From: Calothrix anomala FACHB-343
GTDB taxonomy: Bacteria > Cyanobacteriota > Cyanobacteriia > Cyanobacteriales > Nostocaceae
Direction of reading: 5' to 3'
Assembly (NCBI RefSeq): GCF_014696435.1
Contig: NZ_JACJQG010000039.1
Span: 21,607-85,606, forward strand
Length of the DNA: 64,000 nt
A program made the position numbers and the translations under genes. The notes below the pieces were generated by a model. It was not told where the DNA came from, did not search any database, and saw only the letters and a list, made by a program, of their open reading frames with translations. This document shows positions 1 through 64,000 of this stretch, in pieces. The stretch's first letter is position 1; each line of letters opens with the position of its first letter.

Positions 1-69
1 GTCTGTGCAATTTTGATTATTTTAATTGTTGCTACTGGTACGATTGATGTAGTATCTGCAAAAGTTAGG
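1..69 (+). CDS. 3' end of phosphonate ABC transporter permease (PhnE-like), partial
   Basis: Frame 1 is open from the window edge to a TAG at 67-69. It encodes a hydrophobic tail (ILIILIVATG) followed by TIDVVSAKS. The pattern of a last membrane helix followed by D-x-x-S resembles the C-terminus of PhnE-type permeases, and a C-P lyase cluster follows directly. A run of five A residues precedes the stop. With one A fewer the frame would continue as SAKVREWLV and stop at 83-85, which looks more like a typical PhnE end, so a homopolymer frameshift is possible. Only 22 codons are visible, so the assignment rests mainly on context. Confidence 0.45.
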
Positions 70-84
70 GAATGGTTGGTTTAG

Positions 85-302
85 TTGACGGTTGACGGGT
101 GACTGATGACGGGTGACTGATGACGGTTGACTGATGACGGTTGACTGATGACGGTTGACTGATAACGGTTGACTGATGACGGTTGACTGATGACGGTTGA
201 CTGATGACGGTTGACTGATGACGGTTGACTGATGACGGTTGACTGATAACGGTTGACTGATGACGGTTGACTGATAACGGTTGACTGATGACTGGTGGCT
301 GT
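85..302. repeat. STRR heptamer array
   Basis: About 30 tandem 7-bp units, mainly GACGGTT and GACTGAT with a few GACTGATAA variants, fill the gap between the phnE end and the four-helix-bundle gene. A reading frame across it on the minus strand is only repeat-encoded Q-S-T-V-N-R-H and is not a gene. Confidence 0.95.
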
Positions 303-670
303 TAAATGTTATTGGATTTGCGTTTAAGGGAGTTGAGATAGGCATTTAATTTAGGTGATAATTCATCTATGATTGGTTTAATTTTATCTATTTGTTCTTG
401 GGTTAATAGTTTACGCTTAAAAGCTAGTCTTAACCAATGTCTTGTCTCATTTAAAGAACCTCTAGCAATTTTTATGAATCTTTGATTATCCTGTAAATTA
501 TAACGACCATTTCCTTCAGCGATATTAGCATCTATACTATCTGCTGATTTGACAATCTGTTTACCAATTGTATCTTTTGCAAAGCTATCCCATTTATCTA
601 CAATAAACCAAATTCCATTTGCGAGATTTTCGGATAATTGATAAACTCGCAAATTTTGAAAGGTTTCCAT
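302..670 (-). CDS. Four-helix-bundle protein (23S rRNA intervening-sequence / S23 family)
   Basis: The protein has 122 aa, starts METFQNLRVYQLS and contains the family pattern I-A-E-G-N-G-R near residues 52-58, followed by an amphipathic helix with N-E-T-R-H-W. Small four-helix-bundle proteins of this family are often encoded next to mobile or repeat-rich DNA, and their biochemical role is not established. The gene lies between two STRR arrays and is opposite in direction to the phnG-phnM genes. No link to phosphonate metabolism is evident. The family call is secure; function is not inferred. Confidence 0.85.
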   Translation of the reverse strand: METFQNLRVYQLSENLANGIWFIVDKWDSFAKDTIGKQIVKSADSIDANIAEGNGRYNLQDNQRFIKIARGSLNETRHWLRLAFKRKLLTQEQIDKIKPIIDELSPKLNAYLNSLKRKSNNI

Positions 671-797
671 AATAGTTGACGGTTGACGGTTGACAGTTAA
701 CTGCTAAACTAACTCAACAAGGTCTTTACCGTCACCAGTAATCAGTCACCAGTCATCAGTCATCAGTCATCAGTCACCAGTCATCAGTCATCAGTCA
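671..797. repeat. STRR heptamer arrays in phnF/four-helix-bundle gap
   Basis: Two blocks of 7-bp units occur here: GACGGTT/GACAGTT at about 674-700, and CAGTCAC/CAGTCAT/CAGTCAA at about 736-799. The second block runs into the 3' end of phnF and provides its last codons and stop. Confidence 0.9.
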
Positions 798-1519
798 ACA
801 AATAATTCATTTTCAAAAAACAATTCCATGCGATCGCCTCGCAATCGCGTTACGCCATATTCAATTACATTACCTGTTTGATCAACATTTACTGATTCGG
901 CTAAAAGAATGGGTTGATTGAGGGGTAGCTGTAACCATTTAGCATCTTGCGGCTGAACTAAACGAGCAGAAACGCAGGTACTTCTACGAATATGATCGCA
1001 TCCATATATCTGTTGTAAAAGCTGAGAAATTGATTGTTGTTCTTGCAAAATTTTGATATTTTTTGGCTCTAGAAAATCAGGAAATCGCTTCAGGGGAAAA
1101 TACCCAGTTCCTACACTAATGGGTTCTTCATCAGCAAAACCTAAACGTTCAATTAACGCTACAGGTTCGCCATAAGTAATCTCTAATCCTTTGGCGATCG
1201 CATCATCCGCAGGTACTTCTAATATACGCAATAATTGAAACCTCGCTTGCCAACCCTGCGCTTTTAAGGTTTGGTTATAACGCACACGCTTACCAATGGC
1301 ATAGCGGATAGTTTTAGCGGCGACAAAAGTCCCTCTTCCCCTATCAACTCGTAATAATCCCTCATTTTTTAAGAGTGCGATCGCTTGTCTAATAGTATGG
1401 CGATTGACTGCAAACTGTTCCGCTAACTTGGTTTCCGTTGGTAATTTTTCACCAACTCGATAAACTCCTTGATGAATATTTTGTCTGATTTGGTCAGCAA
1501 TTTGAATATATACAGGCAT
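791..1519 (-). CDS. phnF: PhnF, GntR/HutC-family transcriptional regulator of phosphonate genes
   Basis: The 242-aa protein has an N-terminal winged HTH (residues about 1-70, with LPTETKLAEQFAVNRHTIRQ-like spacing and GLLRVDRGRGTFVA) and a C-terminal UTRA effector domain (about 95-240). Length and architecture match E. coli PhnF. It is divergent from phnG, with the likely operator in the gap at 1702-1711. It probably represses the phn genes and responds to a phosphonate or phosphate-ester ligand (family knowledge plus position). The final VD-stop is encoded by an STRR heptamer, so the original C-terminus may have been altered by repeat expansion. Confidence 0.9.
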   Translation of the reverse strand: MPVYIQIADQIRQNIHQGVYRVGEKLPTETKLAEQFAVNRHTIRQAIALLKNEGLLRVDRGRGTFVAAKTIRYAIGKRVRYNQTLKAQGWQARFQLLRILEVPADDAIAKGLEITYGEPVALIERLGFADEEPISVGTGYFPLKRFPDFLEPKNIKILQEQQSISQLLQQIYGCDHIRRSTCVSARLVQPQDAKWLQLPLNQPILLAESVNVDQTGNVIEYGVTRLRGDRMELFFENELFVD

Positions 1520-1529
1520 TATTTTTTTT

Positions 1530-1642
1530 GTTGATGGTTGACGGTTGACGGTTGACTGATGACGGTTGACTGATGATGGTTGACTGATGACGGTTGACTG
1601 ATGATGGTTGACGGTGAACTGTTAACAGTCAACCGTCAACAA
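1530..1642. repeat. STRR heptamer array between phnF and phnG
   Basis: GACGGTT, GACTGAT and GATGGTT units end in a short opposite-orientation block (CAGTCAA, CCGTCAA). The array lies between the phnF start and the proposed operator/promoter. Confidence 0.93.
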
Positions 1643-1701
1643 ATTTTTCCTAAGTTAGATTGTCAAGTTGTCCGAATTGCGTTAATGTACTTTCATCTAG
1701 A

Positions 1702-1711
1702 TGTCTAGACA
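1702..1711. promoter_or_regulatory. Candidate PhnF operator
   Basis: TGTCTAGACA is a perfect 10-bp palindrome containing GT-C-TA-G-AC. This fits the GT-N-TA-N-AC core described for HutC-type GntR regulators. It overlaps a second palindrome, CATCTAGATG, at 1694-1703, and lies about 42 bp upstream of phnG in the phnF-phnG divergent gap. Assignment is by consensus match and position only. Confidence 0.5.
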
Positions 1712-1752
1712 AGTTAAGAATAGTTTAAAACAAAATACCCTAAACCAACCCT

Positions 1753-2208
1753 ATGCCTACTGTGAGCGAGCGACAAGCATGGATGGGAACATTAGCAAAG
1801 GCTGAGTTAGATCTATTAGAAAAATTGGTCAATAAGTTAGATAATTTGCCTGAATATAGCTTTTTACGCTCTCCAGAGATTGGACTGGCGATGGTGCGGG
1901 GACGTGCTGGCGGTACAGGGGAGGCGTTTAATTTAGGCGAAATCACCATGACTCGCTGCGTTGTGCAATTAGAGAATGCAGGAGAAGAAGCGATCGCTGG
2001 ATTTGGATATGTCGCCGGGCGATCGCACCTTCATGCAGAATTAGCAGCTATATGTGATGCATTACTACAAACTCCACATTGGCGCGATCGCATTCAAGCT
2101 GAAGTCATTCAACCCTTGCAAATAGAAAGCCAAAAGCAGCAAGAACTTCAACAACGCCAAACAGAAGCGACAAAGGTTAATTTCTTCACAATGGTGAGAG
2201 GGGAATAA
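1753..2208 (+). CDS. phnG: PhnG, C-P lyase core complex subunit
   Basis: This 151-aa protein has the family hallmarks RQAWMGTLAKA near the start, GLAMVRGRAGGTG near residues 44-56 and GEITMTRCVVQL near 60-71. In the E. coli system PhnG, H, I and J form the C-P lyase core, and PhnI with PhnG, H and L forms ribose-1-methylphosphonate triphosphate from ATP and the phosphonate. It is the first gene of the rightward cluster and is followed by STRR DNA and phnH. The ATG at 1753 aligns with the expected family start (MPTVSERQAW). Confidence 0.92.
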   Translation: MPTVSERQAWMGTLAKAELDLLEKLVNKLDNLPEYSFLRSPEIGLAMVRGRAGGTGEAFNLGEITMTRCVVQLENAGEEAIAGFGYVAGRSHLHAELAAICDALLQTPHWRDRIQAEVIQPLQIESQKQQELQQRQTEATKVNFFTMVRGE

Positions 2209-2211
2209 ATG

Positions 2212-2258
2212 ATGACGGTTGACGGTTGACTGATGACAGTTAATAAATGACAAATGAC
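2212..2258. repeat. STRR and AATGACA repeats before phnH
   Basis: GACGGTT/GACTGAT units pass into AATGACA-type units that are repeated up to and through the phnH start codon. The ATG of phnH is therefore one of several ATGs created by the repeat. Confidence 0.85.
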
Positions 2259-2260
2259 AA

Positions 2261-2866
2261 ATGACTAAAGTTACACAATTACCAGGGTTACAAGATTCGA
2301 TTCATGATGCACAAAGGACGTTTCGGGCGTTGTTGGATGCTCATGCTCGTCCGGGGATAGCTTATCAGATAACAGCACAAATGAGCATACCTGCAGGTTT
2401 AACGGCTGCTTGTGGGGCTGCTTGTTTAACTTTGTTGGATTTGGATGTTGTGGTTTGGTTACAACCTAGTTTTGATGCTCAAGTTAAAGCTTGGTTGTTG
2501 TTTCATAGTGGCTGTCGCTTTACGCAGTACCCAGAGGAAGCTGACTTTGCTTTAATTCAAGATTTAGCAGCGTTACCAGAATTACCTATTTTTAATTGGG
2601 GAACGGCTGAAAAACCAGAAGCTTCAACAACATTATTAGTACAGGTAGAAAGTTTTGAAATGGGAGAACCTGTAATTTTAACAGGGCCGGGAATTTTAGA
2701 AGAACGTGTTATTGCACCTACAATTCCTCATGATTTCTGGAATTTCTGGAGACAGAATCACCAAGCCTATCCGCAAGGTGTAGACGTATTTTTATTTACA
2801 GAAAATGCAGTAATAGGACTACCAAGAACGACAAATTTAAAATTCAAAAATAAAGCACATTCTTGA
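2261..2866 (+). CDS. phnH: PhnH, C-P lyase core complex subunit
   Basis: The 201-aa protein contains the PhnH patterns QRTFRALLDAHARPG near residues 18-32, a TLLDLDVVVW strand near 57-66, and a GPGI motif followed by FWxFWRQNHQAYPQGVD near the C-terminus. PhnH is a structural subunit that dimerises in the PhnGHIJ core. The ATG at 2261 sits at the end of an ATGACAA repeat run; the protein from this Met matches the expected length (E. coli about 194 aa), so this start is preferred. Confidence 0.92.
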   Translation: MTKVTQLPGLQDSIHDAQRTFRALLDAHARPGIAYQITAQMSIPAGLTAACGAACLTLLDLDVVVWLQPSFDAQVKAWLLFHSGCRFTQYPEEADFALIQDLAALPELPIFNWGTAEKPEASTTLLVQVESFEMGEPVILTGPGILEERVIAPTIPHDFWNFWRQNHQAYPQGVDVFLFTENAVIGLPRTTNLKFKNKAHS

Positions 2867-2923
2867 ACAATTTACAAATGACCAATGAGAGCCATTACCA
2901 ATTATTTTTAATTGCGCTTACTT

Positions 2924-3385
2924 ATGAATATTGATATTCGTATTGCGAACCGAGAAGATTTACCTCTCTTAAATCAGTTATATGCTGACATGGATGGTCA
3001 GCCACCCATACCCAAAGATGATTTAGAAAAAATCTTTGCAGAAATCACACAAGTTCCTAATTATCACATTTATATTGCTGATTTAAATGAGCAAACTGTA
3101 GGGACTTTTAGCCTTCTTTATGCACCAACAATGATGCATCAGGGATATCACAAATTTGCAGTCCTAGATTCAGTGACAGTCATTTCTTCTATGCGGGGAC
3201 AAGGAATAGGTAGCGAAATGGTAAAAGCAGCGCTCAAACTTAGTGCTGAAGCTGGGTGTTATAAAATGATGCTCTCTTCTAATTTAAAACGCGATCGCGC
3301 CCATCAATTCTATCAATCACTAGGTTTCGAGCAACACGGTTGGAGCTTTAAATGCATACTCCAACCAACCCAAAATTTTGCATAA
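2924..3385 (+). CDS. GNAT-family N-acetyltransferase in the phn cluster
   Basis: From the ATG at 2924 the product has 153 aa; a TTG at 2912 would add four residues. It shows the acetyl-CoA loop pattern RGQGIG (about residues 94-99) followed by a helix, and a C-terminal RDRAHQFYQSLGFEQHG typical of GNAT enzymes. Its place between phnH and phnI suggests a role like PhnO, which acetylates aminoalkylphosphonates before C-P cleavage, but the substrate cannot be read from the sequence. The gene's end overlaps the long upstream extension of the phnI reading frame. Confidence 0.82.
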   Translation: MNIDIRIANREDLPLLNQLYADMDGQPPIPKDDLEKIFAEITQVPNYHIYIADLNEQTVGTFSLLYAPTMMHQGYHKFAVLDSVTVISSMRGQGIGSEMVKAALKLSAEAGCYKMMLSSNLKRDRAHQFYQSLGFEQHGWSFKCILQPTQNFA

Positions 3386-3387
3386 TC

Positions 3388-3425
3388 CCCAATCAACAGT
3401 CAACCGTCATCAGTCAACAGTCAAC
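3388..3425. repeat. STRR heptamers before phnI
   Basis: CAGTCAA/CCGTCAT units occupy the short gap between the acetyltransferase stop and the phnI start. They create an in-frame upstream extension of phnI that encodes Q-S-T-V-N repeats and is unlikely to be translated. Confidence 0.88.
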
Positions 3426-3434
3426 AAAAAGTAT

Positions 3435-4691
3435 ATGCCATACGTTGCAGTCAAAGGTGGAGAACAAGCAATTCAAAATGCAGAAGCACTTCTCAAAAGT
3501 AGGCGCAGAGGTGATCTGACAATCCCAGAATTGACATTAGACCAGATTGAACAACAGTTAACGCTAGCAGTAGAAAGGGTAATGTGTGAAGGTAGTTTAT
3601 ATGACCGAGAGTTAGCATCTCTAGCTATTAAACAATCTTGGGGTGATTTAGTCGAAGCAGTTTTCTTATTACGCGCCTATCGGACAACACTCCCCCGTTT
3701 TTACTATAGTCAACCTTTAGACACCAGCAAAATGCAGATTCAACGCCGCATTTCTGCCATTTTTAAAGATGTTCCAGGAGGGCAAAAGTTAGGCCCTACT
3801 TTTGACTATATTCACCGTCTACTAGATTTTAAATTAATAGCAGAAGGACAAGTACCACCAGCACCAGAAGCAGAAGCCATTACAGAACCAATTCCCCGTG
3901 TAATTGACACCCTAGATCGAGAAGGATTGATGCAACCAGAACAGAGCAGGGGAGCAGAAGAAGAATTTCTTAACCTTCAGTCAACAGTCAACAGTCAACA
4001 GTCAACAGTCAACAGTCAACAGTCAACCGTTAACCATCAACAACCCTTTGATTTAACTCGCCAACCATTAACCTTTCCAGCTGGAAGAGATGCGAGACTG
4101 CAAAATTTAGCGCGTGCAGATGAAGGTTTTTTGCTATCTCTGGCTTATTCTACACAACGGGGTTATGGCAGAAACCATCCGTTTGCGGGTGAGATTCGTA
4201 TGGGGGAAGTAGAGGTAGTGATTTGTCCTGAAGAATTGGGATTTGAAATTGCGATCGCAGATATTACTGTCACCGAAGTGCAAATGGTTAATCAATTTAA
4301 AGGTAGTAAAGAATTACCTGCACAATTTACCCGTGGTTATGGCCTTACCTTTGGTTATAACGAACGTAAAGCTATGTCAATGGCGTTGGTAGATAGAGCA
4401 ATGCGCGCTGAAGAATTAGGAGAAACAATTCAAGGGCCAGCGCAAAATGTTGAATTTGTGCTTTTACACTCCGATAATGTGGAAGCTCAAGGTTTTGTAC
4501 AACATCTTAAACTTCCACACTATATTGACTTTCAATCAGAGTTAAATTTAGTAAGAAAAATTCGGCAGCAACAAGTAAATAATCAATCATCAGATTTAAC
4601 AGTTATGCCGGAAGAATCACAGGTTTCAGAAAGTCAGGAATTCAACAAAGAAACTTTTGCTGTTAGTCAAGTTTATAGCAGTCCTAAATGA
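3435..4691 (+). CDS. phnI: PhnI, C-P lyase core complex subunit, with repeat-encoded insertion
   Basis: From the ATG at 3435 (MPYVAVKGGEQAI, the conserved PhnI start) the protein has 418 aa, longer than the usual roughly 350-370. Conserved segments include MCEGSLYDRELASLAIKQ, SQPLDTSKMQIQRRISAIF and the C-terminal YGLTFGYNERKAMSMALVD and LHSDNVEAQGFVQHLKLPHY. PhnI is the nucleosidase subunit that attaches phosphonate to ribose of ATP. Residues about 182-203 are three 7-residue repeats (QSTVNSQ type) encoded by nine CAGTCAA heptamers at 3978-4042, an in-frame STRR insertion in a variable linker. The sequence after it is well conserved, so the gene probably still works. A TTG/ATG extension to 3378 is only repeat. 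Confidence 0.92.
   Translation: MPYVAVKGGEQAIQNAEALLKSRRRGDLTIPELTLDQIEQQLTLAVERVMCEGSLYDRELASLAIKQSWGDLVEAVFLLRAYRTTLPRFYYSQPLDTSKMQIQRRISAIFKDVPGGQKLGPTFDYIHRLLDFKLIAEGQVPPAPEAEAITEPIPRVIDTLDREGLMQPEQSRGAEEEFLNLQSTVNSQQSTVNSQQSTVNHQQPFDLTRQPLTFPAGRDARLQNLARADEGFLLSLAYSTQRGYGRNHPFAGEIRMGEVEVVICPEELGFEIAIADITVTEVQMVNQFKGSKELPAQFTRGYGLTFGYNERKAMSMALVDRAMRAEELGETIQGPAQNVEFVLLHSDNVEAQGFVQHLKLPHYIDFQSELNLVRKIRQQQVNNQSSDLTVMPEESQVSESQEFNKETFAVSQVYSSPK
3978..4043. repeat. STRR array inside the phnI coding sequence
   Basis: Seven CAGTCAA units followed by degenerate CCGTTAA and CCATCAA units lie in frame within phnI. Because 3 x 7 bp = 7 codons, the array is read as a 7-residue repeat (QSTVNSQ, QSTVNSQ, QSTVNHQ). 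Confidence 0.93.
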
Positions 4692-4717
4692 TTTGAGAAA
4701 TATTCGTATGTAGGTTT

Positions 4718-4746
4718 GTTGACAGTCAACAGTCAACAGTCAACAA
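4718..4746. repeat. STRR heptamers before phnM copy 1
   Basis: Four CAGTCAA-type units. Shortly after them (4775-4788) is TAGGATTGCTATAT, the same end sequence as the small inverted-repeat element at 17770-17864. Confidence 0.85.
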
Positions 4747-4824
4747 CCAAAACCGATATTTTTTACAACTGAAATAGGATTGCTATATGTATTTTATTAA
4801 TCAGTCACAAATTGGTGTAAGTCA

Positions 4825-6030
4825 GTGACAACAACACAACCTATTCAATCATTGTCGAAAATAAATAATACAAAAATTGCGATTCAAGGAGTAGATGTAT
4901 TAACTCCTGATGGTTGGGTGAAAGATGCGACAGTTTTAATTGAAGATGGGCAATTTATTAGTATCGATCAGGCAACAAGCCCTAATGGATTTTATCTGGT
5001 AAATGCTCAAAGTCTCCAAATGCTACCAGGAATTATTGACTTACATGGTGATGCTTTTGAGAGGATGATTTGTCCTCGTCCGGGAGTTAATTTTCCTCTA
5101 CCAATAGCGATCGCAGATAATGACCGTAACCTCTTAGCATCTGGTATCACTACTTTTTACTGCTCAATTACCGACTCTTACGAACCAGGGTTACGTAGTC
5201 GTGATTCTGCTCGTGCTTTAATTGACTTCATCTTAGGGGTAGGTAAAAAAGTTTTACACTGCAATCATCGCATTCATATTAGGCATGAAGAGGCAAATAT
5301 AGCAGGACATCAAGAGTTATGTGATTGGATGGTATCTGGTAAAGTACATCTTTTATCTATCAACGATCACCTACCACCCCCAGGTAATCAAAAAAGATTT
5401 AACCGCTATATCAATAGCGTGAAGCAGAGATCGTCCATGTCTCTAGAAGAGATTGAAAAGTTAATCAATCAGGTGACAGCAAAACGACATGAAGGCGACG
5501 CACAAATACAAGAACTGGTGGAATTAGCTCATAAATATAGTATTCCGCTTGCGTCCCATGATGATGATAGCCTCGAAAAAGTCTTACTTAGTCAACAGCG
5601 CCAAGTTGCGATCGCAGAATTTCCCGCGACTGTAGATTTAGCAGCAAAGTGTCGTGAATATGGTGCAGCCGTCCTCATGGGTGCGCCTAACTTAGTCCGT
5701 GGTGGTTCCCACTTAGGTTTAATGAGTGTAGCTGAGGCGGTAAAAAATAAGGTTATTGATTGTCTTTGCTCAGATTATCATTATCCTTCCTTATTTTATG
5801 CTCCCTTCAAACTGCAAGAATTAGGCTTAATGTCATTTGAAAAAGCATGGTCATTAGTTTCTAGCCTACCAGCAGAAGCCGCAGGAATTAGCGATCGCAA
5901 AGGCAAAATCGCCCCAGGTTTAGACGCAGATTTTCTCTTAATATCTCCTAATAATTCCTTACCATCAGCAATTACTGCGATTTCATCTGTATACATAGCC
6001 GGACAAGAAGTCGCCCGCTACCAAATTTAA
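4825..6030 (+). CDS. phnM: PhnM-like amidohydrolase (copy 1, divergent)
   Basis: The 401-aa amidohydrolase-superfamily protein starts at GTG 4825. Motifs are PGIIDLHGDAFERM (about residues 71-84), CPRPGV, HRIHIRHE, SINDHLPP, LASHDDDS, MGAPNLVRGGSH and SDYHYPSL. PhnM hydrolyses alpha-D-ribose 1-methylphosphonate 5-triphosphate to the 5-monophosphate and PPi in the C-P lyase pathway. This copy departs from classical PhnM at key places: LHGDAFE instead of LHTDNLE, and INDHLPP instead of MDHTPGQ. A second, orthodox PhnM lies at 9762. Copy 1 sits directly before the HD oxygenase gene and may act on a different intermediate (inference). Confidence 0.8.
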   Translation: MTTTQPIQSLSKINNTKIAIQGVDVLTPDGWVKDATVLIEDGQFISIDQATSPNGFYLVNAQSLQMLPGIIDLHGDAFERMICPRPGVNFPLPIAIADNDRNLLASGITTFYCSITDSYEPGLRSRDSARALIDFILGVGKKVLHCNHRIHIRHEEANIAGHQELCDWMVSGKVHLLSINDHLPPPGNQKRFNRYINSVKQRSSMSLEEIEKLINQVTAKRHEGDAQIQELVELAHKYSIPLASHDDDSLEKVLLSQQRQVAIAEFPATVDLAAKCREYGAAVLMGAPNLVRGGSHLGLMSVAEAVKNKVIDCLCSDYHYPSLFYAPFKLQELGLMSFEKAWSLVSSLPAEAAGISDRKGKIAPGLDADFLLISPNNSLPSAITAISSVYIAGQEVARYQI

Positions 6031-6033
6031 TCG

Positions 6034-6163
6034 GGGACTTCCAAAATATCTTATCGCTGGGGATAGCAGAGGGAGCAGTGGAAGCAGGGGAGCAGAGGGA
6101 GACAAAGAATCTGCTCAATATCTTCCCCCATACTGATTGAATAATTTAATTTCTGGAAGTCCC
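6034..6163. repeat. Small inverted-repeat (MITE-like) element
   Basis: GGGACTTCCA at 6034-6043 and TGGAAGTCCC at 6154-6163 are perfect 10-bp inverted repeats. They bound about 130 bp of non-coding DNA that includes a GGGAGCAG-rich run (6069-6101). No reading frame is present. Confidence 0.6.
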
Positions 6164-6171
6164 TAAATACT

Positions 6172-6201
6172 CAGTCAACCGTCAACCGTCAACCGTCAAC
6201 A
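6172..6201. repeat. STRR heptamers before the HD oxygenase gene
   Basis: Four CAGTCAA/CCGTCAA units end about 9 bp before the ATG at 6209. Confidence 0.85.
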
Positions 6202-6208
6202 TTTATCT

Positions 6209-6769
6209 ATGAACCCTACCATCGAAAACATCATTAACCTATTCACCGAAAAAGGTTCTCAATTGTATGGTGCAGAAGCTGTCAGCCAATTAGAACACGC
6301 CTTGCAATGTGCTAGCCTCGCTGAACAATCAGGTCAAAGCCATGAATTAATTACCGCTTGTTTACTCCATGATTTAGGACATTTAATCCATGATTTAGGC
6401 AACGATCCCGCCAGCCAAGGTATAGACGATCATCACGAACATCGCGCTATACCTTTACTAAAGCAGATTTTCAGTTCAGCAGTCACAGAACCAATTAGGC
6501 TGCATGTCGTCGCCAAACGTTATCTTTGCTCAATCAATCCTGAATACTGGGATAGTCTCTCAGCTGCTTCCAAACGCAGCTTAGAACTGCAAGGAGGCAT
6601 ATTTTCCCCAGAACAAGCAGAGCAATTTATTCAGCAACCCTACGCCAAAGATGCAGTACAGCTAAGAATTTACGACGACAAAGCCAAAATCCAAAATCTA
6701 CCCACACCCGATTTAAACCACTTCACCCAATTTGCGATCGCCTCTCTAAATAAACTGACCTTGCTCTAA
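6209..6769 (+). CDS. HD-domain mixed-valent diiron oxygenase-like protein (PhnZ/TmpB type)
   Basis: This 186-aa protein belongs to the phosphonate-associated HD family. Visible signatures are YGAEAVSQLEHALQCA (residues about 20-35), LLHDLGH (about 51-58), DDHHEHRA (about 73-80) and LHVVAKRYLC (about 97-106). These correspond to the Tyr/Glu substrate-gating segment and the His/Asp iron ligands of PhnZ. Characterised relatives oxidatively cleave alpha-hydroxyphosphonates to phosphate plus a carboxylate. No PhnY-type 2-oxoglutarate dioxygenase, which would make the hydroxylated substrate, is visible here. It lies between phnM copy 1 and phnJ. Confidence 0.8.
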   Translation: MNPTIENIINLFTEKGSQLYGAEAVSQLEHALQCASLAEQSGQSHELITACLLHDLGHLIHDLGNDPASQGIDDHHEHRAIPLLKQIFSSAVTEPIRLHVVAKRYLCSINPEYWDSLSAASKRSLELQGGIFSPEQAEQFIQQPYAKDAVQLRIYDDKAKIQNLPTPDLNHFTQFAIASLNKLTLL

Positions 6770-6783
6770 GTTGTACAGTTTTT

Positions 6784-6833
6784 TGACAGTCAACCGTCAA
6801 CCGTCATCAGTCATCAGTCAACCGTCAACAATC
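6784..6833. repeat. STRR heptamers before phnJ
   Basis: CAGTCAA, CCGTCAA and CAGTCAT units fill most of the gap upstream of the phnJ ATG. Confidence 0.88.
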
Positions 6834-6835
6834 AA

Positions 6836-7690
6836 ATGAATATTCCTCCCCCATCCCCAGAAACTGGATTTAACTTCGCCTACCTAGACGAACAAACAAA
6901 ACGTTCCATTCGCCGTGCTTTGCTGAAAGCTGTGGCGATTCCCGGACATCAAATACCCTTTTCTTCGAGAGAAATGCCCATGTCTTACGGTTGGGGTACT
7001 GGGGGAATTCAGGTAACGGCTGCTGTAATTGGTCAAACTGATGTCCTGAAAGTCATCGATCAAGGTGCAGATGATACGACAAACGCTGTGAATATTCGTC
7101 GGTTTTTCAAAAAAGTTTGTGGTGTAGAAACAACAGAACACACCCAAGAAGCCACTCTGATTCAGACGCGCCATCGCATACCCGAAACACCACTCAAAGA
7201 CGGACAGATTTTAGTTTACCAAGTACCAATTCCCGAACCCTTACGCTGGTTAGAACCCTCGTCTGTAGAAACAGGTAAAATGCACGCTTTAGAAGAATAT
7301 GGGGCGATGTACGTCAAACTTTACGAAGATATCACCACACATGGACACATTGCCACATCCTACGATTACCCAGTAATGGTGCATGAACGTTATTTGATGA
7401 GTCCTAGCCCAATCCCCCGCTTTGATAATCCCAAAATGAATATGAGTCCCGCATTGCAATTATTTGGCGCAGGGAGAGAAAAACGTATATATGCAATTCC
7501 ACCCTACACCAAAGTCAAAAGCCTAGATTTTGAAGACCATCCTTTCACCGTAGAAAAATGGGATAAAGCCTGTGAGTTATGCGGTTCCACAGAAAGCTAT
7601 TTAGATGAAGTTGTGATTGATGACCAAGGCGGACGAATGTGGATTTGTTCAGATACGGATTTTTGTAATAAAAGAAGTGTTGATGGTTGA
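6836..7690 (+). CDS. phnJ: PhnJ, radical SAM carbon-phosphorus lyase
   Basis: The 284-aa catalytic subunit of C-P lyase cleaves the C-P bond of 5-phosphoribosyl-1-phosphonate using SAM and a [4Fe-4S] cluster, releasing the alkane (methane from methylphosphonate). The C-terminal cluster motif is C-x2-C-x21-C (CELC, then WIC), followed by a fourth Cys in DFCNKR. The N-terminal half carries MPMSYGWGTGGIQVT and PIPEPLRWLEPS, both highly conserved. The last residues SVDG and the TGA stop are supplied by STRR heptamer sequence (GTTGATGGTTGA), so the tail beyond CNKR differs from the ancestral one. The catalytic region is intact. Confidence 0.95.
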   Translation: MNIPPPSPETGFNFAYLDEQTKRSIRRALLKAVAIPGHQIPFSSREMPMSYGWGTGGIQVTAAVIGQTDVLKVIDQGADDTTNAVNIRRFFKKVCGVETTEHTQEATLIQTRHRIPETPLKDGQILVYQVPIPEPLRWLEPSSVETGKMHALEEYGAMYVKLYEDITTHGHIATSYDYPVMVHERYLMSPSPIPRFDNPKMNMSPALQLFGAGREKRIYAIPPYTKVKSLDFEDHPFTVEKWDKACELCGSTESYLDEVVIDDQGGRMWICSDTDFCNKRSVDG

Positions 7691-7747
7691 CTGTTGACGG
7701 TTGACTGTTGACTAATAACAAATGACCAATGACAAATGACAAATGAC
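7681..7747. repeat. STRR and AATGACA repeats between phnJ and phnK
   Basis: GACTGTT/GACGGTT units are followed by AATGACC/AATGACA units that run into the phnK start codon. The array overlaps the phnJ stop codon. Confidence 0.85.
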
Positions 7748-7749
7748 CA

Positions 7750-8523
7750 ATGACTAAACCTCTTTTACAAGTTCATCATTTGAGTAAATCTTACGGTGCG
7801 ATTAAGGCTTGCGATCGCATCTCCTTTAATCTTTATCCTGGCCAAGTTCTCGGAATTGTAGGTGAATCTGGTTCGGGTAAGTCTACTTTGCTGAGTGCAA
7901 TTGCCCATCACATCACTGTTGACCAAGGTAATGTTACGTATAAAAACCGTAATGATGAAGACATAGAACTTTTTCAACTTGCGGAAGCTAAACGACGGTT
8001 ATTAATGCGAACTGAATGGGGTTTTGTTCAGCAAAATCCTCGTGATGGGTTGCGAATGCGGGTGAGTGCGGGAGCAAATATCGGTGAACGCCTTCTAGAT
8101 GTGGGAGTGCGACACTACGGTAATATTCGAGATGAAGCTGCACATTGGCTACGACAAGTAGAAATTGACCCAACAAGGATAGATGATTTACCAGTGCAAT
8201 TTTCTGGAGGGATGCAACAAAGATTACAACTAGCCCGTGTGTTGGTGACACGTCCTCGGTTGATTTTGATGGATGAACCGACAGGTGGGTTGGATGTTTC
8301 GGTACAAGCGAGGTTATTGGATTTATTGCGATCGCTTGTCCGCAATTTTCGTCTTAGCGTCATTATAGTGACTCACGATATCGGCGTAGTCAGGCTACTA
8401 GCGCACAGATTACTAGTCATGCAACAAGGACAAGTAGTGGAATCAGGCTTAACCGATCAAGTACTTGATGATCCACAACATCCTTACACCCAACTATTAG
8501 TCAGCGCGGCTTTAACACCATGA
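7750..8523 (+). CDS. phnK: PhnK, ABC-type ATPase of the C-P lyase complex
   Basis: The 257-aa ABC ATPase has Walker A GESGSGKST (about residues 38-46), signature FSGGMQQRLQLARVL (about 155-169), Walker B LILMDEPTGGLD and H-loop IIVTHDIG. PhnK binds the C-P lyase core as a dimer and couples ATP hydrolysis to turnover; it is not a transporter. The internal QQNPRDGLRMRVSAGANIGERLL segment is typical of PhnK. The start lies inside an AATGAC repeat run; this ATG gives the expected N-terminus MTKPLLQVHHLSKSYG. Confidence 0.94.
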   Translation: MTKPLLQVHHLSKSYGAIKACDRISFNLYPGQVLGIVGESGSGKSTLLSAIAHHITVDQGNVTYKNRNDEDIELFQLAEAKRRLLMRTEWGFVQQNPRDGLRMRVSAGANIGERLLDVGVRHYGNIRDEAAHWLRQVEIDPTRIDDLPVQFSGGMQQRLQLARVLVTRPRLILMDEPTGGLDVSVQARLLDLLRSLVRNFRLSVIIVTHDIGVVRLLAHRLLVMQQGQVVESGLTDQVLDDPQHPYTQLLVSAALTP

Positions 8524-8568
8524 TTTGTTGACGGTTGACGGTTGACGGTTGACTGATGACTGATGACT
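8523..8568. repeat. STRR heptamers between phnK and phnL
   Basis: GACGGTT units followed by GACTGAT units. The ATG at 8563 falls in the repeat, so the ATG at 8593 is the more likely phnL start. Confidence 0.88.
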
Positions 8569-8592
8569 GTTCTTTATTGGCACTTTTTAACC

Positions 8593-9318
8593 ATGCAATC
8601 ATTAACTCTTAACCATCGATCAGTAGAATTTCCTAGCCAAGTACTTTTGCAAGTAGAAAACTTACGCAAAAGTTTTACTTTGCATCAGCAAGGAGGAATG
8701 CAACTTTCTGTTTTAGAAGGAGTTTCTTTGACAGTTAATGCAGGAGAATGTATCGCTCTTTCTGGAGCATCTGGTACTGGGAAATCTACATTTATGCGCT
8801 GTTTATATGCAAATTATCGCGTTGATAGTGGTTCAGTTTGGGTGAAACATGAAGAATCCTGGCTTGATTTATGCCAACTCGCACCCCACGAAATTTTAGC
8901 AGTTCGCCAGAAAACTATGGGATATGTCAGCCAATTTCTAAGAGTAATTCCTAGAGTACCAGCGTTAGATGTAGCTGCCGAACCACTATTAGAATTAGGC
9001 GTAAATATAGATATTGCATATAACAAAGTTAAATACTTATTTCGTTGCCTCAATCTTGCAGAAAGATTATGGCAGCTTTCCCCTACAACTTTTTCTGGTG
9101 GTGAAAAACAACGGGTAAATATTGCCAGAGCATTAGTAGTTGATTATCCAATTTTACTACTAGATGAACCAACCTCAGCCCTAGATGCTAGTAATCGTCA
9201 AGTAGTGATTGAACTATTACAAGAACGCAAAAATCAAGGCTGTTCATTAATTGGAATTTTTCATGATGAAGAAGTGCGATCGCAACTCTGCAACCGCGAA
9301 TTAATTTTTAATAGTTGA
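8593..9318 (+). CDS. phnL: PhnL, ABC-type ATPase of the C-P lyase complex
   Basis: From the ATG at 8593 the protein has 241 aa. A repeat-embedded ATG at 8563 would add ten unrelated residues. It has Walker A GASGTGKST, signature FSGGEKQRVNIARAL, Walker B ILLLDEPTSALD and H-loop GIFHDEE. PhnL works with PhnGHI in forming ribose-1-phosphonate triphosphate. It follows phnK and precedes the largest STRR array of the window. The stop TGA is part of the first GTTGACG repeat unit, so the C-terminus (LIFNS) has been set by the repeat. Confidence 0.93.
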   Translation: MQSLTLNHRSVEFPSQVLLQVENLRKSFTLHQQGGMQLSVLEGVSLTVNAGECIALSGASGTGKSTFMRCLYANYRVDSGSVWVKHEESWLDLCQLAPHEILAVRQKTMGYVSQFLRVIPRVPALDVAAEPLLELGVNIDIAYNKVKYLFRCLNLAERLWQLSPTTFSGGEKQRVNIARALVVDYPILLLDEPTSALDASNRQVVIELLQERKNQGCSLIGIFHDEEVRSQLCNRELIFNS

Positions 9319-9383
9319 CGGTTGACGGTTGACGGTTAACAGTTAACAGTTGACGGTTGACAGTTGACAGTTAACAGTTGATT
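9312..9383. repeat. STRR heptamers at the phnL 3' end
   Basis: GACGGTT, AACAGTT and GACAGTT units begin within the phnL stop codon. Confidence 0.9.
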
Positions 9384-9416
9384 TCTTAACTATCCCAACA
9401 AAGCATTTACCATTCC

Positions 9417-9752
9417 CAGTCACCAGTCATCAGTCACCAGTCATCAGTCATCAGTCACCAGTCACCAGTCATCAGTCACCAGTCACCAGTCATCAGTCAT
9501 CAGTCACCAGTCACCAGTCACCAGTCACCAGTCATCAGTCATCAGTCACCAGTCACCAGTCACCAGTCACCAGTCATCAGTCACCAGTCATCAGTCATCA
9601 GTCATCAGTCACCAGTCATCAGTCACCAGTCACCAGTCACCAGTCACCAGTCACCAGTCATCAGTCATCAGTCATCAGTCACCAGTCATCAGTCACCAGT
9701 CACCAGTCACCAGTCACCAGTCACCAGTCACCAGTCATCAGTCATCAGTCAA
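9417..9752. repeat. Long STRR array, 48 heptamers, upstream of phnM copy 2
   Basis: An array of CAGTCAC and CAGTCAT units, ending in CAGTCAA, spans 336 bp, exactly 48 x 7, so the phase appears unbroken. The last base of the unit alternates irregularly between C and T. It ends 9 bp before the phnM ATG. It is not a CRISPR array: the units are 7 bp with no spacers. Confidence 0.96.
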
Positions 9753-9761
9753 CAAATTATT

Positions 9762-10898
9762 ATGAACGAGCAGATTTACACTAACTATCGTCTGCAACTA
9801 CCAAATCAAGAAATACTAGGTACTTTAGTAGTCAGAGAGGGATTGATTGCTGATATTCAACCAGGAGTTGTGAGTCAGGGACAAAATGGTGAGGGAGATT
9901 ATCTTTTACCAGGATTGATTGAGTTACACACCGACAATTTAGAACGCTGTATGTCTCCTCGTCCTGGTATTCGCTGGCCTTTAGAAGCCGCAGCAGTGTA
10001 TCACGATCGCGATTTAGCCAGCGCTGGAGTCACAACAGTATGTGATGCGATCGCAATTGGTGATGTAGCAGCTGGTTCTCCGCGCTTAATTAACTATGCA
10101 CCGATGATTGATGTTGTTTCTCAAGGACAAATAGCCGGACGCTTTTGTGTGGAACATCGCCTGCATTTACGTTGTGAATTAGCTTATGAACAGGTCTATG
10201 AAATTACAGCACAATATATCAATCATCCTCTGTTATCGATGATTTCATTGATGGATCACACCCCAGGACAACGCCAGTTTATTCGGTTGGATAAATTTAA
10301 AGAATATTACATGGGTAAACATGGCGTGACTGCTGATCAAATGGATGAATTTATTTCAACTCGTCAGCAAAAACAAGAAATATATGCACAGAAAAATCGT
10401 ACAGCTTTAGTAGAACTCGCCAAAAATCAAGGTATTTCCTTAGCAAGCCATGATGATGCTACTGTGGAACACGTTAAAGAAGCAGTGCAAGATGGTGCAG
10501 TATTAGCTGAGTTCCCCACTACCTTAGAAGCAGCTAAAGCAGCGCATAGTTTAGGATTACAAGTATTAATGGGTGCGCCTAATTTAGTGTTGGGTGGTTC
10601 TCATTCTGGTAATGTTTCTGCAATGGAATTAGTATTGCAAAATCTAGTGGATGTAATTTCTTCTGATTACGTTCCTCAAAGCTTATTGCAATCAATTTTT
10701 ATGATTGCACAGAAAACAGAAAAGCCAATTTACGAAGCGATGCAATTATTTACCAGTAACCCAGCCAAAGCCATTAATGTATTTAGCGATCGCGGTAGTT
10801 TAGAAATCGGCAAAAGAGCCGATTTTATCACTGTTTATGATGATGGGATAGTACCTCGTTTAACTACAACTATCTGCCAAGGCGATCGCGTTGCTTAA
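9762..10898 (+). CDS. phnM: PhnM, RPnTP diphosphatase (copy 2, orthodox)
   Basis: The 378-aa amidohydrolase is close to E. coli PhnM throughout: LPGLIELHTDNLERCMSPRP, ASAGVTTVCDAIAIGDV, EHRLHLRCEL, SLMDHTPGQRQF, LASHDDAT, LAEFPTT and MGAPNLVLGGSHSGN are all present. It removes pyrophosphate from ribose-1-phosphonate 5-triphosphate to give the PhnJ substrate. It closes the phn series after the 48-unit repeat array. Being complete and orthodox, it is the better candidate for the canonical PhnM step; the divergent copy at 4825 may do something else. Confidence 0.93.
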   Translation: MNEQIYTNYRLQLPNQEILGTLVVREGLIADIQPGVVSQGQNGEGDYLLPGLIELHTDNLERCMSPRPGIRWPLEAAAVYHDRDLASAGVTTVCDAIAIGDVAAGSPRLINYAPMIDVVSQGQIAGRFCVEHRLHLRCELAYEQVYEITAQYINHPLLSMISLMDHTPGQRQFIRLDKFKEYYMGKHGVTADQMDEFISTRQQKQEIYAQKNRTALVELAKNQGISLASHDDATVEHVKEAVQDGAVLAEFPTTLEAAKAAHSLGLQVLMGAPNLVLGGSHSGNVSAMELVLQNLVDVISSDYVPQSLLQSIFMIAQKTEKPIYEAMQLFTSNPAKAINVFSDRGSLEIGKRADFITVYDDGIVPRLTTTICQGDRVA

Positions 10899-10942
10899 TC
10901 TATGGAAGTTAAAAAAATACCATTGCAGATTGCTATATTGTT

Positions 10943-10981
10943 CACAGTCACCAGTCAACAGTCAACCGTCACCAGTCACCA
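10943..10981. repeat. STRR heptamers after phnM copy 2
   Basis: CAGTCAC, CAGTCAA and CCGTCAC units lie between phnM and the acyl-CoA synthetase fragment. Confidence 0.85.
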
Positions 10982-10996
10982 AGTTGGTAAATAACA

Positions 10997-11461
10997 GTGA
11001 ATCTCCCTTTAATTACTCTTGCTCAAGAGCATAACGAGAAAATAGCAATTGTTACAACTGATAAAGCATTTACCTACAGAGATTTGCTGCAAACTTCCAG
11101 TCGAATAGCAGCAAATTTGCTTCAAGATGCAGAAGATTTACAGGAGGTGCGAGTTGCTTTTCTGATACCGCCTGGGTTTGAGTATGTCGCTACTCAATGG
11201 GGGATTTGGCGTGCTGGTGGAATAGCTGTACCGCTTTGTATTTCTCACCCACGACCAGAATTAGAGTATGTAATTACAAATTCCGGAGCATCGATTATTG
11301 TTGCTCATCCCAATTTTGAAGCAATATTGCGAGCGATCGCTACTGAACACAATTTACGATTTATTCTCACCTCAGAAACACTTCCAGATCCTGTTGATCG
11401 CCTTGTGGAAGTAGATATCGATTCGTTTGATTTCCTTACCCCAGAAATTATAGCCAAATAA
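10997..11461 (+). pseudogene. N-terminal fragment of an AMP-binding acyl-CoA synthetase
   Basis: The GTG-started frame of 154 aa matches only the first third of acyl-/malonyl-CoA synthetase-type enzymes (AFTYRDLLQTSSRIAANL, VAFLIPPGFEYVATQWGIWRAGG, PLCISHPRPELEYVITNSGA). The full enzymes have about 500 residues. The Ser/Thr/Gly-rich AMP-binding motif and the entire C-terminal domain are missing. The frame simply stops at TAA 11459-11461 and unrelated DNA follows. It is best read as a truncated relic with no catalytic activity. Confidence 0.8.
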
Positions 11462-11471
11462 TGGCCAATAA

Positions 11472-11546
11472 AATTATTGCACAGGTGTTGGCATCGAGCA
11501 AGTGATTGCTCACAATTTAGAAGCTTTATTTCCTGGGATAAAATAA
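11472..11546 (+). pseudogene. Possible relic of a PriA-like helicase segment
   Basis: A short frame without a start codon encodes TGVGIEQVIAHNLEALFPGI and then stops at 11544-11546. This resembles the G-x-G-T-x-x-V-x-x-x-L-x-x-x-F-P segment of primosomal protein N' (PriA). It directly abuts the truncated acyl-CoA synthetase, consistent with a deletion scar. The similarity is short and the call is weak. Confidence 0.25.
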
Positions 11547-11670
11547 CATTCCTTAGGCTACTAAATTAGAAAACTCTGGTGTGTAGTCTATTGACTAGGA
11601 TGACTCAAGACGCAAACTAACATTATATTGCTGATTTTATTTATTCATTTAATTAAAACATAAAGTTGAT

Positions 11671-12030
11671 TTAAACAAGCGAGTAAATAACATAGTTCCA
11701 TATTTTGATTTTATTACTACCACTGGCGAGAATTTTGCCATCAGGACTGATTGCTATACAATTAACTGGTTTTTGATTTCCTAACAATGTATGGATGAGT
11801 TTACCAGAATTGAGATTCCAGACTTTGACATTACCTCTAGGATGTTGACAGCTACCAACGGCGAGAAAATTTCCATCGTAACTAATCGCCACAGAAGAAA
11901 TTTCGCCTAAATCTTCTGTAAAAGTGCAATCCTGTTTTATGAAAATAACAAAGGCGCGATCGCTCAAGTTAACGACGCTTGGCAAGAGATTGTAGCAGAG
12001 CTTCAACCAATTTTCCTTTTGGTTATCCAT
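11671..12030 (-). pseudogene. WD40-repeat protein fragment
   Basis: The 119-aa frame contains about one and a half WD40 blades: SSVAISYDGNFLAVGS, VKVWNLNSGKLIHTL, VNCIAISPDGKILASGS and IKIWN. Functional WD40 propellers need about seven. Cyanobacterial WD40 proteins are usually much longer, so this is probably the residue of a larger gene. The N-terminal 45 residues have no recognisable domain. It could also be a short expressed protein; there is no evidence for that. Confidence 0.65.
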
Positions 12031-12356
12031 TCTAACTACTCAGTAAGTTCTATGTCAGATTCCAGCTATGCTTTATGTAGCATAGTTTATCTTAATAATT
12101 AACAAAATTTAATTATCTCCTCCCTGCGATATAATTTTTGAGATAATTTTCAATTATTAATTTTTTTGAAAAATTTTAGTTAAAATTCACATTTCTACTA
12201 ACTTTCTGATTCACCAATTTCCAGTTTCTTACAGTTTTAGATATTTTGAAATGTGTTGATTGTTTTTACAAAAAGCTGATTGGGTTGATGAGTAGATGTT
12301 GCAGTTGCAGAAACTGTATGGCTATGATCTCCGTCAAAGAGTCTACAGATGAGTTT
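12031..12356. other. Intergenic region, nothing recognised
   Basis: An AT-rich 326-bp gap upstream of the WD40 fragment and downstream of the histidine kinase. No reading frame, repeat array or clear terminator was recognised. Confidence 0.5.
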
Positions 12357-14213
12357 TTAAATTTGTGTTTTAATCGGTAACAAAATTGCAAACTCTGTTC
12401 CTTTCCCAACTTCTGAAGCTAATTCTATTCTACCTTTATGCTTGTCGATTATTTGATAGCAGATGCTTAGACCTAGACCGGTACCTTTACCGACTGGTTT
12501 AGTTGTGAAGAAAGGGTCAAATAACTTATTTCTAATCTCTGGCGGTATTCCAGGTCCATTATCTCTAATCCCTACCTTAATATAAGTATCATCTAACTTC
12601 GATGTTTCTATAAAAATTTGTTTAGTAGTTTGAGATTCTAATTCTAATAAAGCATCTATTGCATTACTCAAAATATTCATAAATACCTGATTTATTTGAG
12701 CAGGATAGCATTCAACTAAAGGTAAATCTCTATAGTTTGTTAAAACTGTAATATCTGATTTAATTCTGTGAGACAAAATTAATAGTGTATTGTCAATACC
12801 TTCATGAATATCTACTTCTTTAATATCGGCTTCATCTAATCGAGAAAAATTACGCAAAGATAAGACAATTTCTCGAATACGTTCAGCACCTATTTTCATA
12901 GAATCTAGTAACTTCAGTAAGTCTTTTTTGAGGAAATTAAAATCAATATCTTCTATTCTCTCTTCTATAATGCAGTTGGATTCTGGATATTGTTGCTCGT
13001 ATAAATTTATGAGATTGAGTAAGTCTTGAATATACTCATCTGCACATCGAATATTTCCATAAATAAAATTAATGGGATTATTAATTTCATGTGCTATACC
13101 TGCAACCATTTGTCCCAAAGAAGACATCTTTTCTGTTTGAATTAATTGTGCCTGAGTTGCTTTTAAGTCTTGGAGAGCTTGTTTTAATTCCTGAGTTCGT
13201 TCTTCTACTCTTTGTTCTAAAGTTTGGTATGAATGTTGAAGTTCTTGAGTTCGTTCTTTTACTCTTTGCTCTAAATGTTGACGAGCTAGCTCTAATTCCT
13301 GAGTGTAATCTCCTACCCATTCTACTAATTGATTAAGTGAGGTAGCTAATGTTCCTACTTCATCTTTGCTAGTGACATTAGCTCTTAGTTGAAAATTAGA
13401 CTCTTGGATAATTTTTCTAGCAACTTTAGTAACTACTTCTAAAGGATGGGCAATTAACTTACTAGTATATATTGCAAGTGCCGCTGCGATCGCAGATGAC
13501 AAAATCATACTGCCAAAAATAACTTTCATCCGCAGGTTTTTAACATTCTCAAAGCTAGTATTGGCTTCCTGTTTTTGAATTTCAGCTTGTCCTATAAGCC
13601 GAATCAACTCGTCTGAAAGTTGCTCAAATTTTACAGAGAGGTTAACTTTTTTCTCCTCTTTAAATAAAAAAAATAATTGTTCTTGGTAATCAGATTTTGC
13701 TTTCGGCGATAATTGTTTTTTTTCAATTTGCTGCCAGTAAAACTGGACTATCTGATTGTATATCTCTATGTTTTTCTGATAATTCTTCAATAAATTTAAA
13801 ATTTCTGCACTGTTTAATGCTAAGTCATTAGGATAAGCATTGATAAACTTTTCTATCTCCAATAACTGTTGATTAACTTGACTAAGTTCATCGAGAAACT
13901 TATTTTTTTCAAATTCTAACCAGACAGAATTATCTAATACAGTAACTAATCTTTGCGGATGTAATCTGATTCTCGTTACTGCATTTTCTAAATCTTTGAG
14001 TAAATATTGCTGCTGATAGGATAAATTTAACTGCTTTTGGGCATTTGTTTCATATTGTGTTGCATGTAACAAACCAATTATTGTTCCAACAAAAGCAATG
14101 CTAATAGCTACAGTATAACCATAACTAATCTTTTGAGCAATATCCCAGCTATTACTTAAATTACTAAACCAGAGAAAAATTCTTTTAACAGGCTTTCTTT
14201 TAATAACTGCCAT
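12357..14213 (-). CDS. Membrane-bound sensor histidine kinase
   Basis: From the ATG at 14213 the kinase has 618 aa; a GTG at 14273 would give 638 aa and a 41-bp overlap with the upstream gene. Order in the longer form: TM1 (about 47-70), periplasmic helical sensor region (about 70-245), TM2 (about 250-275), HAMP, a coiled coil with repeated V-E-E-R-T-Q-E-L units (about 328-385), HisKA with H-box [12 protein letters not shown], and HATPase_c with N-box [35 protein letters not shown]. It probably senses ligand occupancy of the adjacent PhnD-like lipoprotein and phosphorylates an unlinked response regulator, since none is encoded here. Confidence 0.92.
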
Positions 14214-14232
14214 TAATTTAGCATCAATACTC

Positions 14233-15120
14233 TTATAAAAAGCTTCCTTGTCCAATTTTTTGATAAACTTCACGAATCATATTATAGTCAGAATCATTTG
14301 CTGAAATAAATTTACCATCTTTATACTTTTGGTTCGCTTTAGCTGTTAAAAGGCTTTGGATTAGTTTATCTTGATGCTCAAACATACGCGCTCGTACATC
14401 TTCTACAAAGCTAGATGCCAGTAGGTTACTAGCAACAAATATATCATTTGGGAGTAATGGGCCTTTTAAGATGATAGAAAAATCCTTTTCCAACAACCCT
14501 TCAGCTTCTAAGATATTATGGTATCGATCAAATGAGGTTGCCCAAGCATCCACCTCACCTTTTTTTAAAGCTTTTGCTCCTTGATCGTCCAACATGATAA
14601 TTTTTAAGTCAGTATTTGGATTCAACCCAGCATCTATTAGTAGTTTTGTAGGAGCAATATGGCCAGAGGTTGAGCCAATTTTTCGCATAGCAATTGTTTT
14701 ACCTCTCAATTGAGCTAATGATTTAATTTTGCTATCTGCACGAACGACAAAAATGGAATGATAGTTACTACGCCTGATAGCAATTATAGGGATAGCCTTA
14801 GCTCTAGAATTTAAAATTAAGTATTCTGAAGGGCCTGCAAATACAATGTCTACCTTTCCTGAAAGTAATGCAGGCGCTGCCGCCGTAGGATTTTCTACAG
14901 GAAAAAAATCAATTTTTATGCCTAATATTTCTTCTAGTACAGCCCGAAATGCTCCATAATCTTGTTGTAAATCTTCAATTCCAGCAACATCGGTAACTGT
15001 AAAATTTAATTTTTTAGGTGATGATATTGCCAATTTATCTGAGTTATTTTTTGGATTAGTACCTGTTGTACAGCCAGCAATAAATAATAGCGAATACCAA
15101 AGTATATTTCGCCGTTTCAT
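14233..15120 (-). CDS. PhnD-like phosphate/phosphonate-binding lipoprotein
   Basis: The 295-aa protein has a lipoprotein signal (lipobox FIAGC, Cys17). It is followed by a periplasmic-binding fold of the PhnD/SsuA type: FFPVENPTAAAPALLSGKVDIVFAGPSEYLI, LAQLRGKTIAMRKIGSTSGHI, GEVDAWATSF and DIFVASNLL are typical. There is no permease or ATPase beside it; instead the histidine kinase follows immediately on the same strand. Such PhnD-like proteins next to kinases usually serve as ligand sensors rather than transport components (inference). The phn cluster 3 kb away suggests a phosphonate or phosphate ester as signal. Confidence 0.85.
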   Translation of the reverse strand: MKRRNILWYSLLFIAGCTTGTNPKNNSDKLAISSPKKLNFTVTDVAGIEDLQQDYGAFRAVLEEILGIKIDFFPVENPTAAAPALLSGKVDIVFAGPSEYLILNSRAKAIPIIAIRRSNYHSIFVVRADSKIKSLAQLRGKTIAMRKIGSTSGHIAPTKLLIDAGLNPNTDLKIIMLDDQGAKALKKGEVDAWATSFDRYHNILEAEGLLEKDFSIILKGPLLPNDIFVASNLLASSFVEDVRARMFEHQDKLIQSLLTAKANQKYKDGKFISANDSDYNMIREVYQKIGQGSFL

Positions 15121-15830
15121 ATATTTTGAAAACTATTATAATGAAGGAAAATAATATCAAGCATTTCACTCGTTAAGTATATTGTTTTTTTATAGCTATA
15201 ACTTCTGTAGATATACGCAAATTAATTATATTTTTGTAGAAATGTTCTAAATATAAAAAATGCTTTTATTATTCGGTTTATGTATTTATATAACTTTGCA
15301 AGATTAAGGAAAGGTTATTCAGTGAATACTTAAATTTCCATAAATAAAAAAGTAAAAAACAGTAAAGCACCTGTTACTACTTAGCGAACGAGAATAACTT
15401 CACACAACTAACCTTTGATAATGAATTAGAGACAAATATTATGTAAAATTGTGTCAACTGAGAAATATGTCTTACCTATCAACTTTTTTACTAATTAAAG
15501 GTTAGGTTAAGGGATGACTTAGTTTAAATTTAGGTAATCAAGAGATTAAATTAGCTAAACATCAGTACTTTTCATCCAATTTTTAAGCTGGAAATATAAA
15601 AATTTTAGAACATAAATATTTTATTATTGTTCAATAAAAAGCGACAACTAACGCTGCAATACTTGGCTTATACTCTAAAATCAACAGATAAGCTGTTCCA
15701 CATAAAACTTGGATAATATTGTTGATTTTGTTGATTGTTGACTGTTAACGGTTAACAAATTATACAATTTATAATGCAAGGAATATGTGTTTTAGCTGAT
15801 TAGTTAATGATGCTTCCAAGGAAAAATTAC
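15121..15830. other. Intergenic region upstream of the RiPP locus
   Basis: About 700 bp of AT-rich DNA between the divergent PhnD-like gene and the first precursor gene. It probably holds promoters for both directions, but I could not single out convincing -35/-10 pairs. One short STRR block lies at 15735-15760. Confidence 0.5.
15735..15760. repeat. STRR heptamers upstream of the first RiPP precursor
   Basis: GATTGTT, GACTGTT, AACGGTT and AACAAAT-type units. It is a short, degenerate block. Confidence 0.7.
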
Positions 15831-16073
15831 ATGGAAAAGCGAAAAAGCAATTACGACAGTCATTTAGAAATTAACAGCTTAATTGATGATGCTGTCAATA
15901 ATGCGATCGCTCGCCGGAATCAAGAGTTAGATTCTGAAGATGCTTTGTTAGATGTATCTGATACAGAAGCTAGAAATATCGCAGGGGGTCTAGCATCTGT
16001 GAAAACAACAGGTTTAATTTTTAAACCTCCTATTATTGTTGGCATCATCATTGCCCCAATTGAAACTATTTAG
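15831..16073 (+). CDS. Double-glycine RiPP precursor without XYG motif
   Basis: The 80-aa peptide starts at ATG 15831, preferred over ATG 15807 because AAGGA (15818-15822) lies 8 bp upstream. The acidic leader with SDTEARNIAGG ends at Gly53. The hydrophobic core of 27 residues (LASVKTTGLIF, then KPPIIVGIIIAPIETI) has no Cys and no Tyr-Gly pair. The leader is not of the Nif11 type found in the next three precursors. It is followed after 31 bp by the Cys-rich protein gene, with which it may form a functional pair. Modification is unknown; export by a C39 transporter such as the one at 24917 is plausible. Confidence 0.72.
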   Translation: MEKRKSNYDSHLEINSLIDDAVNNAIARRNQELDSEDALLDVSDTEARNIAGGLASVKTTGLIFKPPIIVGIIIAPIETI

Positions 16074-16104
16074 CCGTAAGATTCTCTTTGCCGAGGCTTA
16101 ATGC

Positions 16105-16542
16105 ATGGAAAATATTGCTGCTGAAAAAACTACACTTTGCCCCAGTGCTAGACCTGAATCTGAGGATAGTGTAATTTTCGGCATCATCAGTGGAACAGTG
16201 GCAGAACCCCGTGTGGCTTATTTAAAACAGCCACAAAAACTCACAAATGAACTGATAGCTAAAGCTAGCCCCATTACACCAGCTGAAATTTTTCGTACAG
16301 CTGCACCTTGTGCTACAAAAGGTTGTCAGCATTTTGATGGACAAGATTGTCGTTTAGCTACACGCATTGTCCAAAAATTACCTGCGATCGCCCAAGAATT
16401 ACCCCCTTGTGCTATCCGCCGAGATTGTCGCTGGTGGAAGCAGGAAGGTAAAGCAGCTTGTATGCGTTGTCCTCAAGTAATTACAGATAACTATAATCCC
16501 TCTGAGCTAGCAATTGAAGTAGCAACACCAACTGTTAGTTAA
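16105..16542 (+). CDS. Cys-rich protein of unknown function in the RiPP locus
   Basis: The 145-aa protein has eight Cys. Seven cluster in the C-terminal half in the order APC-x4-C-x7-C, PPC-x5-C-x10-C-x2-C, with the segments CQHFDGQDCRLATRIV, RRDCRWWKQEGKAAC and RCPQV. The spacing suggests an Fe-S cluster or zinc-binding module. No signal peptide is present. I do not recognise the family with certainty. Its position between the non-Nif11 precursor and the Nif11 precursors suggests an accessory or maturation role in the RiPP locus, possibly in electron transfer to the radical SAM enzyme (inference). Confidence 0.7.
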   Translation: MENIAAEKTTLCPSARPESEDSVIFGIISGTVAEPRVAYLKQPQKLTNELIAKASPITPAEIFRTAAPCATKGCQHFDGQDCRLATRIVQKLPAIAQELPPCAIRRDCRWWKQEGKAACMRCPQVITDNYNPSELAIEVATPTVS

Positions 16543-16630
16543 GCAAATCTATAGGTATGAGTTTGACTTTTGCAACAAAAATGTCCTCATCCTCATAGAA
16601 ATAGTAATTCAGTGATTTTAGGAGCAGATT

Positions 16631-16951
16631 ATGTCATTAGAAAATGTTAGAGCTTTCTACGAAAGACTAGCATCTGATGAAGCTTTCCGTAGCCAAATTC
16701 AAGGTATTGACAGCAAAGAAGCAGGCAGAGAACTTTTGCAGAACTCCGGTCTTAATTTTAGCCAAGCAGAATTTGAAGAATATACAGAATATTTGTTAGA
16801 AACAAATGCGGCTACTGATGAAGATTTAAAAGACTTAGATGCCAACGAATTAGAAGCTGTATTTGGTGGAGCTATACCTGTGATTTTCCCTGGTATACTG
16901 CCAATTTTGATGTATGGAGTTGTCATCAGCAGAATTGGGTTAACTTTCTAA
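16631..16951 (+). CDS. Nif11-leader RiPP precursor with MYG splice motif
   Basis: The 106-aa precursor has an SD of AGGAG 7 bp before the ATG. The Nif11-type leader (MSLENVRAFYERLASDEAF, then FSQAEFEEYTEYLL) ends at ELEAVFGG, residues 73-80. The 26-residue core contains PILMYGVVISRIG, with MYG at 94-96. XYG is the recognition site of PlpXY-type spliceases, which excise tyramine from the Tyr and leave an alpha-keto-beta-amino acid (family knowledge). Three such precursors precede the radical SAM gene. The leader is nearly identical to that of the next precursor, indicating tandem duplication. Confidence 0.88.
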   Translation: MSLENVRAFYERLASDEAFRSQIQGIDSKEAGRELLQNSGLNFSQAEFEEYTEYLLETNAATDEDLKDLDANELEAVFGGAIPVIFPGILPILMYGVVISRIGLTF

Positions 16952-16971
16952 TTTTTTATTAGGAGCAGATT

Positions 16972-17277
16972 ATGTCATTAGAAAACGTCAGAGCTTTCTA
17001 CGAAAGGCTAGCATCTGATGACGCTTTCCGCGTGCTTCTTCAAAGCTTTGATACCCAAGATGCAGGTAGAGAAATTCTGCAAAATGCAGGTTTTAACTTC
17101 ACCAAAGAAGAATTTGAAGAATATACTGCTCAATTATTAGATTCTGAGAATGAACTTCAAGATATAGATGCAGCAGAACTAGCATCTGTAGTTGGTGGAT
17201 TAGTTGGATTTTATCCCAGACTTTACTTGATTTATGGAGCGCCAAGTCCTCTTTGGGATCACACAAACCTCTTCTAA
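16972..17277 (+). CDS. Nif11-leader RiPP precursor with IYG splice motif
   Basis: The 101-aa precursor is only 20 bp after the first and has the same TTAGGAGCAGATTATG translation start. The leader ends at ELASVVGG (Gly76). The 25-residue core contains YPRLYLIYGAPSPLW, with IYG at 87-89. The Pro- and aromatic-rich core is unlike that of precursor 1, whereas the leaders are close copies, the usual pattern of leader conservation and core diversification. Confidence 0.87.
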   Translation: MSLENVRAFYERLASDDAFRVLLQSFDTQDAGREILQNAGFNFTKEEFEEYTAQLLDSENELQDIDAAELASVVGGLVGFYPRLYLIYGAPSPLWDHTNLF

Positions 17278-17330
17278 TCAAGAGTTCAGTTATTACACAT
17301 TCGACTGAGACAATCACTTATAAATCTTGC

Positions 17331-17362
17331 TGACAGTCAACAGTCAACCGTCAACCGTCAAC
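17331..17362. repeat. STRR heptamers between RiPP precursors
   Basis: CAGTCAA and CCGTCAA units upstream of the third Nif11 precursor. Confidence 0.88.
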
Positions 17363-17379
17363 AATCCAGGAGTTATTTT

Positions 17380-17730
17380 ATGTCCTTAGAACATGTAAAA
17401 GAATTTTACCAAAAGCTAGCAAATGATGAGGCTTTCCGTAATCAAATGCAAGCTGTTGAAACCAAGGATGAATGTAGCCAAGTTGTCAAAAGTGCTGGCT
17501 TGAATTTCACTCAAGAAGAATTTGAAGAATATACAACTCAATTACTAGAATCCAATGCTGACAGTGAACTCCAAGATTTAGGAGAAAAAGAACTAGAAGC
17601 AGTTTTTGGTGGCTTTTTAGGCAAGCCTATAATCCGCCCTCTATATGGAGTTGTTGTCTGGCCTCCTATTAAATGGCCCCCTATTTATCCTCAGCCCTTA
17701 TATGGAGTTGTCATAAATGATGAAATTTAA
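17380..17730 (+). CDS. Nif11-leader RiPP precursor with two LYG splice motifs
   Basis: The 116-aa precursor has a Nif11 leader (MSLEHVKEFYQKLANDEAF) ending at ELEAVFGG (Gly78). The 38-residue core has an internal duplication: RPLYGVVV and QPLYGVVI, with LYG at 88-90 and 107-109, separated by a Trp/Pro-rich stretch (WPPIKWPPIYP). Two tyramine excisions in one product would be predicted. It is preceded by CAGGAG 11 bp before the ATG and lies 176 bp upstream of the radical SAM start. Confidence 0.88.
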   Translation: MSLEHVKEFYQKLANDEAFRNQMQAVETKDECSQVVKSAGLNFTQEEFEEYTTQLLESNADSELQDLGEKELEAVFGGFLGKPIIRPLYGVVVWPPIKWPPIYPQPLYGVVINDEI

Positions 17731-17769
17731 CAAGGCTAAATAAAAAGCTGATATTTACCGAAAAGAAAA

Positions 17770-17864
17770 AATATAGCAATCCTAAATAATTTTTGAAATT
17801 TTGCCAGCTTTGACAGTCAACAGTTAACAGTCAACAATCACAACAAAAATAGGATTGCTATATT
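17770..17864. repeat. Small inverted-repeat element containing STRR
   Basis: AATATAGCAATCCTA (17770-17784) and TAGGATTGCTATATT (17850-17864) are perfect 15-bp inverted repeats. They flank about 65 bp that include CAGTCAA/CAGTTAA heptamers (17815-17837). It sits between the last precursor and the radical SAM gene. A single end of the same kind occurs at 4775-4788. Confidence 0.7.
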
Positions 17865-17905
17865 TATTTCCCCTTTAGAGAAATTGATTGAGGGAGTTAA
17901 CGCTA

Positions 17906-19162
17906 ATGACCTATCGCAGAATTAGTTATGCGGTTTGGGAAATCACTTTAAAATGTAATCTTGCTTGTCAGCACTGTGGTTCTCGCGCCGGTCATACAAG
18001 AACTAAAGAACTATCCACCGCCGAAGCCCTAGATTTAGTCAAACAAATGGCGGAAGTTGGAATTACAGAAGTAACAATAATTGGTGGTGAGGCTTTTCTG
18101 CGTCCCGATTGGCTAGAGATAGCCCAAGCAATTACCAAAGCGGGAATGCTTTGTGGTATGACTACTGGGGGCTATGGTATCACTCTAGACACAGCCCACA
18201 AAATGAAGGAAGCTGGAATTAATGTAGTTTCTGTGTCTGTTGATGGCTTAGAAGCAACCCACGATCGCATTCGTGGTAAACAAGGTTCATGGCAATGGGC
18301 ATTTAAAACCATGAGCCATCTTAAACAAGCCGGAATTCCCTTTGGCTGCAATACCCAAATTAATCGCCTATCTGCACCAGAATTTCCCCTAATTTATGAG
18401 CATCTACGCGACGCGGGAATCTTTGCTTGGCAAATTCAATTGACTGTACCGATGGGGAATGCAGCCGATAATAGCGAGATTCTGCTGCAACCTTATGAAC
18501 TCCTAGATGTATACCCGATGATAGCGCGTGTTGCGCAACGAGCTAAACAAGAAGGCGTACACTTACAGCCAGGAAATAACATCGGCTACTACGGCCCTTA
18601 TGAACGCTTTTTACGGGGTGGCGATGCTTGGTCTTTTTGGCAAGGTTGCAGTGCAGGATTGGCGGCTTTAGGAATTGAAGCTGATGGCGCGATTAAAGGT
18701 TGTCCTTCATTGCCAACTACAGCATACACCGGTGGAAATATCCGCGATCGCTCTTTGCGCAGTATCATCGAAGAAACCGAAGAACTGCGGTTTAATCTCG
18801 GCGCTGGTACACCCAAAGGTACAGAACATTTGTGGGGTTTCTGCAAAACTTGCGAATTTGCAGAACTATGTCGAGGTGGTTGCAGTTGGACTGCACATGT
18901 CTTTTTTGACAAACGAGGTAACAATCCCTACTGTCATCATCGCGCCCTGACTCAAGAAAAACAAGGCATCCGCGAACGAGTATTTTTGCAACGTCAAGCC
19001 AATGGCGAGCCTTTTGATAATGGGGAGTTTGCATTGATTGAGGAACCGATTAATGCACCTTGGCCAGAAAACGATCCCCTCCACTTTACTGCTGACTGCA
19101 TTCAATGGCCAGAAGGTTGGCAAGCAGAATTAGAACTCGTTCCATCTTTAGTAAAAATTTGA
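17906..19162 (+). CDS. Radical SAM/SPASM protein, candidate splicease (PlpX-like)
   Basis: From the ATG at 17906, preceded by GGGAG, the protein has 418 aa; a TTG at 17888 would add six residues. The radical SAM cluster motif is CNLACQHC (C-x3-C-x2-C, Cys17/21/24), with GGEAFLR and a TIM-barrel region. The C-terminal part has SPASM-type cysteines: FWQGCSAG, IKGCPSL, GFCKTCEFAELCRGGC and NPYCHHR. Located directly after three XYG-bearing precursors, it fits the PlpX role, excision of tyramine from the backbone. Other SPASM enzymes make thioethers or epimerise residues, but the cores contain no Cys, which favours splicing. Confidence 0.85.
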   Translation: MTYRRISYAVWEITLKCNLACQHCGSRAGHTRTKELSTAEALDLVKQMAEVGITEVTIIGGEAFLRPDWLEIAQAITKAGMLCGMTTGGYGITLDTAHKMKEAGINVVSVSVDGLEATHDRIRGKQGSWQWAFKTMSHLKQAGIPFGCNTQINRLSAPEFPLIYEHLRDAGIFAWQIQLTVPMGNAADNSEILLQPYELLDVYPMIARVAQRAKQEGVHLQPGNNIGYYGPYERFLRGGDAWSFWQGCSAGLAALGIEADGAIKGCPSLPTTAYTGGNIRDRSLRSIIEETEELRFNLGAGTPKGTEHLWGFCKTCEFAELCRGGCSWTAHVFFDKRGNNPYCHHRALTQEKQGIRERVFLQRQANGEPFDNGEFALIEEPINAPWPENDPLHFTADCIQWPEGWQAELELVPSLVKI

Positions 19163-19176
19163 TTTATCAGCATAAT

Positions 19177-19368
19177 ATGCCCAGTGATTATATACCTCCA
19201 GTAGAATCATCTATTAATCAATCTCCAATTGAGTTAGACTCTCAAGAACCGTTGTTACCTCGTTTAGCTTGGAATAGTCAAATAGCTTATTTGCGAGTAA
19301 TCTTCAAAGCCAAAAAAGCTTTAGACCGTATTGAAAAAGAAGCAGGTTTTACGCCAATATCTAACTAA
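19177..19368 (+). CDS. Small protein after the radical SAM gene, candidate splicease partner (PlpY-like)
   Basis: The 63-aa protein begins at ATG 19177, 14 bp after the radical SAM stop, and is probably co-transcribed and coupled to it. It has an acidic N-terminal part (PPVESSINQSPIELDSQE) and a basic helical C-terminal part (RVIFKAKKALDRIEKEAGF). Spliceases are known to need a small partner protein (PlpY) encoded next to PlpX. This gene has the right position and size, but I cannot confirm homology by eye. A longer frame from 19105 overlaps the radical SAM gene and is less likely. Confidence 0.62.
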   Translation: MPSDYIPPVESSINQSPIELDSQEPLLPRLAWNSQIAYLRVIFKAKKALDRIEKEAGFTPISN

Positions 19369-19695
19369 TTTTTAAATGAATACTCTAAATTCAATAAACA
19401 TCAAAAATTAGTTAATTCCAGATAAAGGATGGGTTAACTTTTGATTTAAAAACTTGAGGGTATGTAGAGCGATCGCATACCCCACAAGCCTTGTAATGCA
19501 GTATTTTTAGCTAAGTTTATGTACTTTTAAATCTAAAAATAAAAACGAATTTTTTTGAATTTAAAAGTTTTATTGTTTGCTGCTTTATATAAGGTAAAAT
19601 ATATAAAGTTTTCTTGAAGTTTTCCCAAAGCCGTAAAAATACAGATGTTAATAATGGTAAGAATAATCATCAGGAATGATTACCTTATTTAAGCC
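19369..19695. other. Intergenic region upstream of PEP-CTERM gene
   Basis: An AT-rich 327-bp gap with one GCGATCGC site. No terminator or promoter could be assigned with confidence. Confidence 0.45.
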
Positions 19696-20310
19696 ATGAA
19701 AGCTACAACTATAGGCTCGTTAATTTCAAGTACATTAGGTGGATTTTTGCTCTCATTATCCCCCGCTAGTGCTGTTACATTAGTCGAACCAATCGTGACA
19801 ACACCTATCACCAATTTTCCTGATGGCATAAAAGTCACAGATGCGCTGAAACCAAGTGAATTAAGATTTTGGAACGCCCCTGACACTACTGGAGAACAAA
19901 ATTTCGTTAATGATACAGGCTTTACTATCAATCAATTTTCTTTCTTAGTATTTCCTGATTTTGATACTCTGGCTGATGATGTAATCTGGGGAGATGTAGA
20001 TGGAGATGGTAAAGTTGGTTTCTCTAACATCTTTTCCAACATTACTATTTCTCCCGATTTTCTAGTTGAAAATTTCCGTGCGCCACGCTTGAATATGACC
20101 GGAGGATCAATTTTCAACGGGAATTCCTTTGCCGTTCAATTTATTACAAAACCAGATTTAAGACCAGCGCAACCAGGAGACAATGGGCCTTTGGTAATAG
20201 GTGGTGCTTACGACATTGCTAAACAAGTACCTGAACCATCAACTATTCTGAGTACAGCTTTAGTTTTTGGGCTAGGAAGCTGCTTAAGAAAGTATAAATC
20301 AGCTAGATAA
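19696..20310 (+). CDS. PEP-CTERM sorting-domain protein
   Basis: The 204-aa exported protein has an N-terminal signal peptide (about 1-27, ending SPASA) and a C-terminal PEP-CTERM tripartite signal: VPEPS, a hydrophobic helix (TILSTALVFGLGS), then a basic tail (RKYKSAR). This signal is processed by exosortase. The middle is beta-rich with an Asp-rich WGDVDGDGKVGFSN segment that could bind calcium. It is followed by a clear terminator and seems to be a single-gene unit unrelated to the RiPP genes on either side. Confidence 0.85.
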   Translation: MKATTIGSLISSTLGGFLLSLSPASAVTLVEPIVTTPITNFPDGIKVTDALKPSELRFWNAPDTTGEQNFVNDTGFTINQFSFLVFPDFDTLADDVIWGDVDGDGKVGFSNIFSNITISPDFLVENFRAPRLNMTGGSIFNGNSFAVQFITKPDLRPAQPGDNGPLVIGGAYDIAKQVPEPSTILSTALVFGLGSCLRKYKSAR

Positions 20311-20340
20311 GTAGGTAATTAAAATTCACCACTCTCAAAC

Positions 20341-20379
20341 AAAGTTCCGAATGAAGTTTTTCTTCCTTCGGGACTTTTT
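20341..20379 (+). terminator. Rho-independent terminator of PEP-CTERM gene
   Basis: The stem AAAGTTCCGAATGAAG / CTTCCTTCGGGACTTT has a TTTTT loop and a T-run follows. Two positions pair as G-T or mismatch. Confidence 0.8.
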
Positions 20380-20475
20380 ACTAATTTAATGACGATAACT
20401 TATAAATTAGTTATCAAAAATATCGATTCAGCAAATAACCTAATGTGTGCCTAAATTCTAGAACTACTAATAATA

Positions 20476-20506
20476 GCTGTCAACAGTCAACAGTCAACAG
20501 TCAACT
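20476..20506. repeat. STRR heptamers upstream of the two-peptide cluster
   Basis: Four CAGTCAA units. This is the last STRR block before a stretch of about 33 kb without any. Confidence 0.88.
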
Positions 20507-20578
20507 GCAACTAAACAGCAGAATAGCTAATACATTAATAACTGTACCTATTTTGTTCAATCACATATCACTAAGATA

Positions 20579-20608
20579 TTGACCAGATAAAACAGCTAAG
20601 AGAATAAT
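20579..20608 (+). promoter_or_regulatory. Candidate sigma-70-type promoter, peptide pair copy 1
   Basis: TTGACC (20579-20584) and AATAAT (20603-20608) are separated by 18 bp. The whole block from about 20530 to the ATG at 20672 is repeated almost unchanged in front of the second peptide pair, so it is under constraint or recently duplicated. Confidence 0.6.
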
Positions 20609-20671
20609 ACATACGGATGAAAAAACTATCATCTTCGACCAAGAAATTAACGCAAGAAGGAGAAATTACAA

Positions 20672-20827
20672 ATGGCTAACATCACAATTCAAAACCTAGA
20701 TGCTCAGAATCTGGCAATTGTTGAATTGGATAACAATCAACTTAACGAAGTTAAGGGCGGTTGTCCTATCTGTATTCCTGTATTATTTGGTATTGGTCTA
20801 GCTGCTGGCTATCTTCTCAACAGATAA
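20672..20827 (+). CDS. Double-glycine bacteriocin-like peptide, type A, copy 1
   Basis: The 51-aa peptide follows the SD AAGGAG. The 30-residue leader ends NQLNEVKGG. The 21-residue mature part is CPICIPVLFGIGLAAGYLLN plus R. It has a C-x2-C at its start and a GLAAG (GxxxG) motif in a hydrophobic helix. The leader fits C39-peptidase processing, and the exporter at 24917-27667 has such a domain. It forms a pair with the 52-aa peptide that follows 43 bp later. Confidence 0.8.
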   Translation: MANITIQNLDAQNLAIVELDNNQLNEVKGGCPICIPVLFGIGLAAGYLLNR

Positions 20828-20870
20828 TTCTGAACTTATCTACTACCATTTTTGAATTGTAGGACTTACC

Positions 20871-21029
20871 ATGACAGTAATTACCATTAACGACATCAAC
20901 CGTAGCAATTATCTGGTTGATTTAACAGATAACGAGACTGATGCAACCCGTGGTGGCTTTATACAATTTGTTGCTGCTTTTTGGCTGGGTTATAAAATAG
21001 GCAAAGAAATTGCCCGATTAACTGAGTAA
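20871..21029 (+). CDS. Double-glycine bacteriocin-like peptide, type B, copy 1
   Basis: The 52-aa peptide has a leader ending NETDATRGG (Gly29). The mature part starts FIQFVAAFWLGYKIGKEIA and contains GYKIG, a GxxxG motif. Together with the type A peptide it has the layout of a two-peptide (class IIb) bacteriocin: two adjacent small double-glycine genes, each with a GxxxG in a membrane-active helix. The SD is weak (TGTAGGACTTACCATG). An intrinsic terminator follows at 21115. Confidence 0.78.
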   Translation: MTVITINDINRSNYLVDLTDNETDATRGGFIQFVAAFWLGYKIGKEIARLTE

Positions 21030-21114
21030 TATTAAATTAAATACAGACATAGTAAAGTTGCCAGTATTACTAAGCTTTTTTGCTTTTAGGTCTACTTTCA
21101 TTGTCTAAATTAAT

Positions 21115-21145
21115 AAAACCCTCTGAAAATTTTCGAGGGTTTTTT
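21115..21145 (+). terminator. Rho-independent terminator of peptide pair copy 1
   Basis: AAAACCCTC at 21115-21123 pairs with GAGGGTTTT at 21135-21143, followed by more T. Confidence 0.85.
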
Positions 21146-21412
21146 CATGAAGAATTAAGTTTGTTTTAATATGAAAAGCTGCGAAACAATGATTATGCAG
21201 TATTGTAGATAAGTTGAAAGCGGAATATACAAAATTAGGGCTTATGCCACTGGTGCATATCATCTAGTCGGCAAAGGAAGGCTTTATAATTAGAGCCAGT
21301 GGCTTGCAGAAAAAAGGCTTAATGTGCAGCCTCACAGAGAATTAGTATCAGCCATAAAAACATTAAATTAATAACTGTACCTATTTTGTTCCATGATGTA
21401 TTACCTAAAATA
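21146..21412. other. Intergenic region between peptide pairs 1 and 2
   Basis: No gene was found. GCCACTGG (21246-21253) and CCAGTGGC (21296-21303) form an 8-bp inverted repeat around 42 bp. A sequence at about 21323-21350 resembles one terminal repeat of the element at 22235-22419, possibly a solo remnant. Confidence 0.45.
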
Positions 21413-21442
21413 TTGACCAGATAAAACAACTAAGAGAATAAT
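21413..21442 (+). promoter_or_regulatory. Candidate sigma-70-type promoter, peptide pair copy 2
   Basis: TTGACC (21413-21418), an 18-bp spacer and AATAAT (21437-21442), in the same context as the copy 1 promoter. Confidence 0.6.
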
Positions 21443-21505
21443 ACATACGGATGAACAAAATATCATCTTCGACAAAGAATTTAACCCAAGAAGGAGAAAT
21501 TACAA

Positions 21506-21658
21506 ATGGCTAATATCACAATTCAAAACCTAGATGCTCAGAACCTATCAATTGTTGAATTGGATAACAATCAACTGAACGAAGTTAAGGGCGGTTGTCC
21601 TATCTGTATTCCTCTATTATTTGGTATTGGTCTAGCTGCTGGTTATCTTCTTAACTGA
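21506..21658 (+). CDS. Double-glycine bacteriocin-like peptide, type A, copy 2
   Basis: The 50-aa peptide has the same leader as copy 1 except for one residue (Ala15 to Ser). The mature part CPICIPLLFGIGLAAGYLLN lacks the final Arg and has V-to-L at one place. The SD AAGGAG and upstream 140 bp are duplicated from copy 1. Confidence 0.8.
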   Translation: MANITIQNLDAQNLSIVELDNNQLNEVKGGCPICIPLLFGIGLAAGYLLN

Positions 21659-21704
21659 TAATTCTGAACTGATCTACTACCATTTTTGAATTGTAGGACT
21701 TACC

Positions 21705-21869
21705 ATGACAGTAATTACCATTAACGATATCAACCGTGCCAATTATCTGGTTGATTTAACAGATAACGAAACTGATGCAACTCGTGGGGGTTTTATACAA
21801 TTTGTTGCAGCTGTTTGGCTGGGTTATGAAATAGGCAGAGAAATTGCAATTCTGACTAAAAGAAGATAG
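21705..21869 (+). CDS. Double-glycine bacteriocin-like peptide, type B, copy 2
   Basis: The 54-aa peptide has a leader ending NETDATRGG. The mature part begins FIQFVAAVWLGYEIGREIA and ends ILTKRR. GYEIG preserves the GxxxG motif. It differs from copy 1 mainly at the C-terminus. Confidence 0.78.
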   Translation: MTVITINDINRANYLVDLTDNETDATRGGFIQFVAAVWLGYEIGREIAILTKRR

Positions 21870-21875
21870 TGCTGT

Positions 21876-21995
21876 CTGGCAATAATTTTTGAATTAAATA
21901 ACAATCAACTAGAGGAATTTAAGGGTATTTATTCAATCTGTATTCCTCTATTATTTGCCGTTGGTCTAGTTGCTTGCTATTTTCTTAAGCAATAA
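21876..21995 (+). pseudogene. Decayed type A double-glycine peptide, copy 3
   Basis: An open frame with no start codon encodes 39 residues aligned to type A: LNNNQLEEFKG, then IYSICIPLLFAVGLVACYFL. The cleavage Gly-Gly is now Gly-Ile, the first Cys is lost, and the GxxxG has become G-LVA-C. The leader's N-terminus is absent. It is a pseudogene between type B copies 2 and 3. Confidence 0.8.
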
Positions 21996-22037
21996 TTCTG
22001 AACTTATCTATTACCATTTTTGAATGGAGGATTTACC

Positions 22038-22199
22038 ATGACATTAATTACCATTAGCGATATCAACCGTGCTAACTATCTGGTTGATTTAACAGATAAC
22101 GAAACTGATGCAACTCGTGGTGGTTTCATCCAAGCAATTGCAGCGCTTTGGCTTGGTTATGAAATAGGTAAAGAAATTGCAACACTGCTCAAAAGATAG
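22038..22199 (+). CDS. Double-glycine bacteriocin-like peptide, type B, copy 3
   Basis: The 53-aa peptide has the SD TGGAGG. The leader MTLITISDINRANYLVDLTD ends NETDATRGG. The mature part FIQAIAALWLGYEIGKEIA ends TLLKR, and the GxxxG (GYEIG) is intact although its type A partner has decayed. It could still pair with type A peptides from copies 1 and 2. Confidence 0.77.
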   Translation: MTLITISDINRANYLVDLTDNETDATRGGFIQAIAALWLGYEIGKEIATLLKR

Positions 22200-22234
22200 T
22201 AGTCTGAAATTACAATTAAGCAGTTTTCGCTTTT

Positions 22235-22419
22235 ATACCAATTTAATATGAAGTTGCATATATCTAGATTCCCCTAAATCCCCCTTAAAAAGGGGAGGCA
22301 GTGCGTTGGGCGGGTTTCCCGACTTGAAGCAACTGCCGTGGACTTTGATTCTTTTTCCCCCTTTTTTAAGGGGGGCTAGGGGGGATCGAATTCTATGCAG
22401 CCTCATAAAAAATTGGTAT
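22235..22419. repeat. MITE-like element with nested inverted repeats
   Basis: The outer imperfect 26-bp inverted repeats ATACCAATTTAATATGAAGT... (22235-22260) and ...CTCATAAAAAATTGGTAT (22394-22419) are visible. Inside them an inner pair of CCCC/GGGG-rich repeats (CCTAAATCCCCCTTAAAAAG and TTTTTTAAGGGGGGCTAGGG) flanks a GC-rich centre. There is no coding potential. Elements of this look are common between genes in Nostocales (general knowledge). Confidence 0.75.
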
Positions 22420-22444
22420 TAGCTCAACATTCATTATCTGATAA

Positions 22445-22471
22445 AAAACCTCTGAAGATTTCAGAGGTTTT
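22445..22471. terminator. Bidirectional intrinsic terminator
   Basis: The perfect 11-bp stem AAAACCTCTGA / TCAGAGGTTTT has a 5-nt loop. It lies 8 bp past the PPIase stop (minus strand) and also downstream of the type B copy 3 gene, so it can serve both convergent units. Confidence 0.88.
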
Positions 22472-22478
22472 CTATAAT

Positions 22479-23216
22479 TTAGTCTAATATTAGTTCAATT
22501 TCAAATTGGTCAATTTGTTTCTTGAGCCATTCTGCAAACAACTCTGTAATAATCTTGTAACGCAACTTATCATCTAAAATTGGTTGAATAATTTCTTCTA
22601 CAAGAATTAAGTGGTATCCCTGAGAATTGACAATTGGCTTGAGGATTTGTGGTGGATTAGCAGCAAAAACAGCAGCAGAAATTTCCGGTTTCATGTCCTT
22701 CCGTCTGACTATTCCTTGATATCCGCCAGAGCGTTTTAATTCAACATCTTGGATATATTTGTGAGCTACATCATGGAAGCTAATTTCATCTTCTTTAATG
22801 GCGTAAAAAAGTTCCAGTGCTAAATCTTCACTATCCAAGATGACTTGGTACATAACTGCGGCAGAATAATCTAATTGATGTTCAAAAAAGTAAGGCTCCA
22901 CTTGCTCGCTAAATAAATGAGCAGCTAACTTTCCAGAAATGAGGCTGCTGTAAACTATGTTTTCAAAATCTTCTAAAGATAAACTATGTTTTTCTAACCA
23001 CTTCCATGTATCATCAGCGCTATCAAGGTTATTAACTAAACGTATTTGATCTGCTGCGTGCTGAAGTTCTTTTGGTTCAATTGTAATACCAGCTTCTACT
23101 GCGCTAGATATAATTACTTTCCGACTAATAATTTGCTCAATTACTTCAGGAATCTTGCATGATAACTTAATTTCACGCAGAATATCTTCCTTGATAATGG
23201 TGATATTTTGTGACAT
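22479..23216 (-). CDS. Parvulin/SurA-type peptidyl-prolyl isomerase of the export operon
   Basis: The 245-aa protein has an N-terminal SurA-like helical part (about 1-110) and a PpiC-type rotamase domain (about 118-215) with FHDVAHKYIQDVELKRSGGY and PQILKPIVNSQGYHLILVEE. No signal peptide is visible, so it would act in the cytoplasm on substrates before export. It is the last gene of an operon with HlyD and ABC exporter genes; in such operons PPIases probably keep or fold peptide or RTX substrates for type I secretion (inference). A GGAG-type SD precedes the ATG. Confidence 0.85.
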   Translation of the reverse strand: MSQNITIIKEDILREIKLSCKIPEVIEQIISRKVIISSAVEAGITIEPKELQHAADQIRLVNNLDSADDTWKWLEKHSLSLEDFENIVYSSLISGKLAAHLFSEQVEPYFFEHQLDYSAAVMYQVILDSEDLALELFYAIKEDEISFHDVAHKYIQDVELKRSGGYQGIVRRKDMKPEISAAVFAANPPQILKPIVNSQGYHLILVEEIIQPILDDKLRYKIITELFAEWLKKQIDQFEIELILD

Positions 23217-23280
23217 TTAAGCGCTCCTCAATGATAAATTTATAACTGCATAATTACAAGAAACTTACAACCTAAAACTA

Positions 23281-24804
23281 CTATAGTTTTAAGCCACCTT
23301 GTTGCAATTTTTTAAACGGATCGAGTAGAAAATCACTAATCCGGCGTTGGCGGACAATAACTTCGGCTGTTGCTGTATCTCCTGGATTTAAGGGAATACA
23401 TTTATTACCAGAAGAAATACAATTTTGTTTTAAACTAATTTCTAAGTTATAGGCTGCAACTTTACCATTAGGTGTATCCACCTCTGTAGTAGTAGGCGAA
23501 ATTTTAATTAATTCCCCCGATACAACACCATAATCCTGAAATGGGTAAGCATCAAATTTTAATTTAACTGGCAATCCTTTTTGTAAAAAACCACTTTCGG
23601 TAGTTGCCATTTGTGCCCGGATAATTAAAGGTGAATCTAAAGGTGCAATTTCTGCCATCATTGTTCCTGATTGCACTACAGAGCCAGCTTTTTGAATTGG
23701 CAACTGAAACAGTTTACCATTCACAGTTGCTTTAATTTCTCGTTGTCCTAATTGAAATTTTAATGATGTAATCTGACTTTTGGTTTGAGCAATTTCTGCT
23801 TGGAGAGAAGCAATTTCTGTATCTAAGTTCTTTTGCTGTTCTGTAATTTTTAACACAGCTAACTTACCGGAACGCATTAAGGTTTGATAACCTCTTTCTT
23901 GTTCTTTGAGTCGCAATTCTGCTTGTTCAATATCTGCACTAATTTGGCGAATATTGCGCTCATAGCTACTCTGCTGTTCTGTTAAACGTAACTTAGCTTG
24001 TGCGATATCTGATTTACTTTGTTCGTATAATTTTTGCTTGTCTTTTGCTAAATCTTGCTTTTCTACAAGGTTAATTTCGGGAATAATTCCTTGTTGTTTT
24101 AGCTTGTTATAACGTTCCACCTCTCGCTGAGTACTAGATAAAGTACTCTCCATCAAATTACTTACAATTCGGCTGTGTTCAAGAGTTTGTCGCGCTTGAT
24201 TAACTTGAGCTAATCTCTCGTCTTTCTGTAATGTATAGGCATTTTTTAATGTAAGAATATTTTGTCTTGCTTGGTCAACTTGAGCTTGTTTTTCTAACTG
24301 TTGCGATTGGTTTTGTTGTTGTTGAGTTGTTAAAGATACAATTAACTGATGTTTAGCAGAATTTAACTGCGAAAGTCGATTTAATTGTCCTTCTAATTTA
24401 TCTTGAACCTGGCGTAGTTCAGCTTTAACTAATTCTGATTCTAATAATAATAAAGTTTGTCCAGATTTAACTAATTCACCCTCTTTAACTCGAATTTCGG
24501 CAACAGTTCCAGCCACAGGAGCATCGAGTTTAATTGTCTGATCTTGAGGCTCAATACGCCCTCTAGCTGTGCCAGTTTCATCAACTTTAGATAATACTGC
24601 CCAAGGTAAAATTATTGAGACAAAAATGACTAAAAAATATAACAATCCTCTTGTCCAAACTTGGGGAAGGCTTTCGAGAGATTCTTTTGTAATTTCAGCC
24701 CAGTCATCTCTTTTGATTACTGGAGATGGTGTTACTAAAGTTTCTGTATGGGGTTTATCTGTTATTATGGAATTTTTGACCCTACCATTTAATACATCTG
24801 TCAT
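23281..24804 (-). CDS. HlyD-family periplasmic adaptor (membrane fusion protein)
   Basis: The 507-aa protein has one TM segment at about 54-72, a biotinyl-lipoyl-like half (VAGTVAEIRVKEGELVKSGQ), a long alpha-helical hairpin (about 130-345, Gln-rich coiled coil), then the second lipoyl half and a beta-barrel (VKLKFDAYPFQDYGVVSGEL). The C-terminal part ends with TATAEVIVRQRRISDFLLDPFKKL, typical of HlyD. It bridges the ABC exporter to an outer-membrane channel, which is not encoded here. It lies 112 bp after the ABC gene and 64 bp before the PPIase gene. Confidence 0.93.
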   Translation of the reverse strand: MTDVLNGRVKNSIITDKPHTETLVTPSPVIKRDDWAEITKESLESLPQVWTRGLLYFLVIFVSIILPWAVLSKVDETGTARGRIEPQDQTIKLDAPVAGTVAEIRVKEGELVKSGQTLLLLESELVKAELRQVQDKLEGQLNRLSQLNSAKHQLIVSLTTQQQQNQSQQLEKQAQVDQARQNILTLKNAYTLQKDERLAQVNQARQTLEHSRIVSNLMESTLSSTQREVERYNKLKQQGIIPEINLVEKQDLAKDKQKLYEQSKSDIAQAKLRLTEQQSSYERNIRQISADIEQAELRLKEQERGYQTLMRSGKLAVLKITEQQKNLDTEIASLQAEIAQTKSQITSLKFQLGQREIKATVNGKLFQLPIQKAGSVVQSGTMMAEIAPLDSPLIIRAQMATTESGFLQKGLPVKLKFDAYPFQDYGVVSGELIKISPTTTEVDTPNGKVAAYNLEISLKQNCISSGNKCIPLNPGDTATAEVIVRQRRISDFLLDPFKKLQQGGLKL

Positions 24805-24916
24805 GAATCTTCCTTGATTTTAATTTTAAATTAAGCTCTTAATTACAAGATGAAATTAAATTCAGATTTAATTGGGGCAAAACATCTAGGGTGAGTATCT
24901 CCCACCCTAATTTAAT

Positions 24917-27667
24917 CTAGTTTAATCCTTGAAATTGCTGTTGATTGAGGTAAAAATAATGCCCGCGTTTCACCATTAATTCTGCATGGGTTCCACTCTC
25001 GATCAATACGCCTTTGTCTAGTACCAAAATCATATCGGCATTTTGTACAGTAGAGAGTCGATGAGCAATCACTAAGGTAGTTCTTCCCTTAAGAATAGTG
25101 TTTAAGTTTTGCTGAATAATTTTTTCTGACTCTGTGTCTAAGTGGGAAGTAGCCTCATCTAAAATAAGCAAGCGAGGATTACCTAATAAGGCTCTAGCTA
25201 TAGCTATGCGCTGTCGTTGTCCGCCAGATAATAACCCACCACCTTCACCAATTTGGGTTTCATATCCCATTGGTAATTTTTTAATAAACTCATCAGCACC
25301 CGCTAATTTTGCTGCTTCGATCACTTCGCTTAAAGGTGCGCCGGGATGTCCTAAGCTAATATTTTCGCGAATGGTTCCACCAAATAAAAATGTATCTTGG
25401 TCAACTACGCCTACTTCTTGGCGTAAGGAACGCAGGGAAATACTAGTAATATCTTGTCCATCAATGAAGACTTTGCCATCTGTAGGGGGATATAAGCCTA
25501 AAACTAGCTTAGAAATAGTAGTTTTTCCAGAGCCGCTACGCCCTACCAGTGCTACCATTTGTCCAGTTTTGATTTCAAAAGTGAGATTTTCTAAGATATT
25601 AATATCACTTTCTGGGTGATAGCGGAATGTAACATTTTCAAAGCGAATATTGCCTTGAATATATGGTAAATTCTGTCGTGCTTGGTGTTGTAAATCTTCC
25701 TCTGGTTCTGTATCCAGAACATCATTAATCCGTTCTACAGCAATCACTACTTCTTGCAATTGATTCCACAAGACAATTAAGCGTTGGAAAGGGGTAATAA
25801 TATTGCCTAAAAGCATATTAAAAGCTACCAACTGCCCAATAGTTAGCTGGTTTTCAATTACCAAATGTGCCCCAAACCATAGCAAGGCGGTTGTAACTAT
25901 TGCTTCAATGGCATTGCTGAAAATTTGCAGGCGATTACTGATAACTTGTCCAGAAAAGTTAGTTTTTATTTCTTTATTTAATAACTCTTCCCAATGCCAA
26001 CGAACTGTATGCTCTACTGCTGTAGCTTTCACAGTTCTAACACCAGTTAGAGCTTCGATTAAGTAACTGCTTTCATTGGCTACAGCATTAAAGATTTCGC
26101 GGGAAATTCTTTGTAAAAAAGGCGTGGCAATTAATGCTAATAAAGCAAACGGCGGTACAATTACCAACACTAGCAACGCCATTTTCCAACTGTACCAAAA
26201 CATTAATCCTACATAGATAAATACTGTGAGTAAATCTAGGAGGATAGATAATGCTTCACCGGAAAGGAAGCGTTGAATTTTACGGTTTTCTTGAACGCGC
26301 GAGATTATATCCCCTACATAACGGGACTCAAAAAAACTCAAGGGTAAACGTAAGGTATGGCGGATAAAACCAACGATTAGTGCCAAGTCTATACGATTGG
26401 CTGTGTGGTCTAGCAGATATTGCCGCAAACCTGTCATTGCTACTCGAAACAGGCTAAAAATCAGCAATCCGATACCAACAGCAGTTAAGGTGAGTTGCGA
26501 TCGCTGTACAACTACTCGGTCTAAAATTAACTGGGTAAATAGGGGTGTAATCAGCCCAAATATCTGGATAAATACCGAAGCAATCAATACTTCCAGCATT
26601 ACCAAACCGTGAGGCTTGAGTAACTCAAAGAATTGCCAAAAGGGGGTAGAGGTTTCTTTGGCATCTTTAAGCATAGCTGTAGGTTGCAGCAGCAATGTAT
26701 AACCAGTCCAGCCTGCTTGGAACTCTGCATGAGTGAGGGTGCGTTGTCCAATACCAGGGTCGGCAACTATGACATGTTTCTGGGTAATTTCGTAGACTAC
26801 AATGTAATGTTTGCCTTCCCAATGGACAATTGCAGGTAATTTTTGCTTGGCTAACTGATTCAGACTCGCCTTGACAGGTCTGGTTGCAAAACCTAAACTT
26901 TCCGCCGTCGTTAACAAACCCCGCAATGATGCGCCATTACGGTCTACATTGGCGATATCCCGCAACCGATTGACGCTAAAGCGTTTACCCCAATAGCGAG
27001 ACACCATCACTAAACAAGCTGCACCGCAGTCTGATGCACTTTGCTGGGCAAAAAATGGATAGCGGCGAGTCACTCTTTGCCATAAATGCCCAACTTGCTG
27101 AGTAGGTTTGGGAAAATAGGCTTTACTAATCTTTTTTTGTGGTGGTTCTGGAGTAGAGATTGCAGAAATAGCTGTTTGATGATTTGGAGTTGATGGGTAG
27201 GCGTAGCCAGTCGTGGACATCGCAGTTACAGGTGAGTTATCTGTGTCTTCTTGAAGAGAATTGCGAGATAACGCTGTTTGCCACAAATGCTGCCTAATTT
27301 CAGGATAATTAGCCATCAATGGTTGCAACAACTCACCAGGAATAAAGCACAACTGCAAATTTATCGAAGCCCTAGCAGCATAAGGTTTTAACTCAGCCTC
27401 CGGAAACAAAGTAAATTCCCCAAATGAATTTCCGGACTCCAAAGTGGTGATTAACTCACCTACATTGTCAAGCAACCTCACCTTACCGGCAATCACAATA
27501 TAGATACCTGGTTCAGCGTCAGTTCCTTGCCAAAACTTACCAACTTTGGGGTTGAGAAATTTAACTTGTTGCAAACATTGTTGAAATTCTGTCTCGGAAA
27601 GTGAGTACCCCAAAATATTGCTGAATTGTTCCAGAGACACTAACAGATCTGATAGATTTTGCACCAT
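24917..27667 (-). CDS. Peptidase-containing ABC exporter with N-terminal cNMP-binding-like domain
   Basis: Domain order over 916 aa: cyclic-nucleotide-binding-like domain (about 10-115, with SGNSFGEFTLF), linker, C39 peptidase (about 205-335; Cys214 in SASDCGAACLV, His287 in GKHYIVV, Asp303 in VADPG), six-TM domain (about 350-640), and ATPase (about 675-915: VGRSGSGKTT, LSGGQRQRIAIARALL, LLILDEATSHLD, VIAHRLST). The peptidase dyad is intact, so it can cut double-glycine leaders while exporting. The architecture resembles cyanobacterial HetC. The peptides at 15.8-22.2 kb are the obvious candidate substrates; the RTX giant upstream is an alternative. Confidence 0.93.
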   Translation of the reverse strand: MVQNLSDLLVSLEQFSNILGYSLSETEFQQCLQQVKFLNPKVGKFWQGTDAEPGIYIVIAGKVRLLDNVGELITTLESGNSFGEFTLFPEAELKPYAARASINLQLCFIPGELLQPLMANYPEIRQHLWQTALSRNSLQEDTDNSPVTAMSTTGYAYPSTPNHQTAISAISTPEPPQKKISKAYFPKPTQQVGHLWQRVTRRYPFFAQQSASDCGAACLVMVSRYWGKRFSVNRLRDIANVDRNGASLRGLLTTAESLGFATRPVKASLNQLAKQKLPAIVHWEGKHYIVVYEITQKHVIVADPGIGQRTLTHAEFQAGWTGYTLLLQPTAMLKDAKETSTPFWQFFELLKPHGLVMLEVLIASVFIQIFGLITPLFTQLILDRVVVQRSQLTLTAVGIGLLIFSLFRVAMTGLRQYLLDHTANRIDLALIVGFIRHTLRLPLSFFESRYVGDIISRVQENRKIQRFLSGEALSILLDLLTVFIYVGLMFWYSWKMALLVLVIVPPFALLALIATPFLQRISREIFNAVANESSYLIEALTGVRTVKATAVEHTVRWHWEELLNKEIKTNFSGQVISNRLQIFSNAIEAIVTTALLWFGAHLVIENQLTIGQLVAFNMLLGNIITPFQRLIVLWNQLQEVVIAVERINDVLDTEPEEDLQHQARQNLPYIQGNIRFENVTFRYHPESDINILENLTFEIKTGQMVALVGRSGSGKTTISKLVLGLYPPTDGKVFIDGQDITSISLRSLRQEVGVVDQDTFLFGGTIRENISLGHPGAPLSEVIEAAKLAGADEFIKKLPMGYETQIGEGGGLLSGGQRQRIAIARALLGNPRLLILDEATSHLDTESEKIIQQNLNTILKGRTTLVIAHRLSTVQNADMILVLDKGVLIESGTHAELMVKRGHYFYLNQQQFQGLN

Positions 27668-28286
27668 GAATCCCTGAGTCTGTTCCTAATTTTGCTAAAT
27701 GAATCGGCAAAAATTCATTATTATCTAACGTATTGCTTGATTTAAGGTCGCTAATTAAAATTTGCGCACCATTAGCTTTTTCTAAGGTTTTTTCTTCAAC
27801 AGTTATGGCTTTTCCTCTAATCGATAGCCCCATTTGCTTCAGCAGTCGATTGATGTGATGACCGCTAACTTTAATTCCTAATTCTTTCGCTAACTGTTGA
27901 CTCAACCAGTTACCTGTCCAACGCCGAAAAGAATAGCCGTAATCACGAGGACTGTTACCGACAAGTTCTTTTAAACGTTCTAAAAATTCTTCATTTACTG
28001 CTTTAGGACGACCAATTGCACAATCTTGCCATTGATGAGCCATCCCAGTACGTGCTATGTGCATCCAATGCCTAGCGGTTGCTGGACAGCACCCCAATGT
28101 CTGACAAATTGTGGTTTGAGATTTTCCTTCATCTGTCAGCAACATAATTTCAATGCGCTGACGGTAAGATTCAGCTAGATTTTCTTGTAAACTCTTTTGC
28201 AGAATTTTGCGCTGAAAAGCTGTTAAACATTTACCATCAACTTTACTTGAATATTTAGTGCCAGTTTCTGTTTGGTAGTACATCAT
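27561..28286 (-). CDS. HTH protein of transposase-like origin, first gene of the export operon
   Basis: The 241-aa protein carries an IS630-type N-terminal HTH (AESYRQRIEIMLLTDEGKSQ, then ICQTLGCCPATARHWMH) and a second winged-HTH region (PRDYGYSFRRWTGNWLSQQL, then INRLLKQMGLSIRG). The catalytic DDE domain of a transposase is missing, so it looks like a DNA-binding protein derived from a transposase, possibly a regulator. Its 3' end overlaps the ABC gene by 107 bp in another frame, which implies translational coupling or that the last 35 residues are non-essential. No inverted repeats or target duplications are seen around it. Confidence 0.7.
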   Translation of the reverse strand: MMYYQTETGTKYSSKVDGKCLTAFQRKILQKSLQENLAESYRQRIEIMLLTDEGKSQTTICQTLGCCPATARHWMHIARTGMAHQWQDCAIGRPKAVNEEFLERLKELVGNSPRDYGYSFRRWTGNWLSQQLAKELGIKVSGHHINRLLKQMGLSIRGKAITVEEKTLEKANGAQILISDLKSSNTLDNNEFLPIHLAKLGTDSGIHGAKSIRSVSVSGTIQQYFGVLTFRDRISTMFATS

Positions 28287-28737
28287 ATCTAACTAGCTAT
28301 CTTCTAAGTTTCTCGGTGAGTTAATCGAGTTCGATTATCGTCCATTCATAAATCAATCAAGATTTAAAAGAGCCTTATTCTGGCAAAATTGTTTGATAAT
28401 TACTAGCTAAATCCAGATTATTGCATATTGATGACAATCTTAATTTACATCTTTCAAGCATTACTTTTAAGGAACGTATAAATCCAGCATTGACAGTTCA
28501 TCATAAAAGCCATTTAACTATGCACTCCTGTCATATATAAGATTCTTAATATATGAATAATTAGAACTACGATAAAGTAAAGATATGGTTAAAAACTAGT
28601 TGTTGCGTGTTTAAAAATTTGTTTTTATATTTAAATCAATGAATATAAAAAATAGTTAATAATCCTAAATGTTCAGTATTTTTTAAGATATCTTTAAAAG
28701 GAATTATAAAATAATTGTGAAATTTGAAGAGGCTGTT

Positions 28738-28767
28738 CCCGGATTTCTCACATGTGAGAAATTCGGG
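28738..28767. repeat. 30-bp near-perfect palindrome
   Basis: CCCGGATTTCTCACA and TGTGAGAAATTCGGG form a palindrome without a loop, with one G-T pair. It is not followed by a T-run in either direction, so it is more likely a protein-binding site or a mobile-repeat trace than a simple terminator. Confidence 0.6.
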
Positions 28768-28800
28768 AAAATTGCTTTGCACTTTTAACAGATAATTTTA

Positions 28801-28822
28801 GGGGCACAAAATCTTGTGCCCC
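28801..28822 (-). terminator. Probable terminator of the giant gene
   Basis: GGGGCACAA and TTGTGCCCC form a 9-bp stem with a 4-nt loop, about 98 bp past the stop of the giant gene. On the minus strand it is followed by TAAAATTAT, a moderately T-rich tail. Confidence 0.6.
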
Positions 28823-28919
28823 TGGCTTCGTAGTCTATTTAAATTTTGTCAGCCTTGTTGCTACCTCCAAAAAATAATACATTTTTGCTGCAATTGCTGC
28901 GGTGATGCGAGGAATGGTC

Positions 28920-31900
28920 TTAGGTTAAGGGAAGACCTGTAGCGCGATCGTCTTCTGGTGCGCCTTGGGTGTCCTGTTGCCCATTGAACTTAATATTTTG
29001 GGGATCGCGTGGAGAACCATTTTCGCCTGAGGTGGTTAAACCAAGTTCACCATTTGGCTCAGTTAAAGTTTGATCGGCACCGCTTGATTTACCCAAAGCG
29101 AGCAGGAATTGCTGGATAGCGGGAGACGGCGATCGCACAACGGTAGGATTACCAAAGTTTTTAAATGGTACCCAGTAGCTATTGTATTCGCCATTCCAAT
29201 CAAACAAGCGATCGCCGCCTGTGTTAGCAATCAGTACATCTAATCCGCCACCACCAAAGGCAAAGTCGCGATCGGCAAATGCTGGCGCATCAGGTTGATC
29301 GTTTAAACCACCATTTGTATCAAGATTGTCATCGGCGTTGATGACATCATCACCCAAACCACCGAAGAGACGGTCATTTTGAGTGCCACTGACTAACCAG
29401 TCATTGCCCCAATCGCCAAAGATGTTGTCTTTACCGTCGTTAATTTTGTTACCCGCAGCATCAACAGCATCAAAGTTGAGGAAGAAGTTAGCAATTTTCG
29501 CCACTGGATTGTTGGCATCATAAGCAGCCAGTTTCCGGGTTACTGGATCGTAGCCTAGTGTATTGGTATTGGTAACTGGATTGCTGTTGTAGAAAGCAGC
29601 TTGTGCTTCTGCACCAGAAATACCATCGTCCCCTGCACCACCGTGGAGGAAGTCATCACCTAAACCACCGTAGATAGTATCATTACCGCCTAAAGTCTCC
29701 GCCGCTAAATCAACTGTCTTATGTAAGCGACCAGTGATGTAAACCCAAGCACCTGTGAATTGTCCAGAAATGCTGATGTTGGTTTGGGCGTTGATGGTGT
29801 TAATACCGTAGAGAGTTTCGGTTAATCCATTGCGGCTGGTAAAGATTTTGCCATCATCACCGAGGATACCGTCTTCGCCAGCACCGCCATAAATGCGATC
29901 GCTTCCTGTACCGCCGTAGATATCATCATCTTGTCCTTCACCAAAGATGACATCGTTACCCGTCATACCGTGAATCACATCATCACCGGATTCACCGTGC
30001 AACACATCAGCCGTACCGCGATCGCTAGTTGCACCACCTTGAGTGTAATCCAGCAATTGTATCGCCCGGGGAATTAGCTTCAGGGAACCATAGAAGTCAT
30101 AGCTGAAGGTGAGGAATTGACCGTTATTGCCAACTAAACGCAGGATATTACCGTTATCACCGAGGATGTAATCTGCATCGCGGGCATGACCGTTGGCTGA
30201 TTGATCGCCCAAGTCATTGCGGGCAATGTCAGTACCAGCACCACCAAAGATAGTATCAGCGTCATCTGGTCGCTGGGTTGGCGCAGTCAAGCTAAACAGG
30301 TTAGAACTGCCGCCGACAATATCATCTTGACCCAGGTTACCGAAGATTAAATCTTTACCGCCATTACCTTCGATGTAGTCGTCGCCATCAGTACCAACAC
30401 CAGCGAAATCTTCTACAGAGGCGGTAGTTGTGTTCAGGGAAACTGCACCATCACCTTGAATGGTATCGTCGCCCAGTTGACCGAAGATGACATCATGTTG
30501 TGCGCCACCTGCAATGCTGTCATTACCAAAGGTGTTGGCAACTGGGGTGTCGGAGTGATCAAACAGTGTAATTGTCCGTTCTTCCACACCTGTGGGGTTG
30601 ATTTGTGAACTGCCGTTGACTTGGGCTGTACCATTAGCATCATAGATGACTTGACCGTTGAGGGTGCGGATACGCGGACTGAGGGCATCACCACGGCGGA
30701 GAATTGAGGCGTTATCACCTGCGATCGCATCGTTACCTGTACCACCATCTAGGATGTCATTACCATCATTTCCGCCAGCTACATTGTGTCCGCCAATGAT
30801 GTCATCATCACCTGCTTCACCGGAGACTGTATCATTGCCTTGACCAGCGATCGCAATATCCTTACCAGCCCCAGCCAAGATGCTGTCATTTCCACCCAAG
30901 GAATTTCCGGCTGCATCTGTGTTGGCGGTGTCGATGGAAGTAAAGGTAAATGGTTTAGTCAGTGTGGAGAGTGGTAGGAAATTGGCGTTAACGTCACCTT
31001 CAACCACACCGTTATCACCAAATATTAGGTCGTTGTCATCGCCTGCATTAATTTGGTCATTGCCAACACCACCGAAGACAAAATCATTGCCAGCACCAGA
31101 GTTAATGGTATCGTTACCGCCATCCTTGACATTGGTTGTCTTAATGCGGTCTATATCGGCTGGGTCATTATCAGTTTCTACGTAGCTAACGTAGCCGTTG
31201 TCACCAAGAACAATATCATTACCTGTGCCTGTGGTAATGTTGTCGCTAGCAAAGCCGCCGAGAACAATATCTTCACCGCTTCCTGTGGTAATTGTGTCAC
31301 CGCCGCCAAGATTGCTATCAGTAGTTTCAATGCGATGGACATTACCAGCAGGAATTGTTACTTTCCCACTGTCACCGATGACGATGTTATTACCATCACC
31401 AGCATTTACGGTGTCGTTACCATTACCGCCGAGAACAATATCTTCACCAGTGCCTGTAGCAATTGTGTCATTGCCACCACTGGCGGAATTAGCAGTTTCT
31501 ACCTGGATGACATTGCCAGTATTAAGGATTCTGGATGTTCCTGTTGTTTGAGTAATAATACCGTAGTCGCCCAAGATAATGTTGTCGCCGCTACCGCCAT
31601 CAATACTGTCATTGCCGACTGTGAGGGCATCGCGGGAGGTGTTAACGCTAGAATTGACGTTTGGCACAGTTAATTCCCTGGTGGCGGTATCAAGGTTGAA
31701 ACCAGCATCACCGTAGATGTGGTCAGCGCCGCCTTGGCCGTTGATGTTGTCATCGCCGGAACCGCCTGCAATTTGGTCACCTGCTTGACTACCTGTAATG
31801 CTGTCATTACCTGCACCACCGTAGATGCTGACATTCTTTGTGGAAACTGAGGCGTTGATAATATCGTTACCTGGGTTGCTGAAACTGTAAGCAAAGCCTG

Positions 31901-34900
31901 GGTTAACTTGGTTTGCTGTGTCGGTGTAACGACTACCATCTTGAGTGGTATCGCCAAAGATAGCCAGTGGTGCATCCTTTCCTCTGGAATCGAGTCCACC
32001 GCGATCGCTCACCGTAATGGTGTCATCACCACCGCCACCGTGAATGGCGGTCATTGCGCCGTCTGCTGTTTTCGCAACTGTTAATTGGTCGTTACCTTGA
32101 CCAAGCAGTACTTCTACAACCTCAAAGTTGTTGTAAGTTACTCCAGTTGCACCCATTCCCAGTCCAGTGAGGGTATTTGCTGTCAAGTTGCCGGAAGTAT
32201 TGGCAGTGCTGCCATCATTGAATGCAGTCACCACATCCAAGGTTTCATCTTCATTGACGAAGAAATTAGGTGACAGATTGTTGATGGCATATTCAGTGTT
32301 AGCATCGGGTGTTCCCCAACTTGGGTCAGGTAGTGAGGGGTTTTGCAGCGTTAGTACAGTTTGATCGCTGTTTTGAGTTACACCAATAATCCGCCAGAAT
32401 CGCCGTAGTCCATTACCTCGGCTGATTTCTAAAGTTTTGCCAATTAAGTCATTCAGGAGACTGAGTACATCTGCTGTCGCCACAGTCATGGTGTTATTAG
32501 CGGCTGAGTAAGCAATTACCTTTCCTGTAGAAGCGAGTAAATTCGTTTCATTGGGAAGCAGTACAGGTTCAGCCAAGGAGGTTGACCCTTCGCCACCGTA
32601 GCCGTCAATAATTAGTTGACCTTGGATACCATCAACTTTGTGAGAACCTTCTTGCGCTGGTAACGAGTTAGTTCCAGCCGCGACTGTTGGCGCATCGCCA
32701 CCCAAGCTGAAGCGATCGCTACCCAGTCCGCCGAATAGCTTGGTGACAACTCCTGTATTGGTAGACAGAACATAGAATTCGTCGTCACCTTCCGCACCGT
32801 CAATAATTACCGTCTCAATATTCGTGTAATTAACTGTCCGTCCCGCGCCAGAGATAGCGTTAGCTGTTACCACAAATTTGTCAGCAAATTCTGTACCGAT
32901 AACCTTCAGGGTATCATTACCATCACCGCCGTTGAGGTTAACTGGGGCATTGACAACGTATTGAATATTGTCTACGCCCTGACCAGCCGTGACATTATTA
33001 TCACTAGAACCTTCTTCCGCAAAGGCGCGAATCACAAACAGGTCATCATTATCGCCGCCATTGAGGTTGAGTACTGCTTTGTTGCGGTAGACAGTAAATG
33101 TATCATTACCCGCATCCCCATCCAGGGTAGTAGTAAAGCTGACACCGTTACTTAAGTAGCCGCGAGTTGTTTGAACTGTCTCAAATACATCTTTGGCAGC
33201 GACTCCGGCGGCAGCATCTCGTTGCGACTTGAAGATTTGTCCGACTTGGAAGTTGTCGTTACCGCTACCACCACTGATAGTAGTTTCTGCCCAGTTATCA
33301 TCTAAGGTGACGGTATCATCGCCATCCTGGGTGTTAACGTTGAGTTTTTCTAGTTTCAGGGTGTAATTGATTCGTTCCACATCAACAAATGGATTTCCGT
33401 GGAGCGCGGCGACAAAAGCAACACCATTTACTCTATCTTCCGCCGCCCGCAGGAGGAAATTATCTGCAACGCTGGTACCGAAGACAGTCAATTTATCCTC
33501 AAGCGTATCAGCACCAGTGTCGAAGACATTAATAATGTAGTCGGTATCACTGCCTGTAATGTTGACGGTGTAATTATCGCTGCCTGCTTGACCATCCAGA
33601 GTAAGGTTGTTTCGGCTGCTTTGATCGCGGCGGGTTTTATCTAGGGATGGCAGGCGGTCTACAATTATCTGGTCGTTGCCGTTACCGCCAAGTACCGAAG
33701 TATTACCGACTAATTCTTGGAGACGCAGAGTAATTGAATCTGCATTAGCTTCACCTTGAATTAAGACGTTGGCAGCGATAATTTGACCATTCAAGCTAAC
33801 AGTAGTTCCGACTGTGTCAGCATTGCTGTAATCACCAAGGATAGTGATATTTTGCTGGGCAGAAATCAGGCTATTAGCATCAGTCGTGATGTTATCGCCA
33901 ACCCGCAGGATGACAGAACCATTGGCGGCGGTGACTTGGGCAGTACCATCAAGGAGTAAGTCTTCACCTGTGGCGGCGGTTTCCTTGACAGTTAGACGAA
34001 CATCACCTTGGGCAGCATCTACACTGTTAATATTCAGTCCGCTAACAATTTCCGTGATGTAGATATTGTTGGTTGCTGTGGCTTTGAGTTTACCATCTGT
34101 TGGTTTTGCGGAATCGATTTCTAAATCGTTGGTGACTTCGCCAATGCTGCCAGCTGTAGCAGTGAGGTTGATGTTGACACCCTCAATATTAACTGCATCA
34201 CCGTTAGCATCCAGAATTGAGCCATTCTTAGCTAAGAGTGTGACATCTGCGGTTTGGGACTTGATCGAGTCAACTCGCAGATCGCCGTCGGTTTCAATTA
34301 AGTAAACTCCACCGTTGGCTGTAGCTGTAACAGTTCCCGGTGTAGCATTGGATGAATCAATATCAAAGGGGTTAGCTGCACTAGCGATCGCGCCACCAGC
34401 CGTCAACTTGATACTCACAGCATTAATTTCGCTGTTGTCATCATCCAGGGCATCAATTATTGAGCCATCGGCATTAATTGTGACTGTACCGCTTGTGGCT
34501 GTAATTGGGTCAATCTTCACATCCCCATCCACATCTAAGTTGACATCACCAGCAGTAGAGACGATATCGGCAACATTTAGAGAAGCAACACTGTGTAAGA
34601 AGACATCGTTACCAACGGATGCGCTAAAGTTACCAGCTTTAATTTCTACATCAAGGAAGTTACCGCTAGTACCAATATCTCCGCCTGCTTGCAGGTAAAC
34701 ATTACCCGTTGCTGGTGCAGTTACATTACCAGTAAAGATATTAACTACCGTAGCATTGGTATCATTAAAGGCATCGAAAATATCACTCTGCGCTCTCAGG
34801 TCTACAGAATTACCCGCAGACACCTTACCAACAGTCATATCCCCTTCTGCTACCTGAATAGAAACACTACCACCAGCAGTCACTCTCGATACATACAGGT

Positions 34901-37900
34901 CAGAAATAGTTTGAGATTGATTATTAATGGTGGCATCTGTAGCTACCTGTTGGATGTTAATATCACCCACAGCTTCAGCACTCAATCTACCAGATGAGGC
35001 AACTTGGATGCGTAAGGGGTTGGTTGTTGTGCTATTAATTGCTCCCTCAGATTTGAGAACCAAGTCACCAAAGCTAGTAATTGCCGCAGTAGCATCTGTA
35101 TTCAGGTCAGTAATTGCCCCAGCTACTTGTAAACTGACATCGCCGCCAGATTTAACATGATTGATTTGCAATGTCCCAGTAGCTTCAACAGCAACACCCT
35201 TACCAGCATCAATGGTAACTGCATCAGTAGCTTGTAGGTTGACATCATCTCGGAGTTGGACTGTTAAATGAGTGACGTTAAATCTATCTTCTACCAATTG
35301 ACCAGTGAGCAAGGTCTTATTCTGGTTGCGGAAGTTACTTTCAAAGCGATTTTGGCTGGTATTTTGAACAAAGTTTTCGATTAATTCAAAAGTATTGTCA
35401 ACTTGCCAATCAGGATTATTAGCATAGTTCACCGCTGATGGTTTCAGATTGACTTTACTAGAGCCGACATAGCGGTAAATAGTATTACCATCTCGAACCA
35501 AGGTGACGTTAGGAATTACTTCAACAACCGTTGTATAGCTACTATCAAAACGATTTTCATTGGCGTTTTGGCTGAAGGTAATATCTTGCCAATTACTATC
35601 GTTGGCGTAATCTCTTCCCAAGAGATTAACACCTGTAGTAGTTGCACCTACATAGCGGTAAATAAAATTCCTATCTCTAACAACTGTGGTGTTAGGAATT
35701 ACTTGTAAAGCTGTCCCGTTATCGTTAGTGGCGTGGCTTGTAGTTACCTTTTGCCACAAACTAGGTGTTTCATAGCTTTGATTAGCTAAATCTAAAGTCG
35801 CTGTAGAACCAATATATTTATAGAGTCCGTAGTCTTGATCAGCGTACTGTACTAAAACAGTTTTGCCATTACTAATTTGAACAGATTGGGGAGAAGTGCG
35901 TGTACTTTGGGTAATAAAGTCAGGTGTCAGTTTCTTCCATAAATTATTGTTGCTGAAGTTGCCTTGAGATATATCTACACCTGTGGCGTTGCTACCAATG
36001 TATTCATAAATTTGGTAGGTAACACCAGCTACATCTTCAGCAGTAGCGATGGAAAGTAATTGTTTCTGGCTATCTACTAACTGTGCATAACCTTGGGTTA
36101 AATCGATGGTTACAGCACTAGAAATTTGTCCCAATTGACCATTATTACCACCAGCTACCAGCGTTACTTTATCAGCAATGATATTTGCTGTTTCTGCTGC
36201 TGAGGAATTTTGTGTAAATCCTAAGAAGTCTGTATCAGGATAGAGGAATTGGCGTAAACCTGGGGACATTAAATATTGGTAATTAGGACTGCTGGCTACT
36301 GTAGTGGTGGAGAATAGTTCATAAATTCCATCCAGAATTGAACCATTCACTGTTTCTAGCCGCACATCACCATTTACAGATTCAATTGCTGCGTCTCCAT
36401 CCCAAGATGTAGCTTCTACCAACTTCAAGTCGCCAGTTGTTTCGGTGATGTAAATGTTATCATCGGCTTTCGCAGCTAAACCACCAGAATTAGCATTACT
36501 ATCAACTCGAATTGTTTGCGATGCACTACCAATAGCACCATCTTCAGCAATTAGCTCAACTTTATTTCCCTTAATTAGAGAAGTGTTATCTTTAGCTGTA
36601 ATTCCGTCGGCGGCGTTAATAGTGACATTACCGTTAGTGGAAGTAATGTTACCAACAACCAAACTATTACTATTGTTATCTTCCGAAACTACCGTTAATT
36701 CAATATCTCCGTCGGCGGTAATATTAATTGGTGTTTGAGTTCCGCCTTGAATCTGTGCTTTGAAATCACCGCTAACTTTGATATTAGTGACAGCACCGAA
36801 AATTGCATTATTGTTGGCACTAGTAATTGAACCGTTGTCGGATTCTAGCTCAACTGTGCCGTTATCAGGTGATTCAATATTACCCTGTAAATAAATATCA
36901 CCTTCAGACTCAATGGATATATTTGGTGTATTTGTTCCTTGAATGAAGTCAATATCAATTGGGTTATCAGCTTTGAGTTTATGGGTGTAAAAGTCTTTTA
37001 GTCCGGTAGTAGTTGTGGTTTTGGTGTGATAGGTTTTCTTCCTTAACCAACCACCGCCGGTTGTCCAATTTTCAACTACTCTAGTGTAGTTGATAAAATT
37101 GCTATCAAATTTATTTTCTGCTCGGTCGGTAATGCTGGTGGTGCTAGTAGTGCCAGTATCTTGCCATTTATTAGTATCCGCAAAGTTTTGATACAAGATG
37201 ACGCTGGCATTATCACCTTTGTAGCGATATATCTTGTTACTAGCAATATCTCTAATCTGTGTGGTGTCTTTAACTAAGTTGACAGTATCGACAAAATTGC
37301 TGTCAAATTTATTGTTGGCTTGATTTGTAATACTGGTGGTGCTAGTAGTACCAGTATCTTCCCATTTAGTGATATCTGCAAAATCTGTGTACAAGGGTAT
37401 ATCTGCATTATCACCTTTGTAGCGATATATCTTGTTAGTGGCAATATCTCTGACCAGTGAGATGTCTTTAATTAAGTCTACGGTGTTATCAGTTTTTTGT
37501 TCGTAACTGATAGTGTAAAGGATATCTGAGTCAAACTTGTTGTTTGCTGGATCTGTAATGCTGGTGATGCTAGTAGTGTTAGTATCTTGCCATTTAGTAG
37601 TATCAGCAAAGTTTTGGGTAGACAGTAATACGTTGCTGGCATTATCGCCTATGTAGCGGTATATCTTGTTATTAGCAATATTCCTCACTTGGGAGGTATC
37701 TTTAATTAAGTTGACCAGGTTGTTGCTGGTTAGAGATTCTGACTCAAGTAAGGGTTGATCGTCACGGAAAGTGGTTTCTGTTGTATCTGGTGGAATGCCA
37801 TCAGCCGATAATTCATCCCAATCAAAACCAAGGAGGTTAAAGCTATTTTGCTCGTATTTGTTGATGACAACTCTGGTTTTCTCTTGTCCTTCTGTCCAGG

Positions 37901-40900
37901 TATATTGTAATCCTGGTGTGGGTTGATACTTAATATCACTACTAAAGGTATGGGAAATTGCCGAACCTACAGGGGTATAGTTAATGGTGGAAATATTACC
38001 GTTAGCGGCGGGAACTAATGTTCCTGTGTAGGTTGTTTCTTGAATGTTATTACCATTGACTTTGTACTCTACTTTTTTCGGGTTAGCTTTATTGTAGGTG
38101 TCAACGATCGTAATTGTTCCTTCTCTATTGGTAGAGTTATCTATGCGATTGACAATGAGTTTGTAATTACTTTGGTTATTAATGTCTACATTGGCATAAC
38201 CATTAGCAACTTTCAGTTTACCGTTACCTGTGCTGAAAATTTGTCCTGCTAAAGTAATTTTGCCACCTTGAGGAACGATATCTTCAATAACGATCGCGTT
38301 TTCTGCGGCGTCAAAGTAACCATTTACAGGTACATTCTCTGTTCCGAAGCTAATACCTGCTAGCACATTGCCATCATCATCAACAAAGCTTTGGGTGTTT
38401 GTACCAGGGTTAAAGTTAGCAGCGATATTCAGTGTCACGGTGCTGACACCACTTTGAATTAAGCCGTTAACGTTGAGGTAGCGTGCGGTAACGGAAATTG
38501 CGCCTTGAGCTAAAATTGATGATTTATTGCGGTTGATGGCTGTATTCAGGTTTTGTCCGCCAACATTGGCTGTATCGCTGTAAGTTTCGGAATCTGCATT
38601 GCCACCAGTGTTAAATACTGCGCTTCTTGCACCATCATAATCAATGTACTGGCGGGGATCTTGATTAGTGTGGAACCAGTCTTCGCTGTTGAGGTTAAAG
38701 TCTCTAGCTGCCTGAATGGTGACGTTTTCGGCTCTAATTTCCCCGGAAACGTTAATACTGCCTTCTTTGTTATTAATGTACAAATCACCAGCTTCATTGA
38801 CTACATCGCCGATGATGTACATATCTTGATCGATGGATGGTAAAACGATTGTGCCTGTATCGTAAGCACTATCAGCAAAGGAATCTTGAATAATGCTGAT
38901 AATTTTGCGTTCTACGATATATTTATTTGTCCCCTCGACAAAGGTACTAGCATCTGTAGTGCTAACTTCCCAATTATTATCTGTGTCGTAACTAATTTCT
39001 GAGAGAGCTAATTTTGTGGTTTCAGTTCCCTTATAGCGATAGACTGTATCACCATATTTCACCTCTGTAACATTGGGTGTAACACTAACGCTTTCACCAC
39101 CCGCCAGCACGTTGTTAACATAAACATTTCCTGGTTGCAGAACGGTGTACTTACCATCAACTACGGTGACTCGTTTGTTATCGCGGATAATGGTGTCATT
39201 AACGTTAATAGCAAAGGGTGACTGGTTGAGGATGTCAATTTCTGCGCCTGCTTTGGCTTTGAGTGTGCTACCGACTAAGCTAGTGAAATTACTAGCTGTC
39301 ATGCTGTCGGCTTCGATAAAGATACCACCGGGAGCAGCGTAAATATTTGGCAGGTTAACAGAGATAATATCTAATTCCTTCTTGACAGCCTTGACAGTTT
39401 GCCCATTCACCTGAATTGTCTCAAACAGACCTAATTCTTGGAGTGTGGCTTCTACTTCTGCTAACTGTACTTGATAACGAGCGATCGCTTCCGCATTACC
39501 TGCATGATTGTCTATCCAAGCCAGGATTTTCTCTCTTTGCTCTAATAACAGATTGCCAGCATTAGCATAGGACAAGCTGATTTTATCTAGGTCTTTGGGT
39601 TTGATCGCGTAGAATTTATCTTTGAGTTGATCTTTTAAGGTAATCGTGACATCACTGCGATAAACTGCTAGTTCTGCTTCCTGTTCTGCGGTGAGAGTTG
39701 TACCCAAATTCGTCCATCTGGCAGTATTAGAAAAGTCTTCATCTTGGAGAACAATGTCATCGGCTGCCCCTGTCGTTGGGAGTTTATATTGATAGTAATG
39801 ACCGACGGTACCACCTTTATTGGCATTGGCGATCGCTTGTACAACCGTACCTGTGGAAATGCTAAAGACAATTTTATCCAAATCTAACCGGCTGTACTCA
39901 TAAGCCGCATCTTCTGGTAATCCTAGAGCGATTTTCTCAGCTTCAGTTAGTAGTGTTCCCAGTTTAGAATCAGGTAATTGTTCTACTAAAGTGCCACTAC
40001 TATTTCTCAAATCCAAAGGCTTAATGTGGACTAATGCCTTGTTATTAATTCCGGCTTCAATGCTAGTAGTCGTATCAATGTTGACTTGACTGATGCTATT
40101 ATCACTTGCCTTAATAGTCGGTCTGGAAGCATCAGGAGTAAGTGGGAAACCGTAGGGAGGAATCGCTAAATTCACCACCAATCCATCAGTTCTGGCTCTT
40201 TGACCAGAACCCGCACCAACACCTTTTTTAGCAACTAGGTTAACATCTTCCAAGGCGAGAAGTTGAGTTGTGCCTGTAATATCTACCTTGTTAGTTTCGT
40301 TAATGGTTGCATTTAAGACTGGAATACTAATACCAAAGCCAAGACTTGCGGTGGTAATTTCGGCATTAGCGAAACTGTCTATGAGGTTGGAAACTGCAAA
40401 GCTATCGCGTCCCGCATAGAGACGGATATCACTAGCTTTAATTATTGAATCATCAACTTTGATTTGATTGCTAGCATTAGTAGTGGTTTTGGCATCTCCA
40501 GCATTAACGGCTGCGGAAACCAAAGGTAAGCCCACCCCTAAGATAAACAGATTCGCACTAGGATTCAGGCTGGAATCGGTACGAGAGGTGAGGTAAACAT
40601 CCCCAGTTTTATTTTCTAAAGTCGCTCCATCTAAATTCACCCCAGCTTTAGTATTAGCATCTATTCTCGATAAACCCACACCCATTGCATATACACCAGC
40701 ACTTTCCACTATGACTAAATCATAGGCGGTAACTTCATTCAGGGTTTCAATTCGCAGCGTACCTGGATTAGCATTTGTACCATTAACGGTAATATTAGTG
40801 CTGTTGCCAATATTGACTAAAGCCTCAAAGGGATTAGTGGATGTACCGATATCTGTGCCACTTTCTAGAACTGTCAGCACTCCTCCACCAGCCGAGCCTG

Positions 40901-43900
40901 ATTTCAAGTTGGCTGAATTGACTAGTCCGATGGGGCCGAGTTGTTGGTTTTGAGGATTAACAAATTTATCTTTGTTCAGTCGGTTGATAGCGTTGATGAT
41001 GACGGTATCAGCAGTGACGCTACTGTTAGTACCAATATCGACATTGGCTTTAGAAGTAATGTCATTATCTACACCTGCACCATTACCAACTCCCACACCA
41101 TAGCTAAAGCTGTCGGCGGCGGAATCAACATCTTGGGTATGTTTGGAGAGAATGGAGAGGTTTTGAACTGTGATTTGGGTATTGTCGCCAATTTGACCAA
41201 TGGTGGCATAATCACTGTTGAGGGTAGATTTTGCTCCTCCGGCTGCTACTAAACCTGCACCGGCGGCGACGCTTTCGGCTAACAAGTCATCGGTGCTGGT
41301 GGCGGTAATTTTCAAGTTTTTGGCTGTTACTTGTGTACCGTCTCCCAGAATTGCTTCTAATTCGTTGACATCATTTCCTTTACCCAAGTTGACGTGGGAA
41401 ACCATCGCCGTTACAGCTAATCCACCCGCTGCACCGCCATTTGCAGAACTTCTGGCGCGGTTGTTGGCTGTAGACTTGATTTCCACATCACCAGTTGATG
41501 CCAGTTTTGTACCTTCAACAAAGGCTTTGACTGCTGTTTGAATATTGGCTTCGGATTCGTTTCCGGCTATACCGACAGTTGCAGCAGAAACACCTGCGGT
41601 TAAGGTTTTATCAATGTTGGCAACTGAATCTGCGTGGACTGTGGTGTTAACTGAGTTGATGATGGTTGTCAGTGGTGTAGCTGGGTTTGTTGGTTGCCAA
41701 GCTGTAGCATTATCATTATCAACCCAGGCTTGAATTGTGCTGTTAATTTTGTTTTCAACTATAGCTACGCCTAAAGCAGCACTGATCAGGGATACGGCAA
41801 CGGTAATGACAGTAGCATCACTGGAAAGGAAAGCGTCTTCGCTAGCTAGAACATTAACATTTCCCTTGGTGGCATTGACAGTCACAGGGCCAGTAATGTA
41901 GGCATCAACATCATTATTGATTGTGTTGTATAAGCCCACACCACCACCACTGAAGGCAAAGCCACTTAAACTGGTGTCTACAGCAATCGAAGCGGTGACT
42001 GCGGTAACATTGCTAACACGAGCATTAGCAACATCGGCGGAGATTAGGACGTTACCTGTGGTAGCTTGGATAGTTTTCGCAGTACTACTCTTAACGTAAG
42101 CTTGGACGTTATTTTCAATTTTGTTGACTACATTAGATGCAGCAACAGATATAGCTCCTCCCCCACCAATGACAGCCGCGATCGCAGCTCCTACTGTATG
42201 GGCTTTAGTAACTTGACTATCAGATGTAGCTTTAACTTCTAAATCAACTCCAGCAGTAGCTTGAGTATTTTCTAAGTAAGCATGGACATTGCTAGCCATT
42301 TTACTGGTTGATTCTGCACCCGCACCGGCAACAGCTAAACCAACTACACCTACAGATATAGCTACCGATCCAGCAAAGGAGACTGTTTCAATCGTGTCTG
42401 TGTTGGTAGCATAAACTTTGATATCTCCAGTTGATGTGGCGGTGGAATCTTTGATGTATGCTACAACTTCGTTGCCGTAACCTGAGTCATCGGTAATTGA
42501 GTCATAGCCAATCAGGTTTCTTGCCAGAGAAACACCAATAGCACCCGATGCGGCTATTAATCCACCTGAACCGGCAACGCCAACTGCTCCAGCTAATGCA
42601 GAGATGTGCGAGGTGCTTTGAGCATCAAGCTTGATATCTTTATCATTTCCGCCTTTAGTTTCAATGATGCTGTTGTTAACGTAAGCCTTGACGCTGTTGT
42701 TGATAATATTGGTTGATTCTGCTCCGGCTCCAGTCAGTGCCAACGAAGCTGAAAATAGGTTGGTAGATACAGCTACACTGACAGATACAGCTACGGCATT
42801 GGAGGTAATGGTGGATCTTTCAAAGGCTTCTATTGTCAGAGAACCATTTTTAGCTTCTACTTTGTTGTTGGCATTATCAATGTAAGCTTGGACTTCATTT
42901 CCGATATCGTTACGAGCTAAACTTACACCAATCGATGCTGCTACTGAGGAAGTACCGGAGAACGATACGCCTACGGATGCTGCGCCTACTCTAGCTGTAT
43001 TGATAGTTGTGTCATCAGCTTTGAGGGCGATACTGTTAGCGGAAATTCCGGTTGCGCCATCTCTGTCAATAAATGCTTTCACCTTAGCAGCAACTTTGTT
43101 TTCAGCTACCGCACCCGCACCCACAAGACTAACAGCCAGTTCTGAACTAGCGGCAACTGCTAATGCTCCTGCTCCCACATCGGCGGTAATGGTATCTGTG
43201 GCGGTAGCTGTTAGGCTTAAGGCTCCTCTAGCGTTGATACTGGAATCTTGAATGTAGGCTCTAACTTGAGCAGCATCAGTTTTCTTATTGCCATTTGCTT
43301 CATAACCAATGTAGTTTCTCGCTAAAGAACCACCAATCGCGGCAGCTACTCCTCCGCCACCTGTACCTACTCCAACGCTACCAGCGATCGCAACAACATC
43401 AGCATCGATTGTGTTATCAGATTTGGCTGTTAATGTCAAGTTGCCTACGTTATCAATGATACTGTTATTGATGTAAGCGTTGGTATTACTGAGAATAACG
43501 TTAGTTGCTCCTGCTCCCCCACCACTGAAACCAGCACCAACACTTTGCCCAGATGCGATCGCAATTGATACGGCTACGCTCTTGGCGGTAATCGTAGCAT
43601 CGGAGTCAGCCGTAATTTCTAAGTTATTGCTCGTGGATGACGCTTTGGCGTTATCAATGTAAGCAGAAACTTGATTATTAATCGTGTTATTAGCTATTGC
43701 TACACCAATAGCGATCGCAACTGAATTATTACCACCAGCCGTAAAGGCTAAAGAGCCGCCACCAGCATCGGAGATAATTTCTGAGGTATCTTTAGCTAAG
43801 ATTGATACTTTTTCTTTAGCTGTAACTACGGCACTATCTCTAATTGCGGCTTCGATGGTGTTGTTAATTTCGTTATCCCCAGAAGCACCAGATCCAGCTA

Positions 43901-46900
43901 GAGCAACACCTGTACCGCCGGTACTTACAGATGCAGCTATCGAGCCTCCTAGTACAAAGTTATCAATAGTAGAGGTAGTGGTAGCAGATACGGTAACGCC
44001 TCCATTAGCAGAATCAACCTTAGTATTTGCGTCTTCAATGAAAGCTTGAATCGTGTTATCAATGTCATTTACTGCCACAGATGCGCCAATTGTGCCAGCG
44101 ACACCTGTTGTAGAACTGCGGGTAAGCGCGATCGCAACTCCACCGCCATCGGCTTTAATCTTAGATGTATCGGTAGCTGTGACAGAAATATCACCTTTAG
44201 CATCCACATCAGCAGCGTTACGAATGCTGGCTAGGATGGTATTTTTGATTTTGTTGTAGGAACTAGCCCCTGCACCTGATAAACTCACTGAGGTTGTGCC
44301 ATCACTGGCTGCGATCGCTCCCGCAATTGATAAGGCTTCAATATTATTACCACCAGCAGCTTCTTCTGATTTAGCAGTAATACTTACGTTCCCTGTAGAA
44401 GAATTAACAGCAGATTTATCAACATAAGCCTGAATCCCGTTCTCAATATCATTGGTGGAAATCGAAGCACCAACGGTAATTGAACCACTAGTACTAGTTG
44501 AGCCTAAACTTACCCCAATCGAAACACCACCAGCATCGGCTTTGATTTTCGATTTATCCTTGGCTTCTAGGGTAATATCGCCTACGCCACTGACATTAGA
44601 CAAATTCGCAATCGTGGCTTCAACTGTATTTTTAATCTTATTACCAGATCCAGCCCCAGCCCCGGCAAAAGTTCCACTTAAGTTGGTGGTACTACTAGCA
44701 ACGGAAACTGCACCACCCATGCTTAAAGCTTTGATATCTGCGGTAGAGTTAGCTGAGATGGTGATAGCTCCTGCCGCAACAATTCTTGAGTTATCTACAT
44801 AGCTCTTAATATTGTTTTCGATATCATTGACAGATGCGGAAGCGCCTACAGAGACAGAAGTAGCACTGTTAGCTAAAGCCTTAGACCAAGCTAAACCAAA
44901 TCCACCTGCATCAGCTTCAACAGTGGAAGTATCTGTAGCAGTGATTTTAACTAATTTAGGATTGGTCTTAGTATTGACAACACTGTTATTAGCGACAAAG
45001 GCATGAACTTTATTTTTGACTGTGTTTCCTGAACCTGCCCCCGCACCTGCAATACTTAAACCACCACCTGTTGGTACTGTTGATGTAGTACTAGAAACAC
45101 TGCCACCAATAGTTAAGGCAAATATCTTGGCATTAGATATGGCTTCAACAATTACATCACCCGATGTAGTTGTATTGTTGTTCACAGTAGCGTCATCTAC
45201 GTAAGCCCGAATAGTATTATCTATTTCATTGGTTGCCACTGCCACACCCACACTCACCGAAGTACTGCCAGTAGGTGGTTGAGTTAATACTGTGGTTCCT
45301 ATACTATCGGAAATAGCTATGCCAAAAGCCCCACCAATAGCATAGATATTAGAGTTGTCATCGGCGGTAATTTTGAGATTACCTGTAGCGTCAACAGTGG
45401 TATTTTGTAAAAATGCCTCTGTAGTATTATCTACAACGTTCTGAGAAACTGCCCCCGCCACATCAACGGCTGTACCACCAGTAGTACTTGAACTCTTAGA
45501 ACCAGCTAAACCCACTGAACCGGAAATAATTAATACATCATTTTCCGAAGAAACAGTGATGTTAGCACCCGTGACGCTATTGGGATTGAGAATAAAGGCT
45601 TTAGTGGTATTTCTCACCTCATTGCGACTATAGGAGCCAAATAACCCAATATTAGGCGATTTTTGGCTGTTGCCGCCAACGGCAAACCCTCCAGAAAATG
45701 CTCCTGAGAAAGTATCGTTGATGGCTTTAATGCTGATATCTCCACTACTGGTAAAGTTGCCACTATCGTTAATGTATGCTTGAGCATTATCACGGATGTA
45801 GTTGAGAGCAATGTTACCGGAAACTGTGACACCGAATTGACTTGTGGTTGCTCCTGGTGCTGAGTTTTTAGCTACACCTGGTGCGGGTTCGGTAGCAACT
45901 GCTCCTGCTAGGGAGAATAACCACAAATCTCCTGTATTTTTAGCTTGTAAATCTATGCTAGTAACATTAATTGCAGATGCAGCTAAGTTTTGACTGCTAT
46001 TATCTTGGTCTTTACCAACGATCGCTTTGGTGTTGCGTTCAATATCGTGGTAAGCAACAGCTATACCTGCGCCGAAGCTATTGGTGCGTTGGATTGAACC
46101 AACGATACTGTAGCGATTATTTATACTTTCAGCATTTACAGTAATTGCACCACCAGTAATAGTCACTCCTGTGCCTATTTGAGCAATGGTGTTACTAACT
46201 TGGGTTAATCCTGTACCGCTACCAGTAAAGCCATAGGATTCAGCATCACCGCCACCTTGTGCAAATTCCAGCCAGAAAATATCTTCTTTGGCTTTAACAT
46301 CCAATCCTTCGCCTAACGATCCCGTGTGAATTCTGGCTGCATCACGAATTGTCGCTGTGGTGGTGTTGCTGATATCTTGATAGAGAATAGAAGCACCAAC
46401 TCCACTCTTAGCAACGTTACCAAAGAAGTTGACTGCTTCCGTAATATCGTTTTTATACTTGACTCGGAAAGCGGGATCTAGTGCTAAGTCGAGGTGAATA
46501 ATCCCCACTGCATCCAGCACAGTCATTTTGGTGATAGCATCTACCAGCACCGATTGGGTATCTGTCCAGTAAGATTGTGTCTGATTTATCTTCGCGCCGC
46601 TACCAACGATCGCTTCTGAGGTATTTTTATATATGCCAACATCAGCTGCGATCGCCACACCCCAAGATCCACCTTTGATAAACTGGGTTTTACCGTTACT
46701 TCTACCTGCATCATCTTTTCCTAACTCAACGCCACCTTTGTTTTTCGTCGTGACGAAGCTATTCAGGATGCGTTTGGGGAAACCTAAACTACCATCTAGT
46801 AAAACATCTTTGACTAATAGTGCTAGGTTACCTGTAGCGTCTACGGGTTTGTCTTTGAAGTTAAAGTCTTTTTTGTAATCCCAAAGGAAGGGATAATCCA

Positions 46901-49900
46901 GAGTCGAGGTGATAGTAATTTTACCTTTGGCATCAATCCCGGCATCTATGCCATTGGCATAAACATTAGTTCTGACTGTATTAGTGTAGACTCCTACACC
47001 AATTCCAATGGCTAAGGCATTAGCTTCGGTAGTTGTGTCAACTCCATCTTTTGTGACTGTATTCTTGTATTCTTCCTTACTAGTTGCAGCTTCTACTAAG
47101 ACTTGTAACTTTTGCTTGATTGTTGAAGTGATGGCAATATCTTTATCAGATTTCAGGTTAGCGTTTGTCCCAATATTGGTAGTAACATTGTGATCGAAGA
47201 TGTTCACAGAAACGCTGAAACCAACTGACCAGCCTTTGTTAGCGTCCATTGCTTGATAAGGACTCTTTTCTGTAATCGCCTTACCATTAGCATCATTTTT
47301 GTTAGTAGTTACATCTTTACCTTTAATGATGTCTTTACCTGTTCCTGGATTTGCGAAAGCTGTGGAAGCCGCAGTCGCCAGTAAAGCAGGATTAGCTAAT
47401 AAATCTCTCCATTTGGGACTTGAACCGGTAGATCCTTTAGAAACTGCGTTATCTTTAGCAGATAGATTAGAAGCGATCGCAATTCCACTAGTTGCACCTG
47501 GAGTCCTAAAGCTTTGATTACCTGTCGCACCTGTAGTATCAAGATTAATTGGTGAGGAATCTAGTGCGGCTACATAATCTTCTGCCAATTGAATCGTATT
47601 CTCATCTATGACAATGGCGTTATAAGTTTCTCCATTGCTTAATCCCCTAATTTCTGTATCGCTACCAATTACACTTCTTGAAGTTCTCAAGTTATGCAGT
47701 CTACCAGTTCCTTTTGATGTTAAATCAACGATGGTACTGGGACTATTAGGATCGATTAATTGGATGGTATTTTCATCTACTACCTTGACTTGATATTGTT
47801 TGCTATCGGTAAGCCCACCAATTACCGTACTAGCTTCACCTAAATAACCAATTTGATAGGTAACAACATCGCCATCTTCCAAGCCGTGCGATTCAATGGT
47901 AATAGTATTAGCATTCAAATCTACAGCGACTTTACGTATTGTACCGCCTCCTGTTGAGGTCAAATCAACAACCTCAAATTGATCGCGATCGATTAATTCA
48001 AATGTATTAGCATCTATTACCCTGACTTGATATTTTTGATTAGCAGTCAAACCACCAATTACAGGATCAGTTCCGGGTAAGTAAGTAACAATATCATTGG
48101 TTGTGAAACCATGATTAGCAATGGTAATTGTGTCTGGTACAGTAACAGCATCATTTAAGGCAACTGTTAATTCTTTTTTGCTGAGAGTTCCGTCCCCTAC
48201 TGAGGTGATATTGACAAATTGTCGAGTGGAGTTATCTATTAACTGAATGGTATTAGCATCTAAAACCTTGACTAGATATTGGGTATTATTTGTCAATCCG
48301 CCAATATTGTTAGTACCACTGGTGTAGGTAACAATATCTCCAGTTTTAAAACCATGAGCGCTAATGGTAATTTTCGCTAAAGCAACATTATCAATTGTTA
48401 TATTTAGCTTTGTTGTTCCTTTAGTTAATGAACCATTACCAACGGAAGTTAAATCTTTGACGGCAGAGGTAGTAGCATCTAGTAATTTAATGGTATTAGC
48501 ATCAACTACCTGAACCTTATATTGGGTGTTATTTGTTAAACCCCCAATAATCGTACTACCTTTGGTGTAAGTAACAATATCTCCGTTACTCAAACCATGA
48601 TTAGCAATAGTAATGGTATCTAAGACATTTACTCCACTACTAGCTATATTCTTAGTAGAAACAACTGCTCCTTTGTTTAATGTGCCATTTCCAGTGGAGG
48701 TTAAATCTATAACGGCAGATATTGAATTGTTCAGTAATTTAATAGTGTCAGCATCAATTACTTGAACTTTATATTGGGTGTTATTTGTTAATCCCCCAAT
48801 TGTTTGACTACCACTGAGATAAGTAACAACATCATTATTAGCTAAACCATGATTAGCAATAGTCAGCGTGTCTGGTACGCTGATGGCATTAGCTAAACTT
48901 AAGTTTGTTTCTGTGCTGGGATCGAAGGAAATATTAACAGGTAAAAACTGAGTAGTGGTAACATGAGGGTCAACTTCATATAGTAATGATTGACCTACTG
49001 TGAAACCATGATTGGCAATGGTGAAGGTATTTTTGTCTTTGTTAATTGTGCTAGTTTTTGGATCGAATTGGATCGGACTTTCCATGTAGGTAAAGGACTG
49101 AAGCGATCCTGTAGCGCTTTTATCCAAATTTATCGCAATTCCATCTTCTGCATCTTGATAGGTATTCGCTAATTTAATGGTGTTTGCATCGACAACAATG
49201 ACAAAGTAACCTCTATCTTTTAACCCACCAATTTCTTTACCACCTGTAACTTCTGAATAATTGACTATTTGACCTGTATAGAAATTGTGGTTGGTAACTG
49301 TGATTTTATCGTCATCTTGGCCGTAGGTAAAGGAATGAGCAGTTCCAGTCGCACCCGTTGTCAAATCAATTGCAGTGGGAGTGCTAAATGTGGCTTCTTG
49401 ATATGTTTCTGCTAATTTGATGGTGTCTTTATCTACAACTATGGCAAAATAACCTCTACCATTTGTCAGTCCACCAATAGCTGTTTCTGTTCCACTAGAG
49501 TATTTAACTATTTGACCATTAACTAAGCCGTGATTGGTAATGGTAATAGTATTATTGGGATTGGCAATATCAATGTTTGTAGTTGGATTAAAGGATTTTG
49601 TTGTTGAGGTTTGCTGATAACAATTGAAGGTATGAGCAGTTCCTGAACCAGTTCCTGTGAAATCAATTTTTTGTCCTAAAGCTGCGGCTTCTGGAGTTGT
49701 TGCTAGTTGGAAATTGTAATCATCAACAACAATTACATAATACTGATTTCCCGAAGTTAATTGATTAGGTGCTGTACCACTACCACTACTATAAACAACT
49801 GCCTGTCCTGTGGTGAAACCATGTTGTTTAGGTGTTGTACCATTACTTTCAAAAAGTTGAATATTATCGGTACTGGTATTAATGGAATTAGCAGCATTGA

Positions 49901-52514
49901 AAGTTATTGTATCTCTGCTATCATTTTGTTGATTTTTCTGTGTTTGTACATAGTAGTTAAAGAGATGATTCGCTCCTGAACCACTACCAGCAAAATCAAT
50001 GGCGTTACCAAAGGCTGCTGCATCTAAAGTATATGCTAATTGAATGGTATTAGCATCAATCACGATCGCATAATATTCATTACCTGCTACCAGTTCATCT
50101 GGTTCTTCTCCACCACCATCACCACCATAAACCAATTTTTGACCTGTGGTTAAACCGTGAGTGGGAATCGTAATGCGATCGCTATTAAAATTAATTGCTG
50201 TAGCTGGATCAAATGTGAATCCATTCAGGGGACTGAAGCTGTGTTTGACACCTGTTTTAACGTTGGAGTTATCAATATCGATAGCATCATTACTCTTAGT
50301 CAGTTTGATGTGGTTTTGATCTACAACTAATACGTTGTAAGTTTCTCCATTAACTAAACCACCTTTGACATTATCAACATCTACCCCACCGATACTAAAA
50401 CCACCACCGTTGTCATAGACAACTTGATCTCCTGTCTTATAACCATGATTGGGAATTTCAATGGTGTCATTAGCACTGTTGACTTTTGACAAGTCAATAT
50501 TTTTACCAACAGATGTCCCACTAGCTATAATCCTACCGTTAGCCGTTGCTTCAATATCTGTATCATCGAAGTTAACACCAATACCTACACCAGCACTACC
50601 ATCTATAAAGATTGATGTTTGGGCTTTACCTTCGCTGTTAACTGTACCATCGGCTTTAATGCTAACATTCCCGCCGGGAGTATTAATTATTGTTCCTTCA
50701 TCAACAACTGCTTTAGAAATTGTGCGTGTATTTGCTACGGCGACGGAAAAACCTTTTTCTTTACCACTAGCTTTGGTTTGAGCATCAGTTAAATCTGCTC
50801 CTTGAGCAATGTTAGCAGTTTGGTTTAAATTACCATATACCTGCGCCAGAACCTTAGCTGTTGTAGATGTATTAGAAGAAATAGTTACATTTCCCCCAGC
50901 ATCAATGGTAGTATTGCCCTGAATTAAAGTTTGAGCATCGCCTTTTGCTTGTCCATAAGCTGCGGCAAATCTTGATAGTAATGTATCTTTACCTGTCCCA
51001 GCTAAACTAATAGCTTTAGCACTACTATCAACTGTTGCTGTGGTGGTAATTTCTACTATTCCACTAGCATCAATATCCGCACTATTAACTGTAATTTCAG
51101 CTTTAGAACCCCTAACTTCTACTGTTGCGGGTATAGTAAGATTACCAATGGCATAAGCTGCAGCATTGGTAGCAGGTTCAATGAACATTTTCTGTACAAA
51201 TTCTGAACCTGGATACTCTTCACTGAAGGGGTTATAATCTTGGGCATTGGCTGTAACTTTGACGTTCGCACCTTTGATGGTTGCTCCATTTAAATTAATC
51301 TCTACTTTTTTGTCAGAGAAGCCAAATATTAAAGTTACTCCAGCTAATCTTTGTTCTATATCTTCCCCCGTTATGGTGACATCACCTGCGGTAAATGAAC
51401 CTGTGCTATTTGATAATAATTTACCGTTAACTTTAATTTCTGGACTGGCGTTTATCAAACCCTGAACACCACTTAATAAGAAAATACCAGGGAAATCTTT
51501 AGCGTTAGCTGATGCTTTGAGAGTAACGCTACCAGAATTACCAGTAGACGCATCTGTTAACCAATTTGGTGTTCCGGTTTCATTAATTAAACGAGTAGAA
51601 ACTATCCCAGTTCCTAAAATTTCGATTTTTGGTGCATTAATGGTTAAATTCTGAAAACCACCACCACCAATAAAACCGCCAATGGTAACTTTATCTGTGG
51701 AATTAATGGTTAAGTTATCGCGGATAGTATCTCCGTCTCCGGAGATTTTAAAACCATCATCTATTGTGAAATTACCGACTACATCAATAGTGACATCGCC
51801 TGTAAGGGTGACATTCCCTGTAACACTAACATCATCACTATTTTTGACTGGCCCTGCTGCAACTATACTACCAAATTCTTTTGTGCCACTAATATTACCT
51901 GATAGTGAAGCAAATACTGCGCCATAACTAGTAAGTATATTGTTAGAAAAGGCTACATTAGCTTCAATTGCACCAGTTTTAGTTTCAAAATTCCAGTCTC
52001 CGCTTTCTTGTTGACTACCTGTCAAATCATTAGATGCAGCAATATCAGCTTTTGTAATCTCAGCCAAATGTTTGACTAAATTTACACCTTCATCTGAAGC
52101 TGTCAGGTTACACCCATAAAAGAGAATATCCCCATCTTCACTTAAGGAATTCCCCCATGCTGCTATATTACTTTCGTAATTAGTTAATGTCTGGGAGTTC
52201 AAATCAGTAGAACCTAACTGCAAGTTACTATCGCTAGCGTGAGTAACAATATGAATTGCCGATAGATTTTGATGTTGTGCTAAAACTTGACTGATCTGAA
52301 ATACCCCATTTTGCGACAAGTCTAGTGTAACTACTTCTATATTAGAATATGTCGCATCTACCAACGTCTGATAATCAGGAATATCAGGAGAAATGAACAG
52401 AATTTCTCGCGGATTTGAACCTGCTAAATAACTCTCATTTTGCAGAGAGTTTAACAAGGTAGAATTTTTATCTAAATAATTGTTTGAGGATGGATTAAAG
52501 TTGCTCTCTTGCAT
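28920..52514 (-). CDS. Giant repetitive DUF4347/RTX surface or secreted protein (7864 aa)
   Basis: A single open frame of 23.6 kb. Order: DUF4347 domain (about 37-190; IHIVTHASDS with His88/His92, ILFYGCN with Cys135); beta-strand adhesin-like region (about 200-670); about twelve repeats of 65-80 residues with the core ITIANHG...YxVxVVDxNTIxL (about 675-1640); long beta-strand repeats of about 70-100 residues alternating N-x-I-x-A-Y-V-D-N and G-x-x-x-I-x-A units (about 1900-3700); modules with KIYRYKGDNA and NKFDSNF (about 4480-5750); and a C-terminal RTX region (about 6285-7800) full of GGxGxDxLxG nonapeptides. There is no Sec signal, so type I secretion is likely. A calcium-dependent adhesin or surface-layer role is inferred. 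No frameshift is seen. Confidence 0.88.
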   Translation of the reverse strand: MQESNFNPSSNNYLDKNSTLLNSLQNESYLAGSNPREILFISPDIPDYQTLVDATYSNIEVVTLDLSQNGVFQISQVLAQHQNLSAIHIVTHASDSNLQLGSTDLNSQTLTNYESNIAAWGNSLSEDGDILFYGCNLTASDEGVNLVKHLAEITKADIAASNDLTGSQQESGDWNFETKTGAIEANVAFSNNILTSYGAVFASLSGNISGTKEFGSIVAAGPVKNSDDVSVTGNVTLTGDVTIDVVGNFTIDDGFKISGDGDTIRDNLTINSTDKVTIGGFIGGGGFQNLTINAPKIEILGTGIVSTRLINETGTPNWLTDASTGNSGSVTLKASANAKDFPGIFLLSGVQGLINASPEIKVNGKLLSNSTGSFTAGDVTITGEDIEQRLAGVTLIFGFSDKKVEINLNGATIKGANVKVTANAQDYNPFSEEYPGSEFVQKMFIEPATNAAAYAIGNLTIPATVEVRGSKAEITVNSADIDASGIVEITTTATVDSSAKAISLAGTGKDTLLSRFAAAYGQAKGDAQTLIQGNTTIDAGGNVTISSNTSTTAKVLAQVYGNLNQTANIAQGADLTDAQTKASGKEKGFSVAVANTRTISKAVVDEGTIINTPGGNVSIKADGTVNSEGKAQTSIFIDGSAGVGIGVNFDDTDIEATANGRIIASGTSVGKNIDLSKVNSANDTIEIPNHGYKTGDQVVYDNGGGFSIGGVDVDNVKGGLVNGETYNVLVVDQNHIKLTKSNDAIDIDNSNVKTGVKHSFSPLNGFTFDPATAINFNSDRITIPTHGLTTGQKLVYGGDGGGEEPDELVAGNEYYAIVIDANTIQLAYTLDAAAFGNAIDFAGSGSGANHLFNYYVQTQKNQQNDSRDTITFNAANSINTSTDNIQLFESNGTTPKQHGFTTGQAVVYSSGSGTAPNQLTSGNQYYVIVVDDYNFQLATTPEAAALGQKIDFTGTGSGTAHTFNCYQQTSTTKSFNPTTNIDIANPNNTITITNHGLVNGQIVKYSSGTETAIGGLTNGRGYFAIVVDKDTIKLAETYQEATFSTPTAIDLTTGATGTAHSFTYGQDDDKITVTNHNFYTGQIVNYSEVTGGKEIGGLKDRGYFVIVVDANTIKLANTYQDAEDGIAINLDKSATGSLQSFTYMESPIQFDPKTSTINKDKNTFTIANHGFTVGQSLLYEVDPHVTTTQFLPVNISFDPSTETNLSLANAISVPDTLTIANHGLANNDVVTYLSGSQTIGGLTNNTQYKVQVIDADTIKLLNNSISAVIDLTSTGNGTLNKGAVVSTKNIASSGVNVLDTITIANHGLSNGDIVTYTKGSTIIGGLTNNTQYKVQVVDANTIKLLDATTSAVKDLTSVGNGSLTKGTTKLNITIDNVALAKITISAHGFKTGDIVTYTSGTNNIGGLTNNTQYLVKVLDANTIQLIDNSTRQFVNITSVGDGTLSKKELTVALNDAVTVPDTITIANHGFTTNDIVTYLPGTDPVIGGLTANQKYQVRVIDANTFELIDRDQFEVVDLTSTGGGTIRKVAVDLNANTITIESHGLEDGDVVTYQIGYLGEASTVIGGLTDSKQYQVKVVDENTIQLIDPNSPSTIVDLTSKGTGRLHNLRTSRSVIGSDTEIRGLSNGETYNAIVIDENTIQLAEDYVAALDSSPINLDTTGATGNQSFRTPGATSGIAIASNLSAKDNAVSKGSTGSSPKWRDLLANPALLATAASTAFANPGTGKDIIKGKDVTTNKNDANGKAITEKSPYQAMDANKGWSVGFSVSVNIFDHNVTTNIGTNANLKSDKDIAITSTIKQKLQVLVEAATSKEEYKNTVTKDGVDTTTEANALAIGIGVGVYTNTVRTNVYANGIDAGIDAKGKITITSTLDYPFLWDYKKDFNFKDKPVDATGNLALLVKDVLLDGSLGFPKRILNSFVTTKNKGGVELGKDDAGRSNGKTQFIKGGSWGVAIAADVGIYKNTSEAIVGSGAKINQTQSYWTDTQSVLVDAITKMTVLDAVGIIHLDLALDPAFRVKYKNDITEAVNFFGNVAKSGVGASILYQDISNTTTATIRDAARIHTGSLGEGLDVKAKEDIFWLEFAQGGGDAESYGFTGSGTGLTQVSNTIAQIGTGVTITGGAITVNAESINNRYSIVGSIQRTNSFGAGIAVAYHDIERNTKAIVGKDQDNSSQNLAASAINVTSIDLQAKNTGDLWLFSLAGAVATEPAPGVAKNSAPGATTSQFGVTVSGNIALNYIRDNAQAYINDSGNFTSSGDISIKAINDTFSGAFSGGFAVGGNSQKSPNIGLFGSYSRNEVRNTTKAFILNPNSVTGANITVSSENDVLIISGSVGLAGSKSSSTTGGTAVDVAGAVSQNVVDNTTEAFLQNTTVDATGNLKITADDNSNIYAIGGAFGIAISDSIGTTVLTQPPTGSTSVSVGVAVATNEIDNTIRAYVDDATVNNNTTTSGDVIVEAISNAKIFALTIGGSVSSTTSTVPTGGGLSIAGAGAGSGNTVKNKVHAFVANNSVVNTKTNPKLVKITATDTSTVEADAGGFGLAWSKALANSATSVSVGASASVNDIENNIKSYVDNSRIVAAGAITISANSTADIKALSMGGAVSVASSTTNLSGTFAGAGAGSGNKIKNTVEATIANLSNVSGVGDITLEAKDKSKIKADAGGVSIGVSLGSTSTSGSITVGASISTNDIENGIQAYVDKSAVNSSTGNVSITAKSEEAAGGNNIEALSIAGAIAASDGTTSVSLSGAGASSYNKIKNTILASIRNAADVDAKGDISVTATDTSKIKADGGGVAIALTRSSTTGVAGTIGASVAVNDIDNTIQAFIEDANTKVDSANGGVTVSATTTSTIDNFVLGGSIAASVSTGGTGVALAGSGASGDNEINNTIEAAIRDSAVVTAKEKVSILAKDTSEIISDAGGGSLAFTAGGNNSVAIAIGVAIANNTINNQVSAYIDNAKASSTSNNLEITADSDATITAKSVAVSIAIASGQSVGAGFSGGGAGATNVILSNTNAYINNSIIDNVGNLTLTAKSDNTIDADVVAIAGSVGVGTGGGGVAAAIGGSLARNYIGYEANGNKKTDAAQVRAYIQDSSINARGALSLTATATDTITADVGAGALAVAASSELAVSLVGAGAVAENKVAAKVKAFIDRDGATGISANSIALKADDTTINTARVGAASVGVSFSGTSSVAASIGVSLARNDIGNEVQAYIDNANNKVEAKNGSLTIEAFERSTITSNAVAVSVSVAVSTNLFSASLALTGAGAESTNIINNSVKAYVNNSIIETKGGNDKDIKLDAQSTSHISALAGAVGVAGSGGLIAASGAIGVSLARNLIGYDSITDDSGYGNEVVAYIKDSTATSTGDIKVYATNTDTIETVSFAGSVAISVGVVGLAVAGAGAESTSKMASNVHAYLENTQATAGVDLEVKATSDSQVTKAHTVGAAIAAVIGGGGAISVAASNVVNKIENNVQAYVKSSTAKTIQATTGNVLISADVANARVSNVTAVTASIAVDTSLSGFAFSGGGVGLYNTINNDVDAYITGPVTVNATKGNVNVLASEDAFLSSDATVITVAVSLISAALGVAIVENKINSTIQAWVDNDNATAWQPTNPATPLTTIINSVNTTVHADSVANIDKTLTAGVSAATVGIAGNESEANIQTAVKAFVEGTKLASTGDVEIKSTANNRARSSANGGAAGGLAVTAMVSHVNLGKGNDVNELEAILGDGTQVTAKNLKITATSTDDLLAESVAAGAGLVAAGGAKSTLNSDYATIGQIGDNTQITVQNLSILSKHTQDVDSAADSFSYGVGVGNGAGVDNDITSKANVDIGTNSSVTADTVIINAINRLNKDKFVNPQNQQLGPIGLVNSANLKSGSAGGGVLTVLESGTDIGTSTNPFEALVNIGNSTNITVNGTNANPGTLRIETLNEVTAYDLVIVESAGVYAMGVGLSRIDANTKAGVNLDGATLENKTGDVYLTSRTDSSLNPSANLFILGVGLPLVSAAVNAGDAKTTTNASNQIKVDDSIIKASDIRLYAGRDSFAVSNLIDSFANAEITTASLGFGISIPVLNATINETNKVDITGTTQLLALEDVNLVAKKGVGAGSGQRARTDGLVVNLAIPPYGFPLTPDASRPTIKASDNSISQVNIDTTTSIEAGINNKALVHIKPLDLRNSSGTLVEQLPDSKLGTLLTEAEKIALGLPEDAAYEYSRLDLDKIVFSISTGTVVQAIANANKGGTVGHYYQYKLPTTGAADDIVLQDEDFSNTARWTNLGTTLTAEQEAELAVYRSDVTITLKDQLKDKFYAIKPKDLDKISLSYANAGNLLLEQREKILAWIDNHAGNAEAIARYQVQLAEVEATLQELGLFETIQVNGQTVKAVKKELDIISVNLPNIYAAPGGIFIEADSMTASNFTSLVGSTLKAKAGAEIDILNQSPFAINVNDTIIRDNKRVTVVDGKYTVLQPGNVYVNNVLAGGESVSVTPNVTEVKYGDTVYRYKGTETTKLALSEISYDTDNNWEVSTTDASTFVEGTNKYIVERKIISIIQDSFADSAYDTGTIVLPSIDQDMYIIGDVVNEAGDLYINNKEGSINVSGEIRAENVTIQAARDFNLNSEDWFHTNQDPRQYIDYDGARSAVFNTGGNADSETYSDTANVGGQNLNTAINRNKSSILAQGAISVTARYLNVNGLIQSGVSTVTLNIAANFNPGTNTQSFVDDDGNVLAGISFGTENVPVNGYFDAAENAIVIEDIVPQGGKITLAGQIFSTGNGKLKVANGYANVDINNQSNYKLIVNRIDNSTNREGTITIVDTYNKANPKKVEYKVNGNNIQETTYTGTLVPAANGNISTINYTPVGSAISHTFSSDIKYQPTPGLQYTWTEGQEKTRVVINKYEQNSFNLLGFDWDELSADGIPPDTTETTFRDDQPLLESESLTSNNLVNLIKDTSQVRNIANNKIYRYIGDNASNVLLSTQNFADTTKWQDTNTTSITSITDPANNKFDSDILYTISYEQKTDNTVDLIKDISLVRDIATNKIYRYKGDNADIPLYTDFADITKWEDTGTTSTTSITNQANNKFDSNFVDTVNLVKDTTQIRDIASNKIYRYKGDNASVILYQNFADTNKWQDTGTTSTTSITDRAENKFDSNFINYTRVVENWTTGGGWLRKKTYHTKTTTTTGLKDFYTHKLKADNPIDIDFIQGTNTPNISIESEGDIYLQGNIESPDNGTVELESDNGSITSANNNAIFGAVTNIKVSGDFKAQIQGGTQTPINITADGDIELTVVSEDNNSNSLVVGNITSTNGNVTINAADGITAKDNTSLIKGNKVELIAEDGAIGSASQTIRVDSNANSGGLAAKADDNIYITETTGDLKLVEATSWDGDAAIESVNGDVRLETVNGSILDGIYELFSTTTVASSPNYQYLMSPGLRQFLYPDTDFLGFTQNSSAAETANIIADKVTLVAGGNNGQLGQISSAVTIDLTQGYAQLVDSQKQLLSIATAEDVAGVTYQIYEYIGSNATGVDISQGNFSNNNLWKKLTPDFITQSTRTSPQSVQISNGKTVLVQYADQDYGLYKYIGSTATLDLANQSYETPSLWQKVTTSHATNDNGTALQVIPNTTVVRDRNFIYRYVGATTTGVNLLGRDYANDSNWQDITFSQNANENRFDSSYTTVVEVIPNVTLVRDGNTIYRYVGSSKVNLKPSAVNYANNPDWQVDNTFELIENFVQNTSQNRFESNFRNQNKTLLTGQLVEDRFNVTHLTVQLRDDVNLQATDAVTIDAGKGVAVEATGTLQINHVKSGGDVSLQVAGAITDLNTDATAAITSFGDLVLKSEGAINSTTTNPLRIQVASSGRLSAEAVGDINIQQVATDATINNQSQTISDLYVSRVTAGGSVSIQVAEGDMTVGKVSAGNSVDLRAQSDIFDAFNDTNATVVNIFTGNVTAPATGNVYLQAGGDIGTSGNFLDVEIKAGNFSASVGNDVFLHSVASLNVADIVSTAGDVNLDVDGDVKIDPITATSGTVTINADGSIIDALDDDNSEINAVSIKLTAGGAIASAANPFDIDSSNATPGTVTATANGGVYLIETDGDLRVDSIKSQTADVTLLAKNGSILDANGDAVNIEGVNINLTATAGSIGEVTNDLEIDSAKPTDGKLKATATNNIYITEIVSGLNINSVDAAQGDVRLTVKETAATGEDLLLDGTAQVTAANGSVILRVGDNITTDANSLISAQQNITILGDYSNADTVGTTVSLNGQIIAANVLIQGEANADSITLRLQELVGNTSVLGGNGNDQIIVDRLPSLDKTRRDQSSRNNLTLDGQAGSDNYTVNITGSDTDYIINVFDTGADTLEDKLTVFGTSVADNFLLRAAEDRVNGVAFVAALHGNPFVDVERINYTLKLEKLNVNTQDGDDTVTLDDNWAETTISGGSGNDNFQVGQIFKSQRDAAAGVAAKDVFETVQTTRGYLSNGVSFTTTLDGDAGNDTFTVYRNKAVLNLNGGDNDDLFVIRAFAEEGSSDNNVTAGQGVDNIQYVVNAPVNLNGGDGNDTLKVIGTEFADKFVVTANAISGAGRTVNYTNIETVIIDGAEGDDEFYVLSTNTGVVTKLFGGLGSDRFSLGGDAPTVAAGTNSLPAQEGSHKVDGIQGQLIIDGYGGEGSTSLAEPVLLPNETNLLASTGKVIAYSAANNTMTVATADVLSLLNDLIGKTLEISRGNGLRRFWRIIGVTQNSDQTVLTLQNPSLPDPSWGTPDANTEYAINNLSPNFFVNEDETLDVVTAFNDGSTANTSGNLTANTLTGLGMGATGVTYNNFEVVEVLLGQGNDQLTVAKTADGAMTAIHGGGGDDTITVSDRGGLDSRGKDAPLAIFGDTTQDGSRYTDTANQVNPGFAYSFSNPGNDIINASVSTKNVSIYGGAGNDSITGSQAGDQIAGGSGDDNINGQGGADHIYGDAGFNLDTATRELTVPNVNSSVNTSRDALTVGNDSIDGGSGDNIILGDYGIITQTTGTSRILNTGNVIQVETANSASGGNDTIATGTGEDIVLGGNGNDTVNAGDGNNIVIGDSGKVTIPAGNVHRIETTDSNLGGGDTITTGSGEDIVLGGFASDNITTGTGNDIVLGDNGYVSYVETDNDPADIDRIKTTNVKDGGNDTINSGAGNDFVFGGVGNDQINAGDDNDLIFGDNGVVEGDVNANFLPLSTLTKPFTFTSIDTANTDAAGNSLGGNDSILAGAGKDIAIAGQGNDTVSGEAGDDDIIGGHNVAGGNDGNDILDGGTGNDAIAGDNASILRRGDALSPRIRTLNGQVIYDANGTAQVNGSSQINPTGVEERTITLFDHSDTPVANTFGNDSIAGGAQHDVIFGQLGDDTIQGDGAVSLNTTTASVEDFAGVGTDGDDYIEGNGGKDLIFGNLGQDDIVGGSSNLFSLTAPTQRPDDADTIFGGAGTDIARNDLGDQSANGHARDADYILGDNGNILRLVGNNGQFLTFSYDFYGSLKLIPRAIQLLDYTQGGATSDRGTADVLHGESGDDVIHGMTGNDVIFGEGQDDDIYGGTGSDRIYGGAGEDGILGDDGKIFTSRNGLTETLYGINTINAQTNISISGQFTGAWVYITGRLHKTVDLAAETLGGNDTIYGGLGDDFLHGGAGDDGISGAEAQAAFYNSNPVTNTNTLGYDPVTRKLAAYDANNPVAKIANFFLNFDAVDAAGNKINDGKDNIFGDWGNDWLVSGTQNDRLFGGLGDDVINADDNLDTNGGLNDQPDAPAFADRDFAFGGGGLDVLIANTGGDRLFDWNGEYNSYWVPFKNFGNPTVVRSPSPAIQQFLLALGKSSGADQTLTEPNGELGLTTSGENGSPRDPQNIKFNGQQDTQGAPEDDRATGLPLT
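28950..33660 (-). repeat. RTX-type calcium-binding repeats (C-terminal part of the giant protein)
   Basis: Blocks such as GGAGNDSITGSQAGDQIAGG, GSGEDIVLGGNGNDTVNAG and GGTGSDRIYGGAGEDGILGD recur through the last roughly 1500 residues. Such nonapeptides bind calcium in a beta-roll and are a hallmark of type I secretion substrates. Confidence 0.85.
47600..50490 (-). repeat. NHG repeat array in the giant protein (about 12 units)
   Basis: Each unit has T-I-T-I-x-N-H-G-x-x-x-G-D-x-V-x-Y, then IGGLTNxxxYxVxVVDxNTIxL, then IDLTSxGxGT. Units in the middle (residues about 1200-1450) are close copies of 68-70 residues; the first three and the last are divergent, as expected if the array expanded from the centre. 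Confidence 0.85.
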
Positions 52515-52745
52515 AAACTCTAACTTGTGGTTTTGGTTGTGTTTACTTAATTCTTCAAAAGCTAACTGGAAAAGTGCTAAAAGATACCCTGGTTATAATT
52601 TAATAATTACTCATTAGGAGTATTTACTTAAATAATTGGGAAAACCCCTAAATTCTCTGACTGAGAAAAGGGGTATTTTTATGATTTATAGCCTGTTAGT
52701 GCTGTATGATTGCTGTTTACAAATAACTAGCGATCGCTCAAGCTC
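52515..52745. other. Gap with imperfect hairpin upstream of the giant gene
   Basis: AATACCCCTTTTCTCAG and its partner TCAGAGAATTTAGGGGTTTT (minus-strand reading, about 52639-52679) form an imperfect stem. It could terminate the 250-aa gene upstream. The giant gene's own promoter should lie just below it. Confidence 0.5.
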
Positions 52746-53498
52746 CTAAACCTGGGGAATGAGAAGTTCCGGCGCGATGAATTCCGATTCTGGTGCATCT
52801 CTTAAAATGATTTGAGATGACAGGAATTTGGTATTAATAATATCTAGATAGGTTTTGAGATCTTCCTGCCAATTATCTATTAACTGATGAATAGACTGTA
52901 GTCTTGTGTCTTTTGTATTACCTTCAGCCCCGTAGCTGAAGTTACCATAAAACATTACTATGGGAACAGTTTCTTCTTCAGTTATATAGAGTTTTCCTTC
53001 ATTGATATTTAAGCTTAATTGACCCCGATCTAAACTAAAAGCTAGTTGAATAGATGCTTTCACAGGCGCATTCCCAACTTCTTGCCAAGGAGCAGGCGCT
53101 AGCAAAGTTTTGATATAATTTTCTACACCAGCTTCTTCACCTAACTGATTGGCTGTAATGTAGCCTCTAATATCGATACCTACAGCTTGGTACTCTACAT
53201 TCGGTAATGCTCTGACATAATTGTGCGCGATCGCTGGTATTTGTACCTCACTAATATCTTTAGTTCCAACTATCTCTACAAAGCTGAGAAGATCCTGTTG
53301 CGCAGCCAAACTGACACCATTGCGGAAGACAAGCTGAGAAACTTGATTATTCACAACTGGCTGACGCGCAAGTTCCCAATCACTAGGGATAATATCACTA
53401 TATTTGAGGAAATCAAATGTCAGAATACTAGGATTGTGATTCTTCGTTGCAATAGCAATAGCTAAGTTCTGGATCGTTAAATTTCTGTTCATGTCCAT
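52746..53498 (-). CDS. Conserved-looking protein of unknown function
   Basis: The 250-aa protein starts MDMNRNLTIQNLAIAIATK; the second Met, two codons later, is an equally good start. No signal peptide or TM segment is seen. Features are a FDFLKYSDIIPSDWELARQP segment, a central beta-rich region (VEYQAVGIDIRGYI, KASIQLAFSLDRGQLSLNIN) and a helical C-terminal part (RLQSIHQLIDNWQEDLKTYLDII). I do not recognise the family. It is 231 bp upstream of the giant gene on the same strand, so the two may be functionally linked, but the intervening hairpin argues for separate transcripts. Confidence 0.65.
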   Translation of the reverse strand: MDMNRNLTIQNLAIAIATKNHNPSILTFDFLKYSDIIPSDWELARQPVVNNQVSQLVFRNGVSLAAQQDLLSFVEIVGTKDISEVQIPAIAHNYVRALPNVEYQAVGIDIRGYITANQLGEEAGVENYIKTLLAPAPWQEVGNAPVKASIQLAFSLDRGQLSLNINEGKLYITEEETVPIVMFYGNFSYGAEGNTKDTRLQSIHQLIDNWQEDLKTYLDIINTKFLSSQIILRDAPESEFIAPELLIPQV

Positions 53499-54239
53499 TT
53501 AGCTGAAATTGACATATATCCCGAATTAAGACATATTTTCTGCTGAGAAAATATGGCTTATATAGAATTACCTTGATGACAGAATATTCACCACGCAATT
53601 ATGGTGATGCAGTAAAGTCTCGCTATAAGTTTATACAAGATTTTCTAAGGCGTACAGGCTTTAAGCGTTCAAAGTACCATACTAAACAGCTATTTGCTTG
53701 TTACTCCTTATACGTGTTACACGTGAGAATTACTGTCGGATATAAAAATAGCATAAATACATTTCAGAAAAAAATACTATTCATAAAAAATTTATAAACC
53801 ACATCTAGATTTTTTATGTCGGCTTCAAAATAACGAGTATTTTTTTAATAAATTCTTTAAGAAAAAAACATATATTTTTTCCTTTTTTTACAGCGAATTT
53901 TTTTGATTATTTTATTTCTAGATTTAATCTCTAATTAACTAAGAATAGATTCGGACATGAGAAAATTCCTACCCCGATTATTTTTTGCAAAAATAAAAAA
54001 TACATAACTTAACACAGCAATTTCATATAAAGATTAATCAATATATATTGCGCACTAAAAAAATTTATAAAGCAGCATTTGTACTGATTACTACTGCTCA
54101 AAGCATGGTATTTTACGTCAAAGTTGACATAAGTGATTAAACCCACTTAAACGACAAAATTAACAGTCAACCGTCAACCGTCAACCGTCAACCATCAACT
54201 AACCTCATAAATAATGATGTGATTTTAAGGTATAGCAGC
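53499..54239. other. AT-rich intergenic region with STRR block
   Basis: Very AT-rich, with long A and T runs. A 74-codon frame at 53573-53797 has no SD and no recognisable motif and is not called. An STRR block lies at 54160-54202. Confidence 0.55.
54160..54202. repeat. STRR heptamers downstream of the halogenase gene
   Basis: CAGTCAA and CCGTCAA units, six copies, at the 3' side of the halogenase gene (minus strand). It is the only clear STRR block after 20.5 kb. Confidence 0.9.
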
Positions 54240-55727
54240 CTACCAGATTTTTTCCAAAAGATGAAATGCTTCTTGAGGATTTAAAGAGCCTTCTAGGTTT
54301 TTATGTAGTGTTTGTCGATATTGCAGCCATTCTGAGCTTTCTCTCTCAGTTAGAGGCTTTAAGTGTTTTACTGGCACTTGTTGTCCGCATAATATAGTTA
54401 AATAACCATCTATTTCAAAAATGCTAGATTTAGGGATAAGATGAGCGATCGCGCGACAAACTCCACTATCTTGATAAAGTTCTACAAGATTTTGTACAGA
54501 TCCCAAATCAGTTTTTTCTTGGCAATACTTCCAAAAAGGCGTGTCTAACTTACGGTTAAACTTAAAATGCAGGGTTAAAAAATCACAAATCTCATCCCAT
54601 AAATCAGCAACATACTGATTGGTAGCATTGATTAACTTGGGAGTTGGACGAAGATTGCTATCTTGTAAAGCTAGCACTACTCGCCAAATAGTTTCAACAA
54701 TCATGTGCTGACCTGTAGATTCTAAAGGTTCTACAAATCCCGAAGCATTACCAATTGCAACGACATTATTAACCCAAAACCTTCTATATCTCCCTGACTT
54801 AAAGGAGATTTTTCTTAAGTCATCAGTTGCCTCAGGGGTAAGGCTTAAATATTCTTGAATAGCTTCGTCTTGAGTACAGAAACTAGAAGAGTAGACATAT
54901 CCAAAACTGACTCGTTCTCTTAAGTCGATTCGCCAACGCCAGCCAGAATTCATAGTTGTTGCTGTTGTAAATGGAAAAATTGGCGATTGGCGTTTCCAGT
55001 TGCCGACTATTGCAGAATCACAAAAAAGGCGATGGCTAAAAGAGATAAATTCTTCCTTTAATACTCCCCTAAGAAGTTGTGATTTAAATCCCGAACAATC
55101 TATAAATAAATCTGCCTCAATCTTTAAATCATCTTCACAACAAAGATATTGCACATTTCCCTGCTCATCTAATTTGGCATCAATAACTTCCATTTCTTGA
55201 ATATCAACGCCTAAAGATGATGCTTTCATCGCTAGATATTTTATAAATTCATAAACATCTATATGATATCCAAAACCATCAGCCAGTATTTTAATATTGC
55301 CCTGACCATCATGTAATAATGGTGAATGTTGCCTATCCATGAGGATTGAATATCTGCTAGCTTGCCTCATGTCATGCATACAATAAAACCCTGGAGTTTT
55401 ACTGAGAGATTGTGAATCATATCTAAATTGCCGATCAAATGTGTAGTTAAAATGAGCAATATTGGGTACTCCCCATTCAAATTTAATTCCCAATTTCCAT
55501 ACTGGCCATATTGATTTATAAAATTCTTCTTGGGGAATATTAAGATGTTCGTGTAAAAATTGAGGAAACCAGGCTGTTGTAGACTCGCCTACGCCTATTG
55601 CTGCGTGCTTTCGACTATATATTAGTAAGACCTGAAGCTGAGGGAAAAAGTGTTTTAATGTTACTGCTGACAACAAGCCTGCACTACTTCCGCCAACAAT
55701 AGCAACTCGTTTGATGTCAATATTCAT
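54240..55727 (-). CDS. Flavin-dependent (tryptophan-type) halogenase
   Basis: The 495-aa protein has an FAD-binding N-terminus (VAIVGGSSAGLLSA), GVGESTTAWFP, the conserved Lys region VWKLGIKFEWG that in this family holds the hypohalous-acid lysine, a SGWRWRIDL segment (the halogenase W-x-W-x-I-P motif with Asp in place of Pro) and GNASGFVEPLESTGQHMI. Halogenases of this type chlorinate or brominate Trp or other aromatic substrates using FADH2 from a separate reductase, which is not encoded here. It stands alone, so its substrate is unknown; aromatic residues of the Trp-rich peptides at 17 kb are a possibility only. Confidence 0.87.
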   Translation of the reverse strand: MNIDIKRVAIVGGSSAGLLSAVTLKHFFPQLQVLLIYSRKHAAIGVGESTTAWFPQFLHEHLNIPQEEFYKSIWPVWKLGIKFEWGVPNIAHFNYTFDRQFRYDSQSLSKTPGFYCMHDMRQASRYSILMDRQHSPLLHDGQGNIKILADGFGYHIDVYEFIKYLAMKASSLGVDIQEMEVIDAKLDEQGNVQYLCCEDDLKIEADLFIDCSGFKSQLLRGVLKEEFISFSHRLFCDSAIVGNWKRQSPIFPFTTATTMNSGWRWRIDLRERVSFGYVYSSSFCTQDEAIQEYLSLTPEATDDLRKISFKSGRYRRFWVNNVVAIGNASGFVEPLESTGQHMIVETIWRVVLALQDSNLRPTPKLINATNQYVADLWDEICDFLTLHFKFNRKLDTPFWKYCQEKTDLGSVQNLVELYQDSGVCRAIAHLIPKSSIFEIDGYLTILCGQQVPVKHLKPLTERESSEWLQYRQTLHKNLEGSLNPQEAFHLLEKIW

Positions 55728-55736
55728 AGTTAATTT

Positions 55737-56315
55737 TTGAGAAGGTTTTATATCAACTCTGCCAAAAGCTTAAAATCCGAACTACAGGAATATCAAAGGC
55801 ATGATGCGTTACTGAAAACTTGGAATGTGATTACTCAACAAACTATACTAGCTGAATATGATTTTGATCCTCGCCCAGATATAGGATTATTCAACGTGGA
55901 TCAGTGGGATGGTTACGTAGCAGTGCGGAATCGGCTGTTGAACTTTTTGCAACAACGCCAACCTTCCAACCCAGTGGTGATTACTGGAGATATCCACTCT
56001 AGTTGGGTACACGACCTCAAAGCCGACTTCAATAACCCAGCTTCCATTACAGTTGGTACAGAGTTTGTCGGTACTTCCATTTCCTCGGACTTTCCCACCC
56101 AATTTATCGCCCCAGTTCAAGCCGCCTTAATAGACAATCCTCACACCAAATTCTTTGATGGTGCTTTTCGCGGTTATGTCCGTTGTCAACTCACCCCAGA
56201 ACGCTGGCAAAGCGATTATCGTGTTGTATCAACTATTACTAGTCCTAATGCCTCCATTAGTACTTTAGCTTCCTTTATAGTGCAAAACGGACAACCAGGC
56301 GCGCAACGGGCATAA
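55737..56315 (+). pseudogene. C-terminal fragment of alkaline phosphatase D (PhoD-like)
   Basis: The 192-aa frame matches only the end of PhoD-type metallophosphoesterases: LLKTWNVITQQT, DQWDGYVAVRNRLLNFL, VVITGDIHSSWVHDL and TEFVGTSISSDFP. The N-terminal two thirds (signal peptide and most metal ligands) are gone, replaced at the junction by the divergent halogenase gene 9 bp away. The stop is immediately followed by the transposon-like end at 56317. It is probably inactive. Full PhoD has more than 500 residues. Confidence 0.8.
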
Positions 56316-56316
56316 A

Positions 56317-56369
56317 TGTCCACATATCGGTTAACAAATTATTTGTCGCTTTAACAAATTAATGTCGTC
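56317..56369 (+). mobile_element. Solo end of a Tn7/CAST-like (TnsB-type) transposon
   Basis: The sequence begins TGTCCACATATCGG and carries two tandem motifs, TTAACAAATTATTTGTCGC (56331-56349) and TTAACAAATTAATGTCGTC (56351-56369). A possible third, CTGTTAATCGACA, lies near 56526-56538. The repeated ACAAATTA-x-TGTCG pattern is what the ends of cyanobacterial TnsB-family transposons, including type V-K CRISPR-associated ones, look like. No tnsB, tnsC, tniQ or cas12k gene and no matching opposite end is present in the window. Confidence 0.55.
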
Positions 56370-56706
56370 CTATCAGAAACTGCCAAACTCAAATCACCTC
56401 AAGAAGTTGTAATTTTTTGAGCATTCCTCACATAGCGCGAATTAGCGAGTACATTAATCATTGAAAACCATACATCTTATTATTTTCTCTTTCAATCACA
56501 TCAATCTGTTAAACCAACATATAATCTGTTAATCGACAACTAGTGGGTTATTTGGCACGCTTATAGCCATTTTTATAAAATAATTTTAGGGGTTCTAATG
56601 TGTCGAGTGGTACAAGCACCAGAACCGCCTAATCGATGTTGGTGCGATCGCCAACGAGTACGTTGACGACGAGCAGATCGTTTACCTCCATCTAACTAGT
56701 ATCAAT
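56370..56706. other. Accessory DNA without a called gene
   Basis: Mostly AT-rich. At about 56600-56706 a frame continuous with the following reverse-transcriptase fragment reads EWYKHQNRLIDVGAIANEYV and further, but it has no start and no family was recognised. Confidence 0.4.
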
Positions 56707-56787
56707 TTGACTAATCTACTGAACTTTCAGTTTAGCGATCGCCTGGCCTTGGTGTGGCGCATTCTCACTTGTTTTTGTTCGACTTCA

Positions 56788-56958
56788 GAAAATCGCGTTG
56801 CTCCCCCAATTGCTGTGGTGAGATACGCCAACGATTTTGTAGTGTTTTGTGAAACCAAAGAATTTGCACTAAATTCAGTTTCTATCCTGAATAAATGGAT
56901 GAAGCATAGAGGGCGCAATTGGGCTTATCAGCTTGTCGTTGTGATAAGTTACACCTAA
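56788..56958 (+). pseudogene. Group II intron reverse transcriptase fragment (plus strand)
   Basis: The plus-strand frame contains VVRYANDFVVFCETKEFAL, the catalytic Y-A-D-D region of group II intron reverse transcriptases with Asn in place of the first Asp, then SVSILNKWMKHRG. Only about 50 codons are recognisable. The fragment lies back to back with a second piece on the opposite strand. Confidence 0.75.
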
Positions 56959-57174
56959 CGCTTGTTCGATTCCATGCAAAGCGATGTTAGCCAAGACGGG
57001 GCTGATTATTCCACCTTGCGGTACTCCAGCATCGGTTTCGTAAAAAGTCCCTTTGTCCATGTACCCTGCTTTTAGCCATTTGTGTATCAATTTTCGCGCT
57101 GGAAAACTGCCTATGGCGTTCATGAGCGGTATATGAGCAATTTCATCAAAACAGCTTTTGATATCGGCATCCAC
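56945..57174 (-). pseudogene. Group II intron reverse transcriptase fragment (minus strand)
   Basis: The minus-strand frame contains MDADIKSCFDEIAH, IHKWLKAGY and DAGVPQGGIISPVLANIAL, which is reverse transcriptase domains 3 and 4 just N-terminal to the Y-A-D-D motif. In an intact protein this part would precede the plus-strand piece in the same orientation, so an inversion has split the gene. No intron RNA domain V was identified. Confidence 0.8.
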
Positions 57175-57546
57175 TACCCATTTTTTTCATATTTTTCTGA
57201 AAAAAGTAATTATTTTAACCTTTACTTATTATCTACTTAACCCAGAGATAAATTGGTTTGATATTAGTATGTATTCATTAGCTTTTGCTGGCTATTTCTA
57301 ATAGTGAATTAATCTTAATAGTATTGTTAATAACTATGTAATTCTTTTCAATTACTCTAGCAAAGGAAACATAGAAATCTTGGAATTGTGAAGAAGGAAA
57401 GACTAATCAGTAAATTAGTAATCTGTTTGAGGGTTAAGGGGTTAATATGTGAAGACGCTAGGGTTATTTCAAAATTTTATTGGTGATGCCGAAACGCCTC
57501 AAATAGAGGTGATGGAAATTTTTATATAAAAAAAAGGAGTTATTTT
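57175..57546. other. AT-rich region upstream of the nuclease-protease unit
   Basis: AT-rich 372 bp ending with AAAAAAAGGAGTTATTTTATG, a strong SD for the nuclease gene. It should contain that gene's promoter; no clear -35/-10 was chosen. Confidence 0.5.
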
Positions 57547-58521
57547 ATGGATTCGCGCGAAGTGACGTTAACGGTTCCTGTGAGCATCACAGTCCGTATC
57601 GGGAACAGCCCGGAAATCTCCATACCTTCGGAAAGTTTTACATCTGAATTGGCGCAAGAGTCCGCTCGTCCCCGTTCGTACTACCGGGGGTACAAGGGCT
57701 ACGACCCCGATTTTTTGGGTATTGCTGTTCCCTTGCCAAGGTTAACTGACGAGCAGCGGCGGAACGCCGCCAAGAACAGCGATGCTGTTCAGGGTGAAGA
57801 TCCGACTGTCCTGCCTTATAACCACTTCAGCATCGTTATGAATCGTCGCCGTCAGCTTGCCTACTATACCGTTGTCAATATTGACGGTAGCCAGAGTACC
57901 GACCTGTCACGTGGGGGGGATCGCTGGTATTTCGATTCCCGGATTGCGGAATCGGAGCAAATCGGTGAGGCACTTTATCGCCGCAACGCTTTGGATAGAG
58001 GCCATCTAGTTCGCCGCCTCGATCCGGTCTGGGGTTCTCTGGCTAGTCGCGCCAACGATGATACCTTTCACTTCACAAACTGCTCTCCTCAGCATGAAAG
58101 ATTTAACCAAGGGCAAGACCTGTGGCAAGGACTGGAAAACTACATCCTGAACAACGCTGATGCGCGCAACCGGAAGGTCACGGTGTTTACTGGCCCGGTG
58201 ATGGATGACCAAGATCCCATCTACAAGGGTGTTCGTCTTCCGCTCGCATTCTGGAAGATCATCGCCTACGTGAAAGCGGACGGCACACTGGCAACAGCGG
58301 CGTATGTGCTAGAGCAAGGCAAGTTAATTCAGGATATGCTGCGCTTTGAAGCTGCTTTCGATTCTGGTACTTATCGGGTCGCACTAGACCACCTTAAGGA
58401 ACGTACTAATCTTGACTTCGACTATTTGAAAGCGCATGAGCTGCCGCTCTCCTCAGATGGACTCGAAGCAGGCCGGGATCGTATCCGCCTTCAGGAAAAC
58501 TACAAAAACCTAAGCCTGTAG
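57547..58521 (+). CDS. DNA/RNA non-specific endonuclease (beta-beta-alpha metal type)
   Basis: The 324-aa protein has the nuclease signature ALDRGHLVRR (catalytic His153 in DRGH) and the metal-binding/active-site segment FTNCSPQHERFNQGQDLWQGLE (about 176-197), then VFTGPV and LPLAFWKII typical of the S. marcescens/NucA fold. It has no signal peptide, unlike secreted NucA-type enzymes. Instead the N-terminal roughly 55 residues are a beta-rich segment (EVTLTVPVSITVRIGN) that may be an adaptor. The SD is strong. The gene is 69 bp before the protease gene. Composition is visibly richer in G+C than the flanking DNA, suggesting recent transfer as a two-gene unit. Confidence 0.9.
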   Translation: MDSREVTLTVPVSITVRIGNSPEISIPSESFTSELAQESARPRSYYRGYKGYDPDFLGIAVPLPRLTDEQRRNAAKNSDAVQGEDPTVLPYNHFSIVMNRRRQLAYYTVVNIDGSQSTDLSRGGDRWYFDSRIAESEQIGEALYRRNALDRGHLVRRLDPVWGSLASRANDDTFHFTNCSPQHERFNQGQDLWQGLENYILNNADARNRKVTVFTGPVMDDQDPIYKGVRLPLAFWKIIAYVKADGTLATAAYVLEQGKLIQDMLRFEAAFDSGTYRVALDHLKERTNLDFDYLKAHELPLSSDGLEAGRDRIRLQENYKNLSL

Positions 58522-58590
58522 CTATTTTATCTGAATCGTAAACCTTAGCACGGCCTCATCCTGTTTTGTCGCACGCAAGAAGGAAAAAGT

Positions 58591-59784
58591 ATGACGGAAC
58601 TTCCCCGCCAGGTTCAGCAAGAAATAACCCAGCGTTTGACAGCATCAGAAAAGGAGCGAGAAAAGACTCGCCAGTATCTTCAGCAGGGCGAGCTTTTGAA
58701 AGCAGACAGCCCAGAGCGTATTGAGAAGCGAAAGATGCGGTTGCTGGCGAACCAGCGCCTGACTATGATTCTAAGCAAGGAGAATCGTGAGGCCCTAGCC
58801 AGCAGTCTGGTTGGCGAAGCCCCAAAAGAAGCCCAACGTGCCTTGGAACGTCAGATCGGCGGCAATGACACCCAGCCCTGCTGGTTTCTCACGCGGGGGA
58901 CAGAGCTTCGCCGAACGGTCGGGCGCATTCACATCCGTGACGCAAGTCGGCGCATTGGATGGGGAACTGGGTTTTTGGTTGCCCCAAACCTCATGGTGAC
59001 TAACCAGCATGTCCTAGATTCGCTGGAGACAGCGCGGTTCAGTCGGGTAGAGTTTGACTATGAAGAGACTTTTGAAGGAGAAGTTCTGCTCTCCGCCATT
59101 TTTGACCTCGCCCCAGAAATCTTTTTCGTCTCTCATCCGGCCCTGGGAGGTATGGACTACGCCTTAGTTGCCGTTACCGACCGCGCCCGTGCCGACAGCC
59201 GAAGACCGGACACGAACCTCGCCGAGTTTGGTTACAACGTTCTTGTTCGAGAAGAGGGCAAATTGGCCAAGGGCGAGATGATCCACTCCATTCATCACCC
59301 AGAGGGACAGCCACGTCAGGTGAGCCTGCGCGAGAATCGGCTAACGGCGCTGCAAGACCTGTGGCTGCACTATGAGACGGACACTGAACAGGGTTCCTCT
59401 GGTGCGCCGCTTTACAATAACCAGTGGGAGATTGTGGGAATTCATCACGGCGGAGTCGAGAAGCGCGATAGCGAGGGGAACATTCTGGCAATTGGTGGAG
59501 GTCACTGGACACCACAGATGGGAGAGCGCCAGAAATGGTGGTACGCCAACGAAGGACTACGTATCAGTCGCTTTGTCGCTGATGTCGAGGCACAGGTAAG
59601 AGCTGCTTTGGACTCGAATGCACCTCCGGTTGCTGATCGTGTCGTCACTGAAACGGGACACGCGCTCTTCGAGGCAATGCTCTTACCTTCACAAGATCGC
59701 GCTGTCCCAACTCCATCCCCAGTTGTGCAGGGCGATGGTTCCTTTTTCCCTCAATCCTCACCCGGACGCTTTAACCCGGAATAA
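58591..59784 (+). CDS. Trypsin-like serine protease with N-terminal coiled-coil domain
   Basis: The 397-aa protein has an N-terminal charged helical domain (about 1-92, repeated E/K/R/Q) and a trypsin-like domain (about 100-330): TGFLVAPNLMVTNQHVL (His140), GGMDYALVAV (Asp189) and EQGSSGAPLYN (Ser270). A low-complexity Pro/Ser tail follows (about 365-397). No secretion signal is present, so it should act in the cytoplasm. It follows the endonuclease with its own SD (AAGGA). The pair suggests a protease that activates, or is activated with, the nuclease (inference). Composition matches the nuclease gene, not the surroundings. Confidence 0.88.
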   Translation: MTELPRQVQQEITQRLTASEKEREKTRQYLQQGELLKADSPERIEKRKMRLLANQRLTMILSKENREALASSLVGEAPKEAQRALERQIGGNDTQPCWFLTRGTELRRTVGRIHIRDASRRIGWGTGFLVAPNLMVTNQHVLDSLETARFSRVEFDYEETFEGEVLLSAIFDLAPEIFFVSHPALGGMDYALVAVTDRARADSRRPDTNLAEFGYNVLVREEGKLAKGEMIHSIHHPEGQPRQVSLRENRLTALQDLWLHYETDTEQGSSGAPLYNNQWEIVGIHHGGVEKRDSEGNILAIGGGHWTPQMGERQKWWYANEGLRISRFVADVEAQVRAALDSNAPPVADRVVTETGHALFEAMLLPSQDRAVPTPSPVVQGDGSFFPQSSPGRFNPE

Positions 59785-59844
59785 CTCACTTCTCTGCATT
59801 CACATCATACCTAAGGTGTAAATCTGACGGGGGGACAAAAAAGG

Positions 59845-61064
59845 CTAGGATGCAGATAAAATAAGCTCCATAGCCCTGACACCTCGTTGATAATACTTGC
59901 GTTTATTGCGACTTAATTTCATTAAATCCGTGACTAAATCTTGACATTGGTCTATAAAATTTACCCAAGTTTGACCATATAAGCCAATATAAAAACTGCT
60001 ATGTCGCCTGACTGTACGCCCATATTCTTTAACACGACCAACATACTTTTGGACACCTTTATGTTTAATTTGTTGTCCAGAAATGGTTGCAGAAGTGTAG
60101 GCGAGAGCGCTTCGCGCACGCTTCGCGAACGCTATCAATAAAATTAGCGATATTAATCGCTTATCTGAGACATTAGTATCCTCCAAATTATAGCCACCTT
60201 TCTTAAAATCACGAAACATTTCTTCAAGTTCGAACCTTCTTTTATAGGCAGCGATCGCTAATTCTAAATTAGACAGATTTGTTAAAATAAACCATCCTTC
60301 TTCTGGAGCTACTCCCAAGATTTTACGTTTCCATTTACAAGCTAAATTAAAACCTCGCACCCTCTGATTTTTTGTAACTTTAACTCCTTTGAGAAAAAAG
60401 GAAATACCAGGGTAAAGTCCTAAATTATCTAGCGCCAACCAAATATCTGATTCTCTTTCAATAAAATGATTCTTTTTTAGACGTAAACAAAAATATACTT
60501 TCTGTTCACCGAGCCAGTAAGCTCATGGTTGACTGAACAAAATTCTCGGTCTCCTAATACACATACATTATAATTACTAACTATTGGGAAGACTTGGGAT
60601 AAAATTCTTTTTTGTTCTTCCAAATTGCTACTACCAAGTTTTGATAATAATTCAAAATATACTGGAAAGCTTCTTTTGTCCCAAATTATACTTACCATGA
60701 ACAGATTTATACAGCCTCAATTTGTGCGGTCAATTGCTAGATAAATTGTTTTTTGGTCATCAAAATATATTGATAACCATTTGATAACTATAGGAAACCA
60801 AATTTTTTTGATGTCGAGATTTGGTAATGACAAAAATCTTTGGACTTTCTTTCTCCTACTTTCAAATTCAATCGGAATTGGTAAAGCATTGGCCACAGCT
60901 TCTAAACTTACTTTTTTAATCGATTGCAGCACGGCAATCAAAATTTGTAACAAGAGATATTCGGCAGTACTTAGTTGACTTTTGAGATGTGTTTGGTAAA
61001 ATTTAGGTAACATTATCAATAGATAAGTCTTATTGACAAAAGCAGACCTATCTTTTTTTACCAT
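59845..61064 (-). pseudogene. IS4-family transposase, disrupted
   Basis: Three frames read in order: 61064-60717 (MLPKFYQTHLKSQLSTAEYL, ending YLAIDRTN), 60698-60477 (FMVSIIWDKRSFPVYFELL, VLGDREFCS) and 60438-59845 (LALDNLGLYPGISFFLKGVK, FELEEMFRDFKKGGYNLED). The first break is a TGA where family members have Trp (DRTN-stop-GCINLFM). The second is a one-base frameshift near 60480. An extra stretch of about 36 bp (FAKRARSALAYT region, 60100-60136) is a GC-rich palindromic small dispersed repeat inserted in frame. The transposase is inactive. Confidence 0.87.
60100..60136. repeat. Small dispersed palindromic repeat inside the transposase relic
   Basis: GCGAGAGCGCTTCGCGCACG followed by CTTCGCGAACGCTATC is a compact GC-rich sequence with internal self-complementarity (GCGCTTCGCGC, GCTTCGCGAA). 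It interrupts an otherwise AT-rich gene without breaking the frame. Confidence 0.7.
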
Positions 61065-61116
61065 AAATTGCTGTATTCTCTATGTCGTAAGCTTTCTAGC
61101 TTATTTCGTCGCCCCG

Positions 61117-62433
61117 TCAGGAATCAGAATTAGGGCTAACTAATTCTATTTCCGCTTCTTTTTTTTGAGGATTCGTAGACTTTGATTCTCCAGTTGCCAA
61201 AAGTTGCTCTGCGATTTGCTTTCGCAAGTCTATAACTTCTTCTAAATGATTAATATCAACTTGAGGCGATAGCGAAGCGCTGCCGCCTACGGCAGATCGC
61301 GCTATCAATCGTGGATAAACTTGCTCATCCCAAAGCTTCTCGCTTTTGGACATCCGATGCATATCTAATTTAGGGATGGGAATAGTTAGAGCATAAGGGA
61401 TTGAACCTTCGCTTCTTGATGTATAACCAGGGTTAGTGATGGCACACTTGCCAATTGGAAAGCGCATAATTTCATCTGCGGTGAGGATAGGCATTGCTTG
61501 GAGATTATCTGTCCAAGTAACGGTTCGTCCTTCCTTAGAATCGCTGATGGATTTATTTTTGATGATAAATTCCTTTTGACCGTTCGGTTCCATCACTACT
61601 ACTTTAAAAGCGCTGCCGTAGGGTAATCTTCCAGTCGGTTCTTTGCCTGCATTTACCGATTTTAAGCAACCCCAACCACCTGCTACTTGCTGATATTTAC
61701 CGCTAATCCAAGAGCGTCCTTCAAATTCTCCTCTAATAGTCCGTCCTGAATCTTCCAAGTCGTCTAGTTCAATATAAGGGCATTTTTGCCCAGAACAAGG
61801 GACAGAAAAACCAGCTACATCCGAACCTGACACCGTTCGCTGACGGCGTTTTTCATCTGTACCCCAAATAAAATCAATTCGAGCTATCGCATTACCAACT
61901 TCTGCTATAGGCACAGGAAAGTAAGCTAAAGGTACAGCATTTAATCTCGGGATATCTTTTATTAAGGCGTTTTGCCAAAGAGTGAAATTTGATAGCTGTA
62001 CTGTATCGAGATTAGGAATATCAGAAATTTTGTAGGATGATAAGTTAATTTGGTTGAGTTTGAGACTTCCTAATGTTGGGTTTTGGAATAAAAGTGTAGC
62101 AAGTGAACTGTTAATATTGATTTGAGGATATGTTGCTTTTAATAGTGCTGCGACGGGTTTGATTGTTGCTGTATTAGTTGCTGACAGATTAGGTACAATT
62201 TGTGCTAAATGCTGGAGAGTCTGTTGTCCTACTAATGGAAAGCTATCAAAGGTAACGGTATTTTCATCTGGATAATTAATGATATTGGCGATGTTACTCA
62301 GGCTGAATAATTGAGGTTTTAGAACTGTCTCGATATCGCCTAATGTTAAATATTTATCTGGTGTATCTCCAGCATTCCATATGCGATAAAATCCGTCAAT
62401 TTTGATTAAACCACTTTCTTGTATTGGTGGCAT
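61117..62433 (-). CDS. Unknown protein, 3' end truncated by the IS element
   Basis: The 438-aa protein starts MPPIQESGLIKIDGFYRIWN. The N-terminal part is a series of leucine-rich helical segments (about 50-165). The middle contains CSGQKCPYIELDDLEDSGRT and GAFKVVV-like strands, and the C-terminal part a helical stretch (NHLEEVIDLRKQIAEQLL). No family was recognised. The last three bases of the stop lie in the inverted repeat of the IS element, so the original C-terminus is lost. Residues LIARSAVGGSASLSPQ are encoded by an in-frame small dispersed repeat (61265-61306). It lies 9 bp after a tiny secreted-peptide gene. Confidence 0.65.
   Translation of the reverse strand: MPPIQESGLIKIDGFYRIWNAGDTPDKYLTLGDIETVLKPQLFSLSNIANIINYPDENTVTFDSFPLVGQQTLQHLAQIVPNLSATNTATIKPVAALLKATYPQININSSLATLLFQNPTLGSLKLNQINLSSYKISDIPNLDTVQLSNFTLWQNALIKDIPRLNAVPLAYFPVPIAEVGNAIARIDFIWGTDEKRRQRTVSGSDVAGFSVPCSGQKCPYIELDDLEDSGRTIRGEFEGRSWISGKYQQVAGGWGCLKSVNAGKEPTGRLPYGSAFKVVVMEPNGQKEFIIKNKSISDSKEGRTVTWTDNLQAMPILTADEIMRFPIGKCAITNPGYTSRSEGSIPYALTIPIPKLDMHRMSKSEKLWDEQVYPRLIARSAVGGSASLSPQVDINHLEEVIDLRKQIAEQLLATGESKSTNPQKKEAEIELVSPNSDS
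61265..61306. repeat. Small dispersed palindromic repeat inside a coding sequence
   Basis: GCGATAGCGAAGCGCTGCCG followed by CCTACGGCAGATCGCGCTATC has inverted ends GATAGCG/CGCTATC and an inner CTGCCG/CGGCAG pair. It is translated in frame in the host gene. Confidence 0.75.
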
Positions 62434-62442
62434 TTTAGTAAA

Positions 62443-62601
62443 TTAAATTCTCTGACAGTCAGGTATTAATATTTGCTTACCCGTGGAAATTGATATTGCG
62501 CAAGCAGGTAGATTTTGTTGATGTTGTGCAGAAGTTAGGGTGGGAAAGAGGCTAGTCAAAATCGTCAACAATAACAAACTTAGAAATCGAAAAATTTTCA
62601 T
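62443..62601 (-). CDS. Small secreted protein (52 aa)
   Basis: The ATG at 62601 opens a 52-codon frame with a classic Sec signal peptide (MKIFRFLSLLLLTILTSLFP, TLTSA as cleavage site). A short mature part follows with two Cys (LPACAISIST, LIPDCQRI). It ends 9 bp before the start of the 438-aa gene, so the two are probably co-transcribed, or the pair is a single ancestral secreted protein split near its signal peptide. No SD is obvious. Function is unknown. Confidence 0.5.
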   Translation of the reverse strand: MKIFRFLSLLLLTILTSLFPTLTSAQHQQNLPACAISISTGKQILIPDCQRI

Positions 62602-63111
62602 GCATCTGTTCTGAGATTTATTAATAAGAATTCAGAATTCAGGAGCCAGAATTTAGGATGAATTCTGTACGAATGATGGATGAATATTGGTTTAAAACCT
62701 TGTCCCAGGTGACGAGACAGAGGTGGAAAATTTCGTTAAAACACCATCTCTATATGGGTAGTGTATTCTGACGCCTGACTCCTGACTCCTGATTCCTTTT
62801 TATTTATTGAACTATTTTTGATGATTGCAATATAGAATTGTACTTTTCTCAGGACGTAAATACTTCTATTTAAATGGTAATATTTGGGATATATTCATAT
62901 CTCATCTCGACTTTATCCATTTTGATAATAGGAGGAGGCAAGATGAAGAAAGATAAATATGGGAAAAGAGAAAATAGCAGAAATCCAATATAGAAACTGC
63001 AATCCGTTAGTGCGATCGCCGATGAGAGTCACTGCTACACCATCCCAAACCTCACAATGTCCTGCCAATCCTCAGTAAAATGAAAATAGCCTTGCTCACT
63101 GCAAAATTACC
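62602..63111. other. Intergenic region, about 510 bp
   Basis: No gene was found. A short direct repeat with ACTCCTG units lies at about 62771-62797. The rest is AT-rich, with one GCGATCGC near 63013. Confidence 0.5.
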
Positions 63112-63660
63112 ATGACCAGAACACTCACCCACTGGACAATTGAAGACTATCATCGGATGATTGCAAGCGGGTTGCTGGCTGGGCGACAGGTGGAATTGAT
63201 TGATGGACAGATTGTTGATATGGCTCCAGAACTTCCCATTCATCGAGCAACCTATCGGCGAGGAGTAAAGTATCTGGAAGCATTGCTGGGCGAGCACGCC
63301 GTCATCTTTTCGGCAGCACCGATTACATTGCCCAAACATGGTGAACCCCAACCCGATATTTGCGTTGCTATTCCTCCAGAATCTCGCTACGATCAACGCC
63401 ATCCTGAACCAGAGGACATTTATTGGCTGATTGAGGTATCAAATTCTACACTGGCTTACGATTTAGACGAGAAAGCCAAGCTCTACGCCAAAAGCGGGAT
63501 TCAAGATTACTGGGTATTAGATATTGTAAATACTCAGTTGTGGGTGCATCGAAATCCACATGATGGAGACTATAAATCTGTTGTGCGCGTTTCGACAGGT
63601 ACGCTAACTCCACTGGCATTGCCTGGTATAGCGATCGAGGTTGCTCGTTTGTTGGGCTAG
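63112..63660 (+). CDS. Uma2-family (DUF820) putative restriction-endonuclease-like protein
   Basis: The 182-aa protein of the PD-(D/E)xK-fold Uma2 family, hugely expanded in cyanobacteria, shows VELIDGQIVDMAPE, the catalytic region GEPQPDICVAI (Asp), YWLIEVSNSTLAYDLDEKAKLYA (Glu-x-Ser/Asn...Lys) and DYWVLDIVNTQLWVHRNP. The cellular role of these proteins is not settled; a nuclease fold is clear. It is a single-gene unit starting at ATG 63112. Confidence 0.9.
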   Translation: MTRTLTHWTIEDYHRMIASGLLAGRQVELIDGQIVDMAPELPIHRATYRRGVKYLEALLGEHAVIFSAAPITLPKHGEPQPDICVAIPPESRYDQRHPEPEDIYWLIEVSNSTLAYDLDEKAKLYAKSGIQDYWVLDIVNTQLWVHRNPHDGDYKSVVRVSTGTLTPLALPGIAIEVARLLG

Positions 63661-63815
63661 TGGTTTAGATTACAAGGGTTTGGGAATTTGGATCTGTTGC
63701 TGAATTGCCTATGCGGCGGGGTAGTTCATCTAACCTTGCTATCCTTCTTACAGCAATTTTCAAGTAATTAAACCACAGACTCAGGTAGACTGAAAAGACA
63801 GCATGGTTTAAATAG

Positions 63816-64000
63816 ATGCCAGTATCGTACTCAAAGGATTTGCGTGAGCGTGTGATTATGGCGTATGTTGCAAAAGAAGGATCTCAACGTCAGTTGGCGC
63901 AAAGATTTAAGGTCAGCTTGTCATTTGTGCGAAACCTACTGCGTCAGTATCGAGCAAATGGCGAAATCGAGGCGAAACGACGTGGAGGATACCAAAAGCC
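63816..64000 (+). CDS. IS630-type transposase, N-terminal part (runs off window)
   Basis: From ATG 63816 the frame is open to the window end (61 codons): MPVSYSKDLRERVIMAYVAK, then GSQRQLAQRFKVSLSFVRNL and LRQYRANGEIEAKRRGGY. This is the N-terminal HTH of IS630-family transposases. The DDE domain would lie beyond the window, so completeness cannot be judged. Confidence 0.88.
   Translation, partial: MPVSYSKDLRERVIMAYVAKEGSQRQLAQRFKVSLSFVRNLLRQYRANGEIEAKRRGGYQK

Follow-up and report, generated by a model that had tools for sequence, protein, structure and literature searches.

The window analysed here, 64,000 nucleotides from Calothrix anomala FACHB-343, contains three precursor ORFs followed by a 418-residue radical SAM/SPASM ORF and a 63-residue ORF, and the ORF listing places them where an earlier reading of the DNA alone (the sequence-only reading) had put them. 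The features are as follows, with counts of homologues among 79 related loci.

15831..16073, + strand: peptide with a GG leader, from an uncharacterised family; contains no YG and does not match Nif11; homologue in 37 of 79 loci
16105..16542, + strand: uncharacterised 145-residue protein with eight Cys; homologue in 39 of 79 loci
16631..16951, + strand: precursor A1, Nif11 leader, core AIPVIFPGILPILMYGVVISRIGLTF, one MYG site
16972..17277, + strand: precursor A2, Nif11 leader, core LVGFYPRLYLIYGAPSPLWDHTNLF, one IYG site
17380..17730, + strand: precursor A3, Nif11 leader, core FLGKPIIRPLYGVVVWPPIKWPPIYPQPLYGVVINDEI, two LYG sites
17906..19162, + strand: predicted splicease catalytic subunit, PlpX-like radical SAM/SPASM protein with CNLACQHC (TIGR04103; identity to a PlpX-like protein)
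19177..19368, + strand: predicted splicease partner, PlpY-like, with the motif LLPRxAW...AKKALDRIE (homologues in related loci; profile match)
22479..23216, - strand: PpiC-type peptidyl-prolyl isomerase, probably part of an export cassette (PF00639); homologue in 29 of 79 loci
23281..24804, - strand: HlyD-type membrane fusion protein of the same probable cassette (PF13437); 20 of 79 loci
24917..27667, - strand: ABC exporter with a C39 peptidase and a cNMP-binding domain (PF03412, PF00664, PF00005, PF00027); 16 of 79 loci

The leaders of A1, A2 and A3 all exceed the Nif11 cut-offs of TIGR03798 (NCBIfam) and PF07862 (Pfam). A1 scores 42.2 bits with the former (cut-off 32.3) and 44.7 bits with the latter; the corresponding values are 49.6 and 46.7 bits for A2 and 53.8 and 56.8 bits for A3. 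The three proposed precursors, each with a Nif11 leader and carrying MYG, IYG and two LYG respectively, are therefore in place. However, position 15831, which had been taken as the start of the precursor locus, is the ATG of the separate GG-leader peptide without a Nif11 match. The cores, defined as the residues after GG, contain no Cys, while Ser and Thr occur once each in A1 and A2 and not at all in A3. A thioether product (sacti-, ranthi- or lanthipeptide) was rejected because Cys is absent from all three cores, in agreement with the earlier view that they are unsuited to lanthionine or sactionine chemistry. The three other small Nif11 peptides of this genome contain no XYG.

The enzyme was taken as 418 residues from its ATG; the ORF listing gives a 424-residue frame from an upstream TTG. 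It scores 846.4 bits against the equivalog TIGR04103 of NCBIfam (cut-off 725), the only family whose cut-off it passes among the best 25 of 82, and it is the only TIGR04103-type match over the cut-off in its own genome. We take IPR026482 to be the same entry as TIGR04103. A review gives IPR026482 for PlpX (PMC11002830). The plp system of Pleurocapsa sp. PCC 7319 (PlpA2/PlpA3, PlpX, PlpY) probably corresponds to locus L154 of genome G307 in our set, judging from sequence. The adjacent G307 precursors, one of which ends in PIRPLYGLPI and one of which contains AVAAMYGVVFP, have PlpA2/PlpA3-like cores matching those behind the splice tags of Pleurocapsa PCC 7319 in a published study (PMC10533398). 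The window enzyme is 76.5% identical to the G307 PlpX-like protein over 405 residues, and their alignment has 315 identical positions in 421 columns and shares 12 of 13 Cys columns. Its nearest relative is 97.6% identical. These results bear out its proposed assignment to the PlpX type.

Other SPASM maturases, including the TIGR03913 family, also score on the enzyme, which points to shared ancestry. The GDL-motif peptide radical SAM/SPASM maturases of TIGR03913 are related SPASM enzymes, and four distant matches in the family search (49 to 52% identity) may be of this kind. The enzyme could be a different maturase (thioether-forming, an epimerase or of the TIGR03913 type), with XYG serving as a recognition motif for another reaction. 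However, its TIGR03913 score of 420.3 bits lies under the cut-off of 591.75, which rules out membership, and only the TIGR04103 cut-off is passed among those best 25 families. The family models place it apart from epimerases and thioether-forming SPASM enzymes, neither of which is present in our enzyme tree. The cores without Cys, the close identity to the PlpX-like protein and the two lines of evidence that follow, a PlpY-like partner and XYG retained across the family, also argue against a different maturase, which we consider very improbable.

The partner was taken as 63 residues from the ATG at 19177, within an 87-residue frame that the ORF listing starts at the ATG at 19105. A gene for this small partner is present in all 79 related loci. 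The 56-residue PlpY-like protein of G307 matches it by BLAST with an E value of 1.3e-5, and a profile of the 63-residue family built without the G307 protein finds that protein at E 4.2e-13. The homology to PlpY on which the sequence-only reading depended is thus present.

The XYG motif occurs in 121 of 124 precursor cores of at least eight residues from the 79 related loci, against a mean of 22.7 and a maximum of 36 in 1000 rounds of shuffled cores. Tyr is followed by Gly at 207 of 318 core Tyr residues versus 5 of 253 in the leaders. Judged by these counts, the enrichment is not a matter of chance. At least one XYG precursor was found in 73 of the 79 loci, and no Nif11 precursor in five; the enzyme lies less than 600 bases from a contig end in three of these five and is not near one in L036 and L041. 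XYG is missing from 5 of 126 precursor ORFs: L046 accounts for two of them, both leader fragments, L024 for a short ORF, and L066 and L069 for a single peptide apiece. The enzyme tree, midpoint-rooted with no outgroup, divides into two halves, 17 rows with G307 PlpX and 62 rows with the window enzyme, and XYG precursors occur in both. The window enzyme lies in the other main clade than G307 PlpX, whose branch is long.

Spliceotide clusters of the PlpXY type are recognised by a PlpX-family enzyme, an adjoining PlpY-type gene and a Nif11 or nitrile-hydratase leader with XYG in the core, all of which are found here. The TIGR04103 match, the PlpX-like identity, the PlpY-like profile match and the XYG precursors agree with the PlpA/PlpX/PlpY layout suggested earlier. 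Gene order, family membership, both homologies and the selective retention of XYG are features of the sequences themselves, and we estimate the probability that the locus is a spliceotide biosynthetic cluster at about 0.94. The two-protein machine of enzyme and partner very probably excises a piece of tyrosine from the peptide backbone at XYG sites and rejoins the ends, and an active enzyme would be expected to splice all four sites. Assuming cleavage after GG, the calculated core masses are 2798.65 Da for A1, 2951.54 Da for A2 and 4385.47 Da for A3; losing tyramine (about 135.07 Da) at every XYG would bring them to 2663.59, 2816.47 and 4115.34 Da. The leader would then be cut, presumably after GG and possibly by the downstream exporter, and the product exported. 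The C39 ABC exporter is a probable GG-leader cutting exporter, and the PpiC-type isomerase and HlyD-type protein may act in the pathway as parts of the putative cassette, whose genes recur in just 16 to 29 of the 79 related loci. As for a possible role of the product, a review links the moiety with protease inhibition (PMC11002830).

Internal stops in three enzyme genes found in the family search (G080, G124 on C304, and G129) and the presence of enzyme fragments only in locus L126 indicate that such clusters decay. The present cluster could likewise be silent, still encoding a spliceotide but no longer making it, which would be compatible with its identity. We regard this as improbable, since the five window ORFs (three precursors, enzyme and partner) are all open, the enzyme is nearly identical to its nearest relative, and its Cys columns match those of the prototype-like enzyme at 12 of 13 positions.

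The upstream pair, the GG-leader peptide and the Cys-rich protein, is the least explained part of the locus; it went unmentioned in the sequence-only reading. The GG-leader peptide has no match over curated cut-offs in NCBIfam or Pfam and none in PHROGs. The Cys-rich protein has no NCBIfam, Pfam or PDB match, and its family profile gave 0 matches in the PDB up to E 1. A PHROG match at E 0.0028, with no stretch passing alone, and an NCBIfam pMurE match of the GG-leader peptide at E 0.041, far below the cut-off, were taken as chance. All eight Cys are invariant in an alignment of 32 relatives, and the GG-leader peptide core has a conserved motif, xG[LI][IV]x. The pair recurrently adjoins splicease clusters and HopA1/kinase (class V lanthipeptide-like) genes.

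A part for this pair in the spliceotide pathway is doubtful. It might supply, for example, a further substrate and a dedicated Cys-rich helper. The splicease is present in 77 and the Cys-rich gene in 80 of 193 family genomes (both, 58; pair only, 22; splicease only, 19; neither, 94; Fisher p 4e-15, uncorrected for relatedness), with the four distant enzyme matches left out of these and the following splicease and pair counts. The pair adjoins 46 of 84 splicease genes and often also sits elsewhere: 46 of 87 Cys-rich gene copies have a splicease gene within 8 kb, and among the 27 fetched copies that are not beside an intact splicease, 4 (L126, L131, L134 and L150) are close to spliceotide remnants. 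However, 41 of the 87 copies are away from any splicease match, 22 of the 80 genomes with the Cys-rich gene have no splicease, and 38 of the 84 splicease genes have no Cys-rich gene within 8 kb, although contig ends may hide some. YG occurs in none of the 37 cores of the peptide family. An obligate role was rejected because of the 41 copies away from a splicease match, and we consider even a looser membership in the pathway unlikely. Tentatively, the pair may be an undescribed cyanobacterial ribosomal peptide system, and it may share the exporter of splicease clusters and HopA1/kinase genes. This conserved pair is the part that could open something new.

The spliceotide cluster itself looks intact and adds a new member to a type that is both known and common. 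Such clusters are frequent in the family, as the splicease count shows, and are covered by an antiSMASH rule. The products had been called new peptides, which holds for their exact sequences and no further. The chemistry, splicing of the backbone, is unusual and useful; ketoamides serve for labelling (PMC10533398). The locus supplies four natural sites, among them IYG and a two-site precursor.

Searching the 79 related loci for the PlpA2/PlpA3 motifs gave no match. A PoyD-type epimerase (PlpD) is an optional companion and does not define spliceotides. Such a companion was ruled out here, as none was found in the genome: the G307 protein that we call PlpD from its place and size has no homologue in it, and G307 itself matched as a positive control. 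Tolypothrix sp. FACHB-123 has a TIGR04103 locus (L001) with a 98% identical enzyme, the same upstream pair, an identical A2 core and an A3 core identical save one residue, but none of its listed ORFs matches A1. The plp-like locus of G307 likewise has Nif11-type precursors with LYG or MYG directly before the enzyme and its homologous partner, all on one strand. G307 also has a precursor of the nitrile-hydratase type, judged by eye, whereas in the window each of the three precursors has a Nif11 leader, one of them carries an IYG site and another carries two sites, and a C39 exporter cassette lies downstream.

On the evidence of its sequence, the locus is a genuine spliceotide cluster, and its genes are open. 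It is arranged as follows.

16631–19368, + strand: spliceotide cluster (three precursors with Nif11 leaders; radical SAM/SPASM protein, 418 aa; small protein, 63 aa)

The Nif11 leaders of the three precursors scored above the cut-offs of TIGR03798 and PF07862. Their cores contain the candidate splice site, XYG, as MYG, IYG and, twice, LYG. The 418-aa protein matched TIGR04103 (nif11-class peptide radical SAM maturase 3) with 846.4 bits against a cut-off of 725. Its score for TIGR03913 was 420 bits, below the cut-off of 591.75, and the remaining families reached at most 160 bits among the best 25 of 82 matches. The grouping test proposed by the sequence-only reading, against epimerases and thioether-forming enzymes, is judged on these family scores, not on the enzyme tree. 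The sequence-only reading had proposed a spliceotide locus, and it is borne out by the TIGR04103 match, the homology to PlpX- and PlpY-like proteins and the XYG precursors. The splicing activity and the products are predictions. The genome (9.24 Mb, 144 contigs) has four TIGR04103 matches, and the window enzyme alone exceeds the cut-off. Against PDB sequences the enzyme showed no more than general radical SAM similarity, strongest with SkfB (E 2.8e-20). The nearest named relative, among the best 80 of 224, is the enzyme of the cyanobacterium Tolypothrix sp. FACHB-123 (98%). Short GTCAACA-like repeats, which are common in Nostocales, were seen by eye between the cluster genes (17330–17370 and 17811–17845).

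The genome_contigs scan for the enzyme gave 224 relatives, and the best 80 were retained as 79 distinct loci. Each of the 79 codes for a small-protein homologue, in most cases no more than a few hundred bases away from the gene of the enzyme; Nif11 precursors were found in 74. In three of the others (L052, L054 and L055) the enzyme starts less than 600 bases from a contig end, whereas in L036 and L041 no contig end lies that close. XYG was found in 121 of 126 precursor ORFs, as LYG (94), MYG (57), IYG (18), AYG (9), VYG (8), PYG (6) and others (15). The five exceptions are two leader fragments in L046, a short ORF in L024, whose cut point may conceal the site, and a single peptide in each of L066 and L069, accompanied by other precursors with XYG. 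Once the L046 fragments (cores under 8 residues) are left out, XYG is present in 121 of 124 cores; 1000 rounds of shuffling gave a mean of 22.7 and a maximum of 36. As a control, none of three other small Nif11 peptides of the same genome carries XYG; a fourth Nif11 match is a 509-aa frame that is not precursor-like and has two YG inside.

Of 193 genomes in the family, 78 have an enzyme match at E 1e-100 or better. Four of the 88 matches, only 49 to 52% identical, were set aside, leaving 84 splicease genes in 77 genomes. Internal stops were seen in the splicease genes of G080, G124:C304 and G129, and fragments only in L126. Spliceotide clusters are already established as a kind in the literature, since antiSMASH 6 contains a rule for them (available part of PMC8262755) and a Microcystis survey used the label as a category (available part of PMC11264947). 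The enzyme tree comprised 79 sequences (77 distinct loci sequences plus those of the window and of G307, the relative taken as the plp genome). Its midpoint split, made without an outgroup, separates 17 rows including G307, whose branch is long according to a tool warning, from 62 including the window; both forks were starred. With XYG precursors in both halves, splicing would be best placed before the split. In some relatives the system has at times been lost.

Two further genes precede the precursors.

15831–16073: GG-leader peptide gene, hydrophobic IxGIIIA-type core
16105–16542: 145-aa protein gene, eight Cys, none of which varies among 32 aligned relatives

Neither protein of this conserved pair matched Pfam or NCBIfam above cut-off. 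Homologues of the peptide and the Cys-rich protein are present in 37 and 39 of the 79 splicease loci, and the peptide lies within 700 bases upstream of the Cys-rich gene in 35 of these 39. Of 37 peptide cores, 31 contain the motif xG[LI][IV]x, which was picked after viewing the sequences; shuffling gave 1.7. The Cys-rich gene is present in 80 of 193 genomes, and its 87 copies include weak fragments. Of these copies, 46 lie no more than 8 kb from a splicease gene, and the other 41 have no such gene in that range. Among 27 copies fetched from locations away from a splicease, the peptide is still upstream in 19, and a HopA1-like and kinase-like pair is near nine (the Pfam check covered the L121 pair alone). 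Proteins of the HopA1 and kinase types are markers of dehydration in class V lanthipeptides. This role agrees with the available part of PMC9486802. Spliceotide pieces are near four of the 27 (L126, as enzyme fragments, L131, L134 and L150), and this makes full independence of the pair less likely. We think that the pair is an independent peptide system and a frequent companion of RiPP loci.

A PpiC isomerase, an HlyD protein and a C39-peptidase ABC exporter are encoded downstream on the opposite strand. Their homologues were counted in 29, 20 and 16 of the 79 loci, respectively, within flanks of at most 6 kb, many shorter. The cassette may serve the spliceotide; it would cut the leader after GG and export the product. 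The region 20672–22199, which adjoins the cassette, holds small GG peptides in repeated units (two copies of MANITIQNLDAQNL..., three of an MTVITINDIN-like unit). These peptides are closer to the exporter and may be its real cargo. C39 exporters were also found beside homologues of the upstream pair in other cyanobacteria. Farther along, a single repeat-rich ORF of 7864 aa (28920–52514) probably encodes a giant secreted protein; inspection by eye shows GGxGxD-like calcium-binding stretches towards the end of the ORF. One other gene was noticed beyond it.

54240–55727: tryptophan halogenase family protein (PF04820, 343 bits)

PlpA2 and PlpA3 motifs were absent from the 79 related loci, and no record among them was named Pleurocapsa PCC 7319. 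A pattern built on the published PlpA3 core matched one of 388 genomes of the order, G307, whose locus reads in transcription order:

1: nitrile-hydratase-type precursor (by eye)
2: 485-aa protein, read as PlpD from its place and size
3: precursors containing AVAAMYGVVFPW and PIRPLYGLPI
4: 419-aa TIGR04103 protein (824 bits)
5: 56-aa PlpY-like protein

The gene order fits the plp description in the available part of PMC11002830, and the precursors fit the splice tags published in PMC10533398, as far as its available text goes. G307 was taken as the plp genome, and we infer that it is Pleurocapsa PCC 7319. The two systems differ in the PlpD-like protein, which is present in G307 (the positive control), whereas the window's genome has no homologue. 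The proposed kinship of the 63-aa protein with PlpY was supported: it aligns with the 56-aa protein at 30% (BLAST E 1.3e-5), and a profile of its family, built without the 56-aa protein, found the latter at E 4.2e-13 as the sole match among 86 ORFs of the G307 locus. The PlpX-like enzyme of G307 is 76.5% identical to the window enzyme over 405 residues, and the two enzymes have 12 of 13 Cys columns in common.
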